This document shows, one piece after another, positions 1-64,000 of a DNA stretch of 64,000 nt. The notes beneath the pieces are model-generated. The model worked only from the letters and a program-made list of their open reading frames with translations, was not told where the DNA came from and did not search any database. Position numbers and translations under genes: made by a program. Location: positions 15,289,001 through 15,353,000 of the forward strand of contig JAYKYS010000010.1 in assembly GCA_036924285.1 (NCBI GenBank), written 5' to 3'. Numbering within the stretch: the first letter of the stretch is position 1; every line of letters starts with the position of its first letter. The DNA comes from Asterella californica. Taxonomy: Eukaryota; Streptophyta; Marchantiopsida; Marchantiales; Aytoniaceae.

Positions 1-735
1 GAAGAAAGGCGTGTAATCTCTGGCGCTTTTGGAGCAAAGGGATTTCCAGGATGTATAGGGTTGATAGATGAGACTCTGTTGCCTTTATCACAGAGACCTC
101 GGGTGGATGGTGAAACTTATTATGATAGGAAATGTAATTATTCAGTGAATGCACACGTGGTGTGTTGTCATCGAAAGAGAATTATCTTTCTCTTCACAGG
201 TATGTTCGGGAGTTGCCAAGATATCACCTGCTTGAGAAAATCTGTGTTATGGAAACACATCGACAGTGAGTCTTCTTTGTTTGAAATAGATCAATATTTA
301 CTTGGTGATTCTGGATATTCACCAATGCGACATCTTGTTCCCTCTTTCAGGATGGCTTCAGAGGACAGAGAGAAACAAGATTTCAATACTTGTTTAGCGC
401 ATGCTAGGGTCGCTAACGAACATTGTATAGGCATTTTGAAGTCCCGTTGGCATTCATTAAAACAAGTTAGAACTCAATTGAAAGAAAAATCAAAGAATCA
501 GTTCTTAGTTAGATGGGTAGGTTGTTGTGCGATGCTCCATAACTTTTTATTAAAAAATGAAGATGAGTGGACCGAGGAAGATGGAGAGTTAATTTTAGAA
601 TCTAAAAGAGATCTTGAGACAATGACGAGAGAACCTTTATTGCCTCATGCCACTGGGATATATCAGAGGAATAGACTTCTTAGAATTTGTCTCGAGCATA
701 ATAGAAGACCTGGTGGATTTTTATTTAAACCTTGA
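1..735 (+). CDS. PIF/Harbinger DDE transposase, C-terminal part (5' end outside window)
   Basis: The frame is open from base 1, so the protein continues to the left of the window; about 244 codons are visible. The domain is the HARBI1-like DDE nuclease of PIF/Harbinger DNA transposons, which cuts and pastes the element. Counting from the TTG at 61, the likely triad is D3 (in LIDETLLP), D54 (in GSCQDITC) and E120 (in VANEHCIGILKSRW). YYDRKCNYSVN and YLLGDSGY are further family signatures. No stop or frameshift interrupts the visible part, so it decayed less than the other transposases here. The annotation of this stretch as Harbinger is firm; whether the whole gene is functional cannot be judged without the 5' part. 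A hairpin-rich tandem array begins 135 bp downstream and may be the subterminal region of the same element. Confidence 0.85.
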   Translation, partial: EERRVISGAFGAKGFPGCIGLIDETLLPLSQRPRVDGETYYDRKCNYSVNAHVVCCHRKRIIFLFTGMFGSCQDITCLRKSVLWKHIDSESSLFEIDQYLLGDSGYSPMRHLVPSFRMASEDREKQDFNTCLAHARVANEHCIGILKSRWHSLKQVRTQLKEKSKNQFLVRWVGCCAMLHNFLLKNEDEWTEEDGELILESKRDLETMTREPLLPHATGIYQRNRLLRICLEHNRRPGGFLFKP

Positions 736-869
736 TGTATTTGTGACCTTTTACATAAAATTTATAAAATTTCGGGTAATCTTCTTGGTTGTTTGTGATG
801 TATTTGTGAGCTTTTGCGTTTGTGAGCTTTTTGTTGAGTATTTGTGCTGTGCGAAAATGCTCATAATGT

Positions 870-1745
870 CCAGACTAGATAAACAGCCAGTGCGACAGGA
901 TCTCATATCGCACAGAATTCGAAGATCACACGAAGCAATAACTTCAGTGCGATCGGTCCGCAAGTCGCACTGAGTGTATCCAGCGGACTGCACTGATGTA
1001 TCACCGGACGCACAGAGTGTTTTACTCAGTGTGATCCGTCCATGGTCGCACTGAGTTCAAAAGTGCGATCGGTACGCGAGTCGCACTGAGTGTAAGTTCA
1101 GTGCGATCAATTCTAAGTCGCACTGATGTTACACTAGTGCAGTGTATTACTCAGTGCGATCCGCCCATGGTCGCACTGAGTACAAAAGTGCGACCGGCAC
1201 GCGAGTCGCACTGAGTGTAACTTCAGTGCGATCAACGCTAAGTCGCACTGATGTTACACTAGTGCAGTGTATTGCTCAGTGTGATCCGTCCATGGTCGCA
1301 CTGAGTACCAAAGTGCGACCGGCACGCGAGTCGCACTGAGTGTAACTTCAGTGTGATCAACGTTAAGTTGCACTGATGTTACACTAGTGCAGTGTATTGC
1401 TCAGTGCGATCCGCCCATGGGTCGCACTGAGTACAAAAGTGCGACCGGCACGCGAGTCGCACTGAGTGTAACTTCGGTGCGATCAATGCTAGGTCGCACT
1501 CGTGCAACACTAGTGCAGTGTATTACTCAGTGCGATCCACCCATGGTCGCACTGAGTACAAAAGTGCGACCGGTACGCGAGTCGCACTGAGTGTAACATC
1601 AGTGCGACTTGTGCGGAAGTCACGTTATAACACCAGTGCGATCTGCGCTTCGTCTCGCTGACAAAACTCAGTGTGACTGTTGCGCATGTCGCACTGAGTG
1701 TATAGAACTACTGCGAATCGTGCACGGTCTCACTGACAACATTGG
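870..1745. repeat. 125-bp tandem array built from GTGCGA/TCGCAC hairpins
   Basis: About five copies of a 125-126 bp unit; the segment AGTGCAGTGTATT starts at 1136, 1261, 1386 and 1512, with a diverged copy from about 1011. Each unit holds three small dyads of the form GTGCGA-N11/12-TCGCAC. The TCGCACTGA cores are spaced about 35, 37 and 53 bp (for example 1046, 1081, 1118, 1171). Flanks at 890-1010 and 1610-1745 carry degenerate copies. Lying directly after a Harbinger transposase and ending where a decayed host gene resumes, it may be the subterminal repeat region of that transposon; an independent minisatellite is the alternative. Open frames inside it are by-products of the periodicity. 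Confidence 0.9.
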
Positions 1746-1779
1746 CTGTTATGATATGTTTAGTTTTTCAGATTTGCAC

Positions 1780-3945
1780 AACTACTTTTATTTGGTCTAC
1801 GAAGACTACGAACTTGGCAGAGGCTGCGTCCACCATCTGCCATCCAGCAACAATTGTCCAGACCTTACTTCGAATTCAGACATAGGAAAACAAAACTACT
1901 TAGATGCATAAAACGCCATCACCCGTAAAACGAAGGTACTTGCTGGCACCAAAGCTTTATCTGCTGCTACCAAAACTCAGAAGGACGGGCGGCGCCACAT
2001 CAAATATTCCGGAAGATAGTTAAGAGGATGCAACGAAATTTAAAAAGTCGCAGAGGATGACTTGGCGCGACCATGCGGTACCTTCACACGCAGAAGAGCT
2101 CCTCCTCTGCCCTTGACGAGGTTTAGATCGGAGTTGACCTCATTCGCTCCATCAATATCAAGGTCAATCTGGTAAAAGGATCCATTTGCGGAGGCCGATT
2201 AAGATCCTGGATATGTACGGTGAGCTTCAATCTAACCACATGGATCGAAATCCTAGAACCATGGGCCGAAGCGTCTTTGCTGCAAACTGGCTTAGACAAA
2301 AACGCCTGCTTAGAGTAGGTCTGCAAAATGTATTAGCAAGACGAGGCATATTTTACCTTTGGGTGGTCGTCAACTGTTTAAAGAGGAATGCCCGCAGACG
2401 CTGCCTGCTCGGCAGTTCGCTGCGTGAGAAAATATGAAATTCGTTTCTTTATTAGACCACAACTGTCTGCTTCAATTCCCCTGCGTGCTTCAGCACTATG
2501 AAAAGCCGCCATTATGTTGCGTGAAAGACCGAAGGGAGGTTACTGCATTTGAAACGCTTGATTGCACCAAGGTCGACCTTTCATTCTTAGGTGACCTCAG
2601 CTTACCTTTGAGGTTGGTACTCCCACAATGTCTGTTAGCTTCTCTTCCTCGAAGTAGAAAGAACTTCAGTACATCCCCCCATTTCAAACGCAGGTATACA
2701 GCTTTCCTGGACAGAATACGTTTTGGACAGACGCCTATGCCATAAAGCGTTCGAGTCCCGCACAGAGCCTACGACATCTGCTTCAAAATACACTTGGAAC
2801 TTCTGAGGTTGGAGAGGCCATATATTTACCACTCTCACCTTTGGGGACTAATTCAAGTACAGCAATCTCAACAGAGCTGCATCTTGGTGTTTCTCAACAA
2901 GAGGTAACGAGAGCGACACGAAACAGTGCAGATTTGGACCTTCAAAAGTTCTCCAATCCTGGCAACAGCGAAAGTAACTGTGGACCCTGTGCCCAGACCC
3001 AGCACCATTCCACTCTTTACGTACTCTACGGCCTGCATGATCATTGACCAATACCGCACAATGTGACTTGGGATGTAGAGTTACAGGCATAGATCCTATG
3101 ATTACCCGGCGTGTGGTCCACTAAAACCTACTGCGTACTACGATTAGTCGTATGGACGGAGGACAACTGCGGTGATGCAGATCACATTTGTTCATATCTC
3201 TTCTACAATTATAGAAGAATTCTCAATCTTTCAACAGACAAACAAACTATCGAGAAAGCTTGAGCTGTCACCATTTCGTAACGATTACAATTCGACGTAG
3301 AAAAGAAATGAACCTTGGAATTAATCATAACTCATCCATGAATAAACAGCACGCATTTCAATTCTTCTTCAACCGGCAATCCGATTCCCTCACTGGCTAT
3401 TAAACTGCCTTTGATTCGTCCTTGATTAAAGGACAAAGGCAATCCAGTTACATATTGCTTCTTACAAGTTAAGATCACGACAGAACAAACACAACTAGGA
3501 TTTCAAAACCAAATGTCACCAAATTTCTTCTCCTGAACGATATCTCCGTCAAGACGTCGTCAGAAACGAAAGACAAAATCCTGTCACATTCTGAATGAAC
3601 GCAGTATATACAGGATTCCCTGTCGTATGATGCGTCGATAAAATGGCTACAACTTCAACACGGCATACCTACAAGGACTACCAACAAACTTTTCTAGCTT
3701 GCCGAACAATGCCGATAGATCGCCTCACAGATTCACGGAGGTACGTACCTTCAGCGATGGGGCATGGAATCGGTCCGGTGGCGCTCCTGAGTCAAAACGT
3801 GGAAGCGGAGTCCGACCAAAGACTGACGAGTAGCGCTCAGCTGAGCTCCGGTTCCAGAACCTCTAGCAGCCAGAGAAGGACAACAACTGGCCGAACAAGC
3901 GAGCCCTGGAGACAAAGAAGATATCGGTCCAACTGCAGCGCCCAT
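1780..3945 (-). pseudogene. ribose-5-phosphate isomerase (plastid type), six-exon pseudogene, 3' truncated
   Basis: The enzyme interconverts ribose-5-phosphate and ribulose-5-phosphate in the Calvin and pentose-phosphate pathways. Six exons can be read on the minus strand. Exon 1 (3945-3749) is a Ser/Ala/Arg-rich transit-like leader with VLTQE. Exon 2 (3032-2940) has AVEYVKSGMVLGLGTGST. Exon 3 (2647-2606) has EEKLTDIVGVPTSK. Exon 4 (2419-2357) has RTAEQAASAGIPL. Exon 5 (2168-2082) has the IDGA..EV and LVKGRGGALL motifs. Exon 6 starts at 1836 (MVDAASAKFVVFVD). Exons 2-5 have GT/AG borders and join in phase. Lesions: a TAA at 2378-2380 (Ser expected); the second Asp of the DGADE active-site motif is Asn (2142-2144); exon 1 is out of phase; the last third is missing where the hairpin array begins. 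It is therefore a duplicated, unprocessed pseudogene, not a retrocopy. Confidence 0.85.
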
Positions 3946-4561
3946 GATCCTACACTTTTGTACACTAAATTGTTTTAAAACAAGAATCTTTCGCCGAGGT
4001 GGTTCTCCTATCGACGTAGAAGTTCCTTCAAGCGACCTCGGCGCCCGGATCTAGGTAGAAGTTCATTCAAGCGCTCTTTTTTCCTGAGGGAAATAAGCCT
4101 CAATTCGACGTTCTTTCGATTTTGAAAAGCGCGAAATGACGGATAATCAGACACGGAGTAAATATCTTTCTGCCATGGTCGAGAAAAGAACGGCGAAGAG
4201 GAAAGGAAGATAACCAGAGCTGTAGATTGAGGGATAGCGGAGATTTTGTTAGCTGTTTCTCATTCCCATTTACAGAGTCTTCCGAGTCACCAGTACGATG
4301 GACTTTTCGTACAGATCGATAACCGATCATCGTCACTAGCTAAATAAGGGTGAACAAACTGATCTTTGGCATGCACTGTAAGTGCGCCTGTAGATCGATA
4401 AAGATTCCTCTACCAGTGATATGCTGGTCAAGGCCACCACCTTACGAGTCAAATCTGCAGAGCATTTCGCTGCGGAGAACTTCCACCGGTGACCACGACT
4501 CTCACATAGTACAAGTGTCAATAACACTCGACATGATATACCAAAGCCACACCCTGATGGA

Positions 4562-4724
4562 AAATTTGACAAAGTGCCGTGTCATACACAAATGGCTTTG
4601 GTAAGCTCGTGAAGCCGGTGCCGAGGATAACCAGTTCTTCGACGGGATGAGGGAACTTTCCTTGGAACCTGAAGATGCCCAGAGAGTCTACTGACGAAGA
4701 GTCTTGGCAGGGGAGCCAATTCAC
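4562..4724 (-). pseudogene. possible DUF498/Mth938-type (NDUFAF3-like) fragment
   Basis: A short minus-strand reading contains DSLGIFRF followed by PVEELVILGTG and LPK. This resembles the ESL.IF...P.PE.L.IGTG core of the DUF498 family (mitochondrial complex I assembly factor 3 and relatives). Similarity fades after about 45 residues and no complete exon set was found. The rest of 3946-5170 shows no gene. Chance similarity is a real alternative. Confidence 0.22.
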
Positions 4725-5174
4725 TTGACTTGTAATTGGTGTACATAGTGGAAACGGGATGGAAGAAGTTTGCGACGTGAGGTTTTTTCAATAGGGAAGG
4801 GACAGGACAAGCGAAAATGAGGGTGAAAACTATGTACTATTGGTTGTCGTTCATTTCGGAGGGAGAGTAGATTACAATAAAACAAAAAGTAATTCTAAAT
4901 GTTCAAGGATGTCTAATAAGAATAAAAAGTGAAGAAAACCAATCCCAAAAGTATGAGATTAAATCTGATTTTGCAGTTTGAACGCTTAAAAGAGAAAGCA
5001 CAAACTAAGTACAATTTTATATTTTTAAATATAAAAAGAAAATATTACTACAAGAAATAGAAAAAGTAGAACTATAAACTCAAAAACAACAGTTAGAGCT
5101 TAACCCATCGCATCTGCAATTTCGGTTTTGCTTATTGTCGTTTAATCGAAGATTAAACCACAAGTTCGGCTATA

Positions 5175-5200
5175 TTAGCGGTGGAGATCCCCACCACTAA
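5175..5200. repeat. 26-bp near-perfect palindrome
   Basis: TTAGCGGTGG-AGATCC-CCACCACTAA forms a near-perfect dyad in AT-rich spacer. No transposon ends could be matched to it. Confidence 0.6.
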
Positions 5201-5486
5201 TCATTATTAACCATTACTAAGCAAATTTGGCTCTGATGAGGACTTCACAGGATTTGCGCCATGCTGTCACGAAGTTAATTGGACATGAAATGTACCGATC
5301 AGGGTACTGAAACGAACAGCGTATGATAACCTTCAAAATGAGACCATGGAACCTTCGTTCTAAGATAAAACGACTGAGAAAAAAGCTCTAGAAGCGAAGA
5401 GAATGAGAGCTATGAAAAAAGAATATTATTTTTTTGAATTTCGAATTATTTTTTGAATTGTTTTGCTATAGTGACAAAAAGGTGTG

Positions 5487-5521
5487 TATAAGCCGACTCA
5501 AAATCGTCGGCCTATACACTA
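5487..5521. repeat. hairpin TGTATAAGCCGAC/GTCGGCCTATACA
   Basis: Inverted arms of about 13 bp separated by TCAAAATC. The arms end in TGTATA/TATACA, so they could be short terminal repeats of a small element, but no partner was found. A CCGGTG/CACCGG pair lies about 15 bp downstream. Confidence 0.55.
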
Positions 5522-5625
5522 CATGTATTTTATTCCGGTGTCGGTAATGTTTACCTGCACCGGAAAAGGTCTTGGTCAATCTTGATCAGTCATTGGTCAG
5601 CTTCTGATCCTGGTCAATCCACTCG

Positions 5626-5800
5626 AGGCAAGAGAGCCAATGACAGACTCTCTTGTCAGAGATCCTGACCAGGACCACTTTCGAGGCAGGAGAGCCAATG
5701 ACGGCTCTCTTGTCAGAGGTCCGCCAGCCCTCTTTCGAAACAAGAGAGCTAATGACGGCTCTTCTGTTAGAGCCTCCTCCCGTTCAAGAGGATGTCTTCT
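5626..5800. repeat. three imperfect ~57-bp tandem repeats
   Basis: The units start at about 5626, 5684 and 5740, each with the palindromic core AGAGCCAATGACGGCTCT or a variant. Open frames across them are periodic artefacts. Confidence 0.75.
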
Positions 5801-6224
5801 TCTCAAACCCTCAAGACACTTTTGCTTTCCTTTGATATTTTTGATCTCTTTTTTAGTCTTCGTTTCTCTCTTTTAGTTTCAAACTCGGAAAGGTTGGCTA
5901 GGTCTTTCAAACTACATTCTATTAGATAGAGTTTTCATAATAATTAGAGGTTTCTTATGCACATTATGAAATAGTGTTAAGTAGCACTTAGCCTATTTGG
6001 AGGTTCTCTTGATATAATATATTTAGTGTAGAATTTGGATATTATCTTTTTCAATATATGTAGATTATTATTTTTATTTCTTTTTCTCACATATGGATCT
6101 AGATTTTCAGTGAGATATTTTGAACAGCTTGGTTATCACCGGCAAGTTTGGTTCGGACCTCTAGACGGATAGGTCAAACTTGATCAGCGAGGCTTTTTGA
6201 GTGTATAGTATGCCCCCATGGTTC

Positions 6225-8520
6225 ATCCGAGATGACCTGGGGATCGACACTTATCTGAGGTCTCGGATGGAAAAGTGAGAGTGCCAGAGTCGTACTGCTT
6301 CGCTATGTGCAAACTATGCGACTTTTAGGACCAGCTGCATGTCATATCGCTGTGTTCTATTTTCTTTTCTCAACTGCCACTATTCACATAGATCAGATGA
6401 CGAGAGAAGCTCAGGTTAGGTTGGACGAGCCATATGTAATTCCAAAGGAGGGTGATCTAGAAGGATTATTATTCGGCCGGAGGATATCGAGTTTCATGCA
6501 AACCCTATCATATTGCGGGCTCTTGGTGTCGACCGCGTTGAGCATCAGGTCCGGTTCAAGTTTAGCTAAATTGTTGTCTTTCAATTTATTTATGAATGTG
6601 AAGTTGTATATATGACTAGAATTTGAATTTTTTTGATCGTTGACGTTAGATCTTAGACATGATCATACTTTGTGTGGTATTGTCATTTCTAGGATCGCTG
6701 TGATCTTTCCACATCAAACCCGTCCATACTAGATTCTCAACCCCCTTCTGAGTCGATCTTTGATTCTCAAGTACCCAACGCCCTAGAGCCGCCTAGACCA
6801 GAGGACATAGCTTCAGCTACATTAGTGGTCCAAAGTTCAGACTTAGCGGTTTATGGATTTGTAGATATTTCTAAGTTGATGGAGGTATTCACTCTATTCA
6901 AGGTGAGATGTCATCATTATGGGTGCGAGTTGACTTTTGATCCTCCGATAGTTTCATGTATCCATCAGACTTACTCCTTGAAGCTTAATGTCCACAAGGT
7001 CACACATTTGGATGGAGATCGACAGAGATGGAGTTATATCACAATGTTCTTGATGTGATTCACCGTTTTTATCATGCTGGTTTGTGCACCGGATTGGAGT
7101 ACGAACAACTAGGTAGTTTATGTCGAGAGATAAGGTTATCCTCACTTTCGAGATCTAATTTCTTTGGATTTCAGAACGGAAAATATTGCTTCGTAGTATG
7201 GATTCAAGCGATGCTTGAAAGATGGGCCATGAAGAAGGAGGAGGTCCAGTAAGAAGTGCTTGCACAACATTTTTCTGACTTGAACGAGACTCTTGTGAGT
7301 GATAAGTGATCGAGCTTGTGGACAATTTTGAGGTTTTATTATGAGGGATTCATGTTTAAGTGTTGTAATGTTTGAGGAGAATCTAACTTAGTCCACGAGT
7401 ATTTTAGGCAACTTCGAGGTGTGTGTTGATTTGAGATACGACTTGACAAGGAATGGCTACAATGGGACATGTGATTTCATCTCAGCAAATGACGATAAAG
7501 TGATCAAGATGGTGAACATGATCGGATAAAGATCGGAAAAACTCATGGTTGATTGAGGATCGAGCATTTGAGTTGGGTATTCAACGACTCATCACCAGGG
7601 GGATAGTACCAGATGAGGTTGTGCATGATGATGATAAGTCATCTGTTGATGTTATCTTCTCTTGTCATTGGATTGTCAGTCAGAAGAATATATGACACTA
7701 GTGCAAGAATGTCATCAAAAAGTTCTTAAAAGAGGTGCAGAATAAGCATGTACCAGCGGGTGTGGAGGAGGCTGAGGTTAGGGCTGACCTTGAGCTCCTC
7801 ACTAAGAGACATTTGGTGACATGGCTGCGTCAATAAAATGCTTCCATTCAAGAAACCAACCCCGTGTTGGTTGCACGAGTGGTAGAGATGCACGGGTTGC
7901 ATGATGGAGACCTCATTGGTTCTAGACGATTTATGTATCTTGAGTTGTAGACACATGGCATAGCCGACAAGTTGAAAGGATATATATACACATGTTATCA
8001 ATTGAATGCACAAAGGACAATAGGGCCTTGACGGACGTTATCCGCAAGTCGAGGACGACATGACGGTGTTAGTCATGGACATTCAAAATGCTGCTAACCA
8101 TTGGACGGACGATCACACACTTTACTGAAATCTATTGGAAGATAGACCTTGTTGTAGTATGCCTGACTTGATCGACCAGCCCTAGATCAGTACTATTAAA
8201 GAGATAATGTCACTTATAGTATGCAATTTTTTATCATGTTCAGGAAAAGATGTTTGGCTTAGTGTTAATCGGCTGTTATTGTTGTAGACTCCCGCACACA
8301 TATTGTATTGTGCAGTTTTTGACGTCGGTCATTACGCCCTCGAAGATGTAGTTTTACACCCAAGCACGGGAGAACTATATGTTAGAGACATTCAACTATG
8401 TGATAAACAAGTTTGCGAGAAAACAGATTCATTATGCTAAGACGCACGAGACACGCTTGTTACTTGGATTGGAACGATAACATCACTCGTGGGTCCATCA
8501 AGATCTTGTAACGTCGACGA
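6225..8520 (+). pseudogene. Kolobok-like transposase, decayed copy 1
   Basis: Fragments in several frames align in order with the copy at 49150-51530. They are LGPAACHI...FLFSTA (6326 on), VDISKLMEVF...KLNVHKV (6860-7000), FYHAGLCTGLEYEQLGSLC (about 7070), VDLRYDLTRNGY (about 7425), IEDRAFELGI...EVVHDDD (7550-7640), an SAP-like stretch (about 7790-7905), DKLKGYIYTC (about 7970), NHWTDDH (about 8095) and FYTQARENYMLETFNYVINK (about 8350-8410). VDxRxDS, HDD and the ETFHS/HEARL region are hallmarks of Kolobok transposases, which integrate at TTAA. Many stops and frameshifts make it non-functional. Terminal repeats were not identified, so the limits are those of the coding remnants. Confidence 0.6.
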
Positions 8521-8529
8521 CAACACACT

Positions 8530-10300
8530 ACTGTGCGACACAGGACGGCAACCACATATATATTGCTGTCCCGGACGACAGAGTGGAAAGCAGGACTGCG
8601 CGAGCATCTCTTTGGCTTCCGAGAACGTGACCAAATTGCTTAGGTGTTTACTTTGCAAAACCTTTTTTTTTATCATACTCTTTTCTTCAAGAGGATGACA
8701 GTGTGGAAGACCAAGTTTAAGGAGGTCATATTCAGCGAGCAACCAGCAACATGATGATAAGAATCTTTTAGTAATCTAGGTTATTCTAAAATTCAATTCT
8801 TAGTCCTTGTATTTTTATTATTGGTTTTTTTTAATATTTTAATATTTTATGTTTCTTATGCATTTTTATTTAATTTGTAAATATTTATGTTGTGGTCCAG
8901 GTGAACAACAAAGGAGACTTACGTGCTGTCTAGACCTAGAAATAATGCTAGTTTTACCCTTTAGTCTATTAGTGTTTTTTCCTAAGACTCAGTGGCAAGC
9001 TCAGACACTAAATTCTGGAAGTCTGATTTAATTCCTGGTTTTAGAATACTAGTTTTACAACACTCTGTTATATTTTCGGAGTTCTGAGGCATTGTTTCTC
9101 ACGAAATAGATTTACCAAGACCAGTTTAATGAGAAACAGTTTTGTCCTCTCTCTTCTGGTTTGAAGTCTTGTTTCATTTCGGAAGGGTTTATTTTTCATG
9201 TTTTTCTAATTTATTTCTGATTTTGAGCTATTATTTCCCGGAAACAGATAGAACAGGTTTTTGAGATAACCGATTTACCTTCTGGCTTTTTCCTAATTCT
9301 TATTCAGGTTTTGAAACTATGTTTTCTCATGAAACAAGTAAAAAAATACCTGTTTTGAGAGAAACAGGTTTGCCTTATCAATTTTTTGCTGTTTTTTTTG
9401 GTTTTGAAACTGGTTTCTGTACTCTGTTTCTCACATAGAGAAAATAGAGAAATAGAGTTACAAACTTGTTTGTGACAGCGGATTGATAGCAGTTCTGAAC
9501 TCTCTTATACAGTGCACTGCTGCACTGTATAAGAGATATGCACTGCTAAGTTGATATGCACTGCTCGTAAACCTACTCGTACATGGCTTTTCTTGACGGT
9601 GCAAAGTCGACCCAAAGGCCCAAGACAAGACTTGCCCTTTCGAGCTATGGCATGCAGCTTCTCCTCTGAGGAGCTAGGGAAGACCACGACCGTAGTTTAT
9701 CTCAGCGGGTTTGGAGAGAAGGAGATGAAGACTAAAAAACTCAAGACAACAAGTAGGATTAACGTCCGGGTTGTCAAACTTCAAGGTATGTTTGCATCAT
9801 TCATGATCACATTCTCTATGTCATTGTCAACTTATCGTTCGAATGCTTCTAGACTCTAGAGATGAGCTTAGAGTCCATCCAAGTCTCTAATCAGTTCGTC
9901 AAAGAGACCCAAGTCTTACAAAGAAAAAAACAGAAATGTGGTTCAAACGGGACAACCGATCATCTCAGAAATACATACAGACATGCATGCACGATAGATA
10001 TTATCGAGCTCCATGCCTCATAAGCATTCGAAGTAGTACGTGAAACATTAGCTTCAGTGAATCTGATAGTCCTAAACCATCCTTTCTGTCTACAGTGCCG
10101 GTCAAGATTTCCAGTCAAGTTATTGTTCTACGAACTTCATGATATGCTACAAGGGGGTTGAACCCATGAAAGCCCCTATCTGGGCATAGCATTTTGTAAG
10201 AACTGATTCAGCAACTCCTAGACCCGCTACTCTGGATGCATCATGCATGCAGTTAAGGAAAAAACGAGATATGAAAATTGAAATGTACTTCTGAAAATAA
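8530..10300. other. AT-rich spacer, no gene recognised
   Basis: 8750-9480 is T-rich with many GAAACAG/CTGTTTC-like motifs in both orientations (about 9090-9440), looking like an old low-complexity element. A 100-codon frame at 9551-9790 ends in a good donor (AAG/GTATGT) but matches nothing I recognise. Confidence 0.4.
9502..9535. repeat. perfect 15-bp-arm hairpin
   Basis: CTCTTATACAGTGCA, a CTGC loop, then TGCACTGTATAAGAG. The GATATGCACTGCT motif follows twice, partly repeating the loop side. It is a strong cruciform or hairpin candidate. Confidence 0.8.
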
Positions 10301-10308
10301 CAAAGAAG

Positions 10309-10560
10309 CTAGTTCTGAAAACCGATAAAAACTTCACTGTGATCATGAAACTTGCATTTTACTGCAGCTTCAAGGAGTTCATGCAACTGCTTCAGATCTA
10401 CATAGCCAAGAAGAAAAAAGAGCTCATTGTAAATGATGAAACGTTTCTTTTTGGAAGTTTTCTCAATGTAAGAGGTAGAAACACAAGCTATCAGTTCGCT
10501 CTCAAAGTCCCATAGGTATGCACCTCCATCAGAGATACGAATGCCACCACAACTACACTA
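10309..10560 (-). pseudogene. C-terminal exon of an unrecognised gene family (copy 1)
   Basis: The minus strand reads GAYLWDFESELIACVSTSY...RFIIYNELFFLLGYVDLKQL...LEAAVKCKF...EVFIGFQN, then a TAG at 10309-10311. It aligns without gaps over about 60 residues with exons at 62077-62316 (minus) and 63570-63923 (plus), all three ending at the same place. A possible upstream exon with MTEKESLKMLGHLRRL ends with donor TTG/GTAATA near 10617. The family is not one I recognise and function is unknown. It is listed as a pseudogene because no full gene could be assembled; it may be a real exon. Confidence 0.5.
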
Positions 10561-11290
10561 TAATCAGGAAAAGCTTCCTGCAGTTCTTATGTGGTGAAAG
10601 TTAAAGGACTATTACCAAGAGAGCCGTCTGAGATGTCCAAGCATCTTCAGGGACTCTTTCTCAGTCATCACCCTCCGTCTCTTGACCGTATGTGACATGG
10701 AGCCTATCTGGACCCAGAAATAAGATAGCCCAAAGTGAACAGAGATGAAACTGAAACCGACCACTAGATCACCATGTCCAGATAAGCTCTTCGGAAGAAA
10801 GCACACATATTGTACCCCTCTGTCCAGAAAACTCTTCGGAGAAAACACTCACAACGTATCTCTAAGATCCCCAAGTGATCTAAGAGCGACTTCCCAAGAT
10901 CTGACCAAGCTGTCTGAACTCTTGAACAAATAGAAAGATTCAAGAACGCAAGAAAATAGACATCGTCAAGTTCAAACATTGGTTTTCAAAGCCGTGCGAA
11001 AACTAAAAACAAGAGTGTCGGGAGCCTTAAAAAACAAAAATAGAACTTGGAACAGCTAAGACAGACGCAGACTCAATGAAAACTTGAAAGAACCGTGCAC
11101 TATGTCTCCAAGAATCTGGATATAGTCAAAACTCAGAAAGAGACCGAGTAGTGCAAACTAAAGGACTGAAAAAAACATAAAATACTGTGTTTCTTCACGA
11201 ATGAAATGAGTGTTGGGACCAATTGAACAACATAACGAAATCGAGACTCATCACAAAATATAACCTACAGCACACCATGCGAACACAATC

Positions 11291-11386
11291 TCACCACTGG
11301 ACATACACCCCCCTGCACAAAGAAAGTGAGCCGTAGCCCCACCACTGAACATTCAACCGCTTGCACAAAGAAGGAGAACCGCAGCG
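11291..11386. repeat. 49-bp tandem duplication
   Basis: Two adjacent units share CACCACTG.ACAT, TGCACAAAGAA and GAACCGCAGC or close variants. Confidence 0.65.
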
Positions 11387-11874
11387 ATGGCAATCATGAT
11401 GCGATCTCAAGAAGTCTCGAACCCTAGCGTTCACGTTGTCCTCGTTGACGAGTTCATGCCTGATTTTGAACTCCGGCCGGAAGCCATGGTCAATGTTGGG
11501 TGCAGCTAAGCTGCACGCGGCTGAATGCGATGTAAGCTCCGGGCCAGTATGCCTCTTTTATAGCGGCACTGGTGGTTTAAGAGATTTACTATCCACTAAT
11601 CGACGCTGCGAAACTGCATTAGTCTTTGGTAGGCTTTTTGACTTAGAGAATGCAAGAGGACCGCATCTACATACTCGCGGTTTCGTGCACGTGAGAAGGA
11701 TAATGAAGAGAAGAACTCCCGTGCAACGTGACTCCTTGACATGCCACGTAGACAACCTGGCTAACATTTGCGTGTGAACGAGTTCTTCCTGACAATGAGT
11801 GTTTAAGGGAGCACGAATAGGAGCACGATTTCTCGACGGAAACATGACCAGGAGTGCGAACTTGTTAAGTCGGC

Positions 11875-12050
11875 GCGTTCGTTTAGGAACGTTGCATTGG
11901 CAGGAAATCAAGACGATACGACTGACAGTCGTGTTCGAAATGATGAGTCATACTCATAACGTCGATAATATATATGTTTGCGTTCGTTTGAGAACGTTGT
12001 ATTGGCAGGAAATCAAGACGATACGACTGACAGTCATGTTCAAAATGTTG
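11875..12050. repeat. 68-bp direct repeat, 105-bp period
   Basis: GCGTTCGTTTAGGAACGTTG at 11875 recurs at 11980 with few changes, followed in both by GGCAGGAAATCAAGACGATA and CGACTGACAGTC. No coding meaning is evident. Confidence 0.75.
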
Positions 12051-12059
12051 AGTTTTCAA

Positions 12060-13880
12060 GCCAAACGCTTACACTACAAGAAAAATTTCCACGATAAAAG
12101 AGTGAGTCTGTAGAACAGACCAGCAGCACGTCGACTTTACTCAGCACAAGCAATGGAAAAACGTGGAGCAGTCTTGAGAGCATCTCGGGTTGTGCCCCTT
12201 CGTGCAGTACCGTGAGACTTTCAATCAAGCTGCCACCGTGGACATGTTCTCCTTACCTAGACTGACACCTCACGCATGTGCTGTAAAATGTGCGAGACCT
12301 GTCACAAACCACAGATTGTGTATGGCGGACGTGCCAACCCTCCCGAAACCGGAACTGCATGCTAGTGTGGAGACATCGATTATTACCAACCCTATGCACG
12401 AGCCTCTGAAACTGAAAGTGCACTGCCAAAAATGCATGTGCGGTTGCGCTTTTATTCTCTATTCGAATAGATTTCTTTTTTCTCTTTAGAACAAACGATT
12501 AGTCTTTGCAAAAAAAATTCCAAGATGACTAAAGAAATGAAAGAGAGAAACAAGTAGACGAGAAATATTTTTTATTAGTCAGTGCCATAAATAACTAAAA
12601 CCATACTGTTTAATACTTGAACTAACTGCAGCCAGGTGATTATGCAAGGAAGATTCGATACTGAAAGTTGGACAATGAGAGGTAATATTTAGTTTTGTCA
12701 TATCACTATTTGTGTTTCTGGTTGGATGTTCCGAAAGAAACCTTCATGGTTTAAGCGTTGAAGCAAACAGTTATATGCGAAGAAAGAATCAAGCTTATTA
12801 ATTATGTAACATAATCTTAGACGAATCACCGTCAGTAAAGTTTTCTTTGGAAGTGGTTCAATGTCTATATTTCTCTCCGATTCAGTTTGTTACTTCTTTT
12901 GGAGTAATATTTGTTCTATTTGTAACTGAAATAAAAAATGAATTTATGTAGTAATGTACCAAGATAATCTTTTGATAGTTGTTTGGGAGTTACACCGTTT
13001 CAGTGGACGTTTAGTGGAAACTAGCTTTTACATAAATATACTTGTCCTTGGAAACTACATTAGACACAATGCGGAACATGGCATCAAAGGTAACAAATAT
13101 AATTTTAGAATAAACATTTAAATTTAAATTTTTAATGTTAACTAAAATTACTAAATTTAAATCTCTACATATAACAAATGTTTGTGAACATGCGATAATA
13201 CACTTGTTAAAAAGAAACTAGAAAACCATAACTGCAGTACGCAGAGGGACTCTCAGTTAAACACTTTATCCACGGTACTACACTTGTCACAGAAAACAGA
13301 AAAATCATAAGTGAAGTTTGTAAAGGGACTCTCATCTTGCTATAAACACTCTTTGGACGAGAAGAGGAAGATATGCATGCTCTCGTAATAATATGCAAGG
13401 AAAACATGGATCCACAAGATCCATCTGGTTGTCTGAGACGGAGAAGAAAATGCACCAAAAAGATGACCAAGAAAAAACAAGAAGAGTAAAATTTCGAGGT
13501 TCTAAATTCACTAGAACCGAATCAAATGCATACCTTCGCAAAACCATGGCATGCGCAGCCACGTGTATGGTGTTATGGTAATCATCCTTATAATTAGCTC
13601 AGGCTTAAGTATAACACAAGCCACATGAGGGAGTGGTTTCTCAGTACTAAACTGCTCGTGGTGGAATCGAGGGGAGAGGATTGAGAAGCCACGATCATTC
13701 TTGTGGTTTAATAAAAATAGATTTTTCATATTATCTAACGGTTCAAATGTATTTTAAGAAATAGTATTCAAAGATTATAATTATAAAAGAAATAAATATA
13801 TATATCATTTATAAAAGAAGTCGTGGTTTATCAAATGGATCGCTTATAAACCTCCTCCAAAAATACAAAGGAAGAGAGAC
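12060..13880. other. spacer, no gene recognised
   Basis: Mostly AT-rich. A loose repeat at about 13200-13345 has ACACTTGT and AGGGACTCTCA twice about 83 bp apart. Short frames on both strands show no family motif. Confidence 0.4.
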
Positions 13881-13889
13881 TTTACATTT

Positions 13890-15490
13890 CTAGAATCCTT
13901 TACGATTTTCTATTCTGCTCTCCAGTCCGGAGCTCAAGCTCACTCCGAATGATAATGCGCTATGACGTCAAACGAGAATACCGTCCTCAATCCGAAGATA
14001 GCTTCTTGGTATCTTTTACTCTTCCATTGCGCGACGTCCTAGTTATTTACTCCGCACAGTACCTCCATCTCCTATCTTCATCTCGCGTCTTAGAGAGTTT
14101 GATACGAAGATCATGAGGATGTTTGATGACATCATAGGACCGGAGACTTTTGACTGTGTGACAAGACCTCTCGCACGTAGGCAGACATCTTTGCCGATAT
14201 CATGTGGTGGGGTGGGCTTATTATCCATGGAGGAGACTGCTCCGGCAGTCTTTTTGGGTAGTTGGGCCCTCTCAGCACCTTGACTCTGTTGTCATTTTCT
14301 CGTGCGAGATAGACCTATTCTAGAGAGCTACGTGACAGAGGTGGAGGATGGTTCTTACCCACTACAAATGTGTCTCCATGAGGCAAGAGATGGCATGACT
14401 CTTGAGACACGTGAGGCACACCCTCGATTCGATACCTTAGTTACCGATGGATCCAACGGACTACAGTCTTCTCTGACGAGACACCACTTCCAGCAGGTTC
14501 TGCACGCTCTCTTAGTGGATCCTTCCATCTCACGAGATACTAGAGCTCGACTCCGCTCTTGTTCAGACAAGGGCGTAGGCTCTTAGCTCATAGCTCGACC
14601 TTGCATTAGAGAGTTCCGACTCGCACCGACTATCTTCTCTACAGCGATGAGGTTCTGCCTAGGCTTGGTACAGCCTGTTGCTTCGGCACTATCCACTTGC
14701 GAGTGCGGTGTCTCGCTCGACACATCGGGTCGCCATCTTGCTCGATGTCCTCATGGTGGAGAGCGGATAGCTACTCACGATGTCATCAGAGACGTCGTGT
14801 TTGTCTTAGCACGGGAGAGTGGTCACATGACGTGGAGAGAGCGTTGGTATGCTCTTCAGACAGGAGGATCAGTGAGAGCTGACTTATACATGATGAGAGA
14901 GGATTAGGTCTCAGTGGTTGATGTGGTTGTCACGGATCCGACACGGGACTCAGTGACGGCACAGGTGATCACCCATCTCCCAGGATGGGCTGCAAGCGTG
15001 ACGGCAGCAGCGAAGGTGACCAAGTATAAGGGTATGCAAGTGAGACATCGCTTCATCCTTTTAGCTTTGGAGATATACGGATCGACAAGTTTGGAGTTCG
15101 ACGTCTTTCTGAGAGACTGTGCTAGAGCTTATCATGAGAGGCGTCAGGAAGTACCACTTTCTCTTTCTTTCTGCATCATGTTTTTTAGGCAGCGAGTTTC
15201 CATTGCTCTACATAGAACTTTAGCAGGAGCAGTTCACAGGAGGGCAATCGCAGTAAATGATGCCTCTTCAGGTGCGCCAGTTGTTTGTAGAGATACTGAT
15301 TTTTTGATCTCCGACATTATAATTACGACAGGAGATTTTAGAGCTACTGATAGCGGGGCTTAGCCCCGATGTTATTCCCTTCGGGGTGGTTGTTGCTTGG
15401 CCCTCCGGGTCCTACTTTCCCTTGTGAGGCTTGATGGGGTCTTCCCATCCGTTTGCTATTCATTGGGTCGCGTTTTACTTTGATTCTTGT
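13890..15490 (+). mobile_element. LINE-like non-LTR retrotransposon, 3' remnant
   Basis: Reading frames broken by several stops give, in order, an RT-tail-like segment with DIIGPETF..VTRPLARRQ, LP.SCGGVGLLS and FLGSWALS (about 14100-14270); a linker (14302-14586); a Cys/His cluster with CECGVSLDTSGRHLARCPHG (about 14697-14760); then HDVIRDVV...ADLYM and VVDVVVTDPTRDSVTAQ (14780-14960). The last block, followed by AAAKVTKY, fits the restriction-like nuclease tail of some LINE polyproteins. Stops at 14584-14586 and 14905-14907 split it. It ends at 15361-15363, followed by about 130 bp of 3' UTR-like sequence. The 5' part, including the RT catalytic core, is missing, as expected of a 5'-truncated LINE copy. 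Confidence 0.65.
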
Positions 15491-15730
15491 ATTGAAGGAT
15501 TAGCTTATGAGAACGGTGCGGAAGTCATTGCCGATGGCAAAGTATTCCTTCACGAGCAGTCGACAGTAAGAGCTTTCTAGCGCAATGGGAGCATCACTTT
15601 CTGGCGGGTCTTGGAAATTTCTGCCATTGGTCGCTAGTGATGTTGTCGTGCGATTAGGCTCAAGTTTTGAGCCGAACTGATCTGCTATGGATGACGCTAT
15701 CAAGGTTATCAGGAATCTCACTTCAGCACG

Positions 15731-16750
15731 ATGTTGAGACAAGCATTGCAAAATTCGCTTCGTGGATTCGGTTTGCGTTGGACTGGCCGGAGCGGTTCTC
15801 CGCGGGTCACATGCTTCAAAGTATCTGAGAGGGCTCATGGAGTCATCAGACGAAAGCCAATTCCAATTTCGCTCGACCAACCAAAATCCCGGAGTGGATC
15901 GCGAATCCATAACCATCTCTGGAGGTCGGACTTCGCGTCAGCTGAGCAGCCAGATCAGGCTCGGGGTGGGCTTCCCCGTTTCCATGTGGATGAGATTCCC
16001 CGGTGCGAGGGGATGGTTGCAAAGGTGGAAGGTGATGAATTCTGGCATATGATCAAAGTTCTTCGATTGAAGGTGAACGACAGCGTGGAGCTGTTTGATG
16101 GGAAAGGAGGGATTGTAGACGGCCGTTTGGTAAGTATAAATCGTCGTAATGCCGAGGTGACTGCCATGGAGTATCCCCGCATTTTGGCTCCAGCAAGACC
16201 AAGGTGGCATGTTGCTGCAGCCTTCTGTACCTTGAAAGGAGGGCGAGGTGAGTGGCTTGTAGAGAAATGTACCGAACTTGGAGCAAGTTCTCTTACTCCC
16301 TTGATGACTGAGAGGTCATCTGTGACGTCAGGTGGCCGTTCCGAGAGGTGGGAGCGAATCGCCATGGCGGCCACTAAACAATGCCAAAGACTCCACTCTA
16401 TGGAAATCAGGCGACCATTGTCGATCGAGTATCTTTTGCCTCAAATAACCGGAGTAGATTTTGCCCTTGTAGCTGCTGCGGAGGCTCCTCCGCTGTTCAA
16501 GTCTCTAGCACAGCTTCCCGGCATTCCTGAGACTGGAATTTTAGTTATCGGGCCGGAAGGAGATTTCACTGTCGAGGAGATTAATGCTTTGATGCAAGCA
16601 GGCGCAAAACCTGTGGGTTTAGGACCCCGAAGGTTGAGGGTGGAAACAGCAGCTGTTGCACTGCTTGCTGGAGTTATGCTAATGTCTGACGTAGACGATT
16701 CTGCCGCGAGACGTTCAGCAGTTGGTGTTCAAGCACATGGCGAGTCATAG
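15731..16750 (+). CDS. rsmE: 16S rRNA (uracil1498-N3)-methyltransferase, RsmE family, probably plastid-targeted
   Basis: RsmE transfers a methyl group from S-adenosylmethionine to N3 of U1498 in small-subunit rRNA. The 339-residue frame is intact and intronless. About 80 N-terminal residues, rich in Arg and Ser and poor in acidic residues, precede the bacterial-type body and look like an organelle transit peptide. The PUA-like RNA-binding domain is at about 82-150. The SPOUT trefoil knot shows LKGGRGEWLVEKCTELGAS (168-186), ERWERIAMAATKQCQR (205-220), VIGPEGDFT (272-280) and LGPRRLRVETAAVALL (297-312), the SAM-binding knot. Bacterial proteins are near 245 aa, so the extra length is the leader. 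The start at 15731 is the first ATG of the frame and keeps the leader. A LINE remnant ends 240 bp upstream. Confidence 0.93.
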   Translation: MLRQALQNSLRGFGLRWTGRSGSPRVTCFKVSERAHGVIRRKPIPISLDQPKSRSGSRIHNHLWRSDFASAEQPDQARGGLPRFHVDEIPRCEGMVAKVEGDEFWHMIKVLRLKVNDSVELFDGKGGIVDGRLVSINRRNAEVTAMEYPRILAPARPRWHVAAAFCTLKGGRGEWLVEKCTELGASSLTPLMTERSSVTSGGRSERWERIAMAATKQCQRLHSMEIRRPLSIEYLLPQITGVDFALVAAAEAPPLFKSLAQLPGIPETGILVIGPEGDFTVEEINALMQAGAKPVGLGPRRLRVETAAVALLAGVMLMSDVDDSAARRSAVGVQAHGES

Positions 16751-18380
16751 GCTTCAGTTTGTGGAGATCAGTTAATCAGTTCCGACGTTGCATTTGAAAG
16801 CTTTGTCGGCGGCGTTCAAGCAGCCTGTTGGAGTAGAATTGGAGAAAATCGAGTTAGCCAAAGTCTTCAAAGCGTTTAGGATCGCTTTCAAGTTTCGGTT
16901 CCAAAGACACACTTCATATGACTTCCTGGCTGTAGTCGGGCTCCGATTGAACGCTACTGGTTGGCAACCAGGTCGAACTCAACTGACACTGAGCGGGAGC
17001 AGAGAAGTTTACATTTCAGCGCAACAGACACATAAACTAGGACTTTATTGTAAAGATACATTGTTTCTGACGGTGCTGTTTTCTCGATCTTTCCGCATAC
17101 CCTGGGGATTTCTTCAGTCATGGTTTGGAAATGTCTGAAAACTCTGTCGTAGTTCGGTGTTTACCATCGACACAACATTTTATATGATTCCTTCATAAAT
17201 ATTCAAGACGAACACCGACACAACAGTTGATATGAAGGAAACATAAATATTCAGAAGGGTGGCAAGCTCCAGCCATGGTGAGGTTGTCTTTTACTACTGT
17301 TTCGGAAGATACACCGAATTTATTTTTACACCAAACATGTCGAAGAGTTTTAGGCGAGTCCAGCAAAAGAGCCCTGGACGCAGACCTCATGGCAAACATA
17401 AATTCAGAATAACGCAAACATTATCTGTGGAGTCCGGTATTACCTCAGTTCTCATTCCAATAGCTCAGTTATCTCATTCCACCTTACAAGATGCAGAGTT
17501 CACTGTCCACAAAAACTCGGAAACGCGTAGTCTTTTAAGAGCACAATTCTTTGGATCATTTCTTCTAACCTTTACAAACTATTGTGAAGGTGTACAATCA
17601 CATTCAAGAAAAGCCGTGCTTTACTTTATTCCCGATGGATACTCAATATATTCATGCCAATTGGTGAGCACAGTTTGAAGAAGCACTATCTCCGGTAAAC
17701 CTGCTCTCCTGGTATCAGAATCATGGGCAGAAAACTTGTAAACGCTGAGTCGAGACACGTCAGGGTCTGGCGGCAACATCTGAATCAGCCTCAGAGACGT
17801 AATTACTAGTTTGCTCCGCCTTCAACGCGCTTGGGCGGGGACTGAGGTTTGCGAAGGACTTGAAATCTCATCCGGAAATGGAGTTTGCACCTTCGCCGGA
17901 GGAAGACTTATGTTCCTGATAAGGAGCTGCACCTCAGCACGCATGACAAATTGGAAGAGCGCGAGAAGTTTTGCTCCAGAACTGTGATAGTGATCTTACT
18001 CTGGGTGCGAGAGTTGGTACGATAGATTGCAACCAGCAAGGACGAGTCGAGGTTTAGGGTTTGGATCAGACATTGAAACCGAATACTTTTAGCGGCAAGA
18101 GTATTCCGTTTTGGTACCCTGTGCTAGCAAATACTCGAGCGAGAAACTGCGAAATTTGAAGACGTAAGGTACACTCATGATTCCTTAGAGTACCGGTCTT
18201 TTTGGCACGAGGCGATGCTTTCAGTGCAAGTTTTTGAAGAGCAATGCTGGAGACTAGCAGAAAACAGTCTTAGAGTGAACGCTTCTGTGGGGTTCTACGT
18301 TTCTCTGCAGAAGTCTGACCACTGGGATCAGTTGTAGGACGAAGAAGATAGAATTGTCGAGCGATTGATTAAACAAAAGA
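16751..18380. other. intergenic region between rsmE and VMS1
   Basis: Probable rsmE 3' region and VMS1 promoter. A 46-48 bp imperfect tandem repeat (CGACACAACA...ATAAATATTCA) is at about 17168-17260. Open frames of 116 and 139 codons (16788-17138, 17259-17678) match no family I know and are not called. Confidence 0.5.
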
Positions 18381-21300
18381 ATGGGGCGGGGAAATTCCGC
18401 ACACACAGGAAAGCCTGAGTATTTGTACCACTGTCCGAACCATTTCTTCGATGCAGCTGCCGTGCATAAAGAGGGAGGACGTTTGAAGCAAATTAGGGAG
18501 GATGTTGGTGACGCAAAGGTAGATGAGCTGGGGAAGGAGCTCACCGAGCTTTCTGTCGCACATAGGGATTCTGAAATCTCGGATGATGCGGGAGACGTGA
18601 ATGGGAATCGGTCAAGTGAATCTGCAAATGACGCGGGAACTAGACTGACTTGCAATCGATGCAAATCTATCTTCCAGTCTTCAGATGAGCAGCGGTCCCA
18701 TTTCAAGTCGGATTGGCATCGGTTGAATGTACGTATTTTCCGACTTCTTTTGTATTTCCTCCAGAATAGGAAAGAACACAAGGACAGGCAATCCGAGGTT
18801 GATTTACGTCCCTTGATCGTTACTTTCTCGCTGGAAGATGATCGTTTACATGGTCATCGAAGTGATCAGACGCGGCTTAATCGGAAGGAAACAAACGTTT
18901 CGTTTCTGGAAGTTGGACGTTCTGCGGGGCAAGGTTCACGGAACGAAACTGAACTTTCTGGGGCTGTAGTACCGTAACATCTATGTCTTGCTCAACTTTC
19001 GTGTTATTGCACAAAAAGGATCACTTTCGTTTTCATAAACCAACACGAGGCTCTAAGGGAAAAGGGAAGGTTCGCTCATGTTCGCTTGCTTCTGATGAGT
19101 CTCCTGTATGACGGAGAATTTCGAGGAAATTGATCAGTCGAATGTATTTTCACGCATCTTCTACTGAATGACAGTCAGTGACATTGCCCAAACTAATACC
19201 CGCACAACTTTAAGGATAATAAAGACTTCCATGGAGCACGTTCTAGGTCCGACTCGTTTCTAACTCGGAGCCTTCTACCCTGTCACACTATAGGTAAAGC
19301 GAAGGCTCGTGGGCAAGGAGCCCATGAGTGAAGATGATTTTACAAGAGTTGCAGAGGGAGAGTGGAAAGGCGATAATGACGATGTGTCAAGTATATCTGG
19401 ATCAGATTCCGAGTCCGATGATCCAGACACCGCGGAGGCTGGAGGTTTGAGGCGCATGACTCGCAGATCCAACCGTATTCACTTTGTACTACAGGACTCA
19501 GGAGAGTCGATCTCTCTGTGGCGGTCAGTTCTTCTGGCTGAGCGAGAATATTTACGAAGTGAGAAGGGTGACGCGGATGAGCAAAGTAAGGACGTACATA
19601 GTTTATCCGAAGAAAAGCTTCTGCAAAGAGTGAAGTCCCTTGTACCTCCTACAGTAAAGGCGAATGAGAATGCAGTTTCTGCCGGACATATCTGGATTGT
19701 TTTGCTGTCCGCGGGAGGGCATTTTGCTGGTGTCGTAATGAACATGCAAGGAGGAGGGGTCCTTGCTCATCACACTTTTCACAGGTACTATGAGTTTTCA
19801 TCTCAATCAGGACGATCTAGGGTAGAGTCAACGATATGTACTCTTCAAGGGTTGCATGCGGTAGCCTTTAGACCATAAACCCCACCCGCTGGCTGGACGG
19901 GCAAGAAACAATGATGGTGAGAAGATGAACACAAAGCAGAAGAGACAGCTACCTGAAGAGGACGTTCGTCCCCACCTTCCAGATTTCAGCCAGGAAAGAT
20001 TTAAATGAATCAACAAAACTGACTTTGTCAGGCTGACCCCAAAAGGAGTTGGACAACAAGGCAGCTGCTTTGGGTTTCGACTCCAGGCGACTGAATCTTC
20101 TGAACAGAGTCGATAATTCAGCTTCCGATGTCACCGACTAGAACAAGATCTAAGTACTAAATTTTACACAGTCTACCAAAATAGTGCACATTATCTTCGT
20201 CCTCAAATTGACAGAGAGTACAAACTGTCTTAGTTCATCTTATTCATCCTGGTGTTCAACGGGACTTAACTTCAGCCTAGTACCTAGGGTAGGGGTTCCT
20301 CAATTGTAGGTCTTGAAGCCAGGTTCCCCCGGGTAAACTCTCGTAAAAATGAAGGATGGCTCTTGTGATGCTTCCATCTTTGTCCTGTGTAGGAAAAGCC
20401 TGCCCATTGCCTGTAGAGCAAACAAGTTGAGCTTGAGAGCGAGTTTAATGCCTATGGTGGCAGTAGCGCTCTGCTGTTTAGTGTACAACGCTGATGAATG
20501 ACACAACTTGCCCAGGTATGTGGTGAGAGCAAAAGCAGGAGGCAGACAGTCTACACGTGATGGCACTGGCCGCGCTCCCAAATCTGCCGGAGCATCTCTT
20601 CGCCGCTACAACGAGATGGCTTTGCAAAAGGTTAGCCATTCTCCCTTTCATGTTAACGTCATGTTCTAGAAGTCGTCAAGTGAAACTGGACCAATACGAT
20701 GAACCTCTGTGTTACAGATTTAGTTATCTTAGGTTTGCTTCCGAGAGAGAACTTCTTATAATTCTGCCTCTGCCGATATTTGCGTTGCTTGAACTGTTTT
20801 CTGCCATTTTGTCTAATGTGTTCGTAAACAGTTTATCTGATCCGTCTGATAGGAAATTCGGGATCTTTTGACCTCATGGGGTGATTACCTGCGGTCTGCT
20901 TCGCACATATTTGTCTATGCTCCGTCTGCAAACGGACAAGCTCTCTTTGGAGGAGAAAATGCTCCACTGGACCGCAATGACCCACGACTGCGGCGAATCC
21001 CATTTACTACGCGTAGACCAACTTTCAAGGAAGCCCAACGGGTTTATCATGTACTGGCAACTATAGCATATGACGAGGACGGGCCCTCCCCGTCACCTGT
21101 TCTAGTTGAGACTCCCGCTGGAATCATAGATGGCAGGACTGGGGGAAAAAAGGAATCTAAACGAAGTGGGAAGATATCTGATGCAGGCAAGAGTAGCGTA
21201 GAAAGTGGTAGGCTGTCAACTTCGCAGAACCCTGGGGATATATCAAGTTCGAGTGGTAAGTTTCGTAGTATTTCTCTTCTGTGGGCACTTGACTTTCTTG

Positions 21301-23062
21301 TAAATCTTTCTATTTGATATTCAGGAACTTAACAGGTCATTTTCCACACATGCAATCGCTGAGTACCAAGATATAATCACACAAATGCACTTCCGTGCAA
21401 GCCTTCACATGGTCGAAAATTTCATCTATGGCTGTCAAAACAGGTGCTGAGGCGCCGACACCTAAAGGAACTCCTTTACATGAGGCTGCGAAGGCAGGAA
21501 ACAACGAGCAGGTGCTCATGCTTTTAGAAGATGGTTTGGATCCTTCCGCCCGAGATGAAAGAGGCAAGACACCGTATGCTCTTGCAGAAGATAAGGAGAC
21601 GAGGAACGTGTTCCGAAGATATATGGCCAGATTTCCAGATCAGTGGGATTGGCATGCTGCCGATGTACCAAGTGCTCTGACAGAGGAGATGGAGATTGCC
21701 CAGGCTGCTAAAGAGGTGTCTCTTGCTTTTCAAGTAGATAGCTTGTTGAGTTATCAAGTCAATAATCGATTCTTAAGTTATCATCCAAGATGCTCGAGTT
21801 TAGTCTAGTGCTTGACAAAATAAAGATTTTAATAGATGTATGTGTAAAGATGGATTTATTAGCGGGAAATTAGTGCTGTGTGTCGGTTGATAGGAAACTG
21901 GTTTCTGGAATGGTGGCGGGCTTATGCTGGGAGAATGATAGGAATACTTGCTTTACACCATTGACCAGAAGAGAAATGTTCTATGTGGTAGCCTTGCAAG
22001 GTGCTAAGCGATTGTGGTGAATATAGTCTATACCAGACGTAAATGAAGAGGTACAGGAGCCGTCTTGTGAATCACGCTAGAGCACGACTTACAGTGTGCT
22101 CAAATTTTGGTCATCAGGCCGAGAAGAAAGCCAAGCGAAAAGAGCTGGAGAAGGAAAGAAAGAAACTGAGAAAAGAGCAAGACAAGAAGAAAGAGGTGCC
22201 AAAATAAACGAATTTACGTGTTCCATTTCTGTTGTTTTGAATTCTACCCGTTCGAAGTGAAGGTTGTTGAGGTCTGCTTAGTAGAGAAGTCACTCATCAA
22301 TGTGATGCGCTTGGAACTGTGCCCTGAAAGTAGTTGTCGGTATGATTTCTCCTTGCGATGTTACGTAGGTTCCTTCCATCCTGTTCATAATCACTCTGCT
22401 TAATTGTCCTTTCGCAAGCTTCCCACATATTTACTTGGGTTAACCACGTACTAACTGTCTTCGAGCAGGCTGAGAAGAAAGCAGCAGAACTAGCTGCTGC
22501 CGCAGTGGCCAACGTACGGGGCACCAAGGATGTGAAAACTTTCTCGAAGGTTCCAGCTCCTGATACCAAGTCAGCTGCATATCAAGCGGTGAGAAGGGTG
22601 TCGCGTGTTTGCCCTCATTGGAACGACATTTTTTAAGCTAATTTTGTAAACACGGTGAGCCTATGTAAAGCGGCTGAAAATCGTCAAGTGGAAATAGTAT
22701 GAAAAGATCGTCCTGAGTAAGTAAGGAAAGGACTTTGTCGACTTTCTCCTGAGGGTCTATATGGAAGCTCATGTGGATGGGTGGTCTATCTGGTGCAGGC
22801 CTTAGCAAAAGCACAAGCTGCTGAAAGAGAAGCAAGAGCGGCTGCTGCAGAGGCTCGAATGCGGGCTCTCATGGCAGCCAAAGAATCTCAACCCGCCCAG
22901 GCGTCTTCAAGCATCTCGGGTAGTTCAAGCCATGGACTGTTGTGCTCGTGCTGTGGGGACTCGTTAGCTGGTAAAACACCATTTTACAAGTTTTCGTATT
23001 CATACTGCAGCACAACATGCGTTCAAGTTCACAGAAAATATCTTGAAAGCGAAGTGCAATGA
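18381..23062 (+). CDS. VMS1/ANKZF1-type peptidyl-tRNA hydrolase of ribosome quality control (8 exons)
   Basis: Vms1/ANKZF1 releases nascent chains from peptidyl-tRNA on stalled 60S subunits and works with Cdc48/p97. The exons are 18381-18728, 19294-19784, 20516-20630, 20853-21255, 21444-21715, 22118-22195, 22469-22588 and 22799-23062. All have GT/AG borders, all phases agree, and they join into 696 codons with no internal stop. Domains: C2H2 finger at 91-113 (CNRC...HFKSDWH), acidic Ser-rich linker near 165, VLRF1 release-factor-like domain at about 230-310 with the likely catalytic Gln291 in AKAGGRQS, ankyrin repeats at about 460-515 (GTPLHEAAKAGN), a Lys/Glu/Ala-rich coiled coil at about 540-640, and a C-terminal Cys cluster (CSCCG 658-662, YCSTTC 678-683). 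This is the best-preserved multi-exon gene in the window. Confidence 0.95.
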
Positions 23063-23225
23063 CCGTTGTTTCCTCTGTAATTCATAGTTAGACGATCTTT
23101 TAGCTTAAGCGCGGATCCTTCTAATAGAGCTCATAGCATCCATTCCAGTGATGTTAATTTTATTACAATGCTGGAGATGGAAGCTCCAGGGTGAAAAGAC
23201 GCCCTCGTTTCATTCAGCTTGAATC

Positions 23226-23420
23226 ACGTGAAGTTTTCACGTGACCTGGTAAGCATCCACGAGTTGTCAACGTCAAGGAAGTCACCGCATGTCAATCTTG
23301 GTTGCCTTTCTAGCTGATGTTTCGGATCATTGAGGAAGTTGCGCAGTTGCTAGTTTATAAAAAGCGAGGGAACTACGATCAAACTCCAACAACGTCAGTT
23401 AAGGCGTTTATGTTTCTAGA
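23226..23420 (+). promoter_or_regulatory. promoter-like module with paired G-boxes and TATA box
   Basis: CACGTGAA-GT-TTTCACGTG gives two inverted CACGTG G-boxes around 23226-23244. ACGTCA-like motifs (CAACGTCA) lie near 23268 and 23392, and TATAAAA is at 23356-23362. Spacing and motifs resemble light- or ABA-regulated plant promoters. The 79-codon frame that follows (23441-23680) is not recognisable. It may be an orphan promoter of a lost gene or chance. Confidence 0.4.
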
Positions 23421-23429
23421 CGATACGTG

Positions 23430-24990
23430 GTGGGAAGGGTATGCATTACCTAGTTGTAGACTACAGAATCTACAGTTGGACTAGCCTGCTGTATGTACAC
23501 AGGGAACACAGGCATTCTCCTTTCGAACAGCTCATGATGTTTATGCAACAGAAAGAGTTTCTAGTCCCAACTTGCCAATCCGCGAAACTTCTACTGGAAT
23601 CCGAACTGGGAAATCTGTGTACCATTAATCTTTCGTTTACTAGCTACAGTAGTGATATGCTACAGGAACTGTCTGTATGAACTAAATTCTGCGATCACTC
23701 AGCCTCTTTATTACCCTTTATTCTTCTCAACCTTCACATGAAAACAGTGCGGGCGAGTCATTGCAACCTAAAGGAATGACAGTACTTGCGGTCAGATCCA
23801 AACTCGTTGTATGCAGTTCTTGGCCCTGGTCTATCAGTGGAATGCTTATGAGGACCTTGTATAGATGTGACAGGTCCTTGGGCTTTACTTCTTTACCAAC
23901 CGGATCATCCGAGACGATAAAACCAGTCAGCTGTGTAGAGCATGACCTACTACTGGGAGTTTATTGCATGAATAACCACACTTTGCTTCGAGACACTGAG
24001 GGTTATCAGGCAGTTCACAGCCAGCAGTCGGTTATGCCTCTTCATCCTTTTTGGGTTTTCTCTCTGAGTAGTGTTTGAACAGTAACGTGCATTAGTCGTG
24101 AAGAATGAGCCCCAGAGAATAGTAATAAGAAAGAACCGCGTAGTCGGTAGAAGGAAACAGCCGTGGTAAGTCATACAAAGTTGTGGGTTATCACAGATCT
24201 AAGTGAAAAGTGAAAAACCGTAAAAATTGTTTTTAAGTCTACATAAATTGACCGCCTTGGAATCATTCCCTGAAAGCCACAAGAATCGAGCCAAATTCAC
24301 TGAAGGTGTCTTTGATTGTTCTATATATATTGTCAGGTGGGATGTTAGTTGTTTTGTTGGAAGTATATCATTTGTGAACGGTTGTATTGTGTAAATCATA
24401 AGTGATTTTTTCGTTCGGATTATTTAAGATTTCGAAGTGTTTATTTGTATGTTGTGTTAGTGAAATACGGAAAGTATTGTTGTTTTAGAAAATAAGATGA
24501 TTAAATTAAAGTAAAGAAATATAAAAGACTCTTAAGTTTGACACTGAATGTAGATCAATCTGTAAACAAGATATTCGACTAAAGAAAAGATCAAAATGCT
24601 TGTGGATATTGCATACGAAATAGTTTGACAAGACATTATAAAAGGTTCATGGCAAAAAAACACACGAGAAACACATAGATACGTAATATAGTTTTGAACG
24701 AAAAGTTGTATTCCTCAAAGAATATTCCAGATTTTTATACCACATGTTCAGGAGAAACATGATTACCAGAGTGTATTGACTTAACTGCATCTCTCAACCA
24801 CGCATAAGGGCAGTTTGTGTGGAGTTTTCTCTAACCTGAATAGTAAGCATAAAGTAGAGAAAAGCTCTTGAAAAGCAAGGGAGAAAAATCTGAATCTAGT
24901 ACATTTTGCATAAAAGAGCAGCATAGCCTTTTAAGATTCAAGAAGAAACTACCAAGAAGACAGTAGAACTTTATGAAGGTTGTGAAGTAC
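23430..24990. other. spacer, no gene recognised
   Basis: AT-rich after 24200. Frames at 23441-23680 and 23761-24078 have no family motif and no convincing splice partners. Confidence 0.4.
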
Positions 24991-25000
24991 TATCAAGAAT

Positions 25001-25440
25001 CTATTCCGAGTGCAACATGTGATGGTCTTCTACTTCTGCGCGCGAGAAGAAGCTATTCTTCTCATCTTCCGGGGTGGAAGATCCCATGGCAGAAGCGGTC
25101 CTCTTTACTACGCTTTCTCGCATCGCAGTAGGAGTGTCCATCCAACCTTCGTCTTCTGAAGTCTTCAGAAGATTCCTTGGTGTTGCAGAAGCGGTCTTTT
25201 GCGCAGCTCGAGTACTCAAGGACTCCTCTTGTGAGTCGGATTCCGATCCAGAGTGAATGATCGGGAAGGAGGTGGTCTTCCTAAGCACACTCCTAGGATC
25301 CATCTTCCTTGGTGGTGTCGTGTCTTCCGACCCACTGGAGTCATCTTCCCTCACCAGAAGCGTCTTCTGATGAGTACCTGATCTCATCTACGACATCAGA
25401 GTGAGAGGGGGAGTCATTGTTGCTGCTCGGTCGTCTTCTC
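25001..25440 (-). other. Ser/Glu/Thr-rich low-complexity coding-like segment
   Basis: A 128-codon minus-strand frame is rich in Ser, Glu, Thr and Pro (for example REDDSSGSEDTTPPRKMDP). A similar composition continues upstream to about 25440 in another frame. It looks like an intrinsically disordered protein or the disordered part of a transposon protein. The DNA is dense in CTTC/GAAG, including the perfect dyad TTCTGAAG-T-CTTCAGAA near 25155, so part of the open frame may come from repeat structure. Function is unknown. Confidence 0.3.
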
Positions 25441-25556
25441 ATGTGGTGTCCACAAATTACAAGATTCACGAATTTTTGAAAATTTTAAGATTAATAACTT
25501 GTTTGTATAACTGAAGAAGCGTTGTTACTTAAGATTACGGCTTCCTTAGAAGAAAG

Positions 25557-26600
25557 ATGATCTTACGATCTTTTGGTAATAAGAAGCTGACTTCTTCGGA
25601 AGACGACCGTCTTCTGAGAAGCGGGTTGAGAGTTTTCAAGATGAAGCTATCAGAGAAACTAGAAGCTTGTAGGTGCATCGGAGTATACAATAACATTAGA
25701 ATTCTAAACACCAATTCTGATGATTCCGGGCGACCTTAAAGCTATAAAGTTAGAGTGAAGGATGGGACAATTTGGGTGACAAAATATCTCTATGGAATAA
25801 CAACGTAGAGAGTTTGTTCGCAAAATGATAAAATCTGCAATGGGGAGGTCACAACAGACATTGTGTTTGAAAATGATGTTTCAGAGAGACACATTGGAAG
25901 GTTGCCTCAATGACAATTGAGTATGTCACTGATCCTCGAAGGTTAGTAGATTTGAATGGCAATGAAAAAGAAATTACTGGTTAGAAGATGTTCAAATATG
26001 AAGTTACCATCCTTCTTTACCATAATTATCAAGTTATTGAAAAGATTTAAATAATTAGAAATAACAGAAAAAGAACTTGAGATAGTGACTGACGTGAATG
26101 AGTGGAATAAAGAGCTTTTTACAAAACAAGGACTAATATCTTTCCATAGATATTACAAAACTGAACATGGATCTGAAGAGAATTTTTAGGTTATGAACAA
26201 TATTAGCAATGAAGCTCAAAACAAATTTATACATTTTAGATAGTTTAGAACTAAATTATGTAAAATAAAATTTTGATACCTCGATCAAACACTTTGATCT
26301 GCAACATACTTTTAAGATCCTTTCCAAACTTCATTACAATTCTTACATCTTGACAACAGTAACTACGATAAGTTGTAGAATTTTGAACGACTATGAGTAC
26401 AATTGTAGTTTATTTTATGTCAATTCAGAATGATTACCTTGCTCTTGTTACTGAATCTTTTATCCAATACTAGGCTTGATGTAATTGTATTGCTTAAAGT
26501 TTATCCAATGATGAAAATTTCATTATGCAAGATACTGGACTTAAATTGATGTCACATAAGTGTCGAATAATCTTATTAGATTCAGACCTAACCGTGACTG
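25557..26600 (+). pseudogene. AT-rich decayed ORF of unknown family
   Basis: Several plus-strand segments have protein-like composition. They are RVKDGTIWVTKYLYGIT (about 25747-25800), TDIVFENDVSERHIGRLP (about 25855-25910), IEYVTDPRRLVDLNGNEKEI (about 25917-25975), ITEKELEIVTDVNEWNKEL (about 26058-26115) and HTFKILSKLHYNSYILTT (about 26310-26363). Stops between them include TAG where Trp would fit. The composition is Lys/Ile/Tyr/Asn-rich and codons are AT-rich, unlike rsmE or VMS1. I do not recognise the family; an old viral or plasmid-like insertion or a transposon ORF are possible. Confidence 0.35.
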
Positions 26601-26649
26601 TTTAGAGACCTTATAAATAATATAATAATAAAATTGCATGAGAAGTCAA

Positions 26650-28290
26650 AACAAAAAATGATAATATATTTCTATTTCCTTGTTCTCTCGCTATCATGTA
26701 CAAGTTAATTAGAAGTTTAGAGTTTTACATTGGAACAGTGATTACATTACACGCTTTCTGAGATAAGCTGGTCGAAGACACGACAGCGAATATGCATGCA
26801 ATATGAACTTTTAATTTACCCGAGGGAAAATAGAGACCAGTGTTTATGAATTATTAGTTATAATTCTCTAAGTATTAAAAACAGAAAATATCAAGTAATA
26901 TTAAAATTAAAATATATTCAAAAAATAAATAATAAATATTATATCTCGAAACTTCCAAAGAAAATCTATAAGCCAGGTTGAAGTGTGCTCAGAACTATAA
27001 GCACGGATTCTTGTACTGTAAAATATAAATTTTACTTTTACTAATTTATCACTTTTTTCTCAAAAAATTTAAATGATAAATTAACCCACTTTGCATTATT
27101 CTTTCTTTCCAAAGATGAAAAAAGTTATAACCCAGACTGGAACCATTACCACGAAAGAAAAAGAGTATGAGGAAATGTCTCGAGATGGGTGATTAGTTTA
27201 TCCTCAATATCTAAAATATAAATAAAAGAATATTGAAGAAAAGAAAATATTATTCCGAAGGGTTAAGGTCAACCATTACGATTCGCAAGTTCGCAACGAC
27301 AGCACCACTTATATCCACTTGTTGACGCATACATAACTCATGTGCCTTGGACCACTTAACCTCGTGTTGCTTGTCTTTTGGCTTTACTATTTACCTTTGC
27401 TATTATAAGCATTAGTAGGCAGGATATTATCCGGGTTGAACAGGAGCGGAATATACTCCCGTCCACGGCGTGGAAGTTTATCCCACGGGATTCCTACCCG
27501 TTATTCGTCCGTTGGTCAGTGACTCACTACATCCACCTTCAAGTCAAACTCCCCTATAGTCCCTTGTAGCGAACTGCTCATGGGGCGTTGTCTAGACTCC
27601 TAGTCCCACGGTTGGAACCTCTTGGCTGATGTCCTACAACCCTAGCACGCAACGCGGCATGCCGCCACGTGTGATGAGTGTCATACGACGGTCGTCCTCC
27701 GGCCCAAGAAGTATCCTTGTCCCTCGACAGCTTGGGCCCTCTGCTGCTTGTGTCCCACCCGCCCGCGCGACTGCCTTCTGACTCGGGAGTCGGGACTTCC
27801 AGTTGCCCTCCTCCTCCTCCTCGGGACCGCTTCCGCCCCGCCTAAAGCCGCTCCCGCCCTCTTGTCCGATGGCTAACCGGTGGCATGGCCCTGAGATTCG
27901 TCCACGTGGTGGAAATCGATAGTTTCCATACTTGCCTCTCAGTTCACATGCGGGCTCCACTCTTCCTGGCTCGTCTTCCAATATAACTTACGCTGGGTTT
28001 GTAGGATTCTCCATGTTCCTTTCCGGACCGGAACGTCTTGAGAGTCGAAGTTGAGACTCGAGAGTGCGGTTAGCCTGCTCTACGCTGCATACCGGTTCGA
28101 ACTTGCATAACATGAACTTACTACCTATCTATCCGGGAGACAAGCAGAGATGAACCGGTTTGGTTCAAGTCCCGTAGCAGAGACGTTAGTCACGACGTGG
28201 TCATGACAATCTGGACAACGTACAAGAATTGCCCCCGACGTCCCTTCTGGCCAGTTCTATCCTCGATCGCCCTCAAAGGTTCGAGCGTGG
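26650..28290. other. AT-rich spacer then GC-rich segment, no gene recognised
   Basis: 26650-27360 is AT-rich. 27640-28290 is GC-rich and Pro/Arg/Ser-rich in translation, possibly an old retroelement leader or gag. A minus-strand frame at 27634-27981 is low complexity and not called. Confidence 0.3.
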
Positions 28291-28298
28291 TTTGGTAT

Positions 28299-28425
28299 CA
28301 CACCGCTTTGGTTCCGCGTCCGCGCGCGGCGTTTTAGCGACATCTTGGTTTCAGCGCGCGCTCCCCTCTTTTTCACTTCATGCTAAATGTAGTGAAAGGA
28401 CTAAAGTTTATATATTGACGGAGGT
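28299..28425 (+). repeat. dispersed GC-rich repeat, copy A
   Basis: Shares GGTTCCGC.TCCGCGC...GGC.TTT, TTTCAGCGCGCGC and CTAAATGTA...TAAAGTTTAT with copies at 34868 and 38104. It is a non-coding family of unknown type. Confidence 0.55.
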
Positions 28426-29283
28426 TTAATTTGAAGGAAATGGGAATTAATGGTCCGTTAAGATAATTACGTGGAAATAATCTTTCGGGTATTCTTATGA
28501 AAAACTCGTCCCGGAGTAACTACAGTCGAACTTCGAGTAATGTATACTTCGGAAGTGCATTTTTAAAACTCTGACTTTCTTGCATATTCATTATTTCCAT
28601 TAGAGTCAAATATCCAAGGTTCTTCTATTTTATTGTCAAACAAAATAAATAACTTTATATTCAATCACAGCTTTTACCACAGTTACAAATACTACCATCT
28701 ACGCATTGAGAGGAAACCAAGAGAATTACACTTAGAATATATATATATTCCATAAGAGTTGTTGCTCAATGTGTCGGCTTGAAGACTCGTCGGTTGCTAA
28801 TCACCTACCCAGCCGAAGATGTCCGTCAAGGGTGCGCGAGGGATCGATCTCTTGACTTCACACCAAGTGTCAGAAGATTCTCACCACCCTAAAGTTTACA
28901 AGTTTTACTTCTTTGAGTGCTTGTTCCATAATGCATATATATCTTCACCTTCTCCATCTTCAAATGGAGATGGATATGTACATCTTTAAATTTATGACCA
29001 AACCGTTTCAAGAAAAAATATTTATTCATAAATTTAAATATAATTTAAATTTATAATATTATTCATTCGATACCACTTTGTTTATAGTAAGATGTTGTTC
29101 GTTTCGTATACCGAACTTACAGGTCTTGTGCTTTTCTAGTGTTCATCTGTATTGAACAAGAAAGATAACATTTATTCATAATGTATTAAATTTAGTCATG
29201 TACATTTTGCACTGTAAATTCGGAGAACTATTTCTGGGGTTGCTTCCCTCAGTGCTTCATGATCATCTTTAATTTAGGTTTCA

Positions 29284-29326
29284 GTGTGCAAAAATGATTG
29301 ACCCAAAGTCAATCATTTTTGCACAC
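29284..29326. repeat. perfect 19-bp-arm hairpin
   Basis: GTGTGCAAAAATGATTGAC, a CCAAA loop, then the exact complement. It is one of several strong hairpins in the 29-33 kb spacer. Confidence 0.85.
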
Positions 29327-29718
29327 TCTTGTTCAATTTTTTCACATAAGGACAAAAACTGTCTAGGATTACACAAACCCAATGATAACTTCATACTTTT
29401 CTTCGCTTGTGAAGGTAGTCGTCTTCTACATCTTCTCTGTCCAATTCCTCTGGGATGCATATCTGATCATCGTGCTATTAGAGCGTGTCAAAGTTAAAAC
29501 AAAAGATTCTCTAACGACAAGAAGACAAATGACCGTAATTTATCTAAGGAGAGTTTCGTCTAGAGTAGTGTATCGCTTAGGGGGTGTTTTTGAATCGCTC
29601 TAAGTGTTTTTTTCATATTTTGACTTTATGACAGTTCTAATAAATTATTGAAATTCTAAATTTACTCGGCTGAAACTCACGTACAATTTAGAAAAAAGAG
29701 AGTTGGAGCCGGCCTTTC

Positions 29719-29776
29719 TACGGTTACCTCCGGAGGCAGCCGCAGGAAACTGTTGCTGTCTCCGGAGATAACCGTA
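29719..29776. repeat. 22-bp-arm inverted repeat with two mismatches
   Basis: TACGGTTACCTCCGGAGGCAGC pairs with GCTGTCTCCGGAGATAACCGTA across a short loop. Confidence 0.75.
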
Positions 29777-29827
29777 AAAAACATCCATGACCTCTTTGTT
29801 GCAGCTGAAATATTTTTCCGCGAGAGA

Positions 29828-29866
29828 CAAATATTTCCCAAAGATTCTAGCTTTGGGAAATATTTG
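29828..29866. repeat. perfect 16-bp-arm hairpin
   Basis: CAAATATTTCCCAAAG, ATTCTAG loop, CTTTGGGAAATATTTG. It lies 50 bp after the previous inverted repeat. Confidence 0.85.
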
Positions 29867-29879
29867 AAGAGGATTCAAC

Positions 29880-32800
29880 AATATTAGGTTGCTAAAAGAA
29901 TTTGAAATCTATTTTCTAAAATTACATTCTTAAAAGCTCTAATAGATTCTCATTATGACTCAAATTTAGTTTTTTTTTTGTGAGTGCCAAACGTCCACTT
30001 GACGTACAACACTAAGAGATGTGAATCATCATTTGTCTAACTTCAAATGAAGGACTCCTAGAGATTTGGACCATGGCTCTGGAGGAATATTTGAAGGCAT
30101 TCAGTAACTTTCTTATAGATGAGAAAAAATCATGGTAAAATAAATTTTTAATTAGAATATGCACTATAATTTCACTACTTTGCATATTCCCTCTCAGAAA
30201 AATTCTGAAAAATATCGTTCAGTCCAGAAATTTAATAGTATGATCGGAAAATTTAAAACAAAACGTCAAATCCTCCCGAGCCTTGTCCTGGACGATAGGG
30301 GGAGTCAAAGTTATAATCTTTTTTCAGATAGTAATTCCCTGCAAGGTGGAGTTATGACGTCTGCCAGACATCCATTGACGATTTCTGCTGCCACCTCAAG
30401 AGTTATCAGTAAAAGAACATCACGGACATTTTCTCATTCGCTCATGATTTGTTGCAATGGGAAACTGAATACTGAGGTTGTGAATATCAACTACTCGAGG
30501 CATAAAATAGTTAATGATGAAATGATTCTCTCTATATATATATAATATATGATCAAGGGAATTTTTTGATCAATTATGATTTGAAACACCCGTGGATATA
30601 TATCATCTGCTTCATCTTTTGATGGAGGAGAGAAGTATGTAAGAATTTAATCGAGAAAGATTAGATAATTAATTAATTATCTAGATGGTTAATATTTCTT
30701 TGCTAGTATTCTCTCGCAGTTATATTCTCGGAACGCTACTATTTCCACTTTCCTTATGAGTTATGTAAGGATCTGCCTCCATCTCCATGTCTGGTTAACA
30801 TTTAAGATTTAGATAATTTATTTTTTTCCGGTCAACTTAATGTAAAAGTCTCCCTTAATTCTTATACAAACAGGCAAAAGTTCCTCAGATGTTATGTTTC
30901 AAAAAGAAGAAATCTTCTTTGCAAATTCACTTCTTCTATGTTCAGATGGAGTCGGTATATGCACGGGTTTAATTTTGTTACCTAACTCGTTTGACAAGAA
31001 GGTGTAGGTAATGAATTAAATATATATTTAATTAATTTATTATTAGTAGAAAGATTCTGGACTTGTACCTTTAGAAGCACACCGGTCATGCCTTGGGTTC
31101 TTTTTTGCTTCCTGCATTACTCTCTTCGGTTAACATTTAATATCTATTCTAATGTATAATTCTCTATTTTAGTTTATTCTAAAATTTTATATAATATCTG
31201 TTTATTTATTAATAATAAAAATAAAACGTAATATCAACTAAGATTGTTCTATTCAAGAGACATTTTGTGTATTACTTGAATGTAAAACCTATTCCAGTGA
31301 TGATCGGAACTAATTTCCATCAAAAGTTCTATCCATATTTCTTTTCATGCCATTTTTCTCGTCTCTGCTCTCAAACTCAGGAAGCATGAATATCATTTTT
31401 AAACCCTAAGCATCTCCTTTCCACATAACAAAACTCCATTACATGTTTTAAAAGATAATTATAAATAAATAATCTTTACGACAGTGCCGCACAATATTAG
31501 GAAGACTTCCGTCATAGCCAGGATGGAAAAAAGATAATAAAATATAATAGCAGTTTGCTGTGGTGTGATTCTTCTGACCGGCTGGTCTGGTGACTTTGTA
31601 CCGCTGACGGTTGACGCGTTACATAGCCGCCGGCAGCAGGAGCCTGGCACTGTGAAGTAATAGTGGAAGGAGAACTTAGAGACGCAATGGGCCGACCGCC
31701 TGGTCCGTTCAGGCCATGCAGTCTGACGGTCCGCATCTGTTATAATTCCACTTACCATCATGTTCAAATTTCCCTCTGATGAACGCTGACCATGATTAAC
31801 ACTGACTTATTTCCCAACTGATTACATAAACCATGGGCCCCACCCCACCCCACTCCACTCCACTCCAACCCTGTCCTACCGTACATACGTCGAATTCTCT
31901 TCGCATAGCTCCTGCGGCGCGAGTTCCGTGCGACGTACGGTACTCAGTCGAATAGACTTACCATTCCACTGTTACATGGTAATTACCGACCACGTTAACC
32001 CTATTTTTATTAGTCGTCTTGCTCGTACATGGTAGTCACAATATCTCGTTATTTTGCAATGTGATCTCACGAAGTCCAGTAATAGGAGTAGAGTTAACTC
32101 GAAGGGTAATTACCGTGAGGAGTGGACGAGAGGGCCGTCTGTAGGGATGTGCGTACGAGTATTTATATTCTGGTACCGGTATCAGTTGACACGCAAAATA
32201 CACCCGAAATGTATCACAGAGACGGAAAATAATTTACAAGGGGTCCACAAGCAATCGGAGGTAAATAATATTTTACACCATCCTCATGATAAATGTTGTT
32301 ACATGTCCTTTGGGGTCTTCTTGGACCATAGGACTGTTCATGTGAGTCCATCACAACAGAACCCGGACCAGAAACTTCATTAATAATTTATAGTGTAAGC
32401 ATCTCCAGTCGTACCTGCAAGGTATTGAACTCACGACTTTTCTCTTAAAGGACTGTAGGCTAAACCATTTGAAATCGATGTCCCAAGTGGTTTAGCTTGG
32501 TTTAAGATAGATTTTCTTTCTCCCATAACCGTGGTGATTACTCGAGCCTTCCCGTACCATGGCGCACATAGAATTCCGAATACCGTAGTAGTACTAGGGT
32601 CACTAAACGTAGCTTTGCTAGAATTCCAGAAAAACTTTTTCCAGATTTCTGCTGTAAATTTTACATATCACATCTAGAAACTTGTAATTTTTCGTATGTA
32701 AAACACTAGACGGAACTATTGTATGTTTGTAAATCACATATCTTGAACCCTTTTGAAAAAAAATGAATCAAATTACTACATTTGTTCTGCAATCCCTGAC

Positions 32801-33260
32801 AAATCTTCACAGTTAACTCTTACGTCTTCTCATCTGAACTGTTTAAATTTCGTTATGGGAAAAGGTTTGAGTGATTCAAACTGAAATGGAAAAACAAATG
32901 CTATTACGAAGTTCCTTTCCACAAGTATGGCTTTCATAGGATCCAAACTCAACACTTCTGAAATCAAATATACTTTTGTTCTCATACTCTGTAAGGTTTT
33001 GCTCTTTTAATGATATTGAAAATCTTATAGGTGTTAAACAGAAATTATATACCAAGTGAATGAAAATAATCAAAAGAATTTGTAAACATTAACTGTTAGT
33101 CCATGCCTAGAAACGTGAGAAGAACTAAATATAAACCCTAAAGTATTCATAGACTGCCACACTTCTAAAAGTACAAGTCTAGAAATTTGAAAATATTTAT
33201 ATATTAATTTATTGTAAATTTAATGTATTACCTAACCCTTCCTGCAGAAAGAGTTAAAGA
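29880..33260. other. AT-rich spacer, no gene recognised
   Basis: No frame carries a family motif. It holds a 20-bp palindrome AGATAATTAATTAATTATCT (about 30662), GGTTAACATTTAA twice (about 30794, 31129), a C-rich CCACT run (31837-31870) and CTAAACCA.TTG/CAAGTGGTTTAG arms (about 32461-32497). Confidence 0.4.
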
Positions 33261-33263
33261 GTT

Positions 33264-33301
33264 AATATCCAAGGGTTTAATAAATTAAACCCTTGGATAT
33301 T
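33264..33301. repeat. perfect 17-bp-arm hairpin
   Basis: AATATCCAAGGGTTTAA, TAAA loop, TTAAACCCTTGGATATT. Confidence 0.85.
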
Positions 33302-33390
33302 TGAAGTGATATATGTTGCTTGATATAGGATAATACCGTGACAATGGACTTAATAGAGTGAGTCGTTTTTGTTGCTGAATTCGTTTTTAG

Positions 33391-33512
33391 GTCTTTTTTT
33401 GCTGTGGGGCTTTCTGCAGCTGTGTGCTGTTGCATAGCATTAATCCTTCCTGCAAGAGGACTCGACCCCACGCCACCCAAACTACAGACAGATGGGGTTG
33501 TCAACAAGTTAA
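33391..33512 (-). mobile_element. SINE-like dispersed repeat, copy 1
   Basis: On the minus strand, AACTTGTTGACAACCCCATC is followed by GGGTGGCGTGGGGTCGAGTCC and an A-rich tail. It aligns along about 120 bp with 46549-46678 on the plus strand. TAGCTTGTTGG (copy 2) resembles a pol III A box, GGGTCGAGTCC (copy 1) resembles a B box, and both copies end A-rich. These traits fit a tRNA-derived SINE; only two copies are visible. Confidence 0.5.
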
Positions 33513-33519
33513 TGTTTAT

Positions 33520-34860
33520 TTACTCTCACCTACTGAATCACCATTTTGGGATCATAAGTTTTATAGAAAACACTTGTAGAACTATTCCATCTTACTCTTC
33601 TTAGGTCAATTATTGGTTGTGAAGATTAATGCAACCTGACGCCATTGCAAGATCAACTTTGGAGAACTTTTGGTGGCTTGTTGTTATCAAAAAGATATAT
33701 AAATATTAAGTAAAATTTCTATACCAAGTTGAAACAAAAATTTATTTTTTTCTAAATATGAAATGATAAGAGACCTAGAGATGCAGAAAACCCATAAAAA
33801 CCCAAAAGAGATCGTTAACAAACACGTTCTAGACTAGAAGTTCAAATTTATATTTGACTTGTAATACCAGGTTACCATCGTTGCAATACAATCAACTCAT
33901 AAAGATGGTCATTCCGGAGATTCTTTTATGGTTTTTCCCACAGATAAAACATCAGTTATTCAGGTTCGGAGATGACTCTCCGGAACCCTTTTGTAACGGG
34001 AATCCTCCGCAAATGCTAACGGGAGGAATTTGCCGGAAAGTTTACTACATGCGCGGGCGCGGGGTACACCTAGGGATCAATGAAGTCAACAGCCATAAGC
34101 AAAGAAACACGAATCGCCTCATTTCCATAGGCAAATTTGGAGGTTCCGACAAAGTGACGACTAAAGTGGAGGAGGGCGGATAACGTGGAGAAGGGAATGG
34201 TCAACGGCACTGACATGCGCCTGATGGGTTTCCGACAGGACATTCGACTTTAGGACTGATTTTAGTTCCCAAGATGTGGGCAACCAGTGGCCACATGGTA
34301 GAACCGTGGGAACGAGGACGGGAACGGGAACTAGCTACGGGAAGGAGAAGCATCCAGCTTTTCCCATGAAGTCATACTTATTACGACAGGCGGCGAAAGA
34401 TCTGCGGAAACCAGAGGCGAGAATTAAACCTCGCAAGGCACTATTGATCACGCAGTGTGCAGAGCACGAACCGGCCCATATGGTTAACGTCACGGTTGCG
34501 GCTTACATGGCCCAGAAACGTAAGAGGTTTATAGGAGTTTGCGTCGGCGCATCCAATTAAAGTTTAGGTCGGAAGTTACGAGATCCTAATCCACTGCCAA
34601 AACAGTCGTAATTCAATTGGTTCAGATGAGTTTCCGTCTTGAAACGGCTGATTATTATTAGTATCATTATTATGATGCTGTTAGCTCTGCGCTTGGAAAG
34701 TTGGGAGACTGTGCAAATTTCCTTCTGTTGTCGTTGTTCGTATGTCATGCTTTCGTATGTAAACAATCAATTCAGTCTGTTGGACACAGAAGATCCTGAC
34801 TCTGTGTGGAACCTGTCTCGCCTTCTGTCTCTGGGTTACTCACTCTCGCTGTCATGGTTA
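33520..34860. other. spacer, no gene recognised
   Basis: Frames at 33854-34183 and 34276-34560 have no recognisable motif or splice partner. Confidence 0.35.
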
Positions 34861-34867
34861 GATGGGC

Positions 34868-35153
34868 GGTTTGGTTCCGCATCCACTCACGGCATTTAAG
34901 CGCGCGGGTTTCACCACCGGAAAACGGACGCGTTGCATTCAGCACGCGCTTCGCTTATCTTTAGTTTATGTTGAATGCGCATAAAGCTATGCGTAAGGAC
35001 GGTGATTAACTTAAAGTAGACCTAGAGGGCAGTGCGGCCTGAAGGTTATTCTGCGCGCAGAATAAACTCCATGCGCGGACATGGCAGCCGCGGATTTTCC
35101 TGGGCTGAAACACGCGTTTGGCCGTATGCGGCGGAATACCGGATTGGCTTTTC
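34868..35153 (+). repeat. dispersed GC-rich repeat, copy B (longest)
   Basis: The left part matches copies A and C (GGTTCCGCATCC...GGCATTT, ACCGGAAAAC, CGCGTT.CATTCAGC). The right part from about 35064 matches 44578-44672 (AACTCC.TGCG.G, ATGGC..CCGC, GTATGCGGCGG.ATACCGG). One family about 280 bp long with partial copies elsewhere explains all four sites. Confidence 0.6.
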
Positions 35154-35159
35154 ACCTGA

Positions 35160-36940
35160 TCTCTTCAAGAACATGCGCCAGGAAATGCGAAGGTCATGAC
35201 ACGCTAATCAAGATCAGACCACAGTTTCTTCTTTCCTTGAGGGTCTGCACACACACATACACAGAGAGGTCAGGTACCGTAAATCACATCACTCAATAAC
35301 TAGACTGAGCAGCTCCAGCGGGCCTACCGAGGCCAGCTAGCCAGAGAGCCATATCTGAGGGTTCAGAAGGAAAACTTAAACTCTTTACTTATATTCTAAA
35401 CTCACATGAAATACTTTGGGGTTAGCGCCATAATGAGAATTTCGTATACGGTGTTATCTAAGAAAAGAGAAAAGGGAAAAGCAAAAGGTTGCGCCATGAT
35501 CTGAACTCTAATACTCCCTCTGAGCCTCTGAGACAGATCCAGTGGGATGGTGGGGTGGGCTCGGATCGGCTCGGGTTGGCTGGTGAGCAGAAGTAGTTTC
35601 CAAAAGTTGGTCATCATTTCCTGCTGCAGCTCTGTAGTTCACCGAACTCATTTGACTTTCCTAACATGTCATGACTGTCAAGAATGAAGATTTGAAAAGA
35701 GCATGGAGCCAAGTTCATAGTCAATATGGGACTTCCATCCACAACATGGGCCAACGCACCTTCTTACTCAGCCTTCACAACATTTGTAAGCCTCGAGGTA
35801 AAGTTATGATTGAGGGGCCTCGAAAGGTCATTTGCTATGGCTGCTGCTCCTGGAAAGACATTCTTGTATATCCGTAGTATGAGACCACTTTACGAGGAGA
35901 AACCACCACACGGTTGTTCCCGAACCAACACGAACACCAAAAGCCAATCCGACGGCGCAAGTTTGAAAGGCAGGAACAACATGATGATGATTATGGTGAG
36001 TACAATTTTCATAGAGACGTCACTGTGTTTTACTTTTCTTAGACGAATCAATCAAGAAGGTGACGATGTTGATCCTGTCTTCCATAGTATCCTCTTGACA
36101 TCTTATGCCATGCAAGAAGAGTGCAAAAATCACCTCTCCCCATGATGATGATGCAAACAAAAGATATGAAAAGACCCAGGCTATTCAGTACAGTCGTCGG
36201 ACAAATAGTTTTGCTCAAGTCATACAAAATCATCTTCTATGGTCTTTCTAAAACAATCTTAATACGATTCTGTCCGATGTAGTGGACGGTGCAATTCTCT
36301 GTCATCTACCTACTGTTTGACTTCTCGCTTCTCTGCATGAGATCATGAGATAGCCCTATTAGTATGCAACTCCGCACATTGGAAGATAAATATGTTTCAA
36401 CAAAGAATATGTCGACAGGTCCCACAAGTGATCTGAGATATGCATATCGCATATCTGAAAGCATCCGGTGCATCGATGTAGCAACCATAATCTATAGACG
36501 TTAGGAAAGCATGCTTTTAAAATAAGAGGGAGACGTTCACCAATCATGTACGCAACAGTTTTGTACTGAATACGAGCTCCTCAGGAGTATCGTTTTAGAG
36601 GTGAGAACCGAATGAAGTCTGCGATACACCTATTGGCTTACAGAGCCATATCCTGCTGCTGCATCAAAGAGAATAGGATCAGTAGCTTCCCTTGGTAATC
36701 TGTCTCTACACTACAACACATTTAACCCATCGTGACATTTCACCAAATGCTAGACGTTGCCTGAGTGTATGTGTTGAGGTTGCATTGAAATCCTTTGTCT
36801 TTAGCCAATCAAATGAACATGGTAAAGACTGCGTCTGTGCACGAAGTGGACTTCATTGTCAAAAGTTTATGAGTTATGTTTGATCCACCTCCATCGCCAA
36901 CAAAAGAGAGAGTGATAGAGTTCATACAAGCGATCAACTT
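35160..36940. other. spacer, no gene recognised
   Basis: Frames around 35671-36145 could be decayed exons but match no family I know. Confidence 0.35.
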
Positions 36941-36943
36941 GCT

Positions 36944-36944
<1 letters not shown>

Positions 36945-37003
<59 letters not shown>
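36945..37003. repeat. (AG)n microsatellite
   Basis: An uninterrupted run of about 29 AG dinucleotides. Confidence 0.97.
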
Positions 37004-37007
<4 letters not shown>

Positions 37008-37009
37008 AA

Positions 37010-38100
37010 ACGATGAAAGCTGAAAGTTTCTCTCTTTTATAATGATGGACTTAGGAGAGGATAGAGCCAACACGCACATGGATGTCAGAGCCAGACTAGA
37101 GGTCTTTTGGGGAGCTTGTGCTCGCTGCAGGTTTATCATGTTCTCACAAATAAATACTCTTCTCAGCTTTATCTACCACCCATCGCCAACAACAATAACA
37201 TTCTATACCACTAGTGTACAGTACCTCCAAAGTATCACGGTGGTGTTTATGATTTTTGTTCGTTTGTCGTGTGGCGTATGATATGGACCATATGGGTGCA
37301 TCTGTGAGAGAGTATCTTCATCTTATGCAGTGTTAGCGGAAGGACACTCTCTCCTCGCACCGTCTCTCGTCTCACCCTCCCTTGCCTTCTCCACTGCTAG
37401 GACTTGTTCAAGGCCTTGTTGGGTCTTTTTCCTCGCTGTTCATTTGTTGATGCCTCCAGCAAAACACCACATGTTCTGTACACAAAGAGAAAAACCGTTG
37501 AACAAAGATCAAGGCAAGGTGGTGCCGCAATAGCTCTTTCATTTATCGGCTTCTTATTTTTCTTTCTTACTTTGTTTGAGGACAAGTGACTACGAAAAGT
37601 CCAAGAGAAAAAGAGCTCAAGCCGCACCATCACCAACAGAAGAGAAATTTGACTTGTCAATATGCATGCTTTCTTTGTTAGTCATAAAATGATTCACGTG
37701 CTGGGAACGCAGTGACTCAGTTCAGTGAGTGAAAGAGAGAGATAAGAAAAGAACCGAAAACAGCGATAGATCCTCTCTCTATCTGCCTTTGGATGAGTTG
37801 TACCATGGTGCCCAAAGGTAAGGAAAGGCAAGCACAGCAAGCACGCACATGAAAGAACAGCAGAAGTCGGGAAAGGCACTCCTTTCATCCCCGTAACCGT
37901 CAAGCAGGCTCTTGCTCAATTATACCTCGATCTAAAAACTCCTCAAGGACCTTCTGCTCGCCCTTCCGCTTACCTCTGCACGCTTGCCGCAGCTGGAGCC
38001 TAGACCTTTTTTTCTTTTTCTCTGTGTGTGGAGCCTAGACTCTAGAGCGCTCCCGAGGCCGCAAATGAGACAGTATGAAACCAGGGAAGCAGTGAGTAAA
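37010..38100. other. spacer, no gene recognised
   Basis: Short frames only, none with a family motif. Confidence 0.35.
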
Positions 38101-38103
38101 CGG

Positions 38104-38215
38104 GAGTGCCGATTAGTTCCGCATCCGCGCATGGCATTTCAACACCGGAAAACAAGCGCGTTTTCATTTCAGCGGGGCCCCCGCTAAATGTACTCAACGA
38201 CATAAAGTTTATGCC
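38104..38215 (+). repeat. dispersed GC-rich repeat, copy C
   Basis: TTCCGCATCCGCGCATGGCA, CACCGGAAAAC and CTAAATGTACTCAACG with ATAAAGTTTATG match copies A and B. Confidence 0.6.
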
Positions 38216-38530
38216 TAAAGATGATTTTTTTTGTAAGTCAAGAAGCGGGTAAAGCTCGCGCCAATTTTAAACCCTCTCCCGGTATAAAAGGTTCTTAAAA
38301 GAAATATTTTCTTTACATTTTTGTTTGAATTGTAAAAAATTTTATTCGGAAGGCAGAAAAGCTCAAAAATATATTATTAATTTATGATATTTTTTAACAA
38401 AACTAACTTTTTATTAAAATAATAATATTTTTTCATCATTAACTCGAACGAAAATAATATGAATAGATTCAAATCACTCTGAGTAACCGAGAAGAGCACA
38501 TTTCGTGGTAACGGCTACGGAAAAATGAAG

Positions 38531-38547
38531 GTCTGGGTAACCCAGAC
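38531..38547. repeat. palindrome GTCTGGGT-A-ACCCAGAC
   Basis: Perfect 8-bp arms. Near-identical palindromes occur at 48206-48222 and 48261-48275. Confidence 0.8.
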
Positions 38548-38549
38548 TC

Positions 38550-40630
38550 GAAGTATAAGGAGCGGGGTTTAAGGTTGTAACTGCAACTGGCTTAAACGGT
38601 TTTTTCTTCATAGTTTTTTTCTTTAAAACTCCCCCTACCGAGGCTGGAAGTCGCATAACGCTTTTTGTAGTTTATTGACATGAAAACCTGCTGCCACCGC
38701 GCACGTAGAGCTTTTCGGCTCTTACCACATGGGATTTGAGGACGCCCATTAAACTCTCTTCATCTCGAAGTTTCCCTCATTACTACAACATGATTCCATG
38801 GAATCCAGATGACTTGTTGGGTTTCAAATGGCAAGACACAGCGTAAGGTGCATAGAGTACACTTGTAGTAGTTTCACATCAGCATCATCCTCATATGATG
38901 AAATTCGAATAATATTTCTATTGGGATGCTTGGTTGAGAAACCCAAAGCGATAGCATGGAACGGTTCAGGTGCTTCTTCCCAACCTTGACGAGATTTCCC
39001 TCAATCACTCCCTCCGACTAGTGAAGTCGTGGAGTTTAGGAAACCAGCCGAACATCATAGACTACTGCACCTTTTTGGGGAAAAAAATGATGAACATGTG
39101 AATGTCGGTTTGAAGTCCACGGTTTGATACTGAACATTTTTATTTCGACTATTCTTCTAGTGAGGTAAGCGTAAACAACTCAGAGAGCAGATAATAATGT
39201 TTGCAGTTTGACAGAGAACTTATGCCCAAGCTACTGAAGATGCGATATAATCTGTCATACAAGGGAATTTATCATCTACTCCGAGTATTAACTCCGAGTC
39301 AATTTTACAGATTGCAGATGCCTTGAACAACTTCAAAATTGCTGATTTAATGACTGAACGCTGTAGACGGTGACCGTCAACAATGAACACACATGCTTCA
39401 TTGACAATCAGGGACAAAGACATCCGTGTCTGGTAGCTCGAAATCAACATGCCAAGCATGTTCATACCATTCTTTGCAAAGTGATACCCACGGTGGAAAT
39501 AAATTTTCTAAATCTCGTACACAGATCCGTTTTCGTCTGGCATGTATCTGGTCGTGATAGTTCCCATGCATCTTCTCTCGGTAGCATTTGAATCAAAACT
39601 GCAGGAACAGCTTGATCAATGCTGCCAACATCAGGCCACGAGAGCATTGACTCTTGAGGCAACTCTGATTTGCAACTAGTCTGCCACATTGGACGTCCTG
39701 CCGTCGACGACAAATAGCAATGTAACTGGATTGCAGACTATGTTTCCTTAACAAAGACTTGATGGCAGCAGTTCTAGGTAATTTGTCTGGAGAGAACAAG
39801 CCAAACCGAAGGCTGCAAAAAGGCTGCAATGCGAAACTAAACCGAAGGCTGCAACAAGAAAACACCAAGAGAACGAGATCATGCCAAACCCTGTCCAAAC
39901 ACACCCATGCTTGACTGTTTAGATCCTTGTAGCAATAATCCAGCCGATCTTTCGATTCCCAAGAACTTGCATGACAATAACATTGGAGGAAAAGCCGAAG
40001 GAAGTAGTGAAGTTTAAAATCCTATACAACCACTCTAGCATGCCGAAGGTGAGAGGGGAGGGGAGGGGAGGGAAAGTTTTGCATCCTTGAAAGTTTTGCT
40101 GAACTGCAAAACTGCGTACATGCCTGGACATGTTACCACTCGCACATACTCATCGTCCACCGGCCAAAATTCTACAGTTCAAGCCTGAGATGAATGGTCG
40201 ATGCATTTCGAAATTGAATAGAAAAAATTTAAACTTCAAGACCGAGATGTAAAATACGTTCGAAGTGGACAAAACATATCGTAGTGTGTAGCTGAAGATA
40301 ATATTCAAAGACACATACTAGTATCAAGCTTTCTTATGAATACTCTTCATATGAGAAGGTCTAGACCCGAAAACCCATTGACACAGCCTAACGTGCAATG
40401 CACAAGAAACCATGAAGACTTGCATAAGTGCACATTGCACATAACCTGAAAGCCTCAGAACATGATAAAAGAAGATAAACTTCACATATAAAAGCCACTC
40501 GGCTGCAATGCTTCTCTACACACCCGAGAAAAAATAAGCTATAAACTCGCTAGCAAATATTGGGCTAATGCATCCCGGACATCACCTCTTGAGTCTCAGA
40601 CCCGAGGAACACTGACTCTGTATGGAATAA
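38550..40630. other. spacer, no gene recognised
   Basis: AACCGAAGGCTGCAA is duplicated at about 39806 and 39840. Minus-strand frames at 39220-39713 look coding-like in places but match nothing I recognise. Confidence 0.35.
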
Positions 40631-40639
40631 ACTGTGACA

Positions 40640-41764
40640 GAGCATCTGATAGGCTTGGATGGGCAGCCACCTTTATTGTGTACTAGGAAGTTATGCAAAA
40701 TGCACGTGCACTTAACAATCTCAGCAGCTCACTGTGCCAAGCTTGTGATCCCTATATTCAAAATGTTAAACCTAGCTTTCAAAACACCGAAAGCCTATGC
40801 GATGCAAACTCGACCTCTAATTTTTCGTGAGGTGAAAACCTGATGTAACTCGGAATGAGTCCTAAACTATAAAGAGATATCATCCACCTCTCCATCGTAT
40901 ATCTTGAGTTGCCAAGCAAGTATGGGTGAAGCTAGAAATCACTAGACAACGTGACTACCAGCTCCACTAAAACTTTTCCAGCTCGTATGTGGATCCACAA
41001 GGCACATGTTCTAAACACTCGGGCATCATGGTTAGACCTTGCACTCCCGCAACTTACATCGAGGAATGATACTTCAGTGTCACAAACACACTGTAAAACT
41101 AACGAGTGATAAGCTTTCTGGTTGTAGAACTCGTGCGGCATATCGCGAGCTGCATGAGCCTTGATTTTAATATGGGATCCGTCTATCGCTCCTTGACAAT
41201 TAAGGAGATCATTTTCGTCTAAACCTTGCAGTAACTCGCTCCATAGTCGAGCATGTTGGTCACCGAACAAAAAGAGGACCCATGACTCTATTCATAACAT
41301 GAACAACCTCTACAAATAGTTCTTGTGAAGTAGTCTCTTCTATCCCAAACCTCTCACTTACGTGGAAATGTAGTTCCGGTGGTCAGTCAAAGGAATGTTG
41401 TCTCCACCCGAACTTCTATCGGGATGGCATCTCTGTACTTGGTATTCTGGTTGGGAATATGAGGCGCTAGCAACTCAACCATTGTGATGAATAGAGCTTT
41501 CGGCACAAGGAGAGTTCATATCCAATGATCATCATCATAACTCTCTCATAAATAATAACGAAATCATATAAGAGGTCTAGGTTTAACCCACCAGCCAGAC
41601 CGCTCTTGATGTTCGTGGTGAGCAAAACCAATCTCATGTGTTGCGAGAGCAACTCTAGAGAGTGGAACCAACACCTCCTCGTGTATACCTCCAGCATGCA
41701 CCTCCTCCTCATCAGCCCCTTCCATTCGCACCAACTCAACGACTATGGTTACAGCGGAAATCAC
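40640..41764 (-). pseudogene. PIF/Harbinger transposase, decayed
   Basis: The minus strand carries a helix-turn-helix region (RDAIPIEVRVETTFL and ERFGIEETTSQELF, about 41425-41310). The DDE nuclease start follows: NCQGAIDGSHIKIKAHAARD, EFYNQKAYHS and HDARVFRTCALW (about 41200-41000), where IDG and HDARVFR hold the first two catalytic Asp. A YLLG-like stretch lies further on (about 40910). Several frameshifts and stops separate the pieces and the glutamate region is not clear. A Myb-like gene lies just upstream on the same strand, the usual two-gene layout of PIF/Harbinger elements. Confidence 0.7.
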
Positions 41765-42124
41765 AGTTGTGATAACTAACGCTATGACATCTTGAACTTC
41801 TGCACATTAGCATGTAATCCTAGATACTGTACAGATGTATACATAGCAAAAGCCTAGAAGGGAAAAAAAGTTTCATAAGCAGAGCTGAATTAAATTCTCT
41901 AATACAGAGTCAAGTGTCACTGAGAACTCACACACCAAAGAAATAAATAATATTATTGTTCCTACTGAAAACTCATCCAACGTCAATACGAAAAGAATGC
42001 ATTGACAGACCAAACAAAATAGAGCACAAATCCAAAAAGATAAATAATACACGTGCATGCTCAAAACCAGTGTATCTTCAAAATTATATGCTATGCATTC
42101 AAGCATATTTACATGTGGAAGAGG

Positions 42125-42950
42125 TTAGCACCTTCTCAAAAAAGACCTGAACCAAAAGTAGATGGAAGCTACCCCAAACTGCGACCCATCTAGCATATTA
42201 TAAGCTCTGCTTGTGGTGTTCTGTAGTGATATACGTTGATTATGGAGTGCAGAGCCTATTTCAAAAAGAGCATTGGTCATCTTGTCGAGAATGTTCACCA
42301 ACTGAGAAGATCGAATGTCTCCGTTATCCATCTTCTTCGTCTCCAACTCTCAGTAGAAAAATAGTTTCTTGTTCTCTACATCAGCACTGGAGACCTCGAA
42401 GTTGCTAAGACTCTAGTTCAGCTGAGAACTCGAACAACTAGTATCTCGTTTCCTTCGACTGGTAGCTTCAACATCAGAAGGAGAACTCAAATTTCAGATT
42501 TCAGATTCAGGCTCTGTAGGGCAATTGGACTACCATCAAGAGTAGGTGCATGAGCATGACCAGAACTTGGAGAGAGTGTCTCAGCCATGCAAAGAAGAGT
42601 TATCTCGGGTTTGGGACCAAGCCATTGGTGGATAGAACTCCATGTTGACATTCAAAGGAAGCTTCCTCATTTTCCACTTTGTTAGGTCCATGGCCGTATG
42701 GAGCATTACATGATGTTCTATTATGGTCTCAAATTTTTCTGTATGCTCCCAACACACCCTCCCACTTGTTCTTTATTTGGGTGGGATCAGTTTCTATTCC
42801 CTTCGTCCGTAAGAAAATCTGGATTTTTGACATTTTCATGGAAGGGCTGGACATGCTTGCAAGACCGATATTCACTTGTTGTTCTCTAGCTTCTAAGTGT
42901 TTTGTCTCAATCAACTGAACCAGTTGCCGCGGTTGCCAAGTACATCTCAT
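42125..42950 (-). pseudogene. Myb/SANT-like accessory protein of the PIF/Harbinger element, decayed
   Basis: The segment at 42950-42729 has WQPRQLVQLIETKH at its start and TDPTQIKNKWEGVLGAYRKI at its end, the trihelix/Myb-SANT pattern of the second Harbinger protein. That protein brings the transposase to the element ends and into the nucleus. A C-terminal piece (42346-42125) with VNILDKMTNALFEIGSALHN resembles the helical tail of such proteins. Stops lie between the two parts. The transposase remnant follows about 360 bp downstream on the same strand. Confidence 0.6.
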
Positions 42951-43188
42951 CTTTTGGTAAGAAGATTACCTAGCAATGGAGAACGGGGTGGAGAGATTAC
43001 ATCAAGTGTAGCTAAACTATATATTCATGAGTACAGTGGCCCAGACTTGTAACTTCTGAAGCGCGAGGATCCAGTCTACACTTATGGGTTTTTTGTCTGC
43101 TCTCTTGTGTTTCCAGACATGAGCTAACAAATAATGTCTATAGAATATTTTAATTATTATTAATTAGTATATATATATTATTTAACAC

Positions 43189-43218
43189 TTATATAATTCT
43201 CTGAAGAGAATTATATAA
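43189..43218. repeat. perfect 13-bp-arm palindrome
   Basis: TTATATAATTCTC, TGAA loop, GAGAATTATATAA. Confidence 0.8.
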
Positions 43219-43326
43219 CAAAAAGAGAACACAAGTTCCCAGAAGTTCAAATTGCATGCATATTAGCATGTTGCTAGGTTGAAGAAAATGTAATAAATTA
43301 GTGGAATTCAAATCCAAAACTGTAAA

Positions 43327-44360
43327 ATTGATTATAATAGTTACGTTAACATATAACCACTTAATCTAAATGTTCATGAAATGAAAATCTAGCGTGAGAG
43401 GTTAATCGAATAATATTTCTGATTATTCATGGGATTATTTCCAGACCTCTTCCTGTTTCACTGCTCCTGTCAGAAAGCAAACCAAATTTCGATTTTTGGT
43501 GTGACTAAGCAACGTGACCGGTATGACTGGTAATTCAAAGTTAGAAGTTTAATCTAGCAGGAAACTATAAAAGAGTTCTGATCAAGACCGATATTCACTT
43601 CATGTACACTTCGAAGTGTACATGAGGTTTAATATATGTTCTAACTCTTCTCGCGACAAGGGTTAGAATATATATTAATGTCCCCGTAAAGTGGCACAAT
43701 CTGAGAATTATGATCTCGGTCTTATCTTCCCAGTAACGCATTTTCTCGGACTCCACTTATGGGTTATATTCTGCTGAGTTAGTTATTCCAAGATAGGTTA
43801 ACATATATCATTTATGAATTTATTTAATTTTTTATAATTTTTTATTATAAAATATTTTTATAATATTTACACATTTTCTGATAAGAGAAAACGAAATTCA
43901 CTGTACAAGGCCGTTGGGGATGCTTATTTATTACGAGAGTCTGATGAAGTAAATCTCTACAAGAAATAATCTTTGTGTATATTGTTGTGAAATATTCGGG
44001 TAATCAGTTCCAGCAAGAACTACTATACACTCCAGTTAAGTTTTCTGAAATTTTCCTTTTCTATATGAAGGCGAACGTTCTGACGCATGATTTTGCTCTT
44101 CTTTTACGTACTGGAAGTAGGAAAATATTCACAAATTGCCACGGTATCACTTTCTTCTCCATAGCCTTCCATAAACCATTTTTGATACTAAACTGAAACT
44201 TGGTTTGCTTTCTGACAGAAGCAGTGACACAGGAAGAGGCATGGAAATAAACCCATCGATAATCATAAATATTATTAGAGTGACCTCTCACACCTAGATT
44301 TTTATTTCATGAACATTTAGATTAAGTGGTTGTATGTGAACGTAACTCTTATAATCAGTT
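43327..44360. mobile_element. foldback/MITE-like element with ~170-bp inverted termini
   Basis: 43327-43495 aligns with the reverse complement of about 44190-44360. Shared blocks include AACCACTTAATCTAAATGTTC (one base longer than quoted motifs elsewhere), TTCATGAAAT and CTGTCAGAAAGCAAACCAA. The interior of about 690 bp has no transposase. It contains a 26-bp perfect palindrome (43600-43625, around GTACACTTCGAAGTGTAC) and ATATAT.TTCTAAC arms (about 43630-43675). No clear target duplication was found. This is a non-autonomous element with long terminal inverted repeats, or an inverted duplication. Confidence 0.75.
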
Positions 44361-44577
44361 AAGAATATGCTGAATCGAAACATGCAGAATAAATATTCTA
44401 AAGTTTTGAAATTTATTATTATTATTTAACTAAGAAAAAGCGAAGTGCGCATTGAGGTGAAATCAAGAAAACTGTATTAAGTCTAAAATGTGTAATTGAA
44501 AAGAAAACCTTTACATTTCTTACTGTAACCAGCAAACTATAGAACGAAAAGAACAAAAAAGAATTTTATATTTTGTG

Positions 44578-44672
44578 GTGCGGCATGCGAGAACTCCGTG
44601 CGTGCAAATGGCGACCGCAATTTTGTTGTGCTGAAAAGCCGTGCGCGTATGCGGCGGCATACCGGGAACAGC
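44578..44672 (+). repeat. partial copy of the dispersed GC-rich repeat (right part of copy B)
   Basis: AACTCCGTGCGTG, ATGGCGACCGC and GTATGCGGCGGCATACCGG align with 35064-35153. Confidence 0.6.
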
Positions 44673-44984
44673 CCTCTGCGAGAACCACGGTTCTTTGGAG
44701 AATAAACCGACTGAATTTCTAGGTTTACAAAGGTTTTGGGATAATTGAGGATTTTAATGGGCAAAACAGCTAAAAATATTAAAAATAAAAGAACTGCTAA
44801 AAAACATCGACTGTAAAAAGAAAACTAAGATAAAAAAGAAAGAAATGTGTTTGATGAAACCCTCACTAAGTTAATTAAGTTATTTGAGATTACACTTCTC
44901 TTTACGATATATTGCTTGATCACACTTCTGACCGGCTATTGATTGTGAAACCAGTCATTTTAAGATGTTAGTTAAATGTCAGAC

Positions 44985-45239
44985 TGTTAGAATACAGTGT
45001 GAATACTCTTTGTTACAGTTACCAGTTCAGGTTATTAGGTGGTGACCTTTCGTAAAGTCACCAAGGCCAAGACCCAAGGTATATTATCCAAGCCCAAGGC
45101 CATTGTACATTATTGAGTAATCATTTTACTTGGTTCTACCCACACTCTCTTGAGGAGCTCTACCACACTCTCATACTGTCCTTATGCCGTGACTTAGAGT
45201 TTTGCCTTAGCCTATTCTACTAGCAATCTATTTCTAACA
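44985..45239. mobile_element. solo LTR (copia-like)
   Basis: Starts TGTTAGAATAC and ends TTTCTAACA, so it has the inverted TGTTAGA/TCTAACA ends. AGAC lies directly on both sides as a probable target duplication. At 255 bp with no internal region, it is the product expected from LTR-LTR recombination. Confidence 0.8.
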
Positions 45240-46540
45240 AGACTGCACACATCATGTTTATGAGCATGTATTGGTTGATGTGTCCTTACTGTTAAAATAT
45301 TTTGTATAGCAGAGATATTTAGTCATGATCGAAAGAGTTGAAATGATGAACGACAAGACATAATGATTGGTTTTACTGTTAGCAACCAGTCACAGGTGTG
45401 ATGAAGTAATACATCGTTAGAAAAGGTATGATCAAGCCCAAAGAACCTATTAGGAGTTTGATCAAACAAATTTCTGTCCAAAAAAGTAATGGATTATGTA
45501 CATATAAATCAAACAATATCACAGAGGAATGAATGAGATTTGTATCAAAAGTTCACTTAGTGCCCAATCTCACATAGTAGTTTATCAGTCTTTTCTCTGA
45601 ATTCAAAGCAGATTAGCGAACTTGGTAACACATAGGTTTTCCACTCTACAAACATGGGACAACTGATACGACCGAAACATGATTTCTTTTATTCTTTTTG
45701 TAACAGAAGAAAAAAAACGTTTGTGTTTGAATGTTGAAACGTCTGGATACTAGAAACACTTATGCAAACGTATGTAAGTGATGGCATGCGCTTCTACCGT
45801 AGCAATCATAAGACCATTAACGTCCACTTCAGTAATTTAAACAAACATGTGTTGACATCAGTGGTATGAGTTCAGTGAAAAATCCAGAATTGCTACCCAA
45901 GAGGAATCTCTACAAATCAACCAATTTCATAAATTTTTAATACTTCAGTTTAATGAGAACATACGACATATACGATCGTTAGTGTACTGGAAGAAAAACT
46001 AATCGACAGAATATGTACGACTAGTCCCTTAGTTTTACTAAAGTTCTTTCTGGTTTGGTTCACTGGTTGTCTTTTCCAGTCTCTGCTTAGAGTGCAGCCG
46101 GATTAAGAAAAGAGTAACTCTAAACTCTTTTCACTGGAAGGGTTAGGTTATAAATTAAAGTAGTAATAAAAATAATTCTTTTTATCAGTAACTGATTGGA
46201 TTTATATCGTTGGAGGTGCGTTGGAGTGGACTTCACTTATGGGTTCTCTGGACATTTTTGCAGTTCTTTGTGCGACTAAGATTTGACAAATATATATTAC
46301 TTTTGATATTTATTAGAATTTAATATAGAATTTATACATATAGTTATATTTTTTCGGATAATATATACAGAGCAAAAGTTATCAAAAGGTGGTTTAGCAT
46401 GCTTATTGTCTAGACCTATGCTGTGAATTTTCTGGTTTTTGTGTTGTGGTTTCCGGTAAATTATAGAAATTTCTGGTGTTGAAACAAATCTTTCGGGCAC
46501 TATCGAAGCAAAACTCTACTCTTCGTGTAAATCTGTTGTC
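45240..46540. other. AT-rich spacer, no gene recognised
   Basis: No frame with a family motif. CACTTATGGGTT near 46230 also occurs near 43077 and 43757. Confidence 0.4.
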
Positions 46541-46548
46541 CGACCACA

Positions 46549-46678
46549 GTAGCTTGTTGGCAACCCCATCCGCTTGTAACCCGGGCGGCGTGGTGTTGAA
46601 TTTTCCTACCGGGGAGATTCATGCTGTGCAAGAGCAGCACAACACGGTTGCAGAAAGCTCCGCTGCGGAAAAATGGTT
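46549..46678 (+). mobile_element. SINE-like dispersed repeat, copy 2
   Basis: Plus-strand homologue of 33391-33512. It starts TAGCTTGTTGGCAACCCCAT, has GGGCGGCGTGG at the centre and CAGCAC..CACGGTTGCAGAAAG near its end, followed by an A-rich tail. The B-box position is degraded here. Confidence 0.5.
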
Positions 46679-46689
46679 TTAAAAATAAA

Positions 46690-49140
46690 TAAAAACAATT
46701 TTCTGACAAGAATCGCTTAGTCTTTTAACTTTTTCCTTCCACCGGAAACATTCCGATTTTCACTGCAGAACTCCGCGGGCACTGGACTCTAGACTATGTC
46801 AGGTATCCGGTATCCGGTATCCGGTCCCATCCTTCCCCTCGGGACTGGAGTCTGGAACAGCGCCAGCCTAGATCCAGCATCCCGTGTAATGTGCCCCGGC
46901 AAAATTTCTGGAAAAGCAAGGTAAGTAGAGAAGACGTCGGAGAATTTCTTTCTCAAAACACAAAAAGAAATAAAAGTATTGGAAAATTTCTAAGAAACAC
47001 CGCTGAGTTAACACAAGGTCTGGTCTGGAACCTCATCCTAGGCGCCCGACAGGCTAGGAAACCCAGGATATTCCTCCTTGATGCGTTCGCATCCCAATAA
47101 CAGAGAGACCTGATAATTACACAACATTACAAGTCTCAACACAGACTCGATAGACGCTGGAACATATGGTTAACTTAGCTCTTCAAGCGACCACGTCATC
47201 AAATAAAACACGTGTCATAATTTTACTAAGACTGATATGCTATAGCCGACAAGCTGATAAATTTCCCCGACATTAGGACATATGGTTTGATTCCAAAAGT
47301 AGAGAACGAACACAGTACCGCTGCTGCCGGTTTTCACAGGCCTCTTATGGATCGTTACTTAGTCCGGTCTTCTAGTTGCCGCCGTTTGGCCTTGTCTGTA
47401 TGGGCGGATGCCCCCACTAGTAAAATCTGCCGGGGGCAACGCGGGCTTGGCTTTATTCTAAAGAGCCATTTGGGCCGTCGAACTAGGAGATCTGCTGAAA
47501 ACTGGTTTCGCCACATAGTTTCATTTGGTGGAGTCTATTTTGCACAGCCGGATATCTCAGGAAGAACCCACTTTGCTGAGGGGAAAAAGATGATTTGAAA
47601 TGGTCATTTTGATTGATTAAAATCTTATATTAGTACGTGTGAAAGCTGGAACCTTTAGCATGTAATGCTCGGTCGCGGGTGACTGTAAAGGCTGCGGCCA
47701 GGCGCCCGCGGGTGTTTTCTGCGACCACCTCTGGAGATGTTCGCAAGAAACACTCTAGGGTATTTGTAATGTCTTTTCCAAATCAGTTGTGAATTTCAAC
47801 AGTAAAGAAGTTCAGTGTTTATAAAATGTATTATACTTTTTAAAAATAAAATATTTATAATGATTCAAAATATTATTTTAGACGATACAAGGCTCCAGAC
47901 AAAGCTGTCTTTGGAAAAATTATAGCTATTTTCCTTCTGGACGTTAGAGAATCTTTAGTTTTAACTTTAACATGCCCTGTTGTATCCAGTTTTGTTTTTT
48001 ATGTATATGAATTAATGTCTTTGGGTTAATTTAAATTGAAATATTTTACTATATTATATTTAGAATATAGTTTTTTAAATGATCACGTTTGTCAGGAAAA
48101 TTTATGGTATGAATAACAATTTAGATGGATATCAAAACTAGCGGAGCTATTAACAAAACTAGTCCAACTTCCACTTGCTGGTTAAACTCCCTCCTGGTAC
48201 TAATGCTCTGGGTTACCCAGAGTGTTTATTTTCAGCCGACGAACTTAGCGGAAGCCAAAATCTGGGCTACCCAGAGCAATTCGCGGTACTGGATTGCGTC
48301 GCCATCTGATTCCGTTTCTGGCGATATTAGTCTCTATCGGTAGATGATTTTCGGCGCTAACTTTTTGAGAAAAAAATAACAGATTTTTGACATCTCAGAA
48401 ATCTAAATGAGGCAAACAAATCTGAGCCACAGGTTGACAAGCGGACAGGCTCATTTTGAATTTTGGAAAATAATTTTTCCGGACAGCTGCTCAAATGAAG
48501 AGGGAGACAGGGGCAGCTGCATACTGTCAACTGTCAGAGGCACTGCAGGAGGGAAGCTGCTGGTCCCTCCTCCTCGAGCGCAGGAGGGGCAAAGCTTCCA
48601 TCCTTATGTGTTTTTGCCTCATTATGCATTTTGCACAATGAGGCTATAACTCCCTTGTTCCAAAGATAGACTTCGTCTCCTTCTCTTGGATTTTGTACTT
48701 AGCACTTAGTTTATTTTTTAGTTTTTCTTAGTTAGTAACAATTAGGCATGCATATTCAGTTTTAGTAAATATTTATTAGATATTTTTCTGTTTACATATT
48801 ATATCTTTATTGGCCTACCATTTGTGATATATATTTTGAACTTGATGTTTTGTTTACTAACATATTTCTATTACTGTCACAGATATTTTGAAAGCAGAAA
48901 CTATTTCTTGTAAGAGTAGGTTTTCAGCACAAGCTTGGTGTTAGGTAATTCAGTCATGGCTTCCACATTCTTTCTTCGTGCTTTTTATAAATATTCAGAG
49001 ATAGATCTTTTATAATCATGATATTTTTCTATGGTATAGATATTTTTTGGACAAGAATTTAAAAAATTTATTTCTTTTGTCATCTTTTCTCATAATTTTG
49101 AATATGTAAATGTGATTAATTGTAGATAATTATTGATTAT
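46690..49140. other. spacer, no gene recognised
   Basis: Contains a GGTATCC triplication (about 46801-46826), palindromes at 48206 and 48261, and AT-rich sequence from 48650. Frames at 47287-47598 and 48407-48649 match nothing. Confidence 0.35.
48206..48275. repeat. paired palindromes CTCTGGGT-T-ACCCAGAG and TCTGGGCTACCCAGA
   Basis: Two palindromes of the same type 55 bp apart, matching 38531-38547. They may be ends of a small element or a repeated binding site. Confidence 0.7.
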
Positions 49141-49149
49141 AGTTGTAGC

Positions 49150-51530
49150 TATGGTTGAGAGGCACTGGGGATAATTTTCTTCTGATCGGAACAACTATCA
49201 TGTTAGAAGAAGACCGAATACCGTCCAGGTCATTAGGATTCCTGAGGACCTCTTAGACTGTTACATTCGATTGTACCGTGCACTAAGTCCTACGTTGGGA
49301 CCTGCTGCAACACATGCTTAGTGTTTGAGATGGTTCTTGGACGGAGCTGCAGGTCGTATAGACGGTCTAGAGAGAGCACGTGCCGCTCGTGTAGCCCAAC
49401 CCATCGAGAAAATCCTCGTGGAGGACAATGTTGTTGATGATGATGTTGAGCACGTAGAGATTATGATTATCGAGGATAAATCTATAGTTCAAGATAGTCA
49501 AGCTTTTGATTTGGGAGAGGAGGCTCTTCAGGAGGCATCTATAGAGCATAGAGAGGTGAGTATGGTTTATGGCGCGGGGGAAGATTTTGGAGTTCTGTGA
49601 TGTATTTCATGTGAAGTATCCAAGGCTAGGATGCACTCTTTATTGTCTCAAGCCTGTTGTCACAGCTTACCAACAGTGTTGGCAGCTGAAGTTTAGTTGT
49701 GATGAGAGTCACGCCATTCATGTTTGCAACCGGAGAGATGGAGAGGGATCAAGGATATGTATCATGCTGCTTTATGTGCCGGTCTGAGTTACACGAATGT
49801 TGCGAGCATGTTGGAAGCGATGAGGTTGAATGGACCCACCGAGTCGCATTGGTATGACTTTCAAAGTGACACCGGTCGAGCCATAAGTTGTTGCAGCGCA
49901 GCGGAGGAAATATAGACGCAGCAAAAATAATCTTTGCAGTCTGAGGGTTAGACCGATTGACAGTCGATTGATATCTACGGGTTAGACCTCATTATTCCTC
50001 ATTGTGTTTGACTTGAGTCAAGTATTGATGTCAGCTCATTAGTACTTACAAATATGATTTGATATGCAGAGCCATTGGTATTATATGTTGATTGTAGATG
50101 AGACTCGTCTCGCAACGATACCATGGAACTGTGTCATTCATCAATGTTGCAAACAATCGAGTTATCGAGATGATAACCATGACCAGGATGAAGGCCACTA
50201 GTTCTTGGAGGATAGAGACAGCAGCCGTGGAGAAAGACATTGCCACGTTGAAAGATAAAGGTTTGACTATCTCGGAGATCATCCACGACGACAATCATAA
50301 CATGGACATCACTATTGAGTCGCGAGTCTCTCTCCATTGTGCTTTTATTTATTATGAGTGTATTTCATGTACATTACTTTCACAAGTAACCCACATACAT
50401 GTTTATTGTGTAGAAATGGAATTTGTCATCAAAAAGATCTTTGGCACAAGACAAAAAACATTGTGTAAAAATTCAAGGAGGAGTTGCAAGAGAAAAAGAT
50501 GTCATCAAGAGACCGGAATATTGAGGAGACACTGAGAAGGAGGGAGCTAGCCATATTCTTGATAGCTATGTTGAAAGCATATTGTCGTACAAAGAGTCTA
50601 TCTCTTAGTGGCAGTAAGGCGGACTTTGTAAATTGCATAGCTGAGGATTTAGGACGATCTGCTGAAGACTTCTGGGCACTTGAACGAGCTCGGGGGTTGA
50701 AGTATCATGAGCTTGTAGTACATGATATAGCATACAAGTTGAAGTCATGGATTTACACTTGTGCTCGTGCTGCACGTGATAGGTATTCACTATCATATTA
50801 TGCAAATCATCCTTCGTCTTCATGTTTTTATTTATTCATTGCTAATGTGAGCTTGTTTATTAGGGACGACGAGAGTCCGCATTTGATGGTCTTTGATATC
50901 CTCACAGCGGTGAAGCATTAGACAGGTGACCACACTGATTGTCCTATCCTCCCGAGTGACCGTCGGTGTATCTCTTTAGAGTTTGGAGAAAGAGCACGAT
51001 ATCCTCATGGAGGACGTACGCATCTTGCAGTAGCCGTATTTCTCGAGAAGCATTCCACTTGGTTGAATATGCATTTTTACACACGGGCGAGGAAGAACTT
51101 CATGAGCGAGACGTTCCATTCTATCATCAACAAGTTTACGACAAAGCGGATTCATTGGAGTATCTTGCATGAAGCTCGTTTAGCTTGTGCCGCTATGGAT
51201 TGGAACAAAAATATTCACCATAAAGTTATTCAGAGAAGACAACGTCGACAAAATGACACAACTATCCGTCAAAGATCAGCATTCCAACAAGATCCTTGTT
51301 CCTCCTATCATGATATGAAAAGACTCACTTCGAATGTGCATTTTTTGTCATTGAGGATCATTGATTTGTATGTATTTATCTCCAAGCTATCATTGATTCT
51401 ACTTTATACATTTTTTCATCAAAACGCATTGTTTGAGATCATCTAACATTGCTGACTTTTTATTTGAATGACAGCAGATCAGATATGGCACCTGATTCCT
51501 TCCAATTATGGTCCCACTGCTTGTTTTCTC
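49150..51530 (+). pseudogene. Kolobok-like transposase with SAP-like insert, decayed copy 2
   Basis: Ordered pieces: N-terminal RRRPNTVQVIRIPEDLLDCY (about 49209), LGPAATHALCLRWFLDGAAG (about 49290), FCDVFHVKYPRLGCTLYC (about 49595), MYHAALCAGLSYTNVASMLE (about 49757), VDxRxDS (50089 on), YHGTVSFINVANNRVIEMI (about 50119), SWRIE...EIIHDDNHNMD (50202-50312), CHQKDLWHKTKN (50428 on), an SAP-like motif (50544-50655), YHELVVHDIAYKLKSWIYTC (about 50703) and FYTRARKNFMSETFHSIINK, then KRIH...HEARLACAAMDWNKN (51067-51215). Introns with GT/AG borders remain, for example 50783-50862. A TAG at 50919-50921 replaces a conserved Trp, and there are frameshifts. VDxRxDS, HDD and ETFHS are shared with Kolobok (TTAA) transposases. 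Confidence 0.65.
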
Positions 51531-51533
51531 TCG

Positions 51534-51617
51534 ACTGTCGTGCGCATACACATCGCTACACAACATACATCGCTGTCAGAGGTACACCACACATACACAT
51601 AACACATGGACGATGTC
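51534..51617 (+). repeat. 84-bp duplicated flank, copy outside the left LTR
   Basis: CTGTCGTGCGCATACACATC...ACACATGGACGATGTC recurs almost unchanged at 51936-52017, directly inside the LTR. Confidence 0.9.
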
Positions 51618-51647
51618 ATACACATACACAAGTGTACCACAATAATA

Positions 51648-51935
51648 TGAATAGAGAAATTACCATCTCCAACACTACAACAAATATTACTCACAAATGA
51701 TCAAGCCAAACCCACTCTAAACGCAAAGAGAATCCGGGTTACACTCAACTAGACTACCCACCATAGCCTGGAGCTTGAAGGCTCAACTCGAAGAACTAAG
51801 GCCTCCAAGCCTTACCTGCGAAGTATACCCCTAGTGGGCTCTCCCACCAACTCGCCCTAACGGCACTAACGGCCTTACCGAGATGCGCCACTTCGCACTC
51901 GGTCAACCTAGTCGAGGTGCCAAACTGACGTGACA
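51648..51935. repeat. left LTR of the gypsy element
   Basis: TGAATAGAGAAATTACC to CAAACTGACGTGACA (TG...CA ends); pairs with 61142-61428. Confidence 0.9.
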
Positions 51936-52017
51936 GCTGTCGTGCGCATACACATCGCTACACAACATACATCGCTGTTAGAGGACACCACACATACACA
52001 TAACACATGGACGATGT
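51936..52017 (+). repeat. templated duplicate of 51534-51617
   Basis: Fills the gap between the LTR end and the inverted integrase segment. The sequence also occurs just outside the LTR, so it was probably copied in during break repair. Confidence 0.75.
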
Positions 52018-52018
52018 C

Positions 52019-53211
52019 TATCGTTGAAGTTTGGATTTTACGGGACTCTTACCGTTGACCGTACGTCACCACCGGTATGTGTTGGTGATGGTGGAGCACT
52101 TCTCCAAGTGGATTGAGTTGGTGGCATTACCAGACAAGACGAGTGAAGGGACGGCGTACGCGTTCTTAGATCGAGTGCTAAGTCGTTTTGGAGCACCAGC
52201 TGAAGTGCTGACAGACCAAGGTACAGAGTTCCTTGGTGAGTTTCAGGCCTTGTGTGATCAGGCGCTGATTGATCATCGGACTACATCTCGAGATCATCCT
52301 TAGGCAGATGGTTTGGCAGAGAGGGTAGTTCAGACGGTGAAGAGAAGATTGCGCAAGTATGGCTTGCAGAAGGGCCACTTGGGAGACTGAGATGTGCAGT
52401 TACCATGGTTGGCTATGGGTTACCATTTCAGCCGACAAGCGTTTTTGGCTTCCTTCTCACCGTATTTTCTGTTGTATGGCCGAGATCCAGATCTATCTTC
52501 GGTCATTTGTCGTGATTCTGCTGAGGTGCTGGACCTTGATGACCCGGATATATGGGTGAGAGCATGTTCTCAACGAGCAGAGATATTTCAGAGAGTTATG
52601 CTTATGGCTTTTGAGAACCTAGCGATTGCTCAGCATAGAGACACGTTGCGATATGCGATTATCCGAGGAGGAGGTTATCGACCGTCGATTCGCAGGTTTC
52701 ATCTTGGCGATTATATCTATCTACAGCAGACCACACCGACGACGTTGGACGTTGGATAGTGGCAAGGCGCACTATTTTACGAGTTCGTGAGGTGTTACCT
52801 TCTGGAGTACTCATGTTAGAGGACCGTGATGGTGTTGTGTGAAAGGACCATGTGCGTAATTGCGCGTCATGTCATCTTCCCAACATTGATGGTACCGTTG
52901 ACCCAAGCTTAGCAGATGTACGCGCGGGCTTGAGGTGTATGTTGTGTGGGTCTGCTGGTGGAGCAGCCCATATGTTGATGTGTGATGGTTGTTCGAGAGG
53001 TTGGCACATGTCATGTTTGACTCCACCTCTCAGTGTCGTTCATACTGGATGGTGGGTTTGTCCTCGATGTATATAGCAGGGATAGCCGATTAGATCTTTG
53101 CGTGGTATGGATTGTAGACAGGCGACTAACGATGGGGCGATATAGCACCCGGCCTCCTGATCCTTGCACCCATGAAGGTGTATATCACGTAGTTGGGATA
53201 TAGAGCTATCT
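52019..53211 (+). pseudogene. inverted integrase core, C-terminal domain and PHD finger of the gypsy element
   Basis: The integrase core begins YR-stop-SLDFTGLLPLT (TGG to TGA at about 52025). It continues RYVLVMVEHFSKWIELVALP, VLTDQGTEF and, after a TAG at 52301-52303, ADGLAERVVQTVKRRLRKYG; these hold the D-D-E triad. YGRDPDLSS and LAIAQHRDTLRYA (about 52470-52650) belong to the C-terminal domain. A frameshift precedes 52852-53076, which holds a PHD finger with Cys29, Cys32, Cys44, Cys47, His52, Cys55, Cys70 and Cys73 and the hallmark GWHMSCLTPPL. PHD fingers read histone H3 tails; at the end of an integrase one could steer integration to particular chromatin. The rest of pol is on the opposite strand, so this block is inverted. 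Confidence 0.85.
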
Positions 53212-53264
53212 GGAGTTAGAGGGACCTAACCGTCAGTTAGTTTGACGGTTAGGTCCCTCTAACT
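53212..53264. repeat. perfect 22-bp foldback at the inversion junction
   Basis: AGTTAGAGGGACCTAACCGTCA, GTTAGTT loop, then the exact complement, with the arms listed here in two blocks (AGTTAGAGGGACC, TAACCGTCA). It joins the inverted block to the minus-strand pol and encodes LEGPNRQ on both strands. Confidence 0.9.
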
Positions 53265-55281
53265 GTAAGGAGTGTAACTGTGGAATAGGAGCATTAAATG
53301 ATGCTCGTACTCGATCACAAACCACACATCGTGCGACAAACTGTTGCACATCGATGTGCATACCACGCCACCAATATTGTCCTTGGAGTAAGTTATGCGT
53401 ACCCTTCACTCCAAAATGTCCCAACTCCTCATGGGCATGTCGTACTAACTGTGCCCTCTGGGATGGATGTGGCACTATCCGTACCCTTCCATCACCCCAC
53501 ACTCGAAGTACATGTCGTCCTTCTCGTCGAAATCTCTTCGCTCGTTGAAGGACACGATCTCGCTCCTTGGCATTTATTGTGCCTACTACCACACCAGTAC
53601 GTAGATACTCCATCACGATCACATCATCATGGATATCTCGCTGGTCTGAAACACCATCTCCACCCTCAGGATCTGGAGACTCGTCATCTACTCTCTGACC
53701 TGAGAAAGATACGACTTGGTCCTCCATACTAGAGTTCATGGTCAACACACAAAGAAAGGCAAATGCATGCCACCCTGTCACTATCTCCTCATCATCCCAT
53801 CGAGCCCCAGTCTGATCCTGCTGACTCGTGCACGGGTTGCGACTCAACCCATCGACATCTAGGTTTGCAACTCCAAGTCTATGTACTACCTGGAAGTCAT
53901 ACTCCTGTAAGATCAGAGCCCATCGTGCAAGCTTCCATGTAAGCTTGTCGGACTCCATCAACCACTTGAACGGCTGGTGATCAGTGAGGAGAGTAAAGGG
54001 GTTCTCAAACAGATAACATCGAAAGTGTGCAACAACCCACACTGCTGCCAAACACTCTCCCTCATACGAACTATACCTCGCCTTCGCTGAATTGTTGGAG
54101 CGACTGGCATACGCCATCACGAACTCCTTTTTCTCATCATCATGCTGAGGCAGCACTGCTCCAAGTCCCAACATACTCCAATCGATGTGCAGTTGGAAAG
54201 GACGCCCCCTAACGGGTCTCCTCAAGATGGGAGCAGATGTCAACCTATCTTTGAGCTCTACGAAAGCTCGCTCCTGCTCATCTCCCCACTGCCACTCCTG
54301 GTCCACCTTCATCAGCTTGGTCAACGGCTTTGCAATTGCACTAAATCTCTTCACGTACCGACGATAAAAGTTCACCAAACCAACAAATGCTCGAACTCGA
54401 CTCACATCTGTGGGGCACGGGATACGTGCAATAGCCTCAACCTTCGTCTGTTGAACACCCAATCCACTTGGATAGATGGTGTGACCCAGATACTCTACCA
54501 ACTCTTGGAAGAATTTACACTTCCCAGGGTGTAACTTCAACCCATGAGCTCTCAATCGCTCGAACACATCCCGTAAGTGTCTCTCGTGCTCCTCCACTGT
54601 AGCACTATAGACTAAGATGTCGTCAATATAACATCTGACAAAATCCAATCCTGCTAGGATTCTGTCCATCACCCTTTGGAACTCAGCAGGGGCGTTCTTC
54701 AACCCAAATGATAAGAACCACCACTGATACAAACAATCCTTGCCGTGAGAGTCAACTCCCCAGAATGCTATCTTGGACTTATCTTCTTCTCTCACTGGCA
54801 ACTGATGATACCCTTCTCGAAGATCCAAAGTACTGAAGACCTTCACATGCCCCACTGCATCAAAGATCTCCTCAGGTGTCAGCATGGCATACTTATCGGA
54901 CTTCGTCTGCCGATTGATAGGACGGTAGTCTCCACACATCCGTCTATCCGTGTAGTTGCCATACATATCCTTCTTGGCTGACATAACTGTGGTAGATGCA
55001 TACTCTCCATGCGACATCTCCACCAATCCAGCCTCCAACAAGTCTTGAGTCCTACTCTAGATCAAGGCTCTCTCCATGTCACTGTACCTGTAAGGACGTC
55101 GAAAGATTGACGTGTCATTAGCCAAGTCGATCCGTATACCAGGTCCCTTCAAGGTACCCAAATCCTTCATACTGAAGGCAAAACAATTCCTGTAGCTCTT
55201 CAGGAATCTTTGGACTCTTCGTCTCTCCTCTCCTATAAGCTTGGGTCCAATCTCCGACTCCCAAGTATCCTCTGTCACCAT
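53233..55281 (-). pseudogene. gypsy pol: reverse transcriptase, RNase H, integrase HHCC finger
   Basis: The frame 55041-53233 is open for 602 codons. A preceding piece (55281-55057, KSYRNCFAFSMKDLGTLKG, RRPYRYSDMER) is separated by a TAG where Gln is expected. RT has STLDLREGYHQLP (70-82), FLSFGLKNAPAEFQRVM (109-125) and the catalytic CYIDD (137-141). RNase H has HIDWS, YEGECLA and LLTDHQ as acidic catalytic sites (about 288-365). The integrase zinc finger HEELGH...CVVC follows, and the frame stops at LEGPNRQTN where the inversion begins. This is the least damaged part of the element. Confidence 0.92.
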
Positions 55282-55399
55282 GCTAGAGGTAGAAGACGAA
55301 GTCGTTGACTGCTATCTTGCAACCTCTGGAGCAGTTTCCTTCTGCTCACCACCAACAACCTCCACCGCTATTGTGCGTAAAACTTCTGCAGTTCTAGCT

Positions 55400-56662
55400 G
55401 CAAACTCCACACTCTCTCCTATGACATCCCATGATGTCCAAGGATGACGAACTCCACGTGCCTCACCCCCAGTCTTTGCCTCCACCGACCCGGTAGGCAA
55501 AGAGCTCAAGAGTGCTCGAGCAGTAACACCCGTCGATCGCATCCGACGCTGCTCAGCCAATCTAAGGCTAACAATCCATGTCAAGCAATTCAAGTCCATT
55601 GCTTGACCCAATACTTGACGACGTGAAGCCTCCGATACCGAAGCTACTACCGTCGTACCCGTAGCGAAATCCATTGCTCGCTCTCTTTCATCGACATTGG
55701 GCTCCACCAATTGCCGTAATTGAGCATCCCACACAAGCCCAGGTCCTCCATCTCTGTAAGCATGTGACGTTGGAAAGCTTACCAAAGTAGGTAACGCTAC
55801 CATGGCCGTCCCACTAGGTTCACCACTGCCATGGGTGACCTATCGACGACTCTCACTACTTGAGATCGTCGTCCTGCATCCAAGATGCTATCAACCGTGA
55901 GATGTGCTGATCGTCTCACTCCATCGTGTGCTTGCTTAAGCACCTCTCTCGGTAACAAGTTCGTCCACCACAACCGTGGACGATGTGCACGAGATCCTAC
56001 TCTCGCTGCATCCAACAACACTGCTGGTCCAATCCAAGACCGCACTTGGTGCACACTCGTCATCATCTATGTACGAGCATCACCCAACAAAAGAACGTTC
56101 TCCAAGATGTACGCTGGAGAATCCACCTGATGCATCTGGAGATGTCGTAAGATCCGTAACATCTTCTAGAACATCCTAGATCACGGATCATGTAAACCCT
56201 GACCTCTCCCAACACGTGTGTGACCTTGACATGGCCATCCGGCTATCACCAAGTGAATGGTGTCAACAAAGTAAGATCCTGCGTCCCCAACAGCGAAATA
56301 TCTGACGGTAATGCTTGCTGGTATCCTCTAACAGCTGATATGGGCAACAACTCAAGATATCTCTGCACCAAACGTGTCACATGTCGCAATGAGATGCGTC
56401 TCGCAATCTCATCTTTCTCCACATACAAGTATCGCTGTACTTGTATGTCTGCTTGCAATACCGCAGCCAAACCTGTGCTGATCCCTCCAAACAGCTCCAG
56501 CACACATACACCCTCCTCTGGATACTGCCACACAATGAGAGTCGTATCCAACGATGATAAGGTCACAGGGCTAGTAGCAGGAACAACCTTTTGTTCCTCT
56601 ACTGGTGGTACAAAGGCTTCACTCCAAGCCTGCTGCACCAACTGATCAGCATACTGCTGCAA
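55400..56662 (-). pseudogene. C5-cytosine DNA methyltransferase domain inside the gypsy polyprotein
   Basis: The enzyme would transfer methyl groups from SAM to C5 of cytosine in DNA. In order on the minus strand: motif I VLELFGGISTGLAAVL (about 56503-56456) for SAM binding; an acidic motif II/III region YLYVEKDEIARR; motif IV IAGWPCQG, with PCQ at 56234-56226 holding the catalytic Cys; motif VI YILENV, with ENV at 56102-56094; motif VIII RAHRPRLWWTNLLP (about 55991-55950); motif IX/X ERERAMDFATGTT and LGQAMDLNCLTWIVS (about 55695-55555). The length of about 400 residues is right for a full catalytic domain. Lesions: frameshifts near 56250 and 55800, and stops at 56183, 56168 and 56069, all explicable by C to T or G to A changes. 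It lies in the polyprotein between protease and RT. Confidence 0.88.
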
Positions 56663-57249
56663 CTCTCCACTCGAAATCCAGAGTGGAACATCAAGGCAGA
56701 TGGTACTAACGTAGATATGCTAGGCATGCCCTCCACCTCCTCAAAGACCGGAGTATCCTCCGCATAGGCATTGCCTTCCAACAACTCGCTCGGCCAAGTG
56801 ATGACCGAACTGAATCTTGCAACGGATGCCATCGTCCCTGGTGTAGGCTCCGTCGTCCCAACTCTAACACTGAATCGCACTGGTAAGCGGCTCACTCGTC
56901 TCTCACCGGACTGCCAACTTGGTCTGTAAGATGTTGTCTTCGCCCAATAGTCGATCATGAACCCATAGAATACAACACAGCACCTCCAACCAATACATCA
57001 TAAGACTCTGCGGTTGTAACGATGGCCTTGGCCCTCACCATAGAGCCATCCGTGGGATGATCTGACCGAACTCTCACCGTCAACATCTCACGTGTCATGT
57101 GTAGAGCCGTACCTCCTGATCCCCCTAGAGATGTCTGCAACTGGAATGGACATCTCTCCACCTCGGACTTCTTTAGACCCAAACCAATACACGCCGCCTT
57201 TCCCAACATCAACGGTTGGGCTCCAGAGTCTAATAAGACCTTCTGGGGT
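56599..57249 (-). pseudogene. gypsy aspartic protease and linker to the methyltransferase
   Basis: VLLDSGAQPLMLGKAAC (about 57236-57190) is the retropepsin active-site motif DSGA, followed by a beta-rich segment to 56955 (TTAESYDVLVGGAVLYSMG). The linker 56958-56640 leads into the methyltransferase frame. A TGA at 57249-57251, where TGG is expected, separates it from gag in the same frame; a frameshift lies near 56640. Confidence 0.75.
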
Positions 57250-59441
57250 CAATACACTTTCTCTGAAGGTGCCACCAAACAGAAGATACCACTTCTGTTG
57301 TCCAACAACACCACACCTGGTGCCAAACCAGCACGGTCAATCGCCGGCCTAGCTGGTAACTCATCTAACCTAGCAGCCGCCGCTTGCCAAGTACCACTGG
57401 TAGCTGTCCTGATCCTCAACTCCATGGACACGTCTACCGCCTCTCGCTGAACTACTTCAGCCCTAGAGGTAACTACATCCTCGCTCTCACTGAGCGTGAC
57501 CGCCAACTGGAACACTGGAGCCAAGTGGACTCCCAATGCCCTCATATCCGTGGCTGAGAATAGTGAGGCTCGCAAAACTGTTGTAGCCGTCCCCAACATC
57601 GAGTTCGACGTCGCATCCACAGACGTCGAGGGTGGACTCACATCACACCCACTCTTGGATATCGATGCCTCCAACTCTATTGCACCATCGGTAGGCCGTT
57701 TAGGAACCATAGATGTGGTCCTCAACGCCTCCGATAACGTGAACGACTGGGGAAGCCTGGTCTGTCTACCAGCCTCCCCGCGTTGTGGATCCAACTCCAC
57801 TGACGCACCTCGTGGCTTAGAGACACGTACTGCACCTCTAGTCACTGCCGCAGATGCCTCAATCTGCGCCACACCAACCATGAAGTCGAAGTCACCTCCT
57901 TCTCCTCCATAAGACGTGGAAGCCTCTGATCCACCTGATCTCCGCTGAGCCATAGCCATACTAGCTATCCTCTGCTCCAACTGCTCAATCCGAGCAGCCA
58001 TACCTTCTTCTGACGTCGTAGCAGGCGGTGGACCGACCGGTCCTCTCCCAGGTGCTGGACCTCTACCTCCAGCTCGATCACCACGGGAAGCTCCTCCGGC
58101 TCGTCCACGATCAGTCTTCCCTTGCCGCAACTCGGGATGGAGATCAAAACAACGGTCACTACTGTGACCAGGTCGTCCGCAATGCTCACATTGCCTAAGT
58201 ACTACTTGAGACGTCCTTGACGTCCCTGACGTCTCATAACCTCTCCTCTGTGGACAGTCCTTCTGCTGATGAGGACCGTCACACGTCCAGCAAGGACCCG
58301 CTTGCTGCTGACCAGAGAAGGATGGCATGGGCTTCTGCCCACCAGATCCTCCAACACCTCCTTGAGATCGTGACTGCTCCGCACGATCCTTACCACCACC
58401 ACCACCACGCTGTTGCGTAGCCTGTGATCCTCGAGAAGAGGTGGTCGCTCCATGTGGTGTCTCCTTGTAACTCAGCAACCATCACCCTCTCCTCCACCAT
58501 GTTGAGCTCAATCCGCTCAGCCAGACTAAAAACCGCCAACGTCGGAGCGGTATCTCTAAGAAGAGTAGCATCTCTAACTCTCTTATGCAGCTCTCGGTCT
58601 AGTATCCCATACCAGAACTGGACTACCAGTGCTTCCGTCACCTCTTGGGTAACGTTGATCAACCGCCTCATGCGAGTAAACGCCTCGCGTAGGCTCTCTC
58701 CAGTCTTCCGCTGGAACTCCACCAGACTCCTCAACTTGTCGGTCCGCACACCCTGATAGTTCTTCCTCAAACATTGGAAGAACTGAACCACAGGGTTAAA
58801 CCCTGGTGGTATCTCGCTCACACTACCACCTGCTCCACTACCTGTGGACGCACCGCTGGTAGTAGGTACTCCGCCACCTGTGGCTGTACCATTGCTACTG
58901 GCACCCGAACTCGCAGGTGCTACGCCTCCCGAAATTGCGCCAGTAGTGATAGAAACGTAGTTGGGAGACCAATGTTGTCTCCACAACTCGATCTCAACAC
59001 TGTAATCTCGCCTGAACTCATGATAATCGTCCATCGGCGGTCCCTCCAAGTGCTGGAACAAACCCTTCCACGTCATGAAGGGTGTAAACAGCTGTGGGTT
59101 CCACATCTGCTGCAGATCGCACCAACTGTCGAACTCTTGGATGAAGTCATCCAGCTCAATGATACCAATTGTCCCGAGTAACGTCGAGGCCCCTTCGTGG
59201 TCCCATACAACGGTGTGGCGACACTAGACTCATCATCAGAAAACACGCTGTCTGCGTCTGACTCGTCCTCTGGAACAACCGACGGCAATGGTGTAGGTAG
59301 TCGGTACCTCACCCCACTCCGTGTATACCATTGTCCAAGAAGTCCCCACCAGAACCTCCCGAGAACTCCGTGATGAGAGAATTCCGCTAACACACTCCCC
59401 AACCGGAATGTCGCAATCTCTGTCACCATCGTAACCACCAC
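57249..59441 (-). pseudogene. gypsy gag with two CCHC zinc knuckles
   Basis: The capsid protein packages the RNA. N-terminal piece 59441-59073; capsid piece 59106-58390 with VQFFQCLRKNYQGVRTDKLR and ESLREAFTRMRRLI; nucleocapsid piece 58478-57249. Knuckles at about 58292-58149 are CWTCDGPHQQKDC (CX2CX3HX4C) and CEHCGRPGHSSDRC (CX2CX4HX4C). A Gly/Arg-rich stretch and a short coiled coil (ARIEQLEQRIASMAMAQRR) follow. Two frameshifts split the gene. Confidence 0.85.
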
Positions 59442-61141
59442 TTGCCTAATCCCGCTCCCACTGAGCTCATCTATCCCCTACTAGGACGGTCAAGGTAAGG
59501 GCAACCTGTACCTGCCATCACCACAGGTAGCCTCTCACGATCTGTTGGTCGTCACTCCAACCGCACCGTGAGAGAGACAAAGATAGTCTGACTGGTCCAC
59601 AATTCCAGCCTCACTACCGAAAGCACACTGGAGTGAACTCACTCCGGAAATCAAGCGCCAACACAAGCAAACACGGCGCACAACCAGGAAGCAGAATATG
59701 GATGGGTTCCAACCACAAGAAGTCCAAACGATAACCCTCCACACTCAAACATTCACATAAAGAGAAACCCAGTCCCACCCGTACTGACGTCTCCTCGTCG
59801 GTGACCACATGCACAATATATGATCACCAACTGTCGTAATTGACACTAGAGGTCACTAACTAGATGTCCACACCTCTAGTAGCTCCAAAAACATCCACGT
59901 GGTAGCTCTACTAGCTCACCCAAGACAACTGCCACCAATTGTCTCTTTACACGTCTCTACGGTATAGGCAAGCACTACCACAACTATAGCTTACCCCTAA
60001 TACTATGGGGTCGCCCTACCACTCCTCTAGGGACGTGCAAGAAGGTCTCTTACTACCTTATACAAGTCCATAAGTACTTGCACGCATCCCTGTAGGACAC
60101 CAAGAGCTATTGGTCTAGTGGTAAAGCCAAAGCTAAGACTACAGAGTTAGGAGTCCAGGTCCATGAATAGTGTTGGGATGGGTGACCAGCTGGTTTTACA
60201 CTTCCCACACAATTGGAACTTGGATACCTCTCTCACGCACGCCAGCAAGCTGGCCTGCGGCGAACGCGGGCTCGGGCTCATGCTCAAGCTCAGTTCCGCT
60301 CCGCCTCCGCAGTCACGCACCTCTGCTCCTCGAAGCCTCTAAACCTCTAAACGCCTCCTAACACGCACTCCACACCTCGACACTCCCGCTCACTCTCCGC
60401 TCCGCTCCGCTTGAAGTAGAGTAGAACAGGTACAACACACCAGAAGAGGCTCGGCTCCACCTCGAATTGCAGAAGATTACACCAAAAGAGACTCCAAAAC
60501 AGCAAAAACAGCTTGCGGGTGCACACGGGTGACCAAAATCTGACGTAAAACAGCAAGAACACCAACGTCAACCCGAACAACACCACAACAGATTCACAAA
60601 TGTACAATACACACTTCGCAAATGCACATACACACAAGAAAACTCCTAAACTCGAGTTTCCACACGAAATTGCACCAAAATCTGACGTAACTAACCTTTT
60701 GATACTTTCGGGTGACACGGCAGCGAACTTCGACATGCCATAACTTCTTCAATCCTTGGCCAAACTCCACGAAACTTAGTGCACTAGAATCATCTCTCAA
60801 ATGCGCTTCCAAAGAGCCCACTCCGATCTGACATTGACAAGTACTCCGTCTGCCACGCCCAAACGCGCAATCCGGCTCCAACAAGACACTTCAAGAACAT
60901 TCCGCAAAATTTCTGCAGCGCTTCCGCATGACAGAAATCTCCACTCGACCCCAACAACAGCAAATCGATCTGCGACCAGCAATGTAGCATGCGCCCACAC
61001 ACCTCGATCACAGCTCCAAACAATCAAGCACGAACAGCAACGCCCGAAGATACCAGCGGACGATTTCAGATTTCAGATTTCAGATCAGCGAGCTCTTACT
61101 GAACTCCGCCTCGACCTCATCACGGAGTTCTTCGAGTAATC
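59442..61141 (-). other. gypsy 5' leader (long, non-coding)
   Basis: About 1.7 kb between the right LTR and gag. No primer-binding site complementary to a common tRNA was recognised next to the LTR. It contains a pol III-like motif cluster at 60101-60195 on the plus strand. Frames such as 60347-60736 are low complexity. Confidence 0.5.
60101..60195 (+). repeat. tRNA/5S-like pol III promoter motifs in the leader
   Basis: TGGTCTAGTGGTAAAGC (60111 on) is a good tRNA A box, GGAGTCCAGGTCC (60150-60162) a weak B box at normal spacing, and TTGGGATGGGTGACCAGCTGG (about 60173-60193) resembles the 5S rRNA C-box region. It could be a SINE head inserted in the element. Confidence 0.4.
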
Positions 61142-61428
61142 TGAATAGAGAAATTACCATCTCCAACACTACAACAAAGATTACTCACAAATGATCAAGC
61201 CAAACCCACTCTAAACGCGAAGAGAATCCGGATTACACTCAACTAGACTATCCACCATAGCCTGGAGCTTGAAGGCTCAACTCGAAGAACTAAGGCCTCC
61301 AGCCCTACCTGCGAAGTATACCCCTAGTGGGCTCTCCCACCAACTCGCCCTGACGGCACTAATGGCCTTACCGGGATGCGCCACTTCGCACTCGGTCAAC
61401 CTAGTCGAGGTGCCAAACTGACCTGACA
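61142..61428. repeat. right LTR of the gypsy element
   Basis: TGAATAGAGAAATTACC to CAAACTGACCTGACA; about ten differences from the left LTR. Confidence 0.9.
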
Positions 61429-61823
61429 CGACTGCACAGTGCAGTCTACATACTTATTTTTCATTCGTGAATGAATTATAATCATCCAGCTAAAGCTCAA
61501 TTATGCATGTGTTTCTACCGAGTCGAGGTATTACTGTACACTCACGGATGAATGTTCTCAGTTCCAAAGATCACAAATCACAATGTCACAATCCATTACT
61601 GTCTTCAAAAGTTCACGTAAGTATCAGTTCATTAGTTACAACACGCTCGGAGAAAAATGCATGCATCAGGCCTTTGGCTGTGGGAGAGACCTGGAGTTCA
61701 CCACATACTTTTTCTTCATGACAACAAAGATCAACAATGCAAAATTCCCAGAGTCATTCTTTCTGAATTTTTCATTCATGAAGCACAAGTGAACCGAAGT
61801 TTCTTTCAAGACAAACTACTTGT

Positions 61824-61870
61824 AACGCCAATGGGTCTCGAACCCACCAAGCCCCCATATGGATGACGTT
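61824..61870 (-). repeat. tRNA T-arm-like hairpin (SINE-like)
   Basis: The minus strand reads GTGGG-TTCGAGA-CCCAT, a classic T-arm with B box. It is enclosed by AACGTCA/TGGCGTT, which can pair like an acceptor stem. D and anticodon arms are absent, so it is not a functional tRNA. Confidence 0.35.
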
Positions 61871-62076
61871 TCGTAGAAGCTGAAGCTCCTGCGATCCGCT
61901 AGTCGGGATGCAAATATGCCTAGTATATTTTACAATGCAATAGAATGAACAGCAAAATGTCATATCAAAGGCGATTATGAATGCAAAACAAGAGCAAACG
62001 TACAGCCAAGTACAAAACAATGCATAGAACAAGTGGATACTACAAAACAGTGCCGAGAACAAGTGGATACTGCAAA

Positions 62077-62316
62077 TCACTCTAACATTTTGAAGCCATA
62101 AAAGCTTTCTCCTTCCTCAGACCAAGTTGATTTCACTGCGCTAATCAGAATCTCAGGCAACTCCTTGCGGTCGCTGTAACCAAGACAAAGAGCCAAAGCG
62201 CGATACACTTGGAAGTGTTTTTTATTCAATGTCACCTCAATAAAAGAAGTTGCACCACATGATAAGAGAAAGGTCTCGTTCTCGATAGCGATTGGCATGT
62301 CAAATGCAATCTTCAA
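62077..62316 (-). CDS. C-terminal exon of the unrecognised gene family (copy 2)
   Basis: Reads FLLSCGATSFIEVTLNKKHF, QVYRALALCLGYSDRKELPE and ISAVKSTWSEEGESFYGF, then stop. It aligns residue for residue with 10309-10560 and 63570-63923, with conserved (F/Q)-VY--L-LCLG---ELP--L-AAVK--W. Preceded by a pyrimidine-rich stretch and AG near 62310, so probably a terminal exon. It lies on the strand opposite copy 3, 1.4 kb away. No function known. Confidence 0.5.
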   Translation of the reverse strand: MKIAFDMPIAIENETFLLSCGATSFIEVTLNKKHFQVYRALALCLGYSDRKELPEILISAVKSTWSEEGESFYGFKMLE

Positions 62317-62319
62317 GTA

Positions 62320-63560
62320 GGCATCAAAAAAGATAGAAAACTATAGTCAGATGTCCAGTGAAAGAAAGTGGCTTTTCCAGCTTACTCCCACTTACTCGTC
62401 AGAAACCATCCGCACCTCCATTACAATCCCATTTGACACTCGCTGTATAACTAACTTGACTAGTCAGGTTGTAAGTCCCAAACGCCCGAACTGAGACACC
62501 AAACGGCTTGCAGCCAAGATGCAAGTAATGTTGAAGTGTAATGACTGTCAAGTACAATCAAGAAAGTGTTCTCGTTATAACCTCGCCCAACACACAAGTT
62601 TATAGAAAGCTTGCACACATATTGTCGAAAGCTTGCACACAGACCCCACACCAAGTACACCCTCCGCACACAAATGAGTGGGGCAAAAACCTTTTCTTGA
62701 CCAAGAGAAATCAGCAAAGAACGATGGCCAGCCAACAGAAGTCAGAAAAGAACGATGGTCAACAGCTTGTCAAAAGCTTGCACTTGACGTTGCCTTGATC
62801 AAATCCACCAAAGAGACCTCAGCCGCGCAAGAATCTTCGTAACAAAAATCGCGAGTCTTAGATATCACACAGAACTGCAGAGACCGCAGCCGAGAAGAAA
62901 CAATACACGAAGATTACCGCACCCAAGTTTCTAGAAACAAGTGTCTCACTGTAGCTCGTTATCAAATTCGAGACAGGAAGTGGATTCATGAAAATCCTAT
63001 AGTTCAAGTAGCTCGATTCCACAACACGCGCGTTCAAGCTGTGAAGCGATGGAAAAAGATCGGGAGGCAGGTAGGCAGGCAGACAGACGAAAACAGACGG
63101 GAGGTAGACAGGCAGCATGAACAAACAAAGAAGGCGGTAAAAGAGAGAGGCGGGAGGTAAGCTTACCCTACGATGCACAACATTCAGGTGTTGTCAGCAT
63201 ATCCACATCATTCTGGAAGGAGGAATACAAAATAGAAGACGACGATTTGAATTATAGATATAGCTGTTCATTTATGTGATGACTCGAATGAGTATTTGTG
63301 CGGTGTTAACGAAGAGTGAGTTATGTTGCATAGGCCACAATGTTTTTCCAACCAGGATTGTATTTCTACATCGCTGATCTGCATTTTCTTTGTGCAAAAA
63401 CTGCTCTATCAGTCAAGAGCGGGCAGCGATTTCTTCGGGCTTGATTATACAATGATTTTGAGCGAAATCTTTAGACAGCGGTCCATTGTGCTATCAACTG
63501 CTTAGTTTGTGATGTTCTCGAGTTTGAGCGGCTATTATGACGATTATAGTTGAATGACAC
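62320..63560. other. spacer between the two family exons
   Basis: No exon recognised. GGCAGGTAGGCAGGCAGACAG-type short repeats at about 63063-63115. CTTGCACAC and GTCAGAAAAGAACGATGG-like duplications around 62610-62760. Confidence 0.35.
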
Positions 63561-63569
63561 GAGGAAGAT

Positions 63570-63923
63570 GTGCTAGACGACGGAGGTTACTGGACTATCC
63601 TCAACGGACTGTGGGAGGAAGAACGGGTTGTTCATCCTTCTGAGCTTTGCTCTTCATTTCATGTGCCTGCAGCTGTTGTTGCTAGTGCTAGTAATCGTAC
63701 AAATATGGCAGTTGGTTTTGACGACGATCTGTGGTTGCTTGCTTGTGCTTGCTATAATTTTTCCATGGAAGACCCGGACCGGCAATGTGATCAAGTATAT
63801 CATGATCTGACTTTGTGTCTTGGCTTCAGAGTTCGCACCGAGTTGCCGGCAAAACTAGAGGCTGCGGTGAAGAACCAATGGAGTAATCTAAGAGAGACAC
63901 TTGTAAGTTATCAACCTAATTGA
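63570..63923 (+). CDS. unrecognised gene family (copy 3), C-terminal part
   Basis: The 117-codon frame starts MLDDGGYWTILNGLWEEE and ends LLACACYNFSMEDPDRQC, QVYHDLTLCLGFRVRTELPA and LEAAVKNQWSNLRETLVSYQ. The last 65 residues align with copies 1 and 2, and all three stop at the same point. This copy has the longest visible N-terminal part and no internal stop. The start is uncertain because upstream exons may exist. Function unknown. Confidence 0.55.
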   Translation: MLDDGGYWTILNGLWEEERVVHPSELCSSFHVPAAVVASASNRTNMAVGFDDDLWLLACACYNFSMEDPDRQCDQVYHDLTLCLGFRVRTELPAKLEAAVKNQWSNLRETLVSYQPN

Positions 63924-64000
63924 TTGTTGTATTACTGCTTTTGTCCAAGAATGAAAGCCTCCTCTCTATGAGGTGAGACCTTCATTCTTGCGAAGTAGAT

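Follow-up and report, generated by a model that had tools for sequence, protein, structure and literature searches.

The 64,000-nucleotide stretch of Asterella californica DNA analysed here (the window) carries a decayed copy of a Ty3/gypsy retrotransposon, whose family ends its first open reading frame (ORF1) in a Dnmt3-type C5-cytosine methyltransferase (MTase); on balance, this enzyme, a predicted passenger of the Gag particle, is rather likely to methylate the element's own cDNA. The whole element occupies positions 51536..61428 on the minus strand, and its ends, TGTC and GACA, are fixed by a perfect 4-bp target-site duplication, CGAC, at 51532..51535 and 61429..61432. Its 5′ end is repeat A1 (61137..61428, minus), which holds the predicted transcription start and is 96% identical to repeat A2 (9 differences over 284 positions). 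The gag portion of ORF1 (58390..59106, minus) and a gag C-terminal portion including the zinc knuckle (57249..58478, minus) are 82-91% and 84-90% identical, respectively, to ten long-frame genomic copies; in Pfam, Retrotrans_gag reached just E 0.094 and, for the zinc knuckle CWTCDGPHQQKDC (58254-58292, minus), zf-CCHC just E 0.13, both under the cut-off. Further along the minus strand lie a protease-like active-site segment with DSG, LLDSGAQPLMLG (57201..57236), an assignment supported by PF13650 in two relatives (P0147 and P0151), the MTase (55312..56719), the ORF1 stop (55312..55314) and ORF2 (53265..55311), in which Pfam identified RVT_1 (8.7e-30), RT_RNaseH (6.9e-31) and the integrase zinc finger Integrase_H2C2 (1.1e-16), and which contains one further in-frame stop near 55058. 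The integrase core (rve, 3.2e-15) and the C-terminal PHD finger are inverted and lie on the plus strand (52019..53240). Repeat comparison places B1 (51938..52018, its start lost through rearrangement), A2 (51644..51935) and B2 (51536..51643), the 3′ end of the element, on the minus strand, with the palindrome GACAGCTGTC, the predicted integrase cut site, at the B1/A2 junction (51932..51941).

The inverted block is 94.5% identical to a segment of the genomic copy L024, where it lies on the MTase strand, and no such inversion was seen in other copies. An ambisense gypsy element, which the plus-strand integrase might suggest, is rejected, since RT, RNase H and integrase lie on the MTase strand in all nine long-frame copies in which an integrase core was found (ten examined). 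A 51-nt fold-back palindrome of polypurine-tract-region sequence marks the inversion edge (53214..53264). The breakpoints of the rearranged stretch (52019-53264) fall at the polypurine tract and B1, and the inversion might be a scar of autointegration. The window copy is non-collinear because its integrase core and PHD finger sit on the plus strand, and it is dead because the MTase is spread over three frames with three stops and the integrase block is inverted. The first-pass annotation had read a single LTR-bounded polyprotein here; the MTase motifs do lie together on the minus strand, but the three frames, the inverted integrase and the A-coding-B-A-B repeats do not form such a polyprotein, and neither an active enzyme nor a collinear polyprotein can be encoded by this copy.

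Elsewhere in the window, a DDE_Tnp_4 transposase frame (1-732) stands just ahead of a tandem array (1016-1607) whose unit measures 125/251 bp; the shorter unit is present 4.7 times, with 92% matches. An RNA methyltransferase frame (15695-16747; Methyltrans_RNA, 8.5e-40) and two frames that match portions of the bVLRF1 release-factor domain (19294-21314) are likely host genes.

The segments that correspond to C5-MTase motifs I (VCVLELFGGISTGL, 56468-56509), IV (IAGWPCQ, inside 56214-56255), VI (ILENV, inside 56085-56111), VIII (SRAHRPR, inside 55965-55997) and X (RRQVLGQAMDLN, 55588-55623) all lie on the minus strand in the canonical order, which is not of the DRM type. As the first-pass annotation had claimed, the ordered motifs lie between protease and RT, flanked by the protease-like DSG segment and by the RT motif YIDD (54610-54630). 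The domain, now in three pieces with three in-frame stops, is 92% identical to that of the intact genomic copy L023. Searched singly, the three stop-free window pieces, which exclude the motif IV/VI stretch with its stops, matched no Pfam family, whereas the intact L023 domain matched PF00145 at 35 bits (cut-off 22), so that the expected profile match was found in the family and not in these window pieces. The window piece with motif I matched DNMT3A weakly (E 0.087), and that with motif VIII gave no relevant match. The domain is not a product of chance, because ten fetched genomic copies keep it as one uninterrupted frame, 92-100% identical to L023 across the domain. The presence of a C5-MTase in a Ty3/gypsy element is thus supported by the intact copies and their PF00145 match.

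A PF00145 scan of the 516.7-Mb assembly gave 123 scored places among 1,250 first-look candidates and, among the matches listed, at least 16 of these places have open frames of 1,367-1,381 codons. Ten long-frame copies (two stretches each) and 40 MTase regions were fetched, and 49 of the 50 regions, all of them picked by the domain, carry it as part of this family, the fiftieth (L043, among the 40) being a host gene. Because the copies were chosen by a PF00145 match, mostly around motifs IV-VI, the set is biased toward intact catalytic sites. Among the 49 family copies (duplicates counted once), 18 have an MTase in which 400 or more of 450 codons are open, and in the other 31 it contains stops, frame changes or gaps. 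A single frame runs from gag through CCHC and PR to the MTase in all ten long-frame copies; it is followed by a stop and then, where intact, by RT onward in the same frame. Pfam identified DNA_methylase, RVT_1, RT_RNaseH, Integrase_H2C2, rve and PHD (E 3.8e-11) in L023 and L024, all above the cut-off, and in ORF1 of L023 it showed neither a protease nor a gag family, nor any chromatin-reading domain. Complete copies have the arrangement TGTC-[A1]-gag-CCHC-PR-MTase-TAG-CAGTCA-RT-RNaseH-IN-PHD-[B1]-GC-[A2]-[B2]-GACA with 4-bp target duplications.

Judged by dN/dS in a set of copies picked for open frames, the MTase of the same-genome copies is under purifying selection. Since pairs of stop-bearing copies behave similarly, with dN/dS falling with distance much as in the open-frame set, the signal is best read as past selection on the lineage. 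Constraint on the PHD finger is weak (dN/dS 0.40, 8 copies), and the tail of 80 residues that follows the MTase shows little or none (1.49).

By sequence, the intact MTase of L023 is closest to DNMT3A/B; DNMT3A ranks first in the PDB search (E 9.1e-11), and a tRNA methyltransferase is at the bottom of the 37 matches listed (E 0.0096). The predicted fold is also closest to DNMT3A/B (Foldseek); the Foldseek and VIA lists are headed by DNMT3, although absence from these lists does not exclude other families. A DRM or CMT origin is ruled out by the motif order, and DRM also by the PDB search, in which named DRM2 chains reach just E 0.006 and 4onj (‘DNA methyltransferase’) 2e-4. The catalytic Cys is kept in 201 of 206 relatives and the catalytic Glu in 202. 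By motif reading, the host's own frames are Dnmt3-like (L001), DRM-like with rearranged motifs (L002) and CMT/DNMT1-like (L043).

The stop codon between MTase and RT is conserved together with its context: in a copy alignment, TAG-CARTCA is kept in 46 of 47 aligned rows, window included (51 searched), as TAG-CAGTCA in 45 rows and TAG-CAATCA in one, and is deleted in the remaining row. In the type I readthrough motif, used for example by tobamoviruses, UAG is followed by CARYYA (PMC5382211). With readthrough, the MTase would be part of the abundant product, Gag-PR, and only the rare product would contain RT-IN; most ribosomes would halt at the UAG to yield Gag-PR-MTase at the level of a structural product, and a minority would pass it to yield RT-IN-PHD. 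Re-initiation could substitute for readthrough, since an ATG lies ten codons downstream of the TAG. Several database ORF1 proteins terminate behind the MTase (e.g., P0122, P0136-P0149), and in P0151, P0067, P0175 and P0179 the frame continues past the MTase into RT.

Genomic copies begin with A1 (TGTCAC) and finish with B2 (GACA), and across 31 copies (the window copy plus 30 genomic ones) the 4-bp target duplication is perfect in 18 of 21 readable cases and has one mismatch in the other three. The 5′ end carries A only and the 3′ end B-A-B, in place of the same complete LTR at both ends, so the family is a variant of Ty3/gypsy, as reported for KnitGypsy-Dnmt3 (discussed below). B1 and B2 are 98-100% identical in copies with both aligned. 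Complementarity identifies a predicted self-primer binding site, CTCGAAGAACT (61126..61136, minus), which abuts the inner edge of A1, and a predicted RNA 5′ end or self-primer, AGTTCTTCGAG, within A1 (61281..61291, minus), with a second copy of the latter in A2 of the window (51787-51797). In six of six copies, the 11 nt abutting A1 are perfectly complementary to A at about nt 140, where the RNA start is predicted; the window copy has an altered pair with the pairing preserved, a third variant that still pairs occurs in a second subfamily, and all 14 further copies with A1 (20 examined) have a complement of 10 nt or more. An equally good match occurred in 6 of 200,000 random 11-mers. An RNA 5′ end whose 11 nt pair directly behind the 5′ LTR is the self-primed layout of Tf1-type elements, and the predicted 11-nt RNA 5′ end of the family would resemble that of the Tf1/sushi type in being complementary to a site abutting the 5′ LTR; LTR permutation, an MTase and a PHD finger are not known from elements of that type. 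A plant initiator-Met primer site was not seen behind A1.

In the proposed route, the RNA would begin in A at AGTTCTTTGAG, pair with the 11-nt site behind A1 and self-prime reverse transcription. The polypurine tract AGGGGGGCG immediately precedes B1 and, by the usual rules, this tract and the self-primer site would bound a conventional LTR, B-gc-A, carried at both ends of the cDNA. The integrated form appears to be a permutation, in which the right end of the cDNA (A) adjoins the left end (B). Each terminus of the element is one half of the palindrome GACAGCTGTC, which is whole at 23 of 25 B1/A2 junctions, the other two being cut by the edge of the stretch in one case and altered by a single change in the other. 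The A2|B2 joint, readable in 23 copies of 29 examined, is CAGATTA|TTGTGG in 14, the same with one extra A in three, and TTATCA|TTGTGG in four, all of the second subfamily; two primer-site bases are retained in one, and one contains a repeated filler of about 20 nt. The filler, in L086 (copy17), repeats CTCGATG and resembles a templated end-joining insert, and the target duplication of this copy is TCGA.

From this repeat anatomy, which is the basis of the model, the favoured route passes through a circular (or end-joined) intermediate that integrase would recut at the palindrome. The cDNA ends would be joined (the A|B joint), and integrase would recut the circle at the palindrome (B|A), a step that would leave the permuted A...B-A-B form in the genome. 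Retroviral integrases are able to cut such palindromes in vitro. It is possible, although rather unlikely, that A-B-A-B arises without a circle, an unusual template switch recopying B on linear cDNA whose ends integrase then uses normally. The near-identity of B1 and B2 is expected from any copying route, and the joints are mostly uniform, 18 of 23 sharing one form within their own subfamily, as a precise route would also give. However, B2 is positioned beyond the predicted 3′ repeat of the RNA, and the B2-A joint shows an insertion in one copy, two primer-site bases in one and an extra base in three, variation that end joining of cDNA would leave.

The packaged MTase would add CG methylation to the exposed cDNA, in the particle or after nuclear entry, and the methylated cDNA would pass as host DNA or be protected against nucleases or deaminases. 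By reading histone H3 tails, the PHD finger would steer the integrase to chromatin. By analogy, the chemistry may be the same as that of the SymbioDIRS-Dnmt3 MTases, which methylate CG in yeast; KnitGypsy-Dnmt3, the nearest MTase tested, gave no methylation in yeast, a result that the authors call inconclusive (PMC5890265). Action on the element's own cDNA is favoured over action on host chromatin because of the Gag-level position of the MTase. That the enzyme instead works mainly in trans on host chromatin, adding methylation or competing with host enzymes and thereby tuning the silencing of the family, seems improbable. Dnmt3-type enzymes work de novo, genomic copies are many (49 family copies examined and 123 places scored), and an effect of this kind in Symbiodinium is discussed by de Mendoza et al. 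(PMC5890265); yet an MTase in the Gag-PR frame before a predicted leaky stop points to particles rather than chromatin, and Klebsormidium nitens carries such elements although its methylome is land-plant-like (PMC5890265). Still less probable is a role other than DNA methylation, either as a structural or nucleic-acid-binding extension of Gag, which the closing position of the MTase in the Gag-PR frame would suit, or in RNA methylation, which the authors raised for LINE-borne DNMTs (PMC5890265). The near-universal catalytic residues noted above, the likeness of sequence and fold to DNMT3A/B and the last place of the tRNA methyltransferase among 37 matches argue against it, and methylation of the element's own cDNA is the reading retained here.

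Database relatives were gathered by MTase queries and are no sample of all gypsy elements. The X-masked window MTase gave 132 protein matches (120 listed), the intact-copy MTase region 58, and the MTase of a distant relative 259 (120 listed). The first-pass annotation had held that retroelement-borne MTases are known from only a few lineages, which fits the published record (PMC5890265) and falls short of these numbers of matching proteins. Among the matches listed, the hosts include Marchantia, Riccia, the liverwort Calypogeia and four Sphagnum species including S. fallax, as well as Closterium sp. NIES-53 (Zygnematophyceae) and Haematococcus lacustris (Chlorophyceae); the record label Chrzof1 presumably denotes Chromochloris zofingiensis. 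Klebsormidium was absent from the matches listed in the three protein searches, and a scan of viral_contigs with RT gave one pattern match and zero confirmed. Where a protein has both domains, the MTase precedes RT in 13 of 111 and follows it, beyond RNase H, in 98 of 111; a PHD finger follows the integrase in 116 of 128 proteins with MTase and integrase. One relative, the MTase-PHD gypsy polyprotein P0171, bears the record name ‘MAG: reverse transcriptase domain-containing protein [Minisyncoccia bacterium]’; its sequence is probably eukaryotic and mis-binned. The Sphagnum and Marchantia models P0010, P0020, P0122 and P0123, named hypothetical protein or DNA (cytosine-5-)-methyltransferase, resemble element frames, and host DNMT counts that include them could be too high.

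In a quick MTase tree (79 of 179 proteins, midpoint root), the retroelement rows form one long-stemmed clade (SH-aLRT 100), separate from the host Dnmt3-like, DRM-like and human DNMT3A rows. A quick RT tree has 40 rows (34 of 94 second-order proteins passing the length filter, four first-order proteins, L023 and one outgroup). In it, a branch with SH-aLRT 99 has the second order, with the MTase after RT, all on one side; the first-order elements do not have to be a single clade (2 changes). Both trees have long branches, with three outgroup rows for the MTase and one for RT. Because of these two quick trees, the simplest reading would be one capture followed by one later move of the MTase within pol. 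A single recent capture of a host Dnmt3 gene or fragment by one element copy, which the host's own Dnmt3-like gene (L001) might suggest, is refuted by the family, since all 49 family copies examined, themselves picked by this domain, have it, and since the single clade of 79 retroelement MTases (SH-aLRT 100) leaves out the host Dnmt3-like, DRM and human DNMT3A rows. More tentatively, and with doubt attached to the whole, a green-lineage gypsy clade may have captured Dnmt3 once, made it a Gag-level particle enzyme by readthrough, and methylated a self-primed, recut circular cDNA before insertion; the capture would then predate the parting of the chlorophyte and streptophyte members, or later transfer would be involved, and the insertion route, in which a DDE integrase recuts an LTR palindrome, would be unprecedented.

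A gypsy element that combines a Dnmt3 domain with DIRS-like repeats was already known, KnitGypsy-Dnmt3 of K. nitens having been published in 2018 (PMC5890265). The Gypsy domains, unrearranged Dnmt3, DIRS-like repeats and purifying selection on the MTase described for it are all found here, whereas its MTase lies within the Pol polyprotein ORF and the present one closes the gag-PR frame before a UAG motif (PMC5890265). The present family also has a PHD finger behind the integrase, and its target duplications, predicted self-primer and permuted LTR are worked out here; the words PHD and readthrough are absent from the main text of that paper (PMC5890265). The dinoflagellate SymbioDIRS-Dnmt3 and SymbioLINE-Dnmt, described as separate acquisitions, likewise carry a cytosine MTase in a retroelement, with two coexisting domain orders and, in SymbioDIRS-Dnmt3, A-coding-B-A-B repeats, but use a tyrosine recombinase or LINE machinery in place of the DDE integrase found here (PMC5890265). 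The DIRS group shares with the family the split direct repeats A...B-A-B and, putatively, a circular intermediate; membership of that group, which has a tyrosine recombinase and no target duplication, is excluded by the rve-type DDE integrase and the 4-bp duplications. Green-plant Dnmt3/DRM enzymes share the catalytic domain and Dnmt3 motif order, and differ in that Pfam shows no chromatin reader in ORF1 here and that the MTases of retroelements group separately, on a long stem. A Sola transposon bears an N4-cytosine or N6-adenine MTase (PMC12477816). In a literature search by titles and abstract starts, PMC5890265 alone was found for cytosine-MTase retroelements, and in this search, which covered mainly open-access papers and no preprints, neither elements of this type from bryophytes or chlorophytes nor the readthrough placement, the PHD finger or the permuted-LTR explanation came up.

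A kind of element described from one charophyte alga in 2018 is now found in several bryophytes and green algae, and annotators should be warned that some Marchantia and Sphagnum gene models appear to be element frames. If the circle route is true, it would reopen the question of whether integrase uses circular cDNA, with natural termini as a record of the event. Why a mobile element would carry an enzyme of the kind used to silence it was asked in 2018, from one charophyte and dinoflagellates; the many open copies, the close relatives in Marchantia polymorpha, the predicted Gag-level position of the MTase and the readable joint make that question testable.
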